DNA from: Morinoia aosen
Lineage: Eukaryota > Arthropoda > Malacostraca > Amphipoda > Talitridae
DNA length: 64,000 nucleotides
NCBI GenBank assembly: GCA_030386875.1
Contig: CM059563.1
Span: 46,282,102-46,346,101 of the forward strand
Direction of reading: 5' to 3'
Of the stretch, positions 1 through 64,000 are shown one piece after another. The number at the start of each line of letters is the position of its first letter. Position 1 is the stretch's first letter. A program made the position numbers and the translations under genes. The notes under the pieces were generated by a model that ran no database searches, was not told where the DNA came from, and saw only the letters and a program-made list of their open reading frames with translations.

Positions 1-226
1 TGTAAAACCCTTAAATACTTGAGATTCCAGTAACGCTATATCCTGGTTTCTTCAAAAAACGATCCACGTATAAAATAATTTGATTCCGTATAAAAGCTAT
101 TGTGGTCATTGCTGAACTATTTTCGAAATTCAGCAATTTCCACATTCTCAAGACACTGTTATTGCAATTCGACATCTATCAAAATTTCGAAACACCATCC
201 TACACTTGGGATTTGCCAAACGGCAG
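1..226 (+). other. presumed intron upstream of the first lyase exon
   Basis: This is AT-rich sequence with small open frames that do not match the lyase. Upstream exons of the gene should lie left of the window. I see no other feature here. Confidence 0.5.
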
Positions 227-361
227 GGCGACGGGTGGGTGTCCATCATCGTCAACGGACGAGAGTTCGGTTCGGTTGGCCGCGAGGTGTTCCAGACGTA
301 CGACTGGTGGCGCGTGCCAGGCGTCACCAGCCCTTGCTGCGAACTCGGTCTCCCGGCACAG
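227..361 (+). CDS. PL8 lyase exon (central domain, first exon seen)
   Basis: This exon encodes 45 residues and begins with GDGW. It contains FQTYDWWRVPGVTS, which corresponds to the WEWDKIPGITS region of bacterial PL8 lyases, just after the catalytic Glu region that should lie in the preceding exon. The donor is CAG|GTTAGT at 361/362. The acceptor is taken as CGGCAG at 226, because the GDG turn starts there and the exon is then exactly 45 codons, phase 0. The tract upstream is only weakly pyrimidine-rich, so the 5' edge could lie a little further left. Confidence 0.8.
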
Positions 362-3300
362 GTTAGTGGCTCCCTTTAAAGAAGCCGTACGTTTTGGTCA
401 CAATCATTTCATCTACTCGATTTTCTATGTTAAACATTCAGTTGATTTTAGAACAGTGAAATTCAATTTACTTACAGTTTTTTGCACTTTGTATATTTTT
501 AAAAGTGAAATCATCTGTTTAATTCTCAACGCTCTGTCTGTATATTTTAGAACATCATAATATCTTTTGTTCTCAATGATTCACTTTCTACCATTTAAAA
601 CGCAACAATCATTTCCATTTCGTATCTTTTGTTCTCAGTTTATTTTAGAATACAATAATATCTCGTTTCACGGCTTCACTTTCAGCAAATTTTAAACCGC
701 GATAATAACATTTCTTCTCGGTCCCTTATTTTAGTTGAATCTGGAACAGGTTAATAATATCTACTTTCACAAAAGGCGATTCAAATTTACATGAATATCA
801 GTGAACTTTGAATTACTGCTATAAATCATCAAAAACCTCGAAAAGGTGTCATGCAAAATTTCAAAGCTAGAAGATTTACGTATTCACTTGAGTTTTTTAA
901 TAATCTCTTGCATTACCTTCAAATTTTCAAGCTTTCTTCAACAAATTCGGTTATTGGAATTTTTTGTTTTCATTTTTCTTCTGTGTTCTTTCTCTTCAAC
1001 CTCCACAGCAAATGCTACAAGCTCATTTATTTTGAATTTTTTCAGGTTTCTTTCAACGTTAGATGGGCCGACCACTTCACGAACGCTGCCAGGTTCGTGG
1101 GAGGTGCCACAGACGGTACGGTGGGCACCGCAGCCATGTTACTCAACAGGTCCACCACGTCCTTAACTGCCAAGAAATCATGGCATTTCTTCAGCGACTG
1201 CGTCGTGGCTCTCGGGTCAGACATATCGTCCTCTGAGCGCAACGAGGCAAACCTTCCTGGCGAAGTTGCGACGACGCTCAATCAGGTATTCGGTTTTGGT
1301 GTCCTGGAAAAAATCGTGGTGTTTTCAAGTATCAAAGTTTGTATAGGTTGAGAAAGTTCATTGTGGTCTCTGTCCTTTTAGGGGATAAAGGGTTGATAAT
1401 AAGTTTAGGATAGTTAGGTTGGTCTCTCCTATGCTATGGCTACTGGTGACCACAGGAGGGTATGTTACCTCAGCTATAAGGGGGCATAGGCCTTCGGCAC
1501 TTCAATTTTCGTGACTACTTTGCTTCAACCCGTTTTCATAATTTGCTTGCTATCTCCTCTTTTATTTTATCTTATTTCTTCCAATTTTATTTTTTCTATG
1601 CTCGGGGTGTCTTGTATAAGGAAATACCTTGTGCTTAGATTCCCCGTTTTCTACAACCCATACTAAATCGTCCTTTCTCTTTTGTCTCGAAGGACCCCCT
1701 TTGCCGTGGCTAAGGAGTCTTAAACTAATGAATATAAAATAATTTGTAGGTTTTTATTTGGAAATGTTCAGAAACGAAAAAATCAAATAGCTAAACAAAG
1801 AGTGTGTTCTGTATGGGTCAAAAATATTTCACACTGATTCCTGCACTGAAGAGTACAGAAATAATAAAATAACTATTAACTGATGGAATAGCTCTTCGAT
1901 GCCTAAGTCTTCCACGCTTGCCCTAGAATGTACGGCACTCGAAGTGGAAAAACGCTTCTTATTGGAAATTGGAAATATTCTCCTTAATTCGATACCTTAT
2001 GAAGTTTATTTAACAAACATTTTTTGTATAATTTGTGTTGGTATTGCCGTCTTTACACATTACGAAATTAGCCAAGACCATTTTGTCTGAAAATTTACTT
2101 TAAAAACGATTCATTTTTTACAGAATCGAAAGAAATAATAATTATTCTAATAGAAAAGAACCAAAATTTAGCATAAATGGTTGAAAGTTTTGTTGTAAAC
2201 TTCATGATCTCAACAAAATAATTATCTTAATGATGGTTTGAACAGTCTCATAAAAACTAGTCATCGTGCTTAGCAGGCGATGCATGGAAGTAAGAACCAG
2301 ATATTTCATATTTTTTAATAGGCTCGTGCTAATTTTTTCATGCCTCCAGTGAAAATTTTTTTAATTTCATCCCTATTATGAAGAGAAACTCGCCTAACAG
2401 TTTCTGTGACAGTCTAACGGTGCATGTCGCGTTACCTTTACGCTTCATTCTTCAATGTGAAACTCGGTACGTTGCGGTTGTTGGTCCGTTGGATGTAAAC
2501 TACCGAATTTAATTTCATGGATGTTATTACCCAATTGAATTGGTAGTATGTCGGAAGAAAATTACCAAATTCACTTTTATGAATTCAATGCAGAGCTGAA
2601 TTGGTGGTGCGTTGAGTCCAAATTGCCGAGTCTATAGTAACAACAGAACTTGGCTATAAAACAGAGTTCAAGGTGCGTTGTACATAAATTATCAAATTTA
2701 GTTACAAATAAATTAGTCATCAAACAGCGCTTGTTGTGTATTAAGAGTAAGCTATCGAATCTGGTTAAAGATGAATCTAGTTGCAATATAGAGTTCGTGA
2801 TGTGCTGGGAGTAAATTAACGAATTTAATTACAGTTTTCTCTTGCTTCTTTGCGGTCCGACTATCGTGGATTCACGACTTCACGTGCTTCTAAAATATTT
2901 ATATGGAAAGTATTTCGCGGAGCTTCTGGAAAATTCAAGAAAGGTCGCGAAATGTGAAAAGCCAAGAATTTTTCATTAAATTTATTGAAATATTAATGAT
3001 AAAATTATTCCGTAGTCTAAAAACAATAGAACAAGCGTAAAAAAAGGAAAAAAATATTTTCAGCAGTATGGGTAATAACACTGACGCTAACCATTTAATT
3101 TCGAAATACTTCCTTTCCTATGAGAGGTACATAGAACGAAGGGTCTGGTTAAGCTAAGCATTAGTGAAGCTCACTTAATGTTCATAAGTTAAGTTAAGCA
3201 TTATAAGTTCTTTATTAATGTGTCATCATTGAACTTAATACTGTCAGCATTATGTTGAAAGTTAAGCGTAGCCTTGAGCAGCAGCATTAAGGAGTATCAA

Positions 3301-6300
3301 TAAACTTGCCGCAATAAGGTTAAGAGTTAAACATTGAGATAGACCATTAAGCAGCAACGTAACTCTAGCCTAACACTTTTGTTTTATGCTTAAAATTAAG
3401 CTTAGCATTTAGCATTAGGCGAAATCATTAAGCATTAAGGAGCAACATTAACCATAAAACGTCCCGCATTATACTTGATGCTGAACATTCAGTGAATGAA
3501 CAGGCCGTTGTGATGCTGTGGTGCACAGGTGCTGTCATCGGGTGCCATCACGGTGGGGCTGCAGGACGGGAGGCTAGTGAGCCCCCCGGCCTCACCAGGC
3601 ACCCACTCGTGGGACGCGTGCTGGCTGCACCACGACTCCCTCGCCTACGTCCTGCTGCCGAGCCCTGGCCGGTCACAGCTCCAGAACATCCATGTCAGCA
3701 ACGAGTCTCGAACCGCTCAGAGTGGGGTACAGCTCCCGATATTTACGTGAGTCCACTCTCATTGTAAATTATGAGTAATAATCTGTAGGTGCTGCGTATT
3801 TTCCATTTTGATTAGAAACAATGAGTAATAATCTGTGAGTGCTGCGTACTTTTCCATTTGGATTAAAAATTATGAGTAATAATCTGAGTGCAACGTAATT
3901 TTCCATTTTGATTAGAAACAATGAGTAATAATTCATGAGTGCTACTTTTCCATTCTAGTTGGAAATAGTGAGTTAAGCGTAATGAGTTGTAGTTGTTCAC
4001 GAGTTGTATTTTTCCATTATGATTAGAAATAATGAGTAATAATCCGGGAGTATGACTTTTCCATTCAGATTGGAAATAATAAGTAAAAAGGTTGCGAAAT
4101 TTTAATTAGAAATGCATATCTTGAGAGCACCTTCTGATGAGAAGCGACGAAATATAATCCGAAAAGTTTACGAGCATGAATTTTAAATTCGGATCAAATC
4201 TCTGAAGGCTCTATGCTTTATTGGTTCTGCAATTTTTTTCGGTCAAGTTTTGGTGAAGTTGGTGGTGCTAGCTTTGAAATCGTGAATTCTCCCTCTATCG
4301 GCCCCTGAAAATCATTTCACTCTTGTTGGTTGTTGGTAACGATTTTCCTCCTAGTAGATAGCTTTTGATCATATTTTCTGTACCTCGAGGAGGTCTGATA
4401 TTTAAATTTCAGGCACAAAGTGCGTAAGTTCTCCTTGGTGCTAATAACTGTAAATGTCATGACAATATATTCAGCAATAGAGTTACGAATATCTTCTCAA
4501 ATGAAAAAATGATCAAGTTGAGCAACGACGAATAATCAAAAGTTTAAGTAAAAATAAATAGGGCTAACGGATTCAAACATAGGCCATTCGCACCCACATA
4601 TTTGATCTCGATTTTTCAGCATGTTAAAGTAGCATGAAAATTTCTCATCGTGAACTTCAAAATATGATCGAAATAATCCAGTATGTGATTTATACATGCG
4701 TTGAGGTAAGCTTGGCAACTATAAATAAAAATTTTACTATAGACAGGAAATAAATCTTCCATAAACAGTTCATTTGTGAGATGTTTGTTGTAAATGAGCA
4801 ATGATGGGCTGACCACGATTGTCTTTATATATATGCATATGTACATTTGTATTGAATTCCCTTGACATTTAAATTACATTATGCTTACAATATATGCAAG
4901 AAGATTCACTATACGAGGTGGTACCCCGAAACAAGCAGCGATTGTGTAAAGCGTAATATACCACATAGATTCATAACACTTTAATTCATTACACACAAAG
5001 GGGATGTTTGGCGTAATGTACCCGACAGATTCATATCACATTTTAATTCATTATACATGAATGTGATGTTTGGCGTAATGTACCCTACAGATTCATAATA
5101 CATTTTAATTCACCATACATGAATGTGATGTTTGGCGTAAGGTACCCTACAGATTCATATCACATTTTAATTCATTATACATGAATGTGATGTTTGGCGT
5201 AATGTACCCTACAGATTCATAATACATTTTAATTCACCATACATGAATGTGATGTTTGGCGTAATGTACCCGACAGATTCATATCACATTTTAATTCATT
5301 ATACATGAATGTGATGTTTGGCGTAATGTACCCTACAGATTCATAATACATTTTAATTCACCATACATGAATGTGATGTTTGGCGTAAGGTATCCTACAG
5401 ATTCATAACACATTTTAATTCACTATACATGAATGTGATGTTTGGCGTAATGTACCCTACAGATTCATATCACATTTTAATTCATTATACATGAATGTGA
5501 TGTTTGGCGTAATGTACCCTACAGATTCATAATACATTTTAATTCACCATACATGAATGTGATGTTTGGCGTAAGGTACCCTACAGATTCATAACACATT
5601 TTAATTCACTATACATGAATGGGTTGTTTGGTGTGATATACCCTACAGATTTACAACACTTCATTTCACATGAATGAGATGAATGAATAAAATGTACAAT
5701 GATTATCCCTCCAGGAGTTGGGTGTCTCACGGTGGGCAGCCCACTGATGCCCACTACTCGTACGCCTACCTGCCTACCGCGTCCGCTGGTGTGGCAGCCC
5801 ACTTCGCTGCAGTGCCCACCGTCAGTGTGCTCAGCAACGACCGTGGGGCGCATGTTGTGTGTGGCCGTGAAGACAAGGTGAGACGATGCTTTAAGTATCT
5901 TTAACCAAGATTTAGCTTGGTTTGAACAAACTTTGTGCGCTCAAATGATGTTTAGGTGGGCTCAACCAATGTTTATGTCTGCCAAACTAATATTTATGTC
6001 TGCCTAAGCAATATTTAATCAGGAACCTTTTGATCGGTATTTTGCGAATTTACTGTCATTTACTCGTTTTTTAAATGAAAAATTGCTAAAATTAACTGTA
6101 AAAAAAAATTTAAGCGATATCATCATTTATCAATTAACAGTAGTTAATCACGCTCGTTCATTCGGACTTACGCCTACATATTTTCGTTTATTCAAATCTG
6201 CAGATTTGCTGAAAAAAGGTATCTCCCGAATTTAGCTAGCTAAAAATTGATAAAATTATATTATTTCACATCCAAGAGTTTGTGTTCAATTTCTTTTTCT

Positions 6301-9300
6301 TGAGTTTATCTTAAGCTTCCACGTGAAATTCTGAGGGTCCAATCCATTGCTCTGAAATGCTTTCAGAGATAATTGCAGTATGATAAACATTTGGCTTGAA
6401 ACGCCTTAAAACAACTCAATAACGTTTGTACGTCACGTCGAGAGCTTTTGTATTCTTCTCCGATCATTTGGGCTCGAGTTCTAGCACAGCATGACAGCAA
6501 GAATTTTTCCACATGTGGAGACGCTATCCTAGAATGAGAATGAGGGTGACTGTTTTAAAATTTTTGCACTAATTTCTACATAAACCCGATTGCTCCACAT
6601 TAAATAGATTAACCAGGTATAAAGATTATCTTTACCAGCGGTTAAAACGTAGGTTCTAGAGCAGAAGTTTTAGTCATGACTGTCCGAGAGATGTGTCGAC
6701 CATCAAACTCAGGAGAGGGCTAGTAAAGATGAGTCCTGCGGCACTGGAGTCCTCCAGAATAATGGGCGTGAAAAATGCTGGTGTCCTGTGGATGCGCTTT
6801 TAGGGGAATAAAATTGTGAATGAAGTAAACTTGAGTGGAATTTCGAATCAGGCTTCAATAGATTAGTGTTGTTTAAAATTACATTTATGCTGGAGTCGTT
6901 AGTTGTCAACGTGCGCGAAACTTGCTCTTCTGTGGGTGTATTTGAAAGTGACACAGTAACATTGCTTGTAAGCTTATACCTCGTTCCTTGGCTTCTGTTG
7001 GTTAAGTATTGCCGCGTTAAGAAAGCCGTTCTTTTTTGACTCATATATTCCTGGAGATAAAAAGTGCTCACCGCACAATTCCAGCACGAATACACGTGCT
7101 TCATAAAATTAAATGAGACTGTACAGGGGCCTAATATTTAAATAATTCGAGATTTCATGACAGCAATTTTCTAATGTGAGACGCTGTCAAATGCATTGCT
7201 ACCACGGAACAAATTGCTTGGATTTCTGACTGAACTCTTAAAAATTTAAGCAGCTCCAAAACGGCGACTAATGTTGTGGTTTGCGTACCACTACAACTGG
7301 TACATTCAATACTTGAATGTTTTATAATTATCATTACTAGATTAAAACCGCTTTGTAATTTTACCATTTTCGACTAATATTGTTGGCCGTGGAACCTGGA
7401 AGCGTCTTTCCTGGTCGTTCTTCATTCAGTTTCGGTTTTAGAATTCGATCGTTTTTTAGTATATGATACCATAAATCTAGAAATTGTGGACATTTATTTG
7501 TTAAGGTCAATTTCCAAGAAAAAAACAGTGATGTTCTGTTCAAAATAATTTTTTAATTAAACGAACCCGAGCTTGCGAGTGTTTGTGATGATTTATCGCT
7601 ATTTTCTGAGACTTACAGGGTACAAAAGGCTTCAATTTCCCCGAACATTCAATTCCTAACTTCTGCATCACCTGCTTCATGCAGAAGTCGAATAGGCTCA
7701 AGAACGACATGGAAACTGTCTCGTTATTGATGATTAATGTGAGACATTTATAGGCCGCTCGAGTGATTTTCATTCGATGATATCCTCGTCGAACTTCTTG
7801 ATATTGAAATTAAATGTCTCGACAGCCCTGACTTTTAAAAATAACTCATTTAATGTTGAGGCAGATTATTTGAAGTGTGATAATTTGAACCAATGACAGA
7901 AAATTTTGTCGAACATTCTATAGCATTTACATGAACGAAATACACTCTGATCTTAGAAATATATTTAACTTGGAAAATACTGACAAATAAACTATTTGAT
8001 ATTCATGGTGTGAGGAAATGGACGATTAACTTGTAAATAAAGATAAAAATTTAGGTTGATCAAAACCCTCAAAGCTGACTCATTTTCCATAATATACTCC
8101 TGCGTGCAGGTGGTGAGTGTTGTGCTGTGGACACCCGGACACATCGACATCTCCAAGTGCCTGCCCTCCTCGCTGCTGCCCTTGCTGCACGACTGGAACG
8201 ACGTCGGAGCAAGAACCTATTCGGGCGGAACTTCGCTCAAGCCACTCGAAGAAGAAACGAATACCGATGATGACGAGCGCAAGCCATTCAGGTATCTCCC
8301 CAAATTCAAGAACGATCGTGCCAGCAATGATATTGAAGAGGATGTAGCAGAAGAGAATTTTAATTCAAACGTTGATGATATGGGAATTTCAAGTCATTAT
8401 CGGCTCACTATTGGATCAGACAAAGGAGTTATTTTGATTATCAAGCCTCTGATTGATCATATAGGTGATCCAAATCAAGTGCGAATAGTGCCACTTACCG
8501 ACGAGCGCACAAGCCCGTCTGTGCTTGCAAACAACGAAGCAGGGAGCGACACGCATGCCTATCACCATTACTACTCGTCCTCTTCACTTGGCATCCCAGA
8601 GGAGCCCGACCAACACCCTCCGACGTTGCTTTCCTTGTACAGAACGCTCCTTCCCAGCAGCCGACAAGACGGGCGAATGAAACGACACGCTGTTCACGAT
8701 ACCGACTTAAATCCATCTTTTCAATCGATGAATATTGAAGTCGATCATAAGCATTCGATACCTGTAAGACTCCTGGAAAATACGATGAGTACTGTGCCTG
8801 GAAAAATTTATCAGAAGCCTGTTAGAACTGATACTTCACTCGATTCCTCACAATTTTCTACATCACCACGTGCAGGTTATCTTGAAGTCTTAGCACGTAA
8901 CATTCCTGTTTCGAATTACAATGCTTCTGCTTCTGAACGTGAGCGCTATGTTGAAGCCCACTCAAATGAACTGCAATTTGGTGAACATCTTTTAAATGTT
9001 GACATTCAGTTACCTGTAACAAATTTTCAAAATTTTACTTTGGATGCATTACAGAATCACATACAAGAAGTGATACAAACTGTCATTACTGAAACCGAAA
9101 ATGAATATAGAAACCTAAATTCAGTGGTAGCGGACGATTTATCTGTACATAGTCCAATTGAGTTGCCTCAATCTGTTGATAGTGAAAGGTTGAGAAATTA
9201 CCCTAAAGTCGCCCATCACAGTTTTGAAAATGTCGATGATAAAGAGTCAAGCCAACAGTTGTCAACACCGTCATCTATGACATCCGCTCGCTCAATGTTC

Positions 9301-10365
9301 GTGAATGATATTCCTATTCCTGGAGTATTTCAAATCTTAAGTGCTCAAGCACCAATCGAATCCATTTCTTTCGTTCCTGTTGAAGATCAAGAAAACGAAT
9401 ATCTAACCCCGTTACATTTGAACGAGAAGGGCACGCAATACATGTACGATGCAGAACAATACGACCATCTCTCCGCGCAAAACACAATTCCAAGAGTTAA
9501 TCTATCGAGCCCAGACAACACCGGCCAAGAGTTCACCGATCTTAGCTCGAAGGAAAGAGAACTGGACGGCCCGGCGGTTCAAGAACAAGGAAGAGGCGAT
9601 TTCCCGATAGCTAATGACACCATTACCTGGCTTGCTGGCCAGCGCTGGGAGGAGAGCCGCCTCAAAAATACACCTCTGGCCTCACGCGCAAGGAAGCTTG
9701 GTCATCTTATGTCGAATGATGAGCTTAATTTGGCGAATGAGCACTTCATTAGGCATAATGATACTGAGCAGGCAAGATCTACAGATGACAGTGTCAATTC
9801 ATATGAAGACATAGGTAGTGAAGTATCAGGAAATTATTTTGACTTATATCAACTTTCAGAGCTTAAAGAATCGTCTCTTCAAAGAAACCACAGCGACAAA
9901 CTCGAAAAAATCTCAATTCGCTCAAGGCAAGACTTAAACTTTGAAGAAATGCCATTGTTAAACGAAAAAAATGTTAATTTCTCTAGTCATGTCCGGAGAG
10001 AGGCAAAAAAATTATGTTTCAATATCAGCGTTGCTGATCCAAACCAAATAGCTTATAGCGTTACTATAACGTTGAGATTAACAAGGCGAATTACAACTCA
10101 AATTAATATTCGACTATCAGAAAAAACGATCAGCTCTGGGTCGAGCTTTCACTACTTCACTCAAAGCCAAAGCGGCGTAAATATACCGCGCAATCGAGAG
10201 TCAAGCTATGCTCCTTTTACTTACGAAAGTTCATTGGCAGATGGTCTTGATGAAAGCATTCCTCCAAAATCTGAGGATAATGAAGTCAGAACAGTTACGA
10301 CATCCATTGATTTACCTGGTGAACCTCATAGAGGGTCGTCAGTCCATCAAGTGCTCTGTTTGTGA
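227..10365 (+). CDS. PL8-family glycosaminoglycan lyase, 3' part of a multi-exon gene
   Basis: Five exons join in phase: 227-361, 1046-1285, 3529-3746, 5715-5877 and 8110-10365. PL8 enzymes cleave hyaluronan or chondroitin sulfates by beta-elimination and are normally secreted. In the joined product I see the family landmarks in order: a DG turn followed by DWWRVPGVTS, GGATDGTVG, LTAKKSWHFF with VALGSDISS and TTLNQ, WLHHDSLAYVLL, SHGGQPTDAHYSYAYLP, and a final SVADPNQ strand. From memory they align with bacterial chondroitin AC lyase (KAWFFFDKEIVCLGAGI, TTTLNQ, WLLHDAIGYYF, INHGARPENAQYAYIVLPG, AADPLQ). The N-terminal alpha-toroid and the catalytic His, Tyr, Arg and Glu lie left of the window, so activity cannot be judged here. 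The last exon carries a large insertion. No other gene is interleaved. Substrate preference is not deducible. Confidence 0.87.
362..1045 (+). other. lyase intron
   Basis: AT-rich intron with donor GTTAGT and a strong T-rich tract before the acceptor at 1045. I see no repeat array or internal gene. Confidence 0.8.
1046..1285 (+). CDS. PL8 lyase exon (beta-sandwich core)
   Basis: This is an 80-codon, phase 0/0 exon with acceptor TTTTTTCAG at 1045 and donor CAG|GTATTC at 1285. It encodes the most diagnostic part of the family: AGG/GGATDGTVGTAAMLL, then LTAKKSWHFFSDCVVALGSDISS and a terminal TTLNQ. In bacterial chondroitin AC lyase the same order reads GGVSDGVYG, KKAWFFFDKEIVCLGAGI, TTTLNQ. Its high GC content at third codon positions stands out from the AT-rich introns on both sides. 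Confidence 0.93.
1404..1745 (+). repeat. dispersed repeat family, copy 1
   Basis: This copy shares with the copies at 10.8-13.7 and 48.1 kb the words TTGTGCTTAGATTCCCCG, CCATACTAAATCGTCC, and GCCGTGGCTAAGGAGTCTTAAACTAA, the last run cited here only in part as GGCTAAGGAGTCTTAAAC. It ends in an AAT-rich tail. No coding capacity is seen. The tail suggests a SINE or the 3' end of a LINE. Confidence 0.65.
2470..2830. repeat. ancient degenerate repeat of about 60 bp
   Basis: Phrases such as GAATTGGTGGTGCGTTGAG and AAATTACCAAATTCA recur with heavy divergence about every 60 bp for some six units. It looks like an old minisatellite no longer being homogenised. Confidence 0.4.
3150..3470. repeat. degenerate TTAAGCATTA-type simple repeat
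   Basis: The words AAGCATTA, TTAAGTTAAG and AGCATTAAGGAGCA recur irregularly. No fixed period is clear. It lies in the lyase intron just before exon 3529-3746. Confidence 0.45.
3529..3746 (+). CDS. PL8 lyase exon (beta-sandwich, HHD strand)
   Basis: The exon opens in phase 0 after GTGCACAG and ends after two bases of a codon (AC|GTGAGT), giving 72 codons plus two bases. WLHHDSLAYVLLPSPG matches the conserved WLLHDAIGYYFPEG strand of PL8 enzymes, and LQNIHVSNES matches the following strand and turn. The preceding TTLNQ continues directly into VLSSGAITVG, as in TTTLNQSWL of the bacterial enzyme, which supports the exon junction. Confidence 0.9.
3765..4090. repeat. about 50-bp minisatellite, degenerate
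   Basis: Units start ATGAGTAATAATCTG and end TTTTCCATTTTGATTAGAAA. Five to six copies of 47-60 bp lie directly downstream of an exon donor. Divergence increases to the right. Confidence 0.75.
4943..5660. repeat. 62-bp minisatellite, about 12 copies
   Basis: Each unit contains GTGATGTTTGGCGTAATGT, ACAGATTCATA and TTTTAATTCA. The period is 62 bp. Variants (ATATCAC...CATTATAC, AATAC...CACCATAC, AACAC...CACTATAC) follow one another in an ordered pattern, which indicates dimeric or trimeric higher-order copying. The array ends about 50 bp before the 5714 splice acceptor. Confidence 0.9.
5715..5877 (+). CDS. PL8 lyase exon (end of central domain)
   Basis: The acceptor CCCTCCAG at 5714 and donor AAG|GTGAGA at 5877 bound one base plus 54 codons, which completes the split codon from the previous exon. 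The peptide includes SHGGQPTDAHYSYAYLP, the family signature seen as INHGARPENAQYAYIVLPG in bacterial PL8 enzymes, followed by VPTVSVLSNDRGAHVV, equivalent to APKVLANTNQLQAV. Third positions are GC-rich. A 62-bp minisatellite ends about 50 bp before the acceptor. Confidence 0.93.
5878..8109 (+). other. lyase intron without recognisable elements
   Basis: The donor is GTGAGA and the acceptor TGCGTGCAG. I see no array or transposon. Several minus-strand open frames occur between 6709 and 7773, the longest 131 codons, but they resemble nothing I know and are treated as chance. Confidence 0.7.
8110..10365 (+). CDS. PL8 lyase last exon: C-terminal beta domain with very large insertion
   Basis: The exon has 751 codons plus a TGA stop and starts after CTGCGTGCAG. 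The first residues, VVSVVLWTPGHIDIS, and a strand SDKGVILIIKPL (about 8413-8450) match the start of the PL8 C-terminal domain (MVQAIFYTAGKL, TDKPCAVLIKHI). The end, LCFNISVADPNQ (about 10012-10047) through SIDLPGEPHRGSS, matches VIWAADPLQ and the final strands. About 515 residues lie between these strands, and another 80 or so between the first two. Codon third positions change from GC-rich to AT-rich near 8225. The stop gives a natural family C-terminus. The frame is open for 2.3 kb with no break. Confidence 0.85.
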   Translation: MVSVVLWTPGHIDISKCLPSSLLPLLHDWNDVGARTYSGGTSLKPLEEETNTDDDERKPFRYLPKFKNDRASNDIEEDVAEENFNSNVDDMGISSHYRLTIGSDKGVILIIKPLIDHIGDPNQVRIVPLTDERTSPSVLANNEAGSDTHAYHHYYSSSSLGIPEEPDQHPPTLLSLYRTLLPSSRQDGRMKRHAVHDTDLNPSFQSMNIEVDHKHSIPVRLLENTMSTVPGKIYQKPVRTDTSLDSSQFSTSPRAGYLEVLARNIPVSNYNASASERERYVEAHSNELQFGEHLLNVDIQLPVTNFQNFTLDALQNHIQEVIQTVITETENEYRNLNSVVADDLSVHSPIELPQSVDSERLRNYPKVAHHSFENVDDKESSQQLSTPSSMTSARSMFVNDIPIPGVFQILSAQAPIESISFVPVEDQENEYLTPLHLNEKGTQYMYDAEQYDHLSAQNTIPRVNLSSPDNTGQEFTDLSSKERELDGPAVQEQGRGDFPIANDTITWLAGQRWEESRLKNTPLASRARKLGHLMSNDELNLANEHFIRHNDTEQARSTDDSVNSYEDIGSEVSGNYFDLYQLSELKESSLQRNHSDKLEKISIRSRQDLNFEEMPLLNEKNVNFSSHVRREAKKLCFNISVADPNQIAYSVTITLRLTRRITTQINIRLSEKTISSGSSFHYFTQSQSGVNIPRNRESSYAPFTYESSLADGLDESIPPKSEDNEVRTVTTSIDLPGEPHRGSSVHQVLCL
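8456..10005 (+). other. about 515-residue hydrophilic insertion inside the lyase C-terminal domain
   Basis: The segment begins just after the strand GVILIIKPL and ends just before LCFNISVADPNQ, where bacterial relatives have only a short turn. It is rich in Ser, Glu, Asp, Asn and Gln, has almost no Cys, and no membrane segment or known domain that I recognise. I see many N-glycosylation sequons (NAS, NFT, NLS, NDT, NHS, NFS), which suits a secreted protein. A furin-type RMKR lies at 8674-8685, and a second basic pair (VRRE) lies at 9991-10002, close to the far end. It is probably intrinsically disordered. Function unknown. Confidence 0.7.
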
Positions 10366-10835
10366 AAGTTAAGAGGGTATATCGTAGTCTGATATCTCTC
10401 TGCAGGGATGTAGAGCAACAATCTGTCAACTGCGTTACTACAGTAAAGGGAGGGTTGCATGTCAACAAAGGGCTGTGTTACTATAACATAGGGTTGTAAT
10501 GCGACCACTATTTCTTTTCTTGTTATTGCATTTCACGGAACCTTTCTCTCCCACCTACCGTCTCCTAACTCACAGCGGCAGCTCGGAACGAATTCGGATG
10601 TATGAGTAGTTTCATTACAGATGAGAGAATGTTTTTATTATTAGGTGTGTATTTAAATGCTCTTCTACAATTTTTTATTCAGTTTCATTCATTTAGCATA
10701 GGCAAACATGATTTATTTTGTCTATTGTTCGCTTTCGGAACACTTGGTTGAACAAATAATTTATCTGTTTTTCAACGGGTTTTCTCTTTGCTATTCACTG
10801 CAAGCCTGTTATTCAGTAATGATTACTTGCTCTTT
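10366..10835 (+). other. 3' flank of the lyase gene
   Basis: This follows the stop codon. Short degenerate repeats (GTTACTACAGTAAAGGG, GTTACTATAACATAGGG) occur at about 10430-10500. No AATAAA is seen close by. The first clear AATAAA on this strand is at 11958, beyond several dispersed repeats, so the true 3' end is unknown. Confidence 0.5.
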
Positions 10836-10839
10836 GAAT

Positions 10840-11040
10840 TTTTGTCTTATTTCATAGACTTTTTTTCCAATTTAGTGTTTTAAGCGCAGAGGATTTTTTG
10901 TTGGAATAACGCTTTGTGCATAGATTCCCCATTTCCGTAACTACAAGCACTCATTGATGCCTTTATTCGTTCTATTTTTTGGAACATCTTTGCTCTGGTC
11001 AGGAGTCAGGGGACTTAATTAACTCATTATCTGCTCTGCC
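10840..11040 (+). repeat. dispersed repeat family, copy 2
   Basis: It contains TTTGTGCATAGATTCCCC, TTTTGGAACATCTTTGCTC and GGAGTCAGGGGACTTAATTA, the same order of words as copy 1 and the copy at 13.35-13.72 kb. Truncated at its 5' end relative to those. Confidence 0.6.
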
Positions 11041-11049
11041 CTCTTCGTT

Positions 11050-11210
11050 ATTTCTTCAATGTGTTTATTTTCGGTTCCATCCAAACGTGCTGTTTCTATG
11101 CGCAGGACATCCTGTTTGAGAACACGTCTTGTACACCTCTAAGCTGCCTCATGTTTGCCTCCATGGGGGATAGTGTTAGATTTCCTTAGCTTTCGATAGC
11201 CCTTTAGAAC
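11050..11210 (+). repeat. dispersed repeat family, fragment
   Basis: GCTGTTTCTATGCGCAGGAC followed by AGAACACGTCTTGTACACC resembles the middle of the family (compare the GCGCAGGGTATCC and GGGAACACACCTTGTG words near 48.1 kb). It is strongly diverged. Confidence 0.4.
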
Positions 11211-11283
11211 TTCTTTCTTTCGTACTCTGCTTCTTTCCGTTTCATGCATCCTTCGGCACATCTTTTGTGTCTTTCGCTCCTCT

Positions 11284-11665
11284 TTCTTCTCCCTTCACGG
11301 GTGTACAACTATTATATCGATGGGAATTCACGTTGCGAGGAGGAATACATGAGGTTCTAAGTTGAAGTTTCTGTAGGCCTTCTTTTTGTTGGAGTACTGT
11401 ACTGTATAATAGTTTTTTTATTACGGACCATCTCTTTTTGGTACATTGCTATTCTGTTTTCCAGCCCCTGCTACACTATTTTTCAACTTTTATCTCGTTT
11501 TTTTTTTTAATTTCTTTCTCAACTTACTGTTTCTATGCCCTTTCTGCATAGATTCCTGGTTTCCTTAACTCCATACTAACTGGTGTCTTCCTTCTTCCTC
11601 TTTTTGGATCGTATTTGTTGCGGATAGGAAGGCTTGAACTAACTAATAATCTAATAATAATCTAA
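11284..11665 (+). repeat. dispersed repeat family, longest copy A
   Basis: About 380 bp align by eye with 13352-13720: CAACTATT(A/G)TAT with GATGGGAATT, GGCCTTCTTTTTGTTG, TTACGGACCATCT, TTACTGTTTCT, GCATAGATTCC and AACTCCATACTAA, ending in TAATAAT-type sequence. The two copies share very roughly 70 percent of bases. No open frame runs through them. Confidence 0.75.
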
Positions 11666-11689
11666 TCCTTTTTAAATTTTAGTTTCTTT

Positions 11690-11845
11690 ACGCAGGGTAC
11701 CCAACGTGGGAATATACCGCGTGTATAAATTGATCATTTTACACGGTCTGTTGAATAGCTCTTTTCCTTCGCCGTCATGAGGTCGAGTTTGTTTTGCTTA
11801 AGGAGTTGTGAACTGGCTAATATAATAATGATGGTAATTAGACAA
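11690..11845 (+). repeat. dispersed repeat family, fragment
   Basis: It has CGCAGGGTACCCAACGTGGG, TTCCTTCGCCGTCATG, and CTTAAGGAGTTGTGAACTGG with a TAATAATGATGG tail. It is a third tail-bearing copy within 1 kb. Confidence 0.55.
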
Positions 11846-12975
11846 AGTTAATAATAAGAATATTATTCGGGAAATCAATCACACAAAATTTTTCCTTGTA
11901 GTTCTATTAGTCAAAAATTTTAGAGCAGTCGTATGTAAGACCGTTATGTACATCTACAATAAAAATTATTTTGTGGAGTATGATGCACTGAAAATAGGAT
12001 AAATGATATGGAGGTATAGGTATAAAGAACAAATAGTTCTCCATGTGTCACACTTCAACATTTTTTTTTAATTTTAATATTAAGCAATGTAATATTAAAC
12101 TCTATATTCTATTTGTAATGTTGAATGCAGTATTCGTTCAGTAAATAAGAATTCTACCGGGCGTATGAATTTTATGTTAAGAATCGAGAACGTTCAATTT
12201 CCAGATATTAAGACAAAATTCGAACTACTGAACATCCTGTATCTGTGCATTTTTCATGCGTTTTTTTCGGGGTTTTTAATTCATAGAGTATTACTGTTGA
12301 AATTTTGCTCACTTAATAAGGGTTTTTGACATTTTATGTTATACTTCATGTCTCTTCAAAGTTGCACCTGAAATTAAAGTTCTCCTTTTCACTCGCATAC
12401 CCGCGCTCAATCAACTCGCACGGAAAAAAATATTTTCAGGAGTTGTTGCTGCTCGCATGACTCCTTTCATAATATCATTTTGGGCTCAAAAGCCTCCGTT
12501 CTCTACAACATCGTGAGTGATCCGACGTCTTTGACCGAATCAAATATGCAAGCTGCTATTAGTTTGCGCTGATGAAAGATTTTACACAAAAACCCACGTG
12601 TGTGCAACGGTCGCCGACGACGGCTTTCATCCACCGTCTCTGGTTGATGGCACGCAAAAAAGTTTATTGAAAAATATCACTTATGACAGAGCTCAGCCAC
12701 CTACGCTTTAACAAGCTGTTACGCAGGTTAAGATTTGCTTCAAATCTCCCACTGCAGGTAAATCATAAAATAGATGAACTTCATTTGACTGGAAAACGAG
12801 TTTCATGCCCGCGTGAATTCCCTTGCCATGTACTATTGCATTTGAACAACCGACGAGCAACTGTTTAATCATTTACCAAAATTTAATCGATGAGGAATTG
12901 TGGGGTCGATTTAATATTTTATTGTGAAAATCAGCATCTATTTGAAAACTTCCGCTCTACATTTTTTTCCTGCAT
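11846..12975. other. AT-rich intergenic DNA
   Basis: AATAAA occurs at 11958. A 73-bp stretch at 12440-12512 is framed by good splice consensus (TATTTTCAG and GTGAGTGA) but matches no family and lies outside any supported gene model. Nothing else is recognised. Confidence 0.5.
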
Positions 12976-12978
12976 TCG

Positions 12979-13234
12979 TGTCTTTTGCTCACGCGTGTCT
13001 TTTGCTCACGCGTGTCTTTTGTTCACGCGTGTCTTTTGCTCACGCGAGTCTTTTGCTCAAGCGAGTCTTTTGCTCACGCGAGTCTTTTGCTCACGCGTGT
13101 CTTCTGCTCACGCGTGTCTTCTGCTCACGCGTGTCTTTTGCTAACGCGAGTCTTTTGCTCACGCGAGTCTTTTGCTCACGCGTGTCTTTTGCTCACGCGT
13201 GTCTTTTGCTCACGCGTGCCTGTCGCTCACGCAC
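12979..13234. repeat. 17-bp minisatellite, about 15 copies
   Basis: The unit is TCTTTTGCTCACGCGTG, with variants GTTCACG, CTAACG and GCGAG. Because 17 is not a multiple of three, one stop-free array opens all three plus-strand frames, so the resulting reading frames are artefacts. Confidence 0.93.
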
Positions 13235-13351
13235 GCCTGTTTTCTTGCTCGACTAGTTTCAAATTCACCATCCATGTTCCCTTTCATTGTTCCACGATCC
13301 CGAAATTTCTGGTCTGTTGCGCTAAACGATTTGCCCTGGGCTTATTGGTTA

Positions 13352-13720
13352 ATCTCCCCTCAGGGGGATTCAACTATTGTATCTATGGGAATTAGCGCTC
13401 CCAGGGGAACCATGTGAGGGCCCGAGCTAAAGGTTAGGTAGGCTTCCTTTTTGTTGTAATAAAATAGGTTTTTGTTTCGTTACGGACCATCTATTTTCGG
13501 TTCACTGCTGTCCTGTTTTTCAGCACCTACTACTTTCTTCTTCAACTTTTTTCTTGTTTCATGAACTTCTATCCTAGCTTACTGTTTCTGTGCACCTTGT
13601 GCATAGATTCCGCGTTCCCTCAACTCCATACTAAATGGTGCCTTCCTCTTTCCTCTCTTGGAACATCTTTGTCGTGGTTAAGGGAGGCTAAAACTTTCTT
13701 ATATAATAATAATAATATTG
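13352..13720 (+). repeat. dispersed repeat family, longest copy B
   Basis: It is a full-length-looking copy with CTTGTGCATAGATTCCGCG, CTCAACTCCATACTAAATGG, TTGGAACATCTTTGTCGTGG and TTAAGGGAGGC, then TATAATAATAATAATAT. The AAT tail on the same side as in the other copies argues for retroposition. Confidence 0.75.
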
Positions 13721-13949
13721 GTTAATCTCAACCAGTCCGCCAGTGTGGTTTTTCCGCTATTTTCCATGTGGATGGGAGTGAGGGGATAAAGATTGAAGTC
13801 ATCCGGCTCACTTCATTTACTATTAAGCGGTCAAAATACGAGTGGTTATACTTTTCCTTATCGAACAGGTGCCTTAAATTTGTCGGCTCAGTCGTTTCGG
13901 AGAAAACAGAGCAGATGATTGCTTGATAGACGTCAATTTTGAGTTTTTC

Positions 13950-14480
13950 CAATCTGAAGATTCTTTCAAGTGCTGTGTTGATATTTTTGTGTGCCTTTTT
14001 TGTTTTAAATTGATGAACAGTTTTTCTGGAGAAGATATTCTGTTAATTGGTAAACTTTTGAAATGACTTACGGAATTAAAAAATTTCTTCCACAATTTTT
14101 TTACTAATGGAGAGCTCTTTTCCAGAGCTTTTTTCAACTGTTTGACATTTTTCCGATATGATTTTACGTCAAAATCAACGAACACTATTCCAGTATTTTA
14201 TTTCCAACTTATGAACATTTATCAGGCATGATTTTGCTTTCAAATTGATGAACATTGTTCAACCTTTTTTTCAAAATTACTTAACATCCTTCTGACATGA
14301 TTTTGCTTTAAATTGGCTTACAGTGTTACAACGTTCTTTAATTATTCAACATTGATTATACATGATTTCTTTTCGAAATTTACATACATTGTTAGGGCAA
14401 TTTTAACAAAAATAATTATTCTGCCATTATTTTAATTTTAAATTTGCGTACATTTTTGTTGCATTTTTCCCTCATTGAAC
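13950..14480. repeat. degenerate minisatellite of about 70 bp
   Basis: The words AAATTGATGAACA, TTTTTCAA, TTAACATCC and TGACATGATTTTGCTTT recur at about 65-75 bp for six or seven units with much drift. Confidence 0.55.
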
Positions 14481-14850
14481 TATGCCGCTGTGTGACGAAG
14501 CATGACCTGAGAGTACTGTGGTCGGCAAGAGAAGCGCCGCTACGTGACTAGCGTCGCTTTAGGACCGTAAATCCAACGTTAGTATCTCACTAGACCGTCT
14601 CAGAAGCCATTACGGAGCTTTAAAACAGCCTTCGAATTGAGCCTGTGAGGCCATCTTTACCTGGGCTCCCACTACAGGACTTCCTCGAAACTCAATTTGC
14701 CTGGAAGTCTGAACTAGAGCGATGGTCAGCCTCGTCCTCCCATTTTGCTTCTTCGATAGTACGTGCCGCGCCAGCCTGGCAGTGACTGCTGTGGTGGATG
14801 TTTATACTGATGTGTCTGTTACTTTCGTCAAATTCATATGGTGCATTAAT
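14481..14850. other. GC-richer island of unknown nature
   Basis: It lies between two minisatellites and is clearly less AT-rich than its surroundings. A 35-codon open stretch after ACTACAG (14679 onward) has no match I recognise. It could be an exon remnant, but there is no support. Confidence 0.3.
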
Positions 14851-14869
14851 TTTCAATCTCTTGCCATGG

Positions 14870-15775
14870 TTTAACCATAATTTACTTTCTCAGGCTACGT
14901 TTAAACAATAATATACTATTTTGTCACGTTTTAACAATAGTATGCTAAGCCTGGCCGCGTAAATCCCGTAATTTACTCTCTTTGGCCCCGTTTTAGCAAT
15001 GGTATACTCTCTCAGGCCCCGTTTTAGCAATGGTATACTCTCTCTGGCCCCGTTTTAGCAATGGTATGCTCTCTCAGGCCCCGTTTTAGCAATGGTATAC
15101 TCTCTCAGGCCCCGTTTTAGCAATGGTATACTCTCTTTGGCCCCGTTTTAGCAATGGTATACTCTCTCAGGCCCCGTTTTAGCAATGGTATACTCTCTCT
15201 GGCCCCGTTTTAGCAATGGTATGCTCTCTCAGGCCCCGTTTTAGCAATGGTATACTCTCTCAGGCCCCGTTTTAGCAATGGTATACTCTCTTTGGCCCCG
15301 TTTTAGCAATGGTATACTCTCTCAGGCCCCGTTTTAGCAATGGTATACTCTCTCTGGCCCCGTTTTAGCAATGGTATGCTCTCTCTGGCCCCGTTTTAGC
15401 AATGGTATGCTCTCTCAAGCGCCGTTTTAGCAATGGCATACTCTCTCAGGCCCCTTTTCAGCAATGGTATAATCTCTCTGGCCCCGTTTTAGCAATGGTA
15501 TGCTCTCTCAGGCCCCGTTTTAGCAATGGTATACTCTCTCTGGCACCGTTTTAACAATGGTATACTCTCTCTAGCCCGTTTTAACAATGGTATACTCTCT
15601 CTATCCCGTTTTAACAATGGTATACTCTCTCTATCCCGTTTTAACAATGGTATACTCTCTCTGGCCCCGTTTTAACAATGGTATACTCTCTCTAGCCCGT
15701 TTTAACAACGGTATACTTTCTCTGGCCCTGTTCTAACCATGCTAAACTCTTTCTCGCCACGTTTTAACCGTAATT
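14870..15775. repeat. 31-bp minisatellite, about 29 copies, with 5-unit higher-order repeat
   Basis: The unit contains CCCCGTTTTAGCAATGG and TATACTCTCTCAGG. From about 15000 to 15360 the unit variants cycle in blocks of five (CTCAGG, CTCTGG, GCTCTCTCAGG, CTCAGG, CTTTGG), giving a 155-bp higher-order period. The ends are degenerate (TTTAAACAATAATATAC on the left, GTTTTAACCGTAATTTACG on the right). Confidence 0.92.
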
Positions 15776-17830
15776 TACGCCTTATAATTAGAATCGTAGC
15801 GTGAATATTATCCAAACATCTTCACGCACGGCTTTGCTTCGGTGTGCGCTTCAGCTCACAATTGAAATCACCAAATGATCACGTGAACACACAGCGTGTC
15901 TCGATTGAACGAATATTATAATCTCAATTATTATTGAAATTCTGGGTCATAAATTTTATATATCCTTCTCCCTGAAAGATTTTATTGATGAGACCCCAAA
16001 ACAGAAGTGTTTTGTGGTTTGACGTTTTGAATAGAAAAATGGTAGATGAAGAAACTTCAGCGTGTGTCCGTTGAAACTTCAACAGGTTATTTAGCAGTAG
16101 TTAAAAAGCATCCGTGATATAAATCTGATATAAATCTAAAATATTTTCTTCGGTAACTATTTTTGTTTTCGTGGAAAACTTCTGCCGTGTATGGTAAAGC
16201 TTTCGTTGTTATGCGTCTATTTTTAAACATTGCAACATTGCACTAACTGGGATATTTTCAGTAAGCGTTAAAAATTAAAGGTACATCCAGCGACACAAAC
16301 TACAGGGCCGCATATTTACGGCAGCAGTAACTGTACTCCTGGCACCGGGATAAATTTCAGGTGCTCAGCCCCTCGAGCTGTGCATGTGTCTGCGTGGCCT
16401 GACTGAACGAGCTACGGCTGCGGCAAGTCTACCTTTTAGTTTTTGTGGATGGCTTCATGTCATGAAAGTTATTAACATCTTTAAGATTTTACATATTATT
16501 TTTAATATTATTACTAAGCACCCGAATTTAGCACTTTTTGTTTTAGTATTACTTAATATTTTCCCAAGTATTTTTTTCAATATTATAAATCAGTTTCAGA
16601 TACAATGTACTGGAGGAATGAACGTAACTGAGCAAAATTATTAATTTTAGATGTGTTGCTGTTTGAGTAAAGATCTAAATTATTCTAGTACAGAGAGTAA
16701 TATAGATCTGTTACATTTTATCACATTTCTTCGTCATTAATTTATTTTATAAATTCAACACGCAGCTTTTCAACAGGGAAAATTAGACTACAAGTTAGAG
16801 TAAGCCTCCATAACCACGACATAAAATGTTTCCAAGAAGGGAAGGAAAACGACGACATTTAGCATGGAACTGAAGGAAAAAGGAATTTATGGCTTGAAAC
16901 AGCATGTATGAAATAATTTTATGAAACAAAATACGAGTTAAAAAGCGAAAAAGGTGGTGAAATAAGCCAGCACTTAACCAGGAAAATAATTACAAATGAT
17001 CGTATTCAAATTGAAAAAATATTAACAAAAGAAGGGCATGCCTAACCTTCAGTTCCGAACCTCGCAGATTCTCCACGGAAGTAACAACGAATAATTAAAA
17101 TAACGTAAATTAGCGTTAGAGCGTGCTTCATAACTGATGAAGCTAGAGAGAAGCCATGCCTTCATTTTGATATAATTCCTTCACATTCCAATTTTTTACA
17201 CCTATGAAAAAATTATAGGCAGTATTGGGGTTTTCAGCGCAATTAGAGCATAATAATGTAAAAAATGTTTATGCCACCAATTAGAATTTTAAAATTAAAG
17301 AACTAAATTTTTATTATTAAAAAGCTTACTAGCGGCAGGGGTAGTTCAGATGTAAAAATTATAAAGCAATTTGAAGATCCTCCAGTTCCCATGCGTGGGA
17401 AAGGTGAACCATGTTTGCCACAGCAAGCGAGACATTTGAGCAATCGGCTTCACTAGCTAAATATTATAGTGTGCTGAAAATTCCAATGAAAGTAGACAGT
17501 ACGTTGAAACCACACTCGCTTCCTAATTGATGGTGTTGGTTTTGAATTACGAGGTGCTTCATTTCTGCCTTGAAGTTACAATACAATTTATTAACTGTAC
17601 AGTGTCCCTACAGAAGTGCAAACTTTAATTTCAAGTGATAACTGAACAATTTATTTCTGAAAACCTGCTAACCAATGTCCATTGAGTGGCTAATATATGT
17701 ACGCAGGCCAATATTATTGAATTATCAGTACACACGACCTTGTCTATGTCCAGATGACTGTCAATACGCATAGGAAAACTTGTCTCCAATTTGAACCACA
17801 GAACTGAACATATTGCAGCTATAAAAGCTC
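15776..17830. other. AT-rich DNA without recognised features
   Basis: A small GC-richer patch at 16360-16430 follows ATAAATTTCAG, but I find no donor or known product. No array or transposon is seen. Confidence 0.5.
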
Positions 17831-17832
17831 GG

Positions 17833-18135
17833 TCTACCTAACGGGTACTGGCTAACCCACGAGTACTGGCTACCTCACGGGTACTGGCTTCCTCACGGGT
17901 ACTGGCTACCCCACGTGTACTGGCCACCCCACGGGTACTGGCCACCCCACGGGTACTGGCCACCCGACGGGTACTGGCCACCCGACGGGTACTGGCCACC
18001 CAACGGGTACTGGCCACCCAACGGGTACTGGCCACCCAACGGGTACTGGCCACCACCCGACGGGTACTGGCCACCACCCGACGGGTACTGGCCACCACCC
18101 GACGGGTACTGGCCACCACCCGACGGGTACTGGCT
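17833..18135. repeat. 18-bp minisatellite switching to 21 bp, 16 copies
   Basis: The core is ACGGGTACTGGCCACCC. Twelve units have 18 bp and the last four gain CCA to reach 21 bp. Both lengths are multiples of three, so open frames appear on both strands (GYWPPD on plus, VPVGW and STRRVA on minus). The array is GC-rich and ends about 100 bp upstream of a TATA box. Confidence 0.93.
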
Positions 18136-18238
18136 CCGCACTTTGGGTGCGGTGCAGGCAAGGTGTCCGGCAGGGCGTGCTGCTCCCGTGAGTGGGAGTG
18201 TGATGACGACACGGGGGAGGGAGGGCAGGTGGAGGGGC

Positions 18239-18275
18239 TATATAAGCAGCGGCCCAGCGTTGCTCTGGGTCATTC
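18239..18275 (+). promoter_or_regulatory. core promoter: TATA box plus initiator
   Basis: TATATAAG at 18239-18246 is followed by TCATTC at 18270-18275. Taking A at 18272 as +1, the TATA box starts at -33, the expected distance. TCATTC fits the arthropod initiator TCAKTY. The region 18130-18300 is GC-rich in AT-rich surroundings. The product is unidentified. This is the best promoter match in the window, but it rests on motif and spacing only. Confidence 0.6.
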
Positions 18276-18305
18276 CATGCTAAGTGGTGGAGGTGTGCGG
18301 TGTTC

Positions 18306-18389
18306 ATGTCATGCTGTCGAGACCGCTCGATGAGAGTCGTTTTTTCAAAACCCTGGAGATTCTTCGTGATTTTATTTATTTGTGTTTGA
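18306..18389 (+). CDS. 27-residue small ORF in the predicted transcript
   Basis: This ATG-started frame lies 34 bases downstream of the predicted start site. It has a basic N-terminal part and a hydrophobic end (FFVILFICV), resembling a signal or anchor peptide that stops without a mature part. It could be an upstream ORF, a first coding exon whose splice I cannot place, or chance. A shorter ATG frame starts at 18277. A consensus donor (AAAA|GTAAGT) follows at 18746/18747. Confidence 0.2.
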   Translation: MSCCRDRSMRVVFSKPWRFFVILFICV

Positions 18390-21300
18390 GTGACGAGTGG
18401 GGCCGGGTGATTGTTCATGATTTAAAGTGGAGTGATGGTGCTATTAAAATCTTTGGTCAACGTTAGTTATCGCTCGGGTCAAGGGTACCAAAGTTCCCGG
18501 AAACGACTGCGTTTTTTGGCAAGATCTTGCTGGCTGATAACATGAGTGTGCTTTCTTACTCTTCGCCGTGCGGTTAATTAGTGTCATGTTGAATATAAAT
18601 GTGTGAAGCTAAAAAGTGTTAAGAAATCTATAGCCAGTGTTTGTATTTGTTATTTCATTTAAAATTTTAAGGAATACAATGACTTTAGCGTATAGAAATT
18701 CAGAAATAGCGTAATCGATGTACGTAGAAGACAATATTGTTCAAAAGTAAGTTAAATAATGGGAGTAAATTCCGTAGACTTTATTTGAATTTCATTGTTG
18801 GTCAGCGTACCTAGGCAACATCAGAGTACTCATCATCGGCACACCATAGTAACCGCATCATTATTGCACGAGGCTTATGCCTTCATTGGATATTGAGACA
18901 CAAATTACAGTCGGTCGCAGAACGCGTGTCAACTGGCACCCTGTGACATACGCACGTACACACAGGTCTGAGCAGACCTGTGTGTGCTGCACTAGGTATG
19001 GACTGACTCTTTACTAACCCATATTCAATTTATTTATATTATGCAAGCAAGGTAATAAAAAACTGATTATTTGATATTTTAGCAAGTAAAATACGATATG
19101 AATGCGGGCTTACACAAGCGACATACTGAAACGCGCACAATGAGACATAAGAAAATTTTTAAAATAATACTGAAACACACACAATAATACATAAAATAAT
19201 AAAAATAATACTGGAACATACACAAGAAAGCGAAGTCATAACTTTAACACGGCTTTATACTATGGACAATTCTCAGAAATAATTTAAAACAAACCTTATC
19301 AAAATTTTCCCATCTGCCAACCGTCAGTGTATTAATAGTCAAAATGTAACAAAATTGTGTTGAGTCTCTGATGTTATTTTCAAACATCATTTTCGAGCAG
19401 CTTATCTGAAGATCAACTTTGCTCTGAATTCAAGCCACTAGACATTATGGAAACGATTTTAATCTAATTTCAATATGAATAAGCCTCAACGGTCATGCAA
19501 ACGTAAAAGAACTCCGTCTCCACCGTAACTGAAAACAGTTGAGTGTCGGACCAGTACTTGCACTGCAATTTTTTTTAGTTTAATTACTAAAGTCGATGAT
19601 CACTAATTATTTGATCATAAACGAGTTTATTTCATTACGATTTTATGTTTTTGAAAATATTTGACACTTGAATTCCAAGTTGGTTTTAAAAAATCGGTTA
19701 CAAGTGATATTTCCCTAAACAACCAACAAAAATAAATTAATTTGAAAATGGGTTTCACTAATTCAATATTGACTAACGTTAACTCACTCGCGATAATTTT
19801 TTATGAGAGAAAGAAGAATTATGAGCATTATTGTAATTCTAAGTACACTCCCAGAGTATGCGTTACAGCTGAAAAGAGGCCTCGCCTGAAGTAATTCATT
19901 ATTCTAGTTATGCAACTCAGACATTTATTTCCTCTACTCAGAGCCGACAAATTCTTCCGTTTTAACTCCGTATCTGGCGAATCTGAAACATGTTCCTGAA
20001 TGTCTAATTTCCTACACCAATCATAAAATTGATGAATGGAGAACTGGTCAATATCTGATATAGGTATCTTTTGCTGAACATCACCATGAAAAAATTCAGT
20101 CGTTCAGCAACTTATCTACCTATTCAAATCACTCACAAAGATGAATCACAACTGCACGACTTCGAAGTCGCTTCATGATTTAACATTCATCGATTTGGAA
20201 GGCGTGAACTTGGTAATTCAATTCAAGCCATCCAAGAGAAGCTATTTATAGGCAAAGAGTAACAGAAAATATATGGATGGCCAGTTCTCGAACTAATTCA
20301 GAGTCCGTCTTTTTTGCATCGTGGCTCAGGGCGTGCAACTCTCTCATTTGGAAAAAGTATATCAATAAAGCATTGACGAAACCAAGAATGAGTGAATATG
20401 TCGTATTGCCCGTCATTAATAACCGCAATTTCGAGAGACACAATTATTATGAATCATACGTCTTCTGGTACAAAAGCGGCTGTCGCCTGATATATGGAAT
20501 GATGTTAGGGCTTTCAAATAGAGCTCAATAAGCCACTGTGCAAAACATTGCTATCGAACCGAAGACAGAGGTACTGTTCACACAGACGCGCGGCGTGACT
20601 TTGTCTGAACGAAATTTCAAGTCTTGCCAAACGTTACTTGTGAACTCTCAGCTTTGGCATGCAAAAACGCTACCTCAGTTCAAATCAGAGTGTTCGATTA
20701 AGATAATTAAGGGCTTAAATTTGCTAATAGTGGAGTTGTGTGGATATCAAATGTGGGTATGTCACATCAGTTTATTTTGATCCTGTTTCTCAGATTACTC
20801 TATCGGAGATCTATAAGACTCGTAGACGCTGAGCCTGTTCTCTGTAATGATTTTACGGTTTGTTAACTGGTTATACATTCATTATCACTCCAGTTCAACG
20901 CAATAACTATTCAGCAAACCAAAAGTACCCAGTAACTAATTAAACCTATCTAATTCTGCATATTAGTGAGCTCTATTTGTATCTTTCATCTTCAGGAAAT
21001 GTTTTTTATCGTTTCGTTACTTGTGCAGCCAAGCAAATGTTGAGCTAAAAGGAGAAGGCATTGAAGAGTCATGAAGTTTGTGATCAGCCCCTCGCGCTCT
21101 GAGGAAATCGCTGAAGAACATTATATGTTAGTGCAACAGGCACGAAGTGAAATTGAACGCGAGGGTGCAACATTCATATGTAAATATTATGACTTTGCAA
21201 GGCTTTACGAATTGAACATTGATAATTTTTTTTAAAGTGATAGATGCTCAAATATGAACACAGAGGTTTCTTTGAAAAGAAAGTGCATCTAATTAAGCAG

Positions 21301-23160
21301 CTGGAATGCACTTCATTAACGCTCCTCCACAAAATAAAAACATTATTTAATGGCAGAGTGCGATTCCCGGTTTAATCTCATTCATTCAGCTGTCTTTTTG
21401 CAGGTAATAAATCGAAATCGTTCAGTGACTTCTAGATAAATATAGAAGGATGATATTTCTCTTGAATGTTTGGACAAGTTATGACGGATTCATAGATTAA
21501 TGTATTTTTTATATCCTATCTCTTGAAAGTGCAAACTAAGTTTCGATTTGACTATGAAAAATTCACGCCATTTTCACTGAGCCTCGCACTCTCGTCAGAC
21601 CTTGCTCCTGGTATTGGCGTGGACGACGGTAGTATTTTCTGCAAAGTAATTTTAAAGCTATTATAGAATATACGAGTATTAGAAATTCATCAGTCTCCAC
21701 AACGAATACTTATACATATCTATGAATGTTTAAGATGTGTTTAAAGAGTTGGTAAGCTTCGCGCACTTAAAAATCTTGCAAATTTGTTGTAGACAGATGA
21801 GCGTTTTTTCCTTGATTTTTTTAGACTTTACATCTGAGTGCGCGCATTTAAAATCGAGATACAATTTTAACATGCGCAGTAGACGGTTTTTTCGCTGATT
21901 TTTGCGACTTCATTGTTAAGCTAATCCTTTAAACAGTGTCTTGAAAAATTGTAGTCATTACTAGACCAGAACTTGAAATTCACGTTCTCCAAACGCAACA
22001 AAGCAAACACAATACCCATAATATCACTGCGAGTGCACGACACTTGTTTATCGTCTCTGATCGATTTCTTAAACAAATAAATTGCTTCAAATATGAAAAA
22101 TGATTCAAACAGAAAACACACATTATTGAAGGCAAATCAATCAAATAAATGCACATTAAAAGGAGAGTGAGCTTTTATGAATAATTTGTTGCTGACGAAG
22201 TACGCTTCGTATCTCGCCATAGGTGAAAAGTTGATCGTTTCGAGAACTTCCTGATATCACAGTGTCATGACTGGCAAGAGAAAAGCAGGGACAGGCAAAA
22301 AGTTACTTTGTGCCTAAAACTTTGACTGCATCAAGTAAAACTGAAGTTTAATGTTCAATTTAAAATAAAGTCAACTTTAGGAAGGAATGCTGAAATTACC
22401 AAGCATTGACTAGATCATGTTTTCATTTAGTTTTGATTTAGGTATTTTCAAAAATTGAGTTTGTGACTACTGGTTGGCCAGCAGCACAATGGAAACTCTC
22501 TCAGTGACCAAATGTGGCTCACGTCACTTCCAAGTGTTTAAATTTCTCGGCACGAGATCAAATTTCCCCGTAAGTGCAAAGCTACGAAGCCTGGAATTAA
22601 ATTATCGTTAGCGAAGAAATGCTTCGTATTGGATAAAGTTATCGGCCACTAAAAATACGCCGGCGTGCATTAATTTCATCGTAAATAAAATTAACCTCGG
22701 TGAGTGGCGCAATCGCCGTAAGCGAAAAAGTGTCTGACCCGGAATGAAGTTATCTTAAGCAAAAAAATGTATAACAAGACATTAAATTTTGGTAATCAAA
22801 ATTAGCTGAGTATGGTTGATATGAAATTATCCTTAAAGTAAAAGAGTAGGTAAGAAACAAATTTCCGTAGTCGGAAAGAGCTGGGCATTTTTTAATACAA
22901 TTGCTAGCAAAATAAACCTGGAAATGGAATAAAATAGTAATGGACACTAACGAGCTAGGCTAAAACAAAATAACCATTACCACAAAACAGCCCTGTATGG
23001 AATGAAATGTTTGCAAGCATGAAGTAGCCTGTGTCTAGGACCAAAAGCTAGCTTCCAGGCTGAGACAGCTGCTAGATGCCTACTTTACATGCAAACGAAG
23101 CCTTCCTCTGAAGGTCAATTCAGACACGCCACTTCTTGCTCGAGTCGTTCACCTACTGAC
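18390..23160. other. long AT-rich stretch, no gene recognised
   Basis: It contains the splice donor at 18746, a perfect small hairpin at 18959-18984 and a vague repeat at 22540-22900 (GGAATTAAATTATCG, GGAATGAAGTTATC). Open frames of 60-84 codons near 20.2-20.8 kb match no family I know. Confidence 0.5.
18959..18984. other. perfect 11-bp stem hairpin
   Basis: CACACAGGTCT and AGACCTGTGTG are exact reverse complements around a GAGC loop. Function unknown. Confidence 0.7.
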
Positions 23161-23167
23161 GATGCTT

Positions 23168-23308
23168 CAGTCGCACACCATGCTGCCAAACGTCAGCAGT
23201 CGCACACCATGCTGCCAAACGTCAGCAGTCGCACACCATGCTGCCAAACGTCAGCAGTCGCACACCATGCTGCCAAACGTCAGCAGTCACACACCATGCT
23301 GCTACCAA
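23168..23308. repeat. 29-bp minisatellite, 5 copies
   Basis: The unit starts CAGTCGCACACCATGCTGCC and ends AAACGTCAG. Copies are nearly identical and the last is altered (CAGTCACACACC, GCTGCTACC). Confidence 0.9.
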
Positions 23309-26300
23309 AATCCTCAGACGCCGAGTAATGTTTAGGTATCCAGTTTACAAGGTATGAGTTGACACAGACAAAGCAACCGAGCCAGTGCGCAACATAACAC
23401 TGCGCATTATTGTGCGAGGATATTAGAACAAGCGGCCTATGGCTTACATATGTGGCTGATAGGTGGAAAACGGCCTCAGGAGCAACAGAATCTTCAAATG
23501 TTTCTATCTCTTTTTTACTTTTTAGAAGCCGCTGTTGTCAGCGTTCACTTGACGGAATTACGTATTCTGAGCCCTTGGAGCGCCACACCCTTTCAAACTT
23601 CGAAAAATTAATTAATTCAAAATTTTATTTATTCAAATTGAATGCAATTTTATCACAATAGTTCATGAATTTTTTGAGGGAAAGATGGTATAGTACAGTA
23701 TGTGACATAATAGAAGTTTACGAAATATCAAATAGAGAGTGAGGATTAATGCACAATTTGAAGAGTTTGTGACCAAGTCAAAACTAACTTCCAACATATT
23801 TAGTCACAATTCATTACGAAAATATGTCATAACCAAATTTTTTAATAAATATTATAACACTGAAAAGAATCAAGCTGAGATATTTGTTTGAATGGAGAGG
23901 GAGATGTGGAGCTCTGCCAAAAATAGCTTTGTGAGTGATGTTCTTGTGTAAAAATTGTATTTGAAATTGCCATATAAATCGGACAAATAACACTAAAAAG
24001 CAGCGACATCAGACTAACCACAAATTGCTCCATAAAATTGAGAAATATGAAATCAGATTCACCATTCTTTTCTTCGGCAGAGTCGTCTCCACCATCTGCA
24101 CCACACCCATCCATAATCACTGTGTAGTCATTCGTTGAAGTCCAATACCACTGATCTAACCATTACAATTCCACACTGTCATGAATATAACCATTGTCAT
24201 AAGTCTATTCCCACTGCCTTAATTACCACAATTCACCTCTGTCATCACTATCATGACACCCCATCACGACTGCCTTCATGATGACACATGAATTTCGAAA
24301 CAGGTTAACCATTTCGGAAGCAAACAGATGTGAAAACTATCTTTAATCAAAAAGTTTTGCACGAAGGCTCAAGAATCATTCAGGAATTAAGGTTACGCAG
24401 TCACTCATCAATGTTGTATTATACCCAGCATGGGTGTATTGTATGCATTAAATTGGCAGGGTATTGGCATGGGTTAAATTGGCATACATTAAATTGGCAT
24501 GGTTGTGTTATACCCAGCAGCTTGTATGCGCCAACCATGCCCCAGCTCCCATGCATACATGCACCATTAATATTATTAATTGAGTCATGACGGTGCAATG
24601 GGACTAATCCCATCTTTTACAGCGAGCCCTTTCGTCAATCAATACAGATGGTCCTCCATCACCGCTTTAACAATGCAACAAAAGAAATGGGAAAACTGCG
24701 TTCATTTTGAATGGATAGGCTCTGGAAACATTGCAGTTCGTGAAACCGTTGATCAGTGAATCAGATTTCGATATCAAAATCGATAGCTTTCATGCTTCTC
24801 TGAATATTTTCCGGTACTTTGAGGCTCTCTGATAGAGGGCTTCAGTTATGTGCAACGTATAGTCAAATTAATAACTTTACCAGTAGTCTAATTTATAATT
24901 TTGGTCGCATGTTTAATTTTTTTTTTCAAACGCCAATAAAGAAGTAGGTTTTATGTGCGTATTTGCGATACAGTGACGTGACTGAAAATTTAATTGGAAA
25001 TACTTGAACGGTAACGATCTGATATAAATATCCGTTTTAATTCACTTTCATTCATGTGTTTTTGATTATAGGCTAATGTTACTGCCCAAAACAACACTTG
25101 AGATCGCTGCACATGTACTATATTTTTTTGCGGACGTTTCATATTTTGGGTTGAGGCAAATAAAATATTAATTTGTTGCAACGACCTATTTACCCCTCTG
25201 ATGTTTACAAGAATGCTTTAGATTGGCCGAAATTAAAATCAACTGACGGAAGTGAGAAGTTCATTCCAGCTCTATCCCTCCCAGGAATACCCGAAATGTA
25301 GCCCAGGTAAAATTAATGGAAATCATTTCCTACTCCTGAGGTTTGCTTGCAATGACTGGAATGCGCAGTTCCTATCGCCAAGTCACTGAACCTGAGTCGC
25401 AGGTCATGGTCTAGAGATTATTGCAGTGAAATTGATATTGGACTCAAAGATTAAGAAATTCCGGAAGCCTTGGTCCAATTCTCACCTCACGTCTCCTTTG
25501 GAATAGATATATGAATTAGATTGCACTGCTGGATACTTTAATGGACGTTCAAAGTGAGTTAAGTTTAGATTCACCAGCTGGAGTTCAGGCCAATGTGCTC
25601 AGGTTATAATGCTCACTGTATCGAAAATGACAGCTACATTTACATAACGTACTGGCATAAGGCTTCTAACCTTTATATATATATACATGAGGAAAATATT
25701 GCGATCCGTGGAAGTTATGCAAATGAGGACAAGAACTTTTCAATCCAAAAAACAAATCAAATAATACCATTGCTGCTTTATTATGGCTGCTTCTCTCATA
25801 TTGAGGACTTTGAAACTCCTTAAGTACATCACAAACGTTGCATTTAACCGGTGCAAATGCAATAAACTACGAGTAGAAATAAACTTCTCTTGGAAGTAAA
25901 ATAGGCGACGACCGATTTATATTTGTGACTTGAAAATATATTTAATGATATCTTCGACTTGCAGCATTAGTACAGCTGCAGAGCACAGGTACATAATTAG
26001 GGTTTCGAATAAATCTGAAAATGAGAGAAGCACCCATAATCAGGAGTTGAAATTATTTTATATTTACAAGTTTAATTAAATAATTTACGAGAGTTTTGGA
26101 GCACTGGTTTAAAATAACTCGCTCATTGCAGAGCATGGCTCACTGCTCGCGTCTGAATAATTATTACAGTACGAAATATTCATTAGGCAATGACATTGAT
26201 TTGAAAATTGTTTTCGCAAATTATGCATAATTTTAGACCTCACGGGTCCATGAATGTATGCATACATAAAAAATGTATAAAGTAACGTTTATATATATAG

Positions 26301-26480
26301 TACTGCATCGCTCCTCGTAACCCGTTGTATCTCGTTGCTTATGTAACTTATGATTATAAATAAGCAGAAGTGCTCAGTTTCACGTTTGTAAACGAAACCA
26401 AAAAAATCAATTGGCAAAAGTCGGAACCTAAGAAGCCTTATAAAAATTATTCTCAATTGACGTATGACTTGACGAGCAGG
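23309..26480. other. AT-rich DNA without a recognised gene
   Basis: Between 24420 and 24560 the phrases TTAAATTGGCA and TATACCCAGCA recur a few times. Between 24130 and 24260 short ACCACTG/TGTCAT words recur. Nothing else is recognised. Confidence 0.5.
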
Positions 26481-26482
26481 CA

Positions 26483-26593
26483 ATCCCAGTCTAACTTTTT
26501 CGCCGGAGCATGCATGTTTTTCGCCGCCTAAGCGATTCAATTACTTGGACGGTGAAAAACATGCATGCAGCGGCGAAAAAGTCAGACTGGGAT
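26483..26593. repeat. foldback element, 40-bp arms
   Basis: The left arm, beginning ATCCCAGTCTAACTTTTTCG, pairs with the right arm, ending CGAAAAAGTCAGACTGGGAT, with about three mismatches over 40 bp. About 31 bp separate the arms. No clear target-site duplication is seen. It could be a small MITE or a hairpin RNA precursor. Confidence 0.75.
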
Positions 26594-28115
26594 GAAGTTT
26601 TGAGTCTGTTTAAACTCTGCTGAAAATTAGCTCGTAAAATAAAGGTTTGCATAGATGCGAAAGCCATGGAACATCAGTAACTGAAGCCAAGCTAAATTGC
26701 TTAATTAGTTTACCTTGAGCACACGCACTCATTCTTAGCTAGCAAAAGGACTTTTACGTGAACGTTAAGCTATTTTTTTTGTCGAGACTAGGAACGACGC
26801 AAGGAACGTTGTGCGCTGAGTCAACTTATCAGTTTTTGAAAAATGTAATTTCATGGAAAGTTGTTGAGTTTGAAATTTTTAAAAATTTTGAAGAGCTTCT
26901 GAAAAGATAGGCGTTCTGCAACAGTGAATCCCTTACTGTCTATGTAGTTTATAAGTGAATATAAAAGTTTTAGCATATTTTATCTTTTATTGAGGTTTTT
27001 CACGATAAGTTTTTCAAAGTTGCAAAGTGGACAAGTGGTGGTTCCCTCCTTAATCCAATGTTGGAGACCACCTGACACCAGCACTAGTCTAATGACGGTG
27101 GTAATGATAACGGTAATTGGAGCAGAAAATATCCGTCGTTAAAGAGCTCAATTAGATCGTCTAGGCACCCGATTATGCGATAGCCTTACTGGAAAAAGAC
27201 GCATATAATATAAATAACAAAAATACCAGTAAGCATATTTTTATTTAAAATCTGGTCGTTAATCTATCCCCTTTGTCTATGATGAAAATTGAACGAAAGT
27301 GACGGCTATTCCTAATTACGGTGAAGCCTTTTTAAAGCCGCCAGATTGCCTGCAGCAACATACGGTGTACAAGTTTTTGTTGATGTTCTCGTTCTCACGT
27401 CCAGCTGGCTGAGGGTATGAGGGACACGCCCAACTTGTGCAGGATTATCAAAAAGCCAACATTCTAAGGTCAGCACGACACTCGAGCACGACAGAGCTCT
27501 CAAGTAGTTTTGTGTATGTGTTCGTGAGTTCATTGCTCTGAATGAAAACACACTCCAGGCACATGTGAGTGATACGTCTTGGACATGAGACGTAGGAGTC
27601 CTTGAGAGACGTGCTTCAAACATTAGAAATAAAAAGGATCCGTAAATCACAGATCCCAAACATTGATATAAGAGGCCTTTAAATAAATGCCTCAAACGGA
27701 GGCATGGATCAATAAAAAGATGCCTTTGGTAAAGGACAAACACGTCCTCATAAGCCAAACCTCGAACGTGAAATATGGAAGCCTACAAAAACTATTCCGC
27801 AGGTTACAGAGGCTCGATGAGAAGTAAAGAGGCACGTTCATCTATCTTCAGTCAACGAATAAGATATTTGCTACGAGGGAAATTTCGCGCAACGGAATGA
27901 GGGTTTTATGACCGTAGCTTCGAGAGACGGGCTCCGAAAATAATTTTACGGCTGAACAAATTTATTGAAGTATTTTCTCAACAACTCCCAACGAGTTTTC
28001 CAGCTATCATCCTAAATTTTATGTTCGTTCCCGCGAAACCCACTTAGGGAGAGCCGTCGATGCTCGCTTCAAGTTGGGCTGAATTGTGCCGGGAAAATGT
28101 AGGATTGAATTGGGC
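26594..28115. other. AT-rich DNA without a recognised gene
   Basis: A 148-codon minus-strand frame at 27312-27758 has no recognisable similarity. Small hairpins occur near 27640-27740 (for example GGATC...GATCC and GCCTCAAACGGAGGC). Confidence 0.45.
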
Positions 28116-28119
28116 TAAG

Positions 28120-30012
28120 AAAGAAATACGATAAAGCGTGTTGGGAAACAAATGCGATAAGGCGTGTTGGGAAACAGATGCGATAAAGCGTGTTGGGGAA
28201 CAAATGCGATAAAGCGTGTTGGGAAACAAATGCGATAAAGCGTGTTGGGGAACAGATGCGATAAAGCGTGTTGGAAACAAATGTGATAAAGCGTGTTGGG
28301 AAACAGATGCGATAAAGCGTGTTGGAAACAAATGTGATAAAGCGTGTTGGGAAACAGATGCGATAAAGCGTGTTGGGGAACAAATGCGATAAAGCGTGTT
28401 GGGAAACAAATGCGATAAAGCGTGTTGGGGAACAGATGCGATAAAGCGTGTTGGAAACAAATGCGATAAAGCGTGTTGGGGAACAGATGCGATAAAGCGT
28501 GTTGGAAACAAATGCGATAAAGCGTGTTGGGAAACAGATGCGATAAAGCGTGTTTAGAAACATATGCGATAAAGCGTGTTGGAAACAAATGTGATAAAGC
28601 GTGTTGGGAAACAGATGCGATAAAGCGTGTAGGGGAACAAATGTGATAAAGCGTGTTGGGAAACAGATGCGATAAAGCGTGTTGGGAAACAGATGCGATA
28701 AAGCGTGTTGGGGAACAGATGCTATAAAGCGTGTTGGGAAACAGATGCGATAAAGCGTGTTGGGAAACAGATGCTATAAAGCGTGTTGGGAAACAGATGC
28801 TATAAAGCGTGTTGGGAAATAGATACTGTAAAGCGTGTTGGGAAACAAATGCTATAATGCGTGTTGGGAAATAGATACTGTAAAGCGTGTTGGGAAACAA
28901 ATGCTATAATGCGTGTTGGGAAACAGATGCTATAAAGCGTGTTGGGAAACAGATGCTATAAAGCGTGTTGGGAAACAGATGCGATAAAGCGTGTTGGGAA
29001 ACAGATGCTATAAAGCGTGTTGGGAAACAGATGCTGTAAAGCGTGTTGGGAAACAGATGCTATAAAGAGTGTTGGGAAACAGATGCGATAAAGCGTGTTG
29101 GGAAACAGATGCTATAAAGCGTGTTGGGAAATAGATGCTGTAAAGCGTGTTGGGAAATAGATGCTACAAAACGTGTTGGGAAATAGATGCTGTAAAGCGG
29201 GTTGGGAAACAAATGCGATAAAGCGTGTTGGGAAACAAATGCTATAAAGCGTGTTGGGAAACAAATGCGATAAAGCGTGTTGGGAACAAATGTGATAAAG
29301 CGTGTTGGGAAACAGATGCGATAAAGCGTGTTGGGAAATAGATGCTGTAAAGCGGGTTGGGAAACAAATGCGATAAAGCGTGTTGGGAAACAAATGCTAT
29401 AAAGCGTGTTGGGAAATAGATGCTATAAAACGTGTTGGGAAATAGATGCTGTAAAGCGGGTTGGGAAACAAATGCGATAAAGCGTGTTGGGAAACAAATG
29501 CTATAAAGCGTGTTGGGAAACAAATGCGATAAAGCGTGTTGGGAACAAATGCTATAAAGCGTGTTGGGAAACAAATGCGATAAAGCGTGTTGGGAACAAA
29601 TGCTATAAAGCGTGTTGGGAAACAAATGCTATAAAGCGTGTTGGGAAACAAATGCGATAAAGCGTGTTGGGAACAAATGCTATAAAGCGTGTTGGGAAAC
29701 AAATGCTATAAAGCGTGTTGGGAAACAAATGCGATAAAGCGTGTTGGGAACAAATGCTATAAAGCGTGTTGGGGAACAAATGTGATAAAGCGTGTTGGGA
29801 AACAGATGCGATAAAGCGTGTTGGGAACAAATGTGATAAAGCGTATTGGGAAACAGATGCGATAAAGCGTGTTGGGGAACAAATGTGATAAAGCGTGTTG
29901 GGAAACAGATGCGATAAAGCGTGTTGGATAACAAATGTGATGAAGCGTATTGGGAAACAGATGCGATAAAGCGTGTTGGGAAACAAATGCTATAAAGCGT
30001 GTTGAGAAATAC
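28120..30012. repeat. 26-bp minisatellite, about 72 copies
   Basis: The core is GATAAAGCGTGTTGGGAAAC, 25-27 bp per unit, varying at GCGATAA/GCTATAA and CAAAT/CAGAT. Flanks show a longer ancestral motif (GTTGGGCTGAATTGTGCC on the left, GTTGGGCTAAATTGTACC on the right). The period is not divisible by three, so several overlapping minus-strand frames of up to 261 codons open. I treat them as artefacts. Confidence 0.95.
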
Positions 30013-31315
30013 ATTAGATAAATTATTTTAAGAAAGAGTAGCGTTGAATTGTGTCAAGAAATATATGAAATGAACTACGCAGAGAAAAAGTTGGGCTAAA
30101 TTGTACCTAGGAACTGACGTGACGAAGTGTTTCAAGAAACAGAAAAAGTGAAACTGAATTGTGTTGAGGAGTTTCTCTGAATTTTATCGAAAAATGAATA
30201 TTGAATTTTATTGAGTTGTGTAGAAAAAGGGTGGTACCGAATTGAATCAACAAAAAAATGAGCTGCACTTGCCGAAAGAAGTGGATATGTATCGAGAAAC
30301 AGATGAAATGACCTTTTTCGAGAAAAGTTAAGAGAAGTCTTGTCCAGAAATTGTTGAGTTTTCTAACTATTAATTCATTTTTGGTTTAAGGTTTCTTTTT
30401 TACCCTTGTTCAAGATTTGTTTATCATCTTCACTAAAAGTTTAAGTAGCCAATGTTTGCTCATAAAAAGTATAGAGCCTCCTAAAAATTTTACGCGTGAT
30501 CACACGCACGACTTGCGAGCACACTGCCACGAAGGCAAAGCGTCAAAGTTTAAGTAAGAAGTTCCGGGTCCGTACTTTATTTCCACACCGAGCAGCTCCT
30601 GTGGTCGCATAGGAAACGGAGAGGTTAAATAAGTGGAGAAACATTCTCTATTTAATGAGTTTGCATATCACTCGCTCTTTTTCAGTTCAGAACTAAAAGA
30701 ATCATGACAATTTTAATACGAAATGCAGTTGGATTGTGGAACAATCATTAAGTTTTGGTACAGTTCACAAGATTTTAGTCAAGTGTGAGCGGTTATTTCA
30801 CAATTTCAGATAACACCTCAGCACATTTCATTTTTAGAAAGCTATTTCTTGAAATAATCACTCATAGGAGGCAATACTTTACAGTTTCACTGTTTATTTC
30901 TGCAATAATTTTTCGTTCTACGAGTTTAGTTCCCACTCCTGGATGATGTAGCGACCGCATATCATGCTTCATTCCAGAGACACGTGCTCGAATTTTAATT
31001 TCAGTTCTCCGAAATGTGGTTTGAGAGCGAAATGTTCTAACGTTTCTTTACATGTAATAATTACGCCAATTGGCTTTCCGGACCCTGTATCCAGTAATTT
31101 TTTTCGTCACAGGCTCCCGTGTCACATATCTCCTTAAATGTATTGTCCAAACGGTCGTTTCTGCAAGTGTCAGTTTCAAGATAAATCTCGACAAGCTATC
31201 GCATCCGTCTGTCGTTTTCCTTATGGATGATCCAAAGAATTCCCAGGGCTAGGAAAGTGAAACTTGTTTTGGAATGGTCAAGAAAACATCGGTGAGCACG
31301 GCTTGAAGGAATTTA
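30013..31315. other. array shoulder and AT-rich DNA
   Basis: The first 300 bp carry decayed repeats (GTTGAATTGTG, AGAAACAG) related to the array on the left. Beyond that nothing is recognised. Confidence 0.5.
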
Positions 31316-31317
31316 CA

Positions 31318-31500
31318 AGATATTGATGGAAATCATTTCCAGGAAACTAATGGAAATCATTCATAGGATGCTGATGGTAATCATTTACAGGATACAGGTG
31401 GTAATCATTTACAGAATACTGATGGAAATCATTTACAGGATACTGGTGGTAATCATTTACAGGATACTGATGGAAATCATTTACAGGAAGTCATTTACTT
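31318..31500. repeat. 24-bp minisatellite, locus 1
   Basis: Seven to eight units of GATACTGATGGAAATCATTT followed by ACAG. The same unit reappears at 40.03-40.39 kb, and both arrays are followed by GGTTCATT(A/G)AA. Confidence 0.88.
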
Positions 31501-31879
31501 CAGTGACGGTTCATTAAATAAATACTGAGAGATGCTTCACTTATACGATAGAGTAATTTAATCTACAGGAGCCTTCCAAAAAGAATTCCGTAGAGTGAAA
31601 TTAAATGTTTTTTCAGTTGCTCCTTATCTGACTGTGCGCAAATGAAAGCACTTGCAGCGCTGCTCGATATACGAGTATGTGTGCTACTGCAATAAAATTG
31701 TGTGCCTCATGACCTGAGGGAAAATTTAGTGAAGCAATGCACACATATATAAGGAAGCTGATTCTGAACAGTTGATGATAAAATACACAATTGAAACCTG
31801 TCAAAAGGGATTTGCCTTCACTTTGGCGTTTATTCTCAGCGCATTTTGTGACCTAGTATTTTTTTAGATCGAAGCTACT

Positions 31880-32260
31880 TTGATACGTGGCTGATAACAT
31901 GGTAGAAAACATGTCAAAGAACACAATGGGCAATATGTCAAAAAAAAAGTGGATTACATATCAGATAACATGGTGAATAATAGGTCAAAAACGTGGACAT
32001 GTTAAGCAGAATAGTGGGTAACATGGGGGATAACATGTCAAAAACTATGGTGGAAGACATGGGGGAGAGCATGTCAAATCTCATCGGAAAACAAGGAGAG
32101 TAACATTAAAAAACAGTGAATGACCTGCCAACGAACATGGTGAACAACGTGGGAAATAACATGGCGGACAACGTGTCAGATGACGTGGTGAATAACTTAT
32201 GAAATGACGTGGCGAATGATACACCAAATAACACGTTGGTCATGAGAGCAGCTTGGTGGT
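31880..32260. repeat. degenerate AACATG-type minisatellite
   Basis: Phrases such as GATAACATGGT, AACATGTCAAA and AATAACGTG recur about every 24 bp with strong drift. Confidence 0.6.
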
Positions 32261-33339
32261 TGGCAAATAAATTTGCATAGCGACTGACACGGTAGCTAAC
32301 AAAGCAGGTAGCAGGGCAGGAAATGACAAAGAAATAACGAACAATTTTTACTTTCACGAAGAACGGATAGTAACTTCTCCTACGACGTTTCTTGTCACAG
32401 GTGCGCCGAATTTTACAGCCGAAATACGGACGAGGCCGAGAAGTCCAGGCTCTCAATGGAAGCATGACGCGTTCAAACGAGTGGAGATTAGGCAACTTCT
32501 AGGAACTTCTTCAAGAAACCTATCCCGCGCTCTTGTTAAAATTTACTAGATAAAGAATTGAGCTCGACGTAAAGAAGTTTGCTTGTTCAGTAGGAGTTCT
32601 CGCTGCTGGTGAAAAGAATCTTACGCACATTGACGTACGGGTATATTTTCGTAAGACTTTCGTGGAAAAAATTTCAACTTCTTTCCTAAAAATGCTGACC
32701 ATTTAAGCCCCCTTCTGATGTCTGTAATTTTTACATATGCTCGAAAAATAACCTATAAGATGCCAAGCAACAATTGTTCATTAACATCACTAGAAGTATG
32801 ATCGACGATTACAACGCACGCACATTTCTCTCTCGCTGCCCAGCCATTGCTCAGTTTTCATCAAGGCCATCAACGCGCATATATTTATCTTCTCAATCCA
32901 TTGACCCATATCCCTATTGACAGAACACCTCACAAAGCCTTGTCCCGCCATTCATGCGAGAATAAACAAGGACCACAAAGAATCATGCTAGCTACAAGCA
33001 CTGTCCTACACAGCCGTCCCGTTTGCGCGGCCTTGCTTTCTTCAGATGGTCAACTGCATCGAGAAGAAGGAACGCTTTTCCCGATTTCCTTTGACATGCG
33101 GGCAGACTTAAGAAGAACGACTGCTGTATATTTGTCCTAGATATGGTGTGTTCTTTTGAGAAGCAGGCCCGCGGAGACTCCTATTTTGTCTCTTTAGTTT
33201 GCTAGTAACGCGTGTGGAATTTTTTGTTGAAGGCTTTCTGTTGACGCTAAAAAATAGGAAATAAATTTTCTTTACTTCTGTAAGTTTCTTTATTCTAGAA
33301 TTTCTATTGAAATTTAAAATTTTTCAATCATCCCAATCA
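32261..33339. other. intervening DNA, no gene recognised
   Basis: It is mixed composition with a slightly GC-richer part at 32830-33140 that has a 97-codon plus-strand frame without recognisable similarity. Confidence 0.45.
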
Positions 33340-33789
33340 TTTTCGCTCAACTACACTTCATTTCTGTTCTTCTTCTAATAATCTCCTCAAAAATCGTACT
33401 TTGCCCTCGCTCAGCCATTATTAAATTTAGGTGAATTTGATTACCATCGGACAAATTTTAGTGTCCTTTCAGATACTATGATTTATCCTCTCGTAATAAT
33501 TATGAACTTAGCCAAAATTTTATTTAAACTCGAAGTTGGTACATACATTTGCTCAATTATTATGCAGTGTGGCTTAATTGTTATTTGTCTTCGCTCATTT
33601 TACATACGTTCGAATCTGTTGAATTAAGATATACTTCTGTCTTATTAAGATTTAGCAGTGCTCAAGTTATATTCACGTCTTTTTAATTACTATTTATTTC
33701 CATTAATTGGTATTTCCCTTCTCTCTTTTGAAGCGCAAGTCGTTCAATTATTTTTTATTTTCTTCATAAATTGGTTACCTTCGCTCTAT
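33340..33789. repeat. decayed left shoulder of the giant 21-bp array
   Basis: TTCGCTCA, TTGCTCAATTATT and ACATACGTTCGAAT phrases recur irregularly and become more regular to the right. This fits an array whose edge has escaped homogenisation. Confidence 0.5.
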
Positions 33790-36700
33790 GCCAATTTACG
33801 TTCTCGTAATAAATATTTACCTTCGCTCAATAAATATTTATCTCCGCTCAATAAATACTCAAATTTGTTCAATAGTTATTTATCTTCGCTCGGTAATTAT
33901 GTACATCCACTTAATATTTATTTACGTTTACTCAATATTTATTTCCGTTCGCTCAATAATTATTTACATCCGCTCAAAAATGATTTACATCCGCTCAATA
34001 TTTATTTATATCCGCTCAACAGTTATTTACATCCGCTCAACAATTATTTACCTTCGCTCAATAATTACTTACGTTCGCTCAATACTTATTTACATCCGCT
34101 CAATAATTATTTACATCCGCCCAACAATTATTTACATCCGCTCAATAATTATTTACATCCACCCAACAATTATTTACATCCGCTCAATAATGCTATACAT
34201 CCGCTCAATATTTATTTATATCCGCCCAACAGTTATTTACATCCGCTCAATAATTATTTACATCCGCTCAACAATTATTTACATCCGCTCAATAATGATT
34301 TACATCCGCTCAATATTTATTTATATCCGCCCAACAATTATTTACATACGCTCAATAATTATTTACATCCGCCCAACAATTATTTAAATCCGCTCAATAA
34401 TGATTTACATCCGCTCAATATTTATTTATATCCGCCCAACAATTATTTACATACACTCAATAATGATTTATATCCGCCCAACAATTATTTACATCCGCTC
34501 AATAATGATTTACATACGCTCAATATTTATTTATATCCGCCCAACAATTATTTACATACGCTCAATAATTATTTACATCCGCCTAACAATTATTTACATC
34601 CGCTCAATAATGATTTACATCCGCTCAATGTTTATTTATATCCGCCCAACAATTATTTACATACGCTCAATAATTATTTACCTTCGCTCAATAATTACTT
34701 ACGTTCGCTCAATACTTATTTACATCCGCTCAATAATTATTTACATCCACCCAACAATTATTTACATCCGCTCAATATTTATTTAAATCCGCCCAACAAT
34801 TATTTACATCCGCCCAACAATTATTTATATCCGCTCAATAATGATTTACATCCGCTCAATAATTATTTACATCCGCCCAACAATTATTTACATCCGCTCA
34901 ATATTTATTTAAATCCGCCCAACAATTATTTACATCCGCTCAATAATGATTTACATCCGCTCAATAATTATTTACATCCGCCCAACAATTATTTACATCC
35001 GCTCAATAATGATTTACATCCGCCCAACAATTATTTACATCCGCTCAATAATGATTTACATCCGCCCAACAATTATTTACATCCGCTCAATAATTATTTA
35101 CATCCGCCCAACAATTATTTACATCCGCTCAATAATTATTTACATCCACCCAACAATTATTTACATCCGCTCAATATTTATTTAAATCCGCCCAACAATT
35201 ATTTACATCCGCCCAACAATTATTTACATCCGCTCAATAATGATTTACATCCGCTCAATAATTATTTACATCCGCCCAACAATTATTTACATCCGCTCAA
35301 TAATGATTTACATCCGCCCAACAATTATTTACATCCGCTCAATAATGATTTACATACGCTCAATAATTATTTACATCCGCCCAACAATTATTTACATCCG
35401 CTCAATAATGATTTACATCCGCCCAACAATTATTTACATCCGCTCAATAATGATTTACATCCGCTCAATAATTATTTACATCCGCCCAACAATTATTTAC
35501 ATCCGCTCAATAATGATTTACATCCGCCCAACAATTATTTACATCCGCTCAATAATGATTTACATACGCTCAATAATTATTTACATCCGCCCAACAATTA
35601 TTTACATCCGCTCAATAATGATTTACATCCGCCCAACAATTATTTACATCCGCTCAATATTTATTTATATACGCCCAACAATCATTTACATACGCTCAAT
35701 AATTATTTACATCCGCCCAACAATTATTTACATCCGCTCAATAATGATTTACATCCGCCCAACAATTATTTACATCCGCTCAATAATGATTTACATACGC
35801 TCAATAATTATTTACATCCGCTCAATAATTATTTACATCCGCCCAACAATTATTTACATCCGCTCAATAATGATTTACATCCGCCCAACAATTATTTACA
35901 TCCGCTCAATAATGATTTACATACGCTCAATAATTATTTACATCCGCCCAACAATTATTTACATCCGCTCAATAATGATTTACATCCGCTCAATATTTAT
36001 TTATATACGCCCAACAATCATTTACATACGCTCAATATTTATTTACATCCGCCCAATAATTATTTACATACGCTCAATAGTTATTTACATCCGCTCAATA
36101 ATGATTTACATCCGCTCAATATTTATTTATATCCGCCCAATAATTATTTACATACGCTCAATAATTATTTACATCCGCTCAATAATTATTTACATCCGCC
36201 CAACAATTATTTAAATCCGCTCAATATTTATTTACATCTGCCCAACAATTATTTACATCCACTCAATAATTATTTACATCCGCTCAATATTTATTTACAT
36301 CCGCCCAACAATTATTTACATCCGCCCAACAATTCTTTACATCCGCTCAATAATTATTTACATCCGCTCAATAATGATTTACATCGCTCAATATTTATTT
36401 AGATCCGCTCAACAATTATTTACATCCGCTCAATAATGATTTACATCCGCTCAATATTTATTTATATCCGCCCAACAATTATTTACATACGCTCAATAAT
36501 GATTTACATCCGCTCAATATTTATTTATATCCGCCCAACAATTATTTACATACGCTCAATAATTATTTACATCCGCCTAACAATTATTTACATCCGCTCA
36601 ATAATGATTTACATCCGCTCAATATTTATTTATATCCGCCCAACAATTATTTACATACGCTCAATAATTATTTACATCCGCCCAACAATTATTTACATCC

Positions 36701-39700
36701 GCTCAATAATGATTTACATCCGCTCAATATTTATTTATATCCGCCCAACAATTATTTACATACGCTCAATAATTATTTACATCCGCCTAACAATTATTTA
36801 CATCCGCTCAATAATGATTTACATCCGCTCAATATTTATTTATATCCGCCCAACAATTACTTACATCTGCTCAATAATGATTTACATCCGCCCAACAATT
36901 ATTTACATCCGCTCAATAATGATTTACATCCGCCAAACAATTATTTACATCCGCTCAATATTTATTTACATCCGCCAAACAATTATTTACATCCGCCCAA
37001 CAATTACTTACATCTGCTCAATAATGATTTACATCCGCTCAATAATGATTTACATCCCCCCAACAATTATTTACATCCGCTCAATAATGATTTACATCCG
37101 CCCAACAATTATTTACATCCGCTCAATAATGATTTACATCCGCTCAATATTTATTTATATCCGCCCAACAGTTATTTACATCCGCTCAATAATGATTTAC
37201 ATCCACCCAACAATTATTTACATCCGCTCAATAATTATTTACATACGCTCAATACTTATTTACATCCGCTCAATAATGATTTACATCCGCTCAATATTTA
37301 TTTACATCCGCCCAACAATTATTTACATCCTTTCAATAATTATTCACATCCGTCCAACAATTATTTACATCCGCTCAATAATGATTTACATCCGCCCAAC
37401 AATTATTTACATCCGCTCAATAATTATTTACATACGCTCAATAATTATTTACATCCGCTCAATAATGATTTACATCCGCTCAATATTTATTTACATCCGC
37501 CCAACAATTATTTACTTACGCTCAATAATTATTTACATCCGCCCAACAATTATTTACATCCGCTCAATAATGATTTACATCCGCTCAATATTTATTTACA
37601 TCCGCCCAATAATTATTTACACACGCTCAATAATTATTTACATCCGCTCAATAATGGTTTACATCCGCTCAATATATATTTACATCCGCCCAACAATTAT
37701 TTACTTACGCTCAATAATTATTTACATCCGCCCAACAATTCTTTACATCCGCTCAATAATGATTAACATCCACTCAATATTTATTTATATCCGCCCAATA
37801 ATTATTTACATACGCTCAATAATTATTTTCATCCGCTCAATAATTATTTACATCCGCCCAACAATTATTTACATACGCTCTTTATTTACATTTACATTTG
37901 CCCAACAATTATTTACATCCACTCATTAATTATTTACATCCGCTCAATATTTATTTACATCCGCCCAACAATTATTTACATCCGCCCAACAATTATTTAC
38001 ATCCGCTCAATAATTATTTACATCCGCTCAATAATGATTTACATCCGCTCAATACTTATTTATGTCCGCCCAACAATTATTTACATCCGCTCAATAATGA
38101 TTTACATCCGCCCAACAATTATTTACATCCGCTCAATAATGATTTACATCCGCTCAATATTTATTTATATCCGCCCAACAATTATTTACATACGCTCAAT
38201 AATTATTTACATCCGCCTAACAATTATTTACATCCGCTCAATAATGATTTACATCCGCTCAATATTTATTTATATCCGCCCAACAATTACTTACATCTGC
38301 TCAATAATGATTTACATCCCCCCAACAATTATTTACATCCGCTCAATAATGATTTACATCCGCCAAACAATTATTTACATCCGCCCAACAATTACTTACA
38401 TCTGCTCAATAATGATTTACATCCGCTCAATAATGATTTACATCCCCCCAACAATTATTTACATCCGCTCAATAATGATTTACATCCGCCCAACAATTAT
38501 TTACATCCGCTCAATAATGATTTACATCCGCTCAATATTTATTTATATCCGCCCAACAGTTATTTACATCCGCTCAATAATGATTTACATCCACCCAACA
38601 ATTATTTACATCCGCTCAATAATTATTTACATACGCTCAATACTTATTTACATCCGCTCAATAATGATTTACATCCGCTCAATATTTATTTACATCCGCC
38701 CAACAATTATTTACATCCTTTCAATAATTATTTACATCCTTCCAACAATTATTTACATCCGCTCAATAATGATTTACATCCGCCCAACAATTATTTACAT
38801 CCGCTCAATAATTATTTACATACGCTCAATAATTATTTACATCCGCTCAATAATGATTTACATCCGCTCAATATTTATTTACATCCGCCCAACAATTATT
38901 TACTTACGCTCAATAATTATTTACATCCGCCCAACAATTATTTACATCCGCTCAATAATGATTTACATCCGCTCAATATTTATTTACATCCGCCCAATAA
39001 TTATTTACACACGCTCAATAATTATTTACATCCGCTCAATAATGGTTTACATCCGCTCAATATATATTTACATCCGCCCAACAATTATTTACTTACGCTC
39101 AATAATTATTTACATCCGCCCAACAATTCTTTACATCCGCTCAATAATGATTAACATCCACTCAATATTTATTTATATCCGCCCAATAATTATTTACATA
39201 CGCTCAATAATTATTTTCATCCGCTCAATAATTATTTACATCCGCCCAACAATTATTTACATACGCTCTTTATTTACATTTACATTTGCCCAACAATTAT
39301 TTACATCCACTCATTAATTATTTACATCCGCTCAATATTTATTTACATCCGCCCAACAATTATTTACATCCGCCCAACAATTATTTACATCCGCTCAATA
39401 ATTATTTACATCCGCTCAATAATGATTTACATCCGCTCAATACTTATTTATGTCCGCCCAACAATTATTTACATCCGCTCAATAATGATTTACATCCGCC
39501 CAACAATTATTTACATCCGCTCAATAATGATTTAAATCCGCTCAATATTTATTTATATCCGCCCAACAATTATTTACATACGCTCAATAATTATTTACAT
39601 CCGCCCAACAATTATTTACATCCTCTCAATAATGATTTACATCCGCCCAACAATTATTTACATCCGCTCAATAATTATTTACATCCGTTCAATATTTATT

Positions 39701-39765
39701 TACATCCGCCCAACAATTATTTACATCCACTTGGTAATCATTTACGTTCGCTCAGTTCGCTTAGT
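33790..39765. repeat. giant 21-bp minisatellite, roughly 280 copies
   Basis: The unit is close to TTTACATCCGCTCAATAAT plus two bases, with main variants CGCCCAACAATTA, CGCTCAATAATGA, CGCTCAATATTTA and TACGCTCAATAATTA. The period divides by three, so two plus-strand frames stay open together for kilobases (LHPLNNY-type and YIRSIII-type; the longest is 914 codons, 33658-36402, starting at GTG). Single-base length changes end the frames. There is no ATG-started protein with a plausible N-terminus, so I call it non-coding. Copies are arranged in nested higher-order repeats. Confidence 0.97.
36600..39765. repeat. 1388-bp higher-order repeat inside the 21-bp array
   Basis: A rare junction CTCTTTATTTACATTTACAT occurs at 37878 and again 1388 bp later at 39266, and the order of unit variants before and after it is the same in both. 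The second copy is followed by the start of a third, which is broken off at about 39765. The left boundary is estimated. Confidence 0.85.
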
Positions 39766-40032
39766 TCATCAGCAGCTGAAGCCTGTAACTGTGCAGCGGA
39801 AGTTACAATTGGAAGGCAAATTAAGCCCAAGCAATGGTCTAATTAAATTAGCATTGCAATTAATGAAGCCTGTCTAATGACGCGCCACGAACAGCTTCAA
39901 CATTTTTGCTAATTAGTCATTAAATCCTGAGCTAAAATTATCACGCCTACATTGCTGGGGTTTATTTCCACGTAATCCTTCAAAAGAAGCGCTATGCTGA
40001 AGAATACGGAATAGGTTCTTTCAGTAACAGGT

Positions 40033-40390
40033 TCCTACTGGAAGCCATTTACATGATACTGATGGAAGTTTTTTAAAGGATACTGATGGAAGTTATTTGA
40101 AGGATACTGATGGAAGTCAATTACAGGATCTTGCAGGAAGCCATTTACATGATACTGCTGGAAGTTTTTAAAGGATACTGATGGAAGTTATTTGAAGGAT
40201 ACTGATGGAAGCCATTTACATGATACTGATGGAAGTCTTTTAAAGGATACTGATGGAAGTTATTTAAAGGATACTGATGAAGCCATTTACATGATACGGA
40301 TGGAAGTTATTTAAAGGATACTGATAAAGCCATTTACATGATTCTGATGGAAGTTTTTAAAGGATACTGATGGAAGTCACTTCACCAGAA
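40033..40390. repeat. 24-bp minisatellite, locus 2
   Basis: Units read GATACTGATGGAAGTTATTT with AAAG or ACAT, about 14 copies. It is the same family as 31318-31500. The two loci bracket the giant array. Confidence 0.87.
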
Positions 40391-41160
40391 AATGACAGTC
40401 AATTACGGCAGTGAAGGTTCATTGAAATAATATTTAGGAACCCTCCTCTTCTGTGATGAGGAAATATAATCATTAACGAGAGCGATAATGAACAAATTCT
40501 CTATGATTCGAGAATGATAAATGAATAAAGATAACTTCCATAAAGAGTGGTTAGTGCCTTGGGTTGAGTAGCGGAATAAGGGAGATATTATCGACAATTT
40601 TGTCGAGAGTCAGAAATGATGAACTATTTGAATCTTTTATGTATTGAACTACGTAGGGACGTTGTACATCACTACAACCGTGAGCAATTTTCGTGCTTCA
40701 CTTCACATTAAGAAGAGTATTGCGAATAAATAACGATAAGAACTGTATATTGGTGCTCAAGTTATTGCAGTCAGGAAAAATTATGTGAGCAGGGAAGGAT
40801 TGGTTCAAAATGTTTAGGAATCAAGCAGTAATATGAATCATTTCTTCATTGAAAAATGCCTTCATAACTTATGAATTGTATTTGTCTAGATAGATTATAG
40901 CGACATCAATTTCCAAAATGGCAACAATGAAGCCATGTTTGCTGACCAGCAGCATGCGTTACAATTGCCGGTGGTGGGAGGGTCATTTTGTGAAGAAAGT
41001 TTTGACTTTTCATTTCGTAGAAAATTTGAAGCTTCTTAGTAACGGAAATTCGAGTTTGGAATGACTCTTACTTTTACTCTATCATTCCGTTCAATAGTTA
41101 TGGTCATGAATCCTGCAATTGATATCCCACATTTAGCAGAGTGAGAAATTTTTTTGCTTG
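40391..41160. other. AT-rich DNA without recognised features
   Basis: No array, transposon or convincing frame is seen. Confidence 0.5.
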
Positions 41161-41164
41161 CTTG

Positions 41165-41526
41165 AAGTTGTGCCCTGAAGTTGTACATCTGCCAGTTGTG
41201 CCATGAAGCTGATCAGTTTTAGCTCAAGGAGCACGTATTTTAGATACTCAAAATAGTTCCAGTTGTGCCCTGACGCTGGCCAGTTGTAGCTCAATGAGAG
41301 TGTATTTTGGATACTCAAAATAGTTCCAGTTGTGCCCTGACGCTGGCCAGTTGTAGCTCAATGAGAGTGTATTTTGGATACTCAAAATAGTTCCAGTTGT
41401 GCCCTGACGCTGGCCAGTTGTAGCTCAATGAGAGTGTATTTTGGATACTCAAAATAGTTCCAGTTGTGCCCTGACGCTGGCCAGTTGTAGCTCAAGGAGC
41501 GCGTATTTTGGATACTCAAAATATTG
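41165..41526. repeat. 67-bp minisatellite, about 5 copies
   Basis: The unit includes TGTGCCCTGACGCTGGCCAG, TTGTAGCTCAATGAGAGTG and TTTGGATACTCAAAATAG. The three central copies are nearly identical. The leftmost are diverged (TGTGCCATGAAGCTGATCAG). Confidence 0.92.
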
Positions 41527-44500
41527 CTGGATGTATTTGAGGCTGATCGTTCGCACACGTGCACCGCATGATAGTGCTGCTTTTAGTGAGGCTTTTTATG
41601 AAGCTTGTGCGCACTGAAGATATTTTGTGGTTGACTTGAAATACTCCAAGAATTACATTTGCTCGAAAATGGGAAAATACAGTGTTATACCTACCTCTGA
41701 AATTAGTATCCAATTATCATGCGTAACTAACCGTTTCTAAATATCGTGTCTTGATTATAAGTACTCATTAAATGAAATTCCAGCTATTTTTTCAAGAGTA
41801 CTGTTATACCAAATCACAAGAAACTAAATTTCCGCAGAAGCTCGAGAAAGAAGCCAAGCTCTTATTACTAACGAAAATTTTTCGAGTGGAAAGCTCATTT
41901 TTCACGCAGTCTTCAGCATCGCTTCCAGCTTGTTGTTCTTTAAGGTCAATATTTCAAAGCAGAAACCCAATTTATCAATGCCCAATAATCCTTCGAACTA
42001 ACGCTTAAATCGAGACTCTGCTACGGAAGTGGAGAGAGCGTATAGTTCGTGCCGCAGCATTTGTTAAATTCACTGCAATTCTTCAATCAGTTTAAAAAAT
42101 TTTGCCATCTTGCTAGCATTGAATAGCGTACGACGATGAGGATGTTTACGACCCTGACAATTTTTTCCTCAATCACGAGTTCGGAGCACGTAAAATATTT
42201 ACTTTAGGCAGAAAGTAAACAATGAGATGACAGACTTGTCTTCCAAAGCTACTTCCTTGAGAGGAAACAGGCGCAGGCTCTCCCTTACGGTGCTCTGAGT
42301 GCTTCTTTGAAGTTAAGCTCTGCTATATATCAAAGGAATTCACGATGGTTGAGCTCACTGATCACATTGAACGCCCCCTGTAATTTTAAAAGAGCAGTAA
42401 TCTAGAGACTGACGTCGCTCTGAGGCAACTTGCATTACCGTAAACTTTTGCAAGTTGCTGCTTGAAGATAAGTTAGTATATGAATGATAACTCGACTTCT
42501 AAAGTAAATAAAACTAAATCGCTGTTTATTCAGAAATCAAATCTCTAATCTAACTCTGAAAATTATTGTAATTTTTTTATTATTGTTTTTTTAGAAGAGA
42601 TTCTCTAATTCTAACAAATTTTTACAACACCTGTAAAATTAACGCTACAGCTCTACAATAAAGTAACGTGCCGGAGTTCACAAATGCAACACTTTTGTTA
42701 CATGAAGTGTTTCCCTTCACCAAAACCTGCAAACTGTGTTCTGTGCTGGCGTTGCTCTAAGAAAAACAAAATTTTATGCTTAAAGAACATGGTTATTTTA
42801 TACCTAGTACTACGTCACAGTGGATGTAAGTTTGTACTGCCGACTCGTACGTATGCAAAATAATAAGAGGCGAACAGCATAGAATTCTACGAAAAAATCT
42901 CAACTTGTGTGCGTCGGTTGTTTGATTACCAAACTTAGGTCACATTTACCGAGATTTTTGGGGATAATCTTCTCCTCAATATATTTCTAACTGAAGTTAG
43001 ATGGTGAAAAGATGACGATATTATGTATGAAAGATATTCTCTTGCTTAACGTGTTTCTGATAAGTTAAAGTAGAACGTTAACAATATTATAGCTAGAGAA
43101 TCTCACGCTCAATGTGTTTCTAACTTGTGTTAAGCTGGCGGATAATTAACGTGCGTTCATCTACACTCTGTTTCATTATATTAACAGTGCAACCGAGAGT
43201 ACAAAATTTGATCATTTTCTCCTGGAAAAGTCGACAAAATATTCAACGTTTCTGATCCATTTGTCTGCCTTCATTCTTTATGCTGTAATAGTTTTTTTCT
43301 CGATCATCTGAAAGGGAATGTAATAATGTATTCGGAAATGATGTTTTCCCTTTCATTTTAAATTCGAACGAAATCTTCAATACCATTTCAAGTAAGATAT
43401 TCACCAACGTTTATGTAAAATTACATGTTCTTCAGAAGTCATACATATCCTAATACTATCTCCATCACCCATTTTAAATTATGTATTCACCATCGCGTAT
43501 GTAAAATTGTGATTTCTCCAATACCTAGTTTATATATTTTATAATTAATTTTCTCAAGACAATGAACTCATCAACACCTTGTGCCCCGTTTTAAATAAAC
43601 GTGCACTCTTGAATTTAGCTTTCTATTCTAAAGAAATAGCTACCCTAAAGAAATATCTCCGTTTTTGTTTGAACACGAAGAGCACATGATTAAACTTTAC
43701 GCAGACTATATATTTGAAAATATGTTAAAGTTAGGAAATTCGTACGATGGATGCGATTAACTTTCCTTTGAAATTACGAACCTTCTCTGGAGCTAAACAA
43801 TTGAGAGGCGATGTTTGAATAACCTTTGCTTGAAAATTTCTTCTCGAATATATTCAAAATATTAAATTCTCGAAAATATTCTCGAAAATATTCATTCAAA
43901 GCCTACAAACTGTGAAAGATGGCTGGTATCTCGACCTATACACAGGGTCTGAAGACACTGCACAGTTAAGTTAGAATAAAACATAATGATTTTATGTCAC
44001 CAAAGCATTTAACAATATGACTCAACATATTTTTAGAAATATAAAAGCAGCCCCGAATTGTCTGAGCAAATGCAGCAGCATATACAGCATTTACGGGCTT
44101 GGTCTCTAAAAACTCTTAAAATTCACACGGGGCCCTAACAACATGAATAACAACCTTAAACACACGAGTGTGACGAATTCATCACGCAAAAATTCAAGCT
44201 TCTTATGCACTAAATTGTTTGCAGAGCTTCTAGCAAATGAATGTGACGACTTAGGCACATGATATCTTCAAGCTGAGTTCATAGTTGAGTCAGTTTTGCG
44301 TGCGATACTTAAGTTATTAAACAAACTTCGTGAACGTGCGACGTATTGTTCGCAGCACTCCCACTGGTTGAGCAAAGAATCAAGGGCGTAAAGCGTTAAC
44401 ATTAACTGTTACTAAAACTGAGGAAAATCTGCGACGAGCTTTATTTTCTACATCATTTAAGTTTATTTTATTGACTTTTCTCCGTTATGCTTTCATTTGT

Positions 44501-46090
44501 CTACGCAATTTACTCTCCTTACTTTGAACACATTGAAGTAATTTTTTCTCCTATGCCAATTTCTCCACTGATGCAGTCTGTGAGTGCGCTGCAATATTCT
44601 CTTACATTTTATTTTATATGCTCAGTCAAGTTTAATTTAGCTTAGTTTAGTTTAGTTTCTCTGTCAGTCCAAACTGAAATAGCTACTTCACCGACCCTCA
44701 GCTGTGTCATAAACCAAACCCCTTAAACTTTCTTTGCTAGTCTCACAAAGACAGAGTCGAGTTTTCTTTTCGGGAGCGCTCTCCGAGCACTGCTCGCATT
44801 GAGTTCTTCAATACGAGGCACGGGTCGTAGCTCTGCACTGAGGCCTCCTAAGCCAGCACAAAACTCAGAAAAGTGTCGGTAGGCCCAAGTTTCCTTTTTA
44901 GAAGAACCATTCAGCCTGGCCGTGAAAAGTTATCTCCAGTAAAATGAGTAGATTTGAGCTAACATTCAAGATCTTCATGCTCACAAGTGCGCCACTGAAG
45001 CTCAAAGAGCTCAAGAAATGTCTGAGCCTAATCCCGTTACAATAGCAGTTCTTATTGCCTACTCACAGGTAATATTTTGCAACTAGAATGACTAGAATTG
45101 ACATCGTAACAGCGTGAAGTTTCGACAACATTACCACGTGTTACTGCAACAACACACTTCTTGACGACTTCAAGCATGAATGCCGCATTCCTGTATTTAT
45201 GTGGAACGTATCCCGTCAATTAAGTAACGTACATTTTAACTAAGAGGAATATTAATCTAATTTAAATTCCGGAGACCCTGAAAGATCTGAAATTTCTGTG
45301 CGTGGGCCTCAGCTCCTGCAAAAAGGAACAGTAGCAGCTCACTATGGAACTTGCTGCGCCAAAAGTTCATAACTACTCGTAAGTCTGGATGGCACTTTAC
45401 TGAGCTCACCGCAAAATGGCTACTTAGCTGCCTCGTATACATCGAGTGCGAATTTAGGCGAGTATTGCAGCACGGGAATCTTTTAGGACCAGAGGAGTTA
45501 TGGTGAAGTTATGCATTAGCTCCCGAAAATGAGAAGGTGATTACGTATAACTGGTCCGAACGTACGGGAGACCAAGCGAAAAAAAGACGTTTTACTTCGA
45601 GGAAGAACATCGAAAATGTCATCGAGGAAACCGTAATAAAACGTGTCGTGGCCCTCTGAAAATGGGATTTCTGATGAAGTCAAGCGTTAAAAACAGGAAA
45701 GTATAGGTCTTGATTTCAAATTCTGAAATATCAACGACGTGGCAAATAGTCTGCGGGAAAATTATTCCTGAACTCAAATGCATGCATCAAAGGTTTTAAT
45801 TCAGTATAATGATTATCTCAGAGGTGGATTATATCGAGCAAATGTGCTGATGCCCCCAGTTCTTGGAAGTTTAACATAGTTCGGACTTCAACATACTTGA
45901 ATAAAAATTACTTAATGGTAAATGATAATTTGATTATTCTTAACTAAAATTAAAATAAAACGTTTAGTGAATTTGAGGTGTTCATTCCTAAATACAAGTT
46001 CTTCAAAATAATTACTTCTTGGTTGCAAAATAACATGAGTGATTTATAAGGCACTCTAGCTTTACTGCGATCAGTCATTTAAAAAACGCA
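41527..46090. other. long AT-rich stretch, no gene recognised
   Basis: It contains about three very degenerate copies of a unit near 68 bp at 42960-43150 (CTCAATATATTTCTAAC, CTCAATGTGTTTCTAAC) and a loose repeat at 43320-43560. Isolated splice-like donors occur (for example CACAG|GTAATA near 45067) without exon support. Confidence 0.5.
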
Positions 46091-46097
46091 GTTCTCA

Positions 46098-46691
46098 CAG
46101 CAATGCAGTCAGCTGTAATTGTAGCGGATAGATAAGTAGTTGAAGTGGCTGAAGTTTCACTTGTAGCAATGCAGTCAGCTGTAATTGTAGCGGATAGATA
46201 AGTAGTTGAAGTGGCTGAAGTTTCACTTGTAGCAATGCAGTCAGCTGTAATTGTAGCGGATAGATAAGTAGTTGAAGTGGCTGAAGTTTCACTTGTAGCA
46301 ATGCAGTCAGCTGTAATTGTAGCGGATAGATAAGTAGTTGAAGTGGCTGAAGTTTCACTTGTAGCAATGCAGTCAGCTGTAATTGTAGCGGATAGATAAG
46401 TAGTTGAAGTGGCTGAAGTTTCACTTGTAGCAATGCAGTCAGCTGTAATTGTAGCGGATAGATAAGTAGTTGAAGTGGCTGAAGTTTCACTTGTAGCAAT
46501 GCAGTCAGCTGTAATTGTAGCGGATAGATAAGTAGTTGAAGTGGCTGAAGTTTCACTTGTAGCAATGCAGTCAGCTGTAATTGTAGCGGATAGATAAGTA
46601 GTTGAAGTGGCTGAAGTTTCACTTGTAGCAATGCAGTCAGCTGTAATTGTAGCGGATAGATAAGTAGTTGAAGTGGCTGAAGTTTTACCTG
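46098..46691. repeat. 66-bp minisatellite, nine near-identical copies
   Basis: The unit starts AGCAATGCAGTCAGCTGTAA and ends GTGGCTGAAGTTTCACTTGT. Copies are identical as far as I can read, except near the right edge (TTTTACC). 66 bp equals 22 codons, so two minus-strand frames stay open; one gives a Ser/Thr-rich repeat (TSETSATSTTYLSATITADC). That frame has no ATG at its start, so coding is not supported. Confidence 0.96.
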
Positions 46692-47366
46692 CAACACCTA
46701 CAACGGTTATCAAATGATGTGGACTGCAGTTACATCGCTCAAAATAAAAACGTAGTTTCTTAATTGATTTGAGATCCTAACACTGCGGGGATAGATGTGT
46801 AGTACCTTAATAAAATGTCACGTGAATTTTCGCAAGAGTTACGAAACCACATACCGAACCGAACAATATCGGATCATAATACACTGTTCTTTTACGATAG
46901 CCGAACACGTGGATGTCCGACGTCTGTGATCCGCTGATATACATACATTCAAGAGTATAAGTAACTTCTATGAGCATGCATCGATATTTTAAGCAAATGA
47001 TATTTAAAATAACTACGTATTTATCCCATACCTTATTCAGTAACGTTTCAACCACTTTGGTATATGCAAACAGTCTCTGAATCATCAGATTTGTACCCTA
47101 GCTTACCTTAATATATTGGAGTCTGGTATGTTGAAGAATCCAATCTCAGGAACGAGTAGGATATGACGTTAACTATAAGGCAATAAAGCACCTAGAACTC
47201 GTGTGAATCTTCGGACAGCACAACAAAAGAAAACATTATATTTTTGTCAAAGGTTGGGCGCAGTTGAAGTCGTACCCTTTTATTTTAAATGAGTGAGCGT
47301 GGAATGCAATGACTAAATGGTCGAAAAAACAAAATTCGTTGAATGAATACCGATATAAAATTCTTG

Positions 47367-47380
47367 CCCCCCCCCCCCCC
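47367..47380. repeat. poly-C microsatellite
   Basis: Fourteen consecutive C bases, followed by a C-rich tract. Such runs are prone to sequencing error. Confidence 0.95.
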
Positions 47381-48059
47381 GCCTCGCCTCTCCCCCGTTG
47401 ACTGCACTTTAAAAATAAACTCCCTAAATTTTGGATCGACAACTAAACTTGCGCCAAATAACTTCACAGAAATAAGTTACGCAAGCATGTCCTGCAAAAA
47501 TCTTCCAACACTAATTATTCTAGGGAGCAGCTCGCCAAAAGAGGGCGCTGTAAAAGATATACGACACAACTCCTTGTTAGCCTTTACAGCCAAGATAATA
47601 GATTGCGTCTGCTATCACTCAAGCGGCACCGCTTCTTTTCTGACCACGGCAGCAATATAATAAAAGCAAAGCCGAGTACACACTTTTGCTAGCAAACTCA
47701 AAGAGATCGCCTGAAGTTTTTGCGCAGTTTCTGCTCACTAATTGCCAAGTCGATCCACACGTTGTCTTCCTTTATGAGAATCTGGTGGACTTCATTCGGT
47801 GTGTTAAAAAAACGTTTTATGTGAATAAACAACAGAGCTTTGATCCCTTTTGCGCAATAGATGTTGAAGTTTAATAGCCTCGTCTGCCTCTTGACTGGTA
47901 ACGATCGACGCTGGTGTATGTTGTGAATTAGAAAGTATGAAATGCGTAAGAATTTATTGGAAATAGTGATGGGTGCCTCAGTTATATAGATTGGCCTTCA
48001 GGACTTGTATCTTCCGTGATCACTTTAATTCATTTAGTTTCCGTGTATTCATCGCTATC

Positions 48060-48262
48060 TCTTATTTGCCTTTTCTTCCTATTCCTCCTTAACTTGTCTT
48101 TAAGCGCAGGGTATCCTATGCGGGAACACACCTTGTGCATAGATTCCACGTTTTACTTAGTCTTTACCAAATGGTCCCTACACATCACTCGCTTGCGATC
48201 GCCTTTGCTGTTGCTAGGGATTCTTAAACTAACTAAAAAAGCAAAAATAATAAATAATTGAT
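48060..48262 (+). repeat. dispersed repeat family, distant copy
   Basis: It has GCGCAGGGTATCCTATGCGG, CCTTGTGCATAGATTCCACG, TTACCAAATGGTCCCTAC and GGGATTCTTAAACTAAC with an AATAATAAATAA tail. It shares word order and tail side with the copies at 1.4 and 10.8-13.7 kb, showing that the family is dispersed and not tandem. Confidence 0.65.
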
Positions 48263-49220
48263 TAAAATGAGAAAACATTTTAGAATAAATATGTAACCAC
48301 ATATAACAGATTTTGATCATTTGATGAGCTCAGGACCACCGTACTCATTTGAAAAATGTATTTCTTGTTACAAAATTCCAATGAATACGTGCAGCAGGGA
48401 ACCCCACGAAATATGTGCTTATAACTTAAGGTTAAAATGTATGAAGTTCAATCAAGCGGCCATCATCTCGAGGTGTGGAGTCATCAAAGAAGGTCGGACC
48501 CAACAGAGGCTGTCGGAACTTCCTGCTGCTGCTGCGGATTGGGAAATTCTTCGCCTTCAGTTCTTCAAATGACGGAAGTTCTAACTTCATGGCCCAGTCC
48601 GAGAGTGAGATGAATTTCAAGTTACTCTCCGCTGGCGTTTTTTATTTCAAAATAAGTTGGTGCCTGTAAATTAGTTATAGCAATTATTAAGTCGGTGTAA
48701 CTGTTGTAAAACTAAAATATGGAGCTAATGTTAATATGTTTGTTCTTGTCGCGTTGTTCAGCAGTTTGAAAAAGTAAATTTTAAAATCCACAGATGCAAG
48801 CAACAGTTTTCGATGCGATGCAGTTTCCAATGGCAGCTGTTGTAATGAAAACTGCAATGAATGTTGGTTATATTTTATAACCTATAACGAGCCAGCAGTG
48901 CGCGTCCGTATACTGCAAGGCATTTTTGCATGCGTGAACTCTTTTTCGAATGCTATAAATGTTTAAACTCCCAAAGAACCGCTAGCTTCGACTTGCTTTT
49001 GGCATTTTTGATCCAATTTTCAATCGTCGCGAAAAGTAAAAGTTCAACAGCGCTTGAGGCATGCTTTACAACTAGAGCTCAAGATCTTTATCCTCCTTTT
49101 CTTCATCACGGTTTTCAATTCAAGTATTACTATTCCAAATTTTCACTTCCATAGCCATAAGTTAACTTCTTTGTGCTGAAGTAGCATCGAACTCAAATTT
49201 TATGAGTAGAAACAGTCTGT

Positions 49221-49444
49221 AAACCTGGAGTAGCGAGCTACACTTCGTACACCTGGAGTAGCGAGCTACACTTCGTACACCTGAAGTAGCGAGCTACACT
49301 TCGTACACCTGAAGTATCGAGCTACACTTCGTACACCTGAAGTATCGAGCTTCACTTCGTACACCTGAAGTATCGAGCTTCACTTCGCACACCTGAAGTA
49401 TCGAGCTTCACTTCGTACACCCGGGGTATCGAGCTACAGCCCGA
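49221..49444. repeat. 28-bp minisatellite, 8 copies
   Basis: The unit starts CACCTGAAGTATCGAGCTTC and ends ACTTCGTA. Variants progress from GGAGTAGCG on the left to GAAGTATCG on the right. Confidence 0.93.
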
Positions 49445-52079
49445 ACGATAACATTTTCAGTTCATTATTGATAAATATGACCGTGAAATGGAACTACATG
49501 CATCGCTATACAGTGTCTATCTTATCAGCTTAAGTTCACAGAACAATATTCGATAACGAGGAGACGCAGCCAAGATTCTTCACCGGTTCCCTAGCTCTCT
49601 AGCAGACTCTTGAAGACTTGACATCGTTAACTGAAGTCCAATAGTGTCGTATTACTGAATTTGGTTTCCGCTATATGAGCATCGTGGGATTTTTCTGAAC
49701 GTGGGTAGTGACATTTTGCTGTATTACTCCCGAAGTGGGATCATTATACTCGACACACCAATAATAATATTCAGAAAAAATTGGTAGTAGGTGAATTCAT
49801 GAAAAGTAGGCTTGTTTTACTTGAGTGCCAGTGATGCGTCATATCGGGTTAGTATCATGACCAATTTCTGGGAAATATTCGTCGGAAAGAGGATTTGGGC
49901 TCAGGCTTTGTCTACAATACAGCTCGTGAGAATTTTAATTTTTGCTCTGCGTTATTAATAAATACAGAATGTGGACGATGACATGCAAGCAAACAAGCAA
50001 TCAATTAATAATTTAAGCAACGCTAACTGAAAGCAAGAAAGCAAGATGATCAAAGTTTCAGAGGTGCATAGAGCGCCAACCTGTATTATTTGTTTTATAC
50101 GATGAGATGCATGAACTAACACTGAAAAGGTTTGATGTGCATGATTTTTTACAAATAAATCCGCACTACAACGCTAAAAAAATCATGCCTAAAATTTCAA
50201 GCAGATTTTCAACAGAAACTTTCTGATCTATTCACTTGAAGAGGTTCAGTGAAAGCTAATTTACTTCCTATAAAATGTCATTACATTCCTCGACGTTATG
50301 GCATGGAAAATTCTGAAGTAAAAAGATCTTTTTACCTGTTTTGACGTCCAGCAGTCTCCATAATGGGAGAACTTGAGTGCTTTAGCTTCTTTATAGTCAG
50401 TTTCTGTTCAGATTCTTTGAGCCAAATTCCATCTCATTTTTCGTAATTTTCGACTTTCTGCAGTTTCTTTTTCTGGCACATTAAGCGGGGCTTCAGTACG
50501 CAAGGTTGGAACTAAAAGTAACCTGACGCACGTAAGCAGTGTTTTTTTTAAATACGGCAGACTGAGAACTTATTTGGCTACTGAACATTCGCAGCGCAGT
50601 AAATTTGAATGTTTGTTATTGCAATAGTCATATCGATATCAGTTTTATTCTCTGTGCAGGAGTTATTGTGCCCTTCATCTTTTCGTTAAGGTTTTAATTA
50701 TACACATGATTTTCATCATGATTATAAGTAAGATATTTTAATTTCAATCAAGATGCTAATTGGGCTTTTGGCCTATAGAGTTGAGAACCACAGAGACGCA
50801 GGAAAAGTTCATGGTGTTGATGCTCAAGTAAAAATATTTTCAAACCTAACTTGAGACGGTTTTTAGTAATTACGATGGCATGCACAAAACTTCAATGAAC
50901 GGCATGTAACATTGGCTGCTGCATAGTGCTGCAGAAATATAGAGCTCTAAAGCATGCTCTTTCAACTTTGCGATTCCACACGTATATTTTCTCAGTCGTT
51001 TGTGAACCGCTATCAATAAAAGACTTAGACAGCAACGTACAAGATTGACCCAAATCTTGAAAAAAGCTTCAGCTTAGGAATAGTTGAAGCTCGAAGTTGA
51101 GTTTTTTATTCCTGCAACTCCTCTCTTAACTTCTATGAACTTGGGCTCCTTCGGAAAAATAAACATTACTCTCTGATGACTATATTTAGCAGAAACTCTG
51201 TAAAATTTTGGCCTAAAGATACTTCTGTGCAAAAACAAAACGACTTTCGACTCGATTCGAACTTCGAGCAACGAAGCATGTGCCCCACAACCGACGAGAG
51301 CTAAGCGTCTATCATTCTGAGTTATTTTCATGGCACGCTTTTATGCCGAGCTCTAATCGATCACCGAGGCTTGGGTGAAAGTCCATGTGGCTTAAAAAGT
51401 ATTTTCTTTGAAATTTAATCTTATTTCACGACTGAAGTTCAATCCAGGAGCAGCGAAAATAATTTCGCGAAATGAAATAAAAAATATTTTGAAAACAAAT
51501 TGTCCATTTGCTTTACTGCAAATGCCATTAAACCAGTATAGAGAATCAGCTTGCAGTTTCACAGTGGAGGCGAATTTTATTCGAGGCATGCGAAAACTAG
51601 AATACGTGTCTCAAAAAATCACTGTATCAGTTGTTTAATTGTTGTACCTGAACATGGTGCAAAAATCATTTGTCCTAAATAAGTTATTTATATGTTGACT
51701 CACACTTCTGCTCTGCAATAAGCAAGGTAACTCAAAACTAATATCTGACGAGCACGTAAATAATTTCACCATTTTCTGTGTAAAACAGCATGACTGCTTG
51801 ATTATGTCTGCTCCTTTGATTTTTCATCCAGACTCCTGAAGATGTCCTTCTTCTCTGTGCCGGCACGAACGCATGCAAGCCAAGGGGAAGTTAGCACGTG
51901 TCTTACGAAGGGATCCAACGGTGGTCTCTTAACAATTTTTATAATGCTGCTACAGTAACAAAACTTTTATAAATACTTAATGAATGTTGAATGAAGGCAT
52001 CATCCCGTTAATGTTTTCTATTTTAAAAATTTCTTACTCCAATTGACTTTAAATTTGAATGATATTTTGAAAAAATATT
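49445..52079. other. AT-rich DNA without recognised features
   Basis: No array, transposon or convincing exon is seen. Overlapping frames near 51.1-51.6 kb are short and match nothing. Confidence 0.5.
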
Positions 52080-52945
52080 AACCCGTCGCTGAAAACGCGT
52101 TCAACATCTCTCTAAAGTACGAGTAAACGTAACGAAAGACCATCCAAAGTAGAAAGAAAAGGTGTTGAGGCTTCAGATGGTCTCACAAATTTTCGGCAGA
52201 GTTTAAATCGGGAGACAATGTAGACCATTCCATGGGATAACATGATTTCTCAAGCTACCTGAACCAGTCTTCCAGAACATGAGACCAGTGGATGCGAGCG
52301 TTGTTTTCCTAAAAATATAATCAGGAATATAAAATTGGCTGCGTTTGGTTACCCAAGACTCTAAAATTATCATACAAATTCTTATTTCGTTGCAACATAA
52401 AATTGCCGAAACAAATAACGATCATGTGATACACCCCAGATACACTGCCCTCGGAAGCTTCACTTTAACTCTGCCATTTTTTAGAAAAGGTAACCCAAAA
52501 TTGATTTGACCATAGAACACGTTCCCATTATTTCAGAGTCCAGTTTTTGTATTTTTTTGCAAACTGGAGCTGTATCGTTCGACTGCCTTTACCGACCAAT
52601 GGTTTCCTGGAGGAGCTGCAACTCCTTAAGGCCTTTTGTTTCAGTTCTCGGGGCATGTTGAAAACCGTTTTCCTAGAACCTTCTTTGAAAATCGAAGTAA
52701 ACTACTGAACACTTTTCCGCCGGTTTGCTTGCACCAATCGTTTGAGGAAATGACTGTCGCGAGTATTAAAAATTTTAGCTCTGCCACCATAACTGAACAA
52801 TGACTGCTCTTCAACTCTTCTTCCAATCAGCAATTGTTCTTTGTACAGTCTTAAATCCTATGGCTATCATTTGAGACATTTCTTTAGTGGATTTACAGCC
52901 TGGTACAACTCTATGTCTTACCTTACAGACAGAAGTTTGAAATAT
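52080..52945 (-). mobile_element. decayed Tc1/mariner-type DNA transposon (transposase remnant)
   Basis: Reading the minus strand, an N-terminal helix-turn-helix-like stretch (STKEMSQMIAIGFKTVQRT, about 52820-52925) is followed by ERVLWSNQFW (about 52515), NNARIHWSH (about 52290-52310) and SPDLNSAENL (about 52190-52220). These correspond to the WSDE, QDNA..H and SPDLNPIENLW blocks of IS630/Tc1/mariner transposases. The first two catalytic Asp positions read Asn here, several in-frame stops occur and frames shift, so it is inactive. The distance from the second catalytic position to the Glu is 36 residues, as in DD36E-type elements, though small indels could mimic this. Terminal inverted repeats were not found. 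Confidence 0.8.
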
Positions 52946-53500
52946 TTATATCAGTCTCGTATCACACTAACTTCTGTCAATGTAAATGAAAAACATTTAA
53001 AAAAATCAAACTGTGAATGAATAAATATATAAAAAATATATATTTAATACTTTCTTCAGGAAAGGAGGAATCACTGTCGTATAAAAAGTGAATAACGGTA
53101 TGATAACATAATACTATACGAATTTAAAATTTATTCCCTCTAATATCCTTGTTTAACGCAGATTTGCCCAACAAGACAGTTATCGAAAAAACATAGCATC
53201 AAAACTCAGCAAATAAAATAATTTTTTCCTTTATGTGTTCAGCCAGAAAACTCGCCTTTCCATCATAAATTTTACCGGCCGGAATTAAACGCTGCCATAA
53301 AACATCTCGCAGCCTCTCGCGCAAACAACAGCTCGCAATACTCGTTTAAATGCAAGAGCTTGAGCTTCATAGGCAGCAACTGGCTTGTGTGAGACGTCGC
53401 TGTGGCAGCTCTGACTAGGCGCCTACTGCCTGCGTCTCTGCCTGGACGTCGATGCCATCTTCTGAATCAATGAAGATGACACATCGCGCCGCACATCCAT
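52946..53500. other. AT-rich flank of the transposon remnant
   Basis: It includes a TATATAAAAAATATATATTT low-complexity stretch near 53020-53050. Nothing else is recognised. Confidence 0.45.
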
Positions 53501-53529
53501 CATATGTCAACGGCATCACTTCAGACGAT

Positions 53530-54800
53530 TCAGTACAGTGTTTGGACATAAAATACGACTATTTTATATCGAAATGAAGTGATACACACGTAAATAAACG
53601 AATATTCATTCGATGATATGACGCAGAATGTTTTCTTAGTCACGGAAGTAAATTGAAAAAATTTACAACAATTCCTACGAAAATTTGAGACGAACGTGCC
53701 ATTTTGAATTTGTTCGCACTCATCAAAGCTCTCAGGTGTCATCAGAGACAGAAATAACTCAGTAACAAGATCGGACGCCATTAATTCCACGGATGGCAAC
53801 ACCGATCTCTTTGTCTCTTTTCTAGTCCTGATGAAGCGCCTGGCGTCTCCTGAGTACCCATTACTCACCATTACTCCCATTATTCGCGCCCTAACTCGTT
53901 CCTCTGACGATAAGTTCCCATTCTTCTGACGATAAGTTTTGGCGACAGCCACAGTCCGTGCCATGAATCAATGTATCGGTGCTTTGACCCGCACACGCGT
54001 TCGTTCTAACTTACTAGAGCTGCCCTCAATGCATTTGCATTGCTCTGTAAAGAACGAAGCTTTGCTCGCTTGCGACATTAGTGGAGTAGTGAAGGGCGTC
54101 GTGTTTGAGTAACCAAAAGTATTCGAGACAGAATATCAAGATAACGCTAATACGTGTTGGTGAAATTAACCTTCAGTTATCATTCAAAAAAGAAAGAAAT
54201 GAGCTTACTTTCAGAGCACCTAAGATAGCGTGCGTTACTCCGCTCATTCCGTGATGCGGCCGATGTTGATAAATGAGATATTAAAGGTAAAACTGCCGTA
54301 TGCAAACGATTTTCTGTGGCAAGTAAGGAATTATTTACATCAATCCCGTTTTGCGCTATCTTGGGCCTTGCAATGTTAATCAAAGTAAAATAAAAACACG
54401 AAGTATGAATATCTAAAACAAAAAAATGTATTGAAGAATCTCTGCAGCATATAAAAGGACTAAAATCAAGATAAACTCACGTGCATGCGTCAGGAGTTAG
54501 CGTTCCAAGGACTGCGTTACAGCATTTCAGAGCTAGCACTGTGGAAGACAAACAAGTTATATAATATTATATGGACACAGTAAATGAATATCTTACCTCT
54601 AAATCCGACAATACAGCAGAGAGAGCTGTTCCGTGTTGCTTCTACTTTCCCCCGTCACAAGTTCCGATGTGGCGGCACAGCGCGGTGGCTTGTATAGAAG
54701 CAGGCAATGCACAAAGTTAGGACGGGATTATTTGCTTGCATTGCAAAGGGGAGCGAACCGTCGCCAAGTTTTTTAGTTATGCGGCTTCTTGTGGACGATT
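53530..54800 (-). other. possible minus-strand transcription unit, weak
   Basis: A GC-richer patch at 54600-54800 ends in a consensus donor on the minus strand (TTAGAG|GTAAGA at 54597/54596). Further down the same strand are another consensus donor (CTCTA|GTAAGT near 54020) and a 144-codon ATG frame (53964-53530) with a basic, Ser-rich start (MARTVAVAKTYRQK) and no known similarity. It could be a short gene or non-coding RNA. None of it is proved. Confidence 0.2.
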
Positions 54801-56870
54801 TCCGTGAATCCTTCAGGGAAATCCGGGCATCCAGCGACTGGTAGCACTTTTGAAGTTGCCCACTGCCTCACATGACCAAAATAGTACTTCAAATTTAAAA
54901 TTATAGTTTTCGGAGAGAGATTGTCTGCACTACGGGATGAGACCTGTGCAATACTAGTCGAGAGTCGTCTTAGACCACGATTCGGGACTTGTCTTTATAT
55001 TACGTATAAAAAGCTAGGAGTGCGGTTCAAGAGTTGGCTTTTGATTGAGTGAGATCACGAGTCCAGTATTTAGAAAGGGTCAGTTACTTTTCATTTTCCA
55101 ACGTCTGCCTCGAAAACGGGATGAATCCGATTCATCGAGAGTTTAGGAAAATTTACCATTATGAAGAGTTCCTTCGAAAAAATCATTTAAAATACTGCGA
55201 GTTATAAATTATTTGTTCTAACAACACTGGACAACTAATAAATAGCGTGTATTGGTACATGAAGCAATGTGTAGTATCATGAAACAATTTTCGAAAATTA
55301 ACTTTGAAAAACGTGGATTAAAATCCAGAGGGAATAACTATTAAAACAGTATTTTAACAATTCAAACTTTTCAGAAATTTGATTTGATATAAATTCGTTT
55401 CCACCTGAAAATTTTTGTCACAGTTTTACATTCGTGTTGAACAAAAACATTTCTTAAAAAGAGCTTTCATAAAACTGGTCTCCTAGTTTATCAAGCCTAT
55501 TTTTGAAATGCTTTCTGCAGCTTAATTATTTTAAGAACACTCATTTTTATACTTTTTCCAAATTACGTCCTTTATCTCGCTTACTATTTCAACTTTCAGA
55601 AGTCTGTTGACAACCGCTGGGTGTGGTCTCAACGGGTACAAACCTCCGAACAGAAAACGAAAATATAATCTTGTGGGATTTATTTTTTACTTTTCTTGAA
55701 AGAAGAATATTCTTGTAATTACGTTCGGTTCTCCAGGGCTTTCCAGTCGGAGGGACTGGAAAGCCAGCGAAAAAAATATGCCATTTGTGGAATATAGGAA
55801 AGTTTAAAAATTGTTCTCCTCTCAGTAATAAATCATTCCCAACAGACCTTAAAACCGCTGCAATCCTTTCAGTCCATTTCTTGACCTCGGAAGGAACTGC
55901 CGAAGGTTTGAAGACGAAGGTTGGATTTTTTGGTCTGAAGACGAGTGGTTCCACTTCCGAACCGTTTCTTCCCGGACGTTTTTTCATTGAACTTACTAAA
56001 AATACACTTTTCTGGAGTAAAACTGTCCATGTAATAGTCAGTGGAAAACACTTTTTTATTAGTGAGTTTTCTTCAAAGTACTCATGAAGAATAAGCTTGA
56101 TGAGAATAGAATAAAAATTATGTGGCAAAAATTCTCAAGTCATTGCCATCCATTTTTGCCATGTTAGTTATGAAAATTCCAATTATATCATGCTACCCAC
56201 TCGGGCCCGCAGTAAAGAATTTAAAAATTGATAATTTTTAGGCTCTCATTAACTCATTTTACAAGGAACCATCTCGCTTAAAGTCAAAACAGAATCTTGA
56301 TTTTTTTCCGTCAACAAAATCAATGATCTTTTGAAAGCTTTACCGTCTCTGATCCAGAGCCCATCCTTCGAACGTTCTTGAGCCAAAAATTAAATTCTCC
56401 CTTTAAAGTGAACTTTCAAGCAAAACTTTCGCTGAAGGACTCAAATGCTCCTGCAGCCGTATATGTAGGATACGCGCCTGCATGAACTTGACCGAGATTT
56501 TCCTGCTGGATCCAGTTTTTGTGAAGATAAAAAGGCCAATCCGTTGTTTGATCTGCGGCAAGTGAAGATGACCGGTAGGTCATCGATCTCTCAGTGAAGG
56601 TGACCGGTGAGAAGAGTAGATTTGTGTGTAAGGGAAAGCTGCTGTGTAATCCTTCATTCTTAAATTGAACACTTTCAGTCGCCGAAAGTTTTCCGCTATT
56701 TATCAGCCCATGACATAAACTTTTCAAAATAATACCCTCACAACTACCGAATGGATGAATGACAGATACCAAAATAAAATGGGAATCCTGATAGAGGGCT
56801 GGCTGCGTGAAGGAGAACTCCTACAATAAAATCCAACTAATTGACCTAATGGTTCATACTTATTTGTTCA
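54801..56870. other. AT-rich DNA with two unplaced minus-strand frames
   Basis: Minus-strand frames of 179 codons (55589-56128) and 118 codons (56416-56772) are the longest non-repeat frames here. Neither resembles a family I know. A 12-bp stem hairpin lies at 55738-55766 (GGCTTTCCAGTC pairing with GACTGGAAAGCC). Confidence 0.4.
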
Positions 56871-57342
56871 CATTTCTATCGCAACTAGGTGATCGAAAAT
56901 GAATACAGATATGTAAATTTAAATTTAAAACACTTCTGCATTGAAAAAATTTTAATTTTCGCGATAGGAAAAGGTTACTGCGCGAACATATTGAATTATT
57001 TATAGATTTGCGGAGATCCCTACTCCCTCTACAATTTTCAACGAAGAAGCTTGAAAAAAAATTTTTGGACAAATTTATCAATAATTTTTCTTAATTCGAA
57101 ATTCAAAGTAACCTTTCATTTTCGAGTTGCCACGGTCTTTCCGCATCAAATGAGACCAAAATCGAGCCTCTACGTTGAAAATTGTAGGAGTAGGGTCTTG
57201 CGCAAATATATAAATAATTTTATATGTTCGTGCAATAATTTTTTTCTACTGCATAAATCGAAAATTTTTATGGAAAAATGTGTTTGGAATTCAATTTTAC
57301 ATATCTCTATGCATTTTCGTTCCCCTAGTTGCAATAGAAATG
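56871..57342. repeat. large inverted repeat, arms about 170 bp
   Basis: The left arm 56871-57043 and right arm 57173-57342 are imperfect reverse complements. Outer ends are CATTTCTATCGCAACTAGG and CCTAGTTGCAATAGAAATG; inner ends are CTACAATTTTCAACG and CGTTGAAAATTGTAG. The 129-bp spacer is unrelated. It is probably a non-autonomous foldback or MITE-like element. The arms have diverged, so it is not recent. Confidence 0.8.
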
Positions 57343-57846
57343 CAGAGAGGTAAATTTTAACGAATAAGGTAAGGTCCAGGGGAGGAGGTCCCCTTAAGCC
57401 TCACCCTGACTATAAAATTATTACCGAATTGTCAAAAAAATTGAAAAGTTTTAGATTACAGTTATGAAGAACATTTCTCTGGCTTAGATACTGATAACTT
57501 ATAGAGTCCAACACGTTGACTGCTTTGTGAGTGTATTTCCAAAATGCAGGTGACTCGCCAAGAGATAAATAGTCAAATAGTTAAATGAAGGCACGTTCAA
57601 TTAACCAATATTCATTTAAGCGCTGAAAATATAATAGAGCTTAATTGTGAGTTCTATATTGAACTTTAAATAAGCTCAGCACAATTAATGTGTTAAGAAA
57701 AATGTAACCTGAAAAGGTATAAGTGATTTTTCACTCACATTCATTTATGACTGCTTGAAGTTATGTAAACTATCATTAGGTCACCATTGTAACTTTTTTC
57801 TGGAATCTTTTCCTGATAAGCCATAACACTGAGTCAACACTTGAGG

Positions 57847-57976
57847 TCATCAATTTGTAACTTTCGAAATAATGCACCTATTGACTTCAAATTACTCTCA
57901 TATAAAGATTAAAACATTCCTTTGAAAGTAATTTCATGTCGATAGGTGCATTATTTCGAAAGTTACAAATTGGTGA
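57847..57976. repeat. foldback hairpin, arms about 54 bp
   Basis: TTTGTAACTTTCGAAATAAT with GCACCTAT on the left is matched exactly by ATAGGTGCATTATTTCGAAA with GTTACAAA on the right. The inner arm is weaker and a loop of about 22 bp remains. It could be a MITE or an expressed hairpin. Confidence 0.85.
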
Positions 57977-60900
57977 ACTTACATGTGCTGTATTAGTGGC
58001 GGGGTTTATCTAAAAAGATCCTTTTCTGAAAAAATTTTAAAATGTTGACTTTTCAGTTTCAATCTAACACAATGACATCTGAGCTTCTGGCAGCCATGAC
58101 AGTGGTGCCAGCAGAGAAGTAGTCTTTACATCGTAATTTTATTTTAAAAATTGTTAAATTTGGGGAATTTAGCCGAGAGGAAGGCCTAAGGCGGCAACGC
58201 TGACTATCATCGTGAGCTTAAGCTCCTTGATATCTAATCCTCTACGAATTGAAAAAAAACTACTCGCAATCTCTGAATTTTCTCAGGATTCAAGAACTGC
58301 CGTACTGCACCAACTACTCGTACTTACAGTGCGGGCAAAACAGTCAACATTAGTGTTCGTCCTTCAAACCCAACCTGTCCCTTCCAGTATTTACCTCGAG
58401 TGGAAAATACTCCAAATCGCTTCAGAACTCACGTGACGAGTCGGTCGTTTATTTGCCATAGCTCTCCTTATAAACAAATAGAAGGTCTTAGCTAGCGCCG
58501 CGGCTCCCGCGAGCCTTAACTGATATTTCCCAGCCAATTTCCTAAGCTATTTCTATAACGGATTTTGATTACATCGAGCTGAATAGTTTTCGAAGTGGTT
58601 TTTCAACAATAGCGGCACATAGCGGTTGGTACGTTGCACCAATTCCTAATTCTTTATGTATTTTTTATTTATTAAGACTCCGTGTGCAGTTTGATAAAAC
58701 ATAATTAAACGGCAATGAAATTAGGTTTAGGTTTTCGTAGTGACTACAAATAAATAGGAAGATAAAATATTGAAAATTATTTTTTCTATTAACTATTCAA
58801 ACAAAACAGAAATTGCTAGAATTTCTTCATGCGAGTAATTGTAAATAGGATTATTTTACACGCTTGATCTATTGATTTTTTTGGCGTTTGTGTTATTCAC
58901 ATGAAAAGATTCCATCTAGAAGTCGATTCACAGATGCCAATAGTTGTTTTAGAGTTTAGATAGTATGTTTTTATCTATTAGTTAAAAACTATTAATGTAT
59001 ATGTTTTTCATTTTTTTAGAACACGTTTTTCCCAGCTTTAGTCAAAAAACAATGGAATATTCAAGAAGTAATTCTTTTTCACGAACGTTTATTCGCATCA
59101 CAAATAAACATTGAGCGATAAATATATCATTGTTATTCCTTGCATTCAAATTTTTTGAGAAAATAAGTTTCATTCAAACCTATTTGACATATCGTAGTCT
59201 TTTCAAACACCTTGAAATTAATGTTAGCATGTCATGCCTGTTGTTGACATTCTAGTTAGTCACCGTTTCATACATCAGAAAAAAAGTTAAATCATAGACT
59301 AAACGTGGCGAAATCCCTCTATGGAATTTCGTTAATCGCCTATTTGACATAAAGGACTAGCGTTTTTAAACTCTAATCCGCATTAATTAGCGAAGAGAAC
59401 TCTTTCTAAAATTCCAGTGTCAGAAAAAAACTAAAACCCACTATCATACCTTCGCTGAAAAAGACGTAATTCCTAACCCACTATCATGAATTAATTCAAG
59501 GAAGTTTGTGCCACAAATCAGTTCATTTGGTGTCCAGAGTGGCAAATTGATTTCAAATAGAATACCTGGAAACTACCATGTTCTTGCTGCTTATTTTCAG
59601 CCTTGGTGCACCCCAGGCGAAATCCTTCTGCTATTCGCTTATTACTTATTATTACTCTCGATACTTATTAAGTCTTCTGAGAGTGAATGTTTCGGTTCTG
59701 TCCCTATTCGCAAATAACTTGTGAGAATATTTGAGAGTGACGTTCTGTTTCATTTCGTCGTGGAAGTATCTAATAACAAAGGAGCGATAATTTCCTCATT
59801 TATCAGAAGGACAGATAGAACTTAAAAGTTATGAAACTTCAAGTTGTCTCGTTAGTTTGTTTCCCAATCTCCGAACAATTGCTTATTGATGAAGGCGTAA
59901 AATATCTGGAACGTGTCACAAAATATCGTCTTCATGAAAGAGCTTATGCTTCGAACGTTTTAACTAACAAATCCTATCACCGTCTTGCCATGCCATGAGT
60001 TATTACGTATAGGTACTGAATACTTCTTCTCGTAAGATGGCGATTTTTTAAATGTCGAGTCACGCAACGGAACTTTCACCTCCATTTTTGTCGGACAAAC
60101 GGGCACATGAAAGTTGAATATTGAGCTCGGGTACGTTAATAAATCGCGCATAGTTGCTGGATCTTGCATCGATTCCGTATACATGTTCGCAATAGCTCAT
60201 TGATTGGATATTTTATTTTGAAAACTTTAAGGGAATAGATTTTTTTAGGGTTGCGAGTTAAAAACGTTATTAAAAGTAAATAACACTTGTAGCTATCTTT
60301 GCACAGCAATGTAACCAAATTTCGTAAATTATCATTAAATAATACATTTTTTTAATTCTGAAGTGATTCTTATTTGAATCGCCAACAAAAAATTAACATA
60401 AAACCACCCTGTGATCCAAGATTAACAACGCAAAAGAATACGTTTCAACTAACCACCAACTCAACTATTCCAAAAACAATACTTCTGGGTCCGAAAAATT
60501 CCCTTAAAACAGAAGGTCAATATTCAGGACCGCAAGGAGGGTGCGGCTCATTGTTCTGGCCTCCATTACAACACGTCCGAGACAGCCTCCAGCTCTCTCC
60601 AGGTCCCATTTACTGGCCCCATTAACGCCATCAGCCCTTAATTCATGCGCCGTATATCACAGAGTCTCAAAGAATTGCACTTTCCAAATTTCTTTGCGGG
60701 CCTGCCTCATAACGTTCAGGCCCTCGGAGGAATACCAGGTCAAGTTCTTAAGGTTCGTTTGATGAAGTTGGTATTTTCAGCACCAGTCGTAGGCGTTTAT
60801 AGCAAAAATTTATCGTATCAGACGTGCAACTAAAGCGCCATTGAATAGAGAAGAATGAAAAGTTGTGTTTAATTACGGGAATCTAAAAATAGAGGATATC

Positions 60901-61350
60901 CAGTCTCATATCTCTATTCTTTGTAGCAATTCAGAATACGGAAAATCTATTTTCTCACTGCTTCCCAAAATGGAAGCAAGAAATTATCCTTCTATCATCT
61001 AAGTTTCGCTTGAAAATGTGAGCGAACTGCTTCTTGAATCAGTGATTAGCTATCTTGTTTTCTCCTTAGAAATTCAACTGTACTCAATTGAAAATTTTGA
61101 GCAGTTTCATTCAAAGCTCAACTCTTAAAACCTTCACTATGAAACTAATGCTCGTATGAATACGCGTTCGATAACTTCGTTGTTTCTCACACACTTTTAT
61201 GAGCGTGCGTTCTCCATTGATAGAGGCGGTTACGACGCAATAAATCTTATTCCACGACTCAGGGTCATTTTCAGAGAGTTAGTAAATTTTTGCAGCAAAT
61301 TGGCTGTGAAAGCTGACACGCAATCGGACAATGCATAGAGCCGTGTTGCT
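57977..61350. other. AT-rich DNA without a recognised gene
   Basis: At 58170-58195 there is a tRNA-like A-box (TAGCCGAGAGG) with no B-box or cloverleaf. The part at 60480-60780 is less AT-rich, but no exon can be supported. Confidence 0.5.
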
Positions 61351-61357
61351 GTGGAGA

Positions 61358-62335
61358 CTAAAAGAGCTGTTGTAACGCCGCCTTTGTAGAGCTGTTGTGA
61401 TGCCGCCTTTGTAGTGCTGTTGTGATGCCGCCTTTGTAGTGGTGTTATGATGCCGCCTTTGCAGAACTGTTGTGATGCCGCCTTTGTAGTGGTGTTGTGA
61501 TGCCGCCTTTGTAGAGCTGTTGTGATGCCGCCTTTGTAGTGGTGTTGTGATGCCGTCTTTGTAGTGGTGTTATGATGCCGTCTTTGTAGAGCTGTTGTGA
61601 TGCCGCCTTTGTAGTGGTGTTGTGATGCCGCCTTTGTAGTGGTGTTGTGATGCCGCCTTTGTAGAACTGTTGTGATGCCGCCTTTGTAGTGGTGTTGTGA
61701 TGCCGCCTTTGTAGTGGTGTTGTGATGCCGCCTTTGTAGAGCTGTTGTGATGCCGCCTTTGTAGTGGTGTTGTGATGCCGCCTTTGTAGAGCTGTTGTGA
61801 TGCCGCCTTTGTAGTGGTGTTGTAATGCCGCCTTTGTAGAGCTGTTGTGATGCCGCCTTTGTAGTGGTGTTGTGATGCCGCCTTTAAAGTGGTGTTGTGA
61901 TGCCGCCTTTGTAGTGGTGTTGTGATGCCGCCTTTGTAGTGGTGTTGTGATGCTGCCTTTGTAGAGCTGTTGTGATGCCGCCTTTGTAGTGGTGTTATGA
62001 TGCCGCCTTTGTAGAGCTGTTGTGATGCCGCCTTTGTAGAGCTGTTGTGATGCCGCCTTTGTAGTGGTGTTGTGATGCCGCCTTTGTATTGGTGTTGTAA
62101 CGCCGCCTTTGTAGAGCTGTTGTGATGCCGCCTTTGCAGTGTTGTTGTAATGCCGCCTTTGTAGTGGTGTTGTGATTCTGCCTTTTTGGTGGTGTTGTGA
62201 TGCCGCCTTTGTAGTGGTGTTGTGATGCTGCCTTTGTAGTGGTGTTGTGATGCCGCCTTTGTAGAGCTGTTATAATTCTGCCTTTGTCGTGGTTTTGTGA
62301 TGCAGCCTTCGTATTTTGGTGCAGACTTTATAGAG
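61358..62335. repeat. 25-bp minisatellite, about 38 copies
   Basis: Units read GTAGTGGTGTTGTGATGCCG plus CCTTT, alternating with GTAGAGCTGTTGTGATGCCG. Three units equal 25 codons, so a minus-strand frame of 301 codons (61570-62475) stays open. It has an ATG but a purely repeat-derived sequence and is treated as an artefact. Confidence 0.95.
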
Positions 62336-64000
62336 ATGTTGCAATACAACCCTTGTAGTGGTGTTGCAGTGCAGACTTTGCAGCCTCGTTGCAATGCGCC
62401 TTTTGTAAACCAGTCACGTGGACGCTGTAATTTGGTTGCATGCAGACTGATGGTTTGATGAGAATGTATCTTCATAATGCATAAATGTGTTCATTATATG
62501 AGCTGCATGCACCATTTTTGATCTCATGATGCCAAGTAAGGGCTTACTTGTATTCTTACTGAAGTTGAAAACAGATCGCTCAGGCTTTTTATTATTGATA
62601 ACATTCGTTGGGGCTAGTGTAATGGTTTCTTTTGCTATCGATCGTCATTTAGAGGCCTTATTTTCGGCACTCAAATCCAATCAAATGAAATGAGTCGAAA
62701 ATCAATTTACAGCAAATTTTCCTTCATTATTATAGAAGTTAGTAAGTATATAGAAATCTGATTCGTGATAGGGAAGTTTTGGTGATGTGGTAAAAGATGG
62801 GAAAAAATTAAGCGTTCTTCATAAATTAAACTTCTAGTTAAGGGTGTATTATTTTTAGCGGGTGGAAAGAATGTTGTTACCAACTACTGTAGTTGAGTGA
62901 GGGTAACTCTAAGCTCAAGCGTGCGTTTCGGCTGGGTTTCAGAGACAATCCAATCAGAAAAAACAAAGAAACACACAAATAAGCCAAGTTATGCATCTAG
63001 CAAGTTGAAAGGATAGCTAGTTATGAATCAAACGCATGTACAACAACAAATCCACGCATTATTCTGTTTTTTGATCCGAATGAAATCTACTTTACTTCGA
63101 TTTTCCCCCACATGTGGGGTTTCGTTCGAGCTCATTATAGTCTTCATAAATCAATGAAGAAATGTTTGCCACGAGACGAAAGTGCTCCTTTTTGACCTGA
63201 TGATTCGTGGAACTTTTCTAAATTGTCATTTCCCTAGTTTTTGGATGCGACAATTTTGTTCGCCTCCTCATCATCAATTTCGTTCGCATTTGTATCATTG
63301 TGATAAAACTTTTGGCCGATATGAAATGTTTGGTTTAATTACATGGCATGAGGTGTAGTATCTTAGTTTCGAGAACTTTTGGGATGAGAATGGAGCACTT
63401 CCCAAGCAGGACAATTTCGTTCAATCTCATGAAAAGAGCACAACGGAGTAAAGAAAACCCCAAGTGTGCACCATTCAAACTTTTGCCCCACGAAGGCATG
63501 GGCTAGCAAGCAATTTTTTCCAGCTCCCACAAGATAGGTGAGTCTCACCTGGGAGCAGCCTGTCGTCACGAAAATGCCCAAACTCAAAATAGCAGAGCTC
63601 GACCCGCCCACACCCTTACGAGGCCTACGGCTGTGTGCCCACGCCAGCCTAAGCTTATCTGGCCCAGGGCCAAAACCCCGTCCCCCAGCCGCTCTATAAC
63701 CTGCCTCGCTTAGATTTGTTTCTTTTTGAAGCTACTTTATCTGCGTACGAAAACGAGCTCAAGGTTCTTAGAATGGTCGCCAAACGAAGCATCTAAAGAA
63801 TCGTAATGTATCCGAGTACAGACATTTGCAACAGATTGTAATAAGTAGTAGGTTTCGACTTGGTGAGCACTGTTGTTTATTTCGAAGAATCTTACTTAAT
63901 CTTGACGAGACACAGTACGGTTCTGGCACATTGAAGACGTCCAATTCGTCTGGCTAACTGCCGTATGAAAGAGGATTGTGAATTAGCTTCCCTCATTGGA
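62336..64000. other. right-edge DNA, no gene recognised
   Basis: The part at 63360-63710 is GC-richer. On the minus strand it shows TTATAGAG near 63694-63701 and a consensus donor (CCCAG|GTGAGA at 63549/63548), which could mark a first exon. No coding support is visible. Confidence 0.35.

Follow-up and report, generated by a model that had tools for sequence, protein, structure and literature searches.

A PL8 lyase-like gene of Morinoia aosen with a predicted 518-residue insertion in a hairpin of the C-terminal β domain

An intron-containing PL8 gene

The stretch of Morinoia aosen DNA analyzed here (64,000 nt, hereafter the window) contains the 3′ part of a single-copy, intron-containing PL8 (chondroitin AC lyase-like) gene on the + strand, and base 1 of the window falls within the gene. 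Five exons, which we designate A to E and all of which lie on the + strand, are connected by phase-compatible joins at GT-AG sites: (i) exon A (positions 227–361), the start of which was placed from its acceptor and a PL8 profile (described below); (ii) exon B (1046–1285), the only place in the genome with a Pfam Lyase_8 match; (iii) exon C (3529–3746), whose profile score taken alone is weak (5.5 bits); (iv) exon D (5715–5877), placed by its phase join and the profile; and (v) exon E (8110–10365), the last coding exon, composed of 751 codons plus the stop in one open frame. The frame of exon E is stop-free across 8047–10365, and the exon start at 8110 is preceded by a cag acceptor and matches exon D in phase.

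The best solved-structure match of the joined exons A–D and the head of exon E (279 residues) was chondroitinase AC (1cb8, E = 2.7e-18), and the Lyase_8 central β domain is present in exon B (PF02278, 58.2 bits, above the cut-off; one match in the 1.99-Gb genome), which bears out the lyase identity proposed in the initial annotation. Our own PL8 profile, built from 74 prokaryotic proteins (the 70 of 80 loci that passed a length filter and 4 other records), gave 140 bits for three joined exons, namely A, B, and an upstream exon at about −2581 to −2451. A 401-residue joined query matched the exons of this PL8 gene only (8 of 8 matches), with no second lyase gene seen, and the viral contigs searched gave no matches.

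Four PL8 exon candidates were located by profile upstream of the window (positions relative to window base 1). The candidate at about −2581 to −2451 scores strongly when combined with exons A and B; those at about −5002 to −4846, −10571 to −10469, and −30515 to −30407 are weak in profile and in the correct order. These weak candidates are collinear, and their phase agrees where they are adjacent. The weak profile matches upstream of the window include a candidate exon with the motif NWW (9.0 bits, domain E = 0.028) and candidate exons with IHQH...YSINYG and GRFIDS (9.6 bits when joined). We take NWW, His, Tyr, and Arg to be the active-site residues of the Lyase_8_N α domain. The proposed catalytic His and Tyr, in the upstream exon at −10571 to −10469, are separated by 11 residues more than in a bacterial relative, and some residues flanking the proposed active site look changed if these presumed roles are correct. 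The PF08124 (Lyase_8_N) search gave nothing above the cut-off genome-wide; its one weak hit, on another contig, was unrelated (E = 8.3). A large part of the N-terminal domain escaped detection in the 60 kb upstream. Provided that the missing N-terminal exons exist, a PL8 lyase fold is expected for the core.

The putative C-terminal β domain and its three enlarged loops

The 751-codon last exon appears to keep the strands of the C-terminal β domain in order, with three enlarged loops, the largest of which would lie in a hairpin. The comparison set consisted of 84 prokaryotic PL8 records, of which 80 are genome loci and 4 are labelled as plasmid or phage. The start of exon E fits the bacterial FW..G strand. 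The left flank of the hairpin (HYRLTIGSDKGVILIIKPLI, 8395–8454, + strand) is proposed to be hairpin strand X, as it contains GVILIIKPLI, the only candidate for a strand between the FW..G and VADPT strands. The profile score of this flank taken alone is weak, being matched by 117 of 500 shuffles. Of three MAFFT alignments, one set the flank against the prokaryotic strand; in it, the strand order W-X-Y-Z was kept and exon E's own two halves were present as extra rows. One of the other two alignments placed the prokaryotic strand inside the insert, and the remaining one, made with split fragments, scattered the pieces and was unusable. The right flank (KLCFNISVADPNQIAYSVTITLRL..., 10009–10104, + strand), which forms strand pair Y, was located by profile, alignment, and AlphaFold; KLCFNISVADPNQIAYSVTITL fits the VADPT strand with a profile score that 0 of 500 shuffles reach. 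The C-terminal strands (VRTVTTSIDLPGEPHRGSSVHQVLCL, 10285–10362, + strand) correspond to the last 26 residues of exon E, which align with the end of the prokaryotic PL8 proteins (22 of 500 shuffles reach the profile score).

Between these strands, (i) insert 1 (8164–8394, + strand) has 77 residues and is acidic (pI 4.24), compared with 16–24 residues between the flanking anchors in prokaryotes; (ii) insert 2 (8455–10008, + strand) has 518 residues under this strand assignment, whereas the equivalent hairpin has 7–21 residues (median 11) in all 84 prokaryotic proteins aligned, which agrees with the initial statement that a short turn joins these strands in bacterial relatives; and (iii) the enlarged last loop (10093–10284, + strand) has about 64 residues, compared with 9–43 in prokaryotes between similar anchors (measurable in 63 of 84). 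Exons A–D show only small differences from prokaryotic PL8 proteins in the same alignments, so the loop expansion seems to be confined to the last exon. No Pfam domain matched exon E at E ≤ 1, Lyase_8_C included, and Lyase_8_C gave no match genome-wide. Omitting the two inserts raised the score of the Lyase_8_C region from 0.6 to 9.6 bits, a rise that any removal of gaps would produce in part.

The protein resembles chondroitinase AC of Flavobacterium (1cb8, 1hm2) over exons A–D and the start of exon E, and in the order of the C-terminal strands. By contrast, the gene described here is of animal type and has introns, C-terminal loops of 77, 518, and about 64 residues, and the 11 extra residues between His and Tyr. 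The core is common to prokaryotic PL8 lyases, the nearest of which by distance is from a Planctomycetes MAG (L015). In a tree of the 84 prokaryotic sequences and the animal core, the nearest groups had support values of 0.16 and 0.09; therefore, we do not claim a donor lineage.

Position and coding signal of insert 2

Insert 2 lies between GVILIIKPLI and KLCFNISVADPNQ. The initial annotation had given it as 8456–10005, with about 515 residues; the large open insert was confirmed, and its limits were corrected to 8455–10008, that is to say, 518 codons. The segment had also been described as fully open, and 0 in-frame stops were indeed found over the 518 codons, whereas 2,000 mononucleotide shuffles gave a mean of 29.6 and a minimum of 14, and the other five frames have 23–48 stops each. 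The period-3 signal of insert 2 was 11.4, whereas 238 neighbouring sequence windows had a median of 0.8; 14 of the 238 reached 11.4, 13 of which overlap tandem arrays and the 14th of which lies in another long open frame. We infer that insert 2 is translated. Because both flanks share one uninterrupted frame without a stop between them, the two strands do not belong to different genes, and a two-gene reading was ruled out.

Insert 2 might behave as an exitron, with optional splicing that removes most of it and yields a compact lyase in some tissues. An in-frame GT-AG pair (8464|8465 to 9859|9860, 1,395 nt), the donor of which is 10 nt inside the left insert boundary, scores 5.7 and 5.0, comparable to the weaker sites within the range of the PL8 gene's own (donors 5.1–10.6, acceptors 3.3–11.5). 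However, these scores come from a simple consensus matrix. In addition, 6 donors in exon E exceed 5.1 and several acceptors score at least 5.0; a splice pair near the insert edges is therefore unsurprising. Moreover, such splicing would leave about 53 insert residues, and a stop-free, 518-codon segment with period 3 is what is expected of coding sequence. We consider optional splicing of insert 2 quite unlikely.

Composition break within exon E

The GC3 of exon E is 0.88 in the first 32 codons and 0.37 thereafter (0 of 1,000 shuffles; change point at about 8206), and ranges from 0.61 to 0.87 in eight other exons. This drop could mark a younger tail, in which case the coding sequence past about 8206 would not be derived from a lyase and strands X and Z would resemble lyase only by chance. 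Strand Y, which no shuffle equalled, and the alignment of the C-terminus with the end of prokaryotic PL8 proteins both argue against such an origin, and we regard it as improbable. Furthermore, an 834-codon open frame upstream of the window (described below) has a GC3 of 0.81 in its head and 0.44 in its body; because it shows the same pattern as exon E, the GC3 fall may be general for long disordered exons in this genome.

Insert 2 is acidic and probably mostly disordered

Insert 2 has a pI of 4.97, a charge of about −32 at pH 7, and no Cys; its mean 45-residue entropy is 3.77 bits, and it contains no tandem array. In the charge-hydropathy comparison, insert 2 lies just within the disordered range (mean H 0.415 versus a boundary of 0.437), consistent with its first description as hydrophilic. 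AlphaFold was run with an alignment of 10 rows (exon E, two of its own pieces, and 7 prokaryotic fragments), and predicted strands at exon E residues 2–6, 10–13, 91–103, 107–114, 636–642, 650–665, and 725–734, with pLDDT of up to 91 in the strand blocks and near 30 in most insert blocks. Structure prediction with this alignment thus favours the disorder that had been proposed; without the alignment, 722 of the 751 residues were under 50 and the core strands were equally poor, so the low pLDDT is not proof of disorder. One part of insert 2 rose above background, a predicted helix at 9040–9138 (+ strand; exon E residues 311–343, block pLDDT about 59–72), which was of low confidence in the model made without the alignment. 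Foldseek gave no PDB match to the exon E model at E ≤ 0.001, and a sequence search of the PDB with insert 2 gave one chance-level match, to a tail-fibre (E = 0.015). Judging from composition and these models, insert 2 is probably mostly disordered.

The initial annotation further described the segment as rich in N-glycosylation sequons and possibly mucin-like, an arm that might tether the enzyme to matrix. Seven sequons exist and the segment is hydrophilic, but this number is at the level of chance (shuffle mean 6.06, P = 0.40), S and T together make up only 17% and P 5.8% of the residues, and neither part of the description held. Since insert 2 is acidic and glycosaminoglycans are anionic, the arm would be expected to repel rather than bind them, and it is likelier to be a shield, a spacer, or a segment that can be removed than a tether. 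We regard a glycosylated, matrix-tethering arm as very unlikely.

No second copy of insert 2 was found in the genome by DNA or protein search (very common words skipped), and a recent repeat or transposon origin was rejected on this basis. An origin by insertion of a mobile element, or of a duplicated segment, into the hairpin codons, with a 13-nt direct repeat as the resulting target-site duplication, is highly improbable: the two copies (TGATCCAAAYCAA; 8466–8478 and 10035–10047, + strand, 12 of 13 identical) share a codon frame (GDPNQ and ADPNQ), lie near both insert edges, and have a chance of 0.003 by shuffling, with 4 hits among 1,319 window pairs drawn at random from exon E, but the test was post hoc, exon E contains seven other repeat families of similar length, and the insert has no other genomic copy.

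Proposed arrangement of the insert

The architecture is best explained, with fair probability, as that of a genuine PL8 protein in which a disordered loop is translated. Insert 2 would form an acidic and largely disordered arm that hangs off the β domain at a distance from the catalytic α domain, and an arm of 518 residues may be tolerated because the hairpin tip would face the solvent. In PL8 structures, these loops presumably emerge at a single edge of the C-terminal β domain, at a distance from the active site; therefore, the arm need not disturb catalysis. Its most likely role would be that of a bulky, negatively charged shield or spacer. A furin-like motif, RMKR, is located at 8674–8685 (+ strand) and is reached by chance in 14% of shuffles (P = 0.14). 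A proprotein convertase may trim the arm at this site, which would give two chains held together by strand pairing in the β-sheet; we consider this trimming step rather unlikely.

The layout of insert 2 is comparable to that of the factor VIII B domain, a large, poorly conserved, disordered, and N-glycan-rich region that is encoded in one long exon, lies between folded parts, has a convertase site nearby, and is later removed. The comparison concerns how the two segments might work, and no homology is claimed. Unlike the B domain, insert 2 is not N-glycan-rich and is located inside a β hairpin rather than between domains. A hairpin with 518 residues in place of about 11 would be a case for the tolerance of folded domains to disordered insertions.

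PL8 enzymes in arthropods

Most known PL8 lyases are bacterial, and the chromosomal, intron-bearing gene described here is a concrete arthropod candidate. Markers in the genome, namely TTAGG arrays and four loci of the crustacean neurohormone family, suggest a crustacean-like arthropod; a search for 7tm_6 gave no match, but its controls gave none either, so this does not demonstrate absence. An arthropod PL8 gene is not described in the titles or abstracts among the literature matches listed. A solved structure of baculovirus ODV-E66 exists, and no ODV-E66 entry was among the 27 PDB sequences matched by the joined PL8 exons at E ≤ 10. ODV-E66, which comes from an arthropod-associated source, is given as a PL8 enzyme (PMC7793863).

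β-elimination of hyaluronan, a lyase-type activity in a crustacean, was reported as unexpected in the red king crab; according to the portion of that report considered here, the activity is found at 40–50 kDa and is assigned by its authors to a 42.5-kDa animal-type hyaluronidase, and the same portion names no PL8 gene and does not contain the term "PL8" (PMC8604925). β-elimination is the reaction that PL8 enzymes perform, and we put forward as a hypothesis that the crab activity is linked to a PL8 gene. A much bolder version, in which a crustacean PL8 lyase is the enzyme behind the β-elimination in crab hepatopancreas and the 518-residue acidic loop keeps the lyase inactive or soluble until it is cut, as in a zymogen, would be a long shot; to our knowledge, no such device is known in lyases.

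Second long open frame and surrounding DNA

The second long open frame (834 codons, + strand, −35140 to a stop at about −32638; locus L107) is single copy and ends in TAG. It contains a 60-nt repeat of 8.4 copies, and the rest is disordered-looking. A shortened copy gave no Pfam match, and the frame does not clearly resemble exon E (best E = 0.069). This frame may be the last exon of a neighbour or part of the PL8 gene.

ARAGORN (bacterial settings) found no tRNA in the window. Large minisatellite arrays are present in the window at 28119–30009, 33808–39754, and 61368–62313, with periods of 26, 21/42/63, and 25 nt, respectively, and upstream of it at −27737 to −19953, with periods of 28/42 nt. 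Past position 14000 of the window, the listed frames of at least 150 codons are mostly inside tandem arrays, and some minisatellite arrays yield long stop-free frames without being genes.
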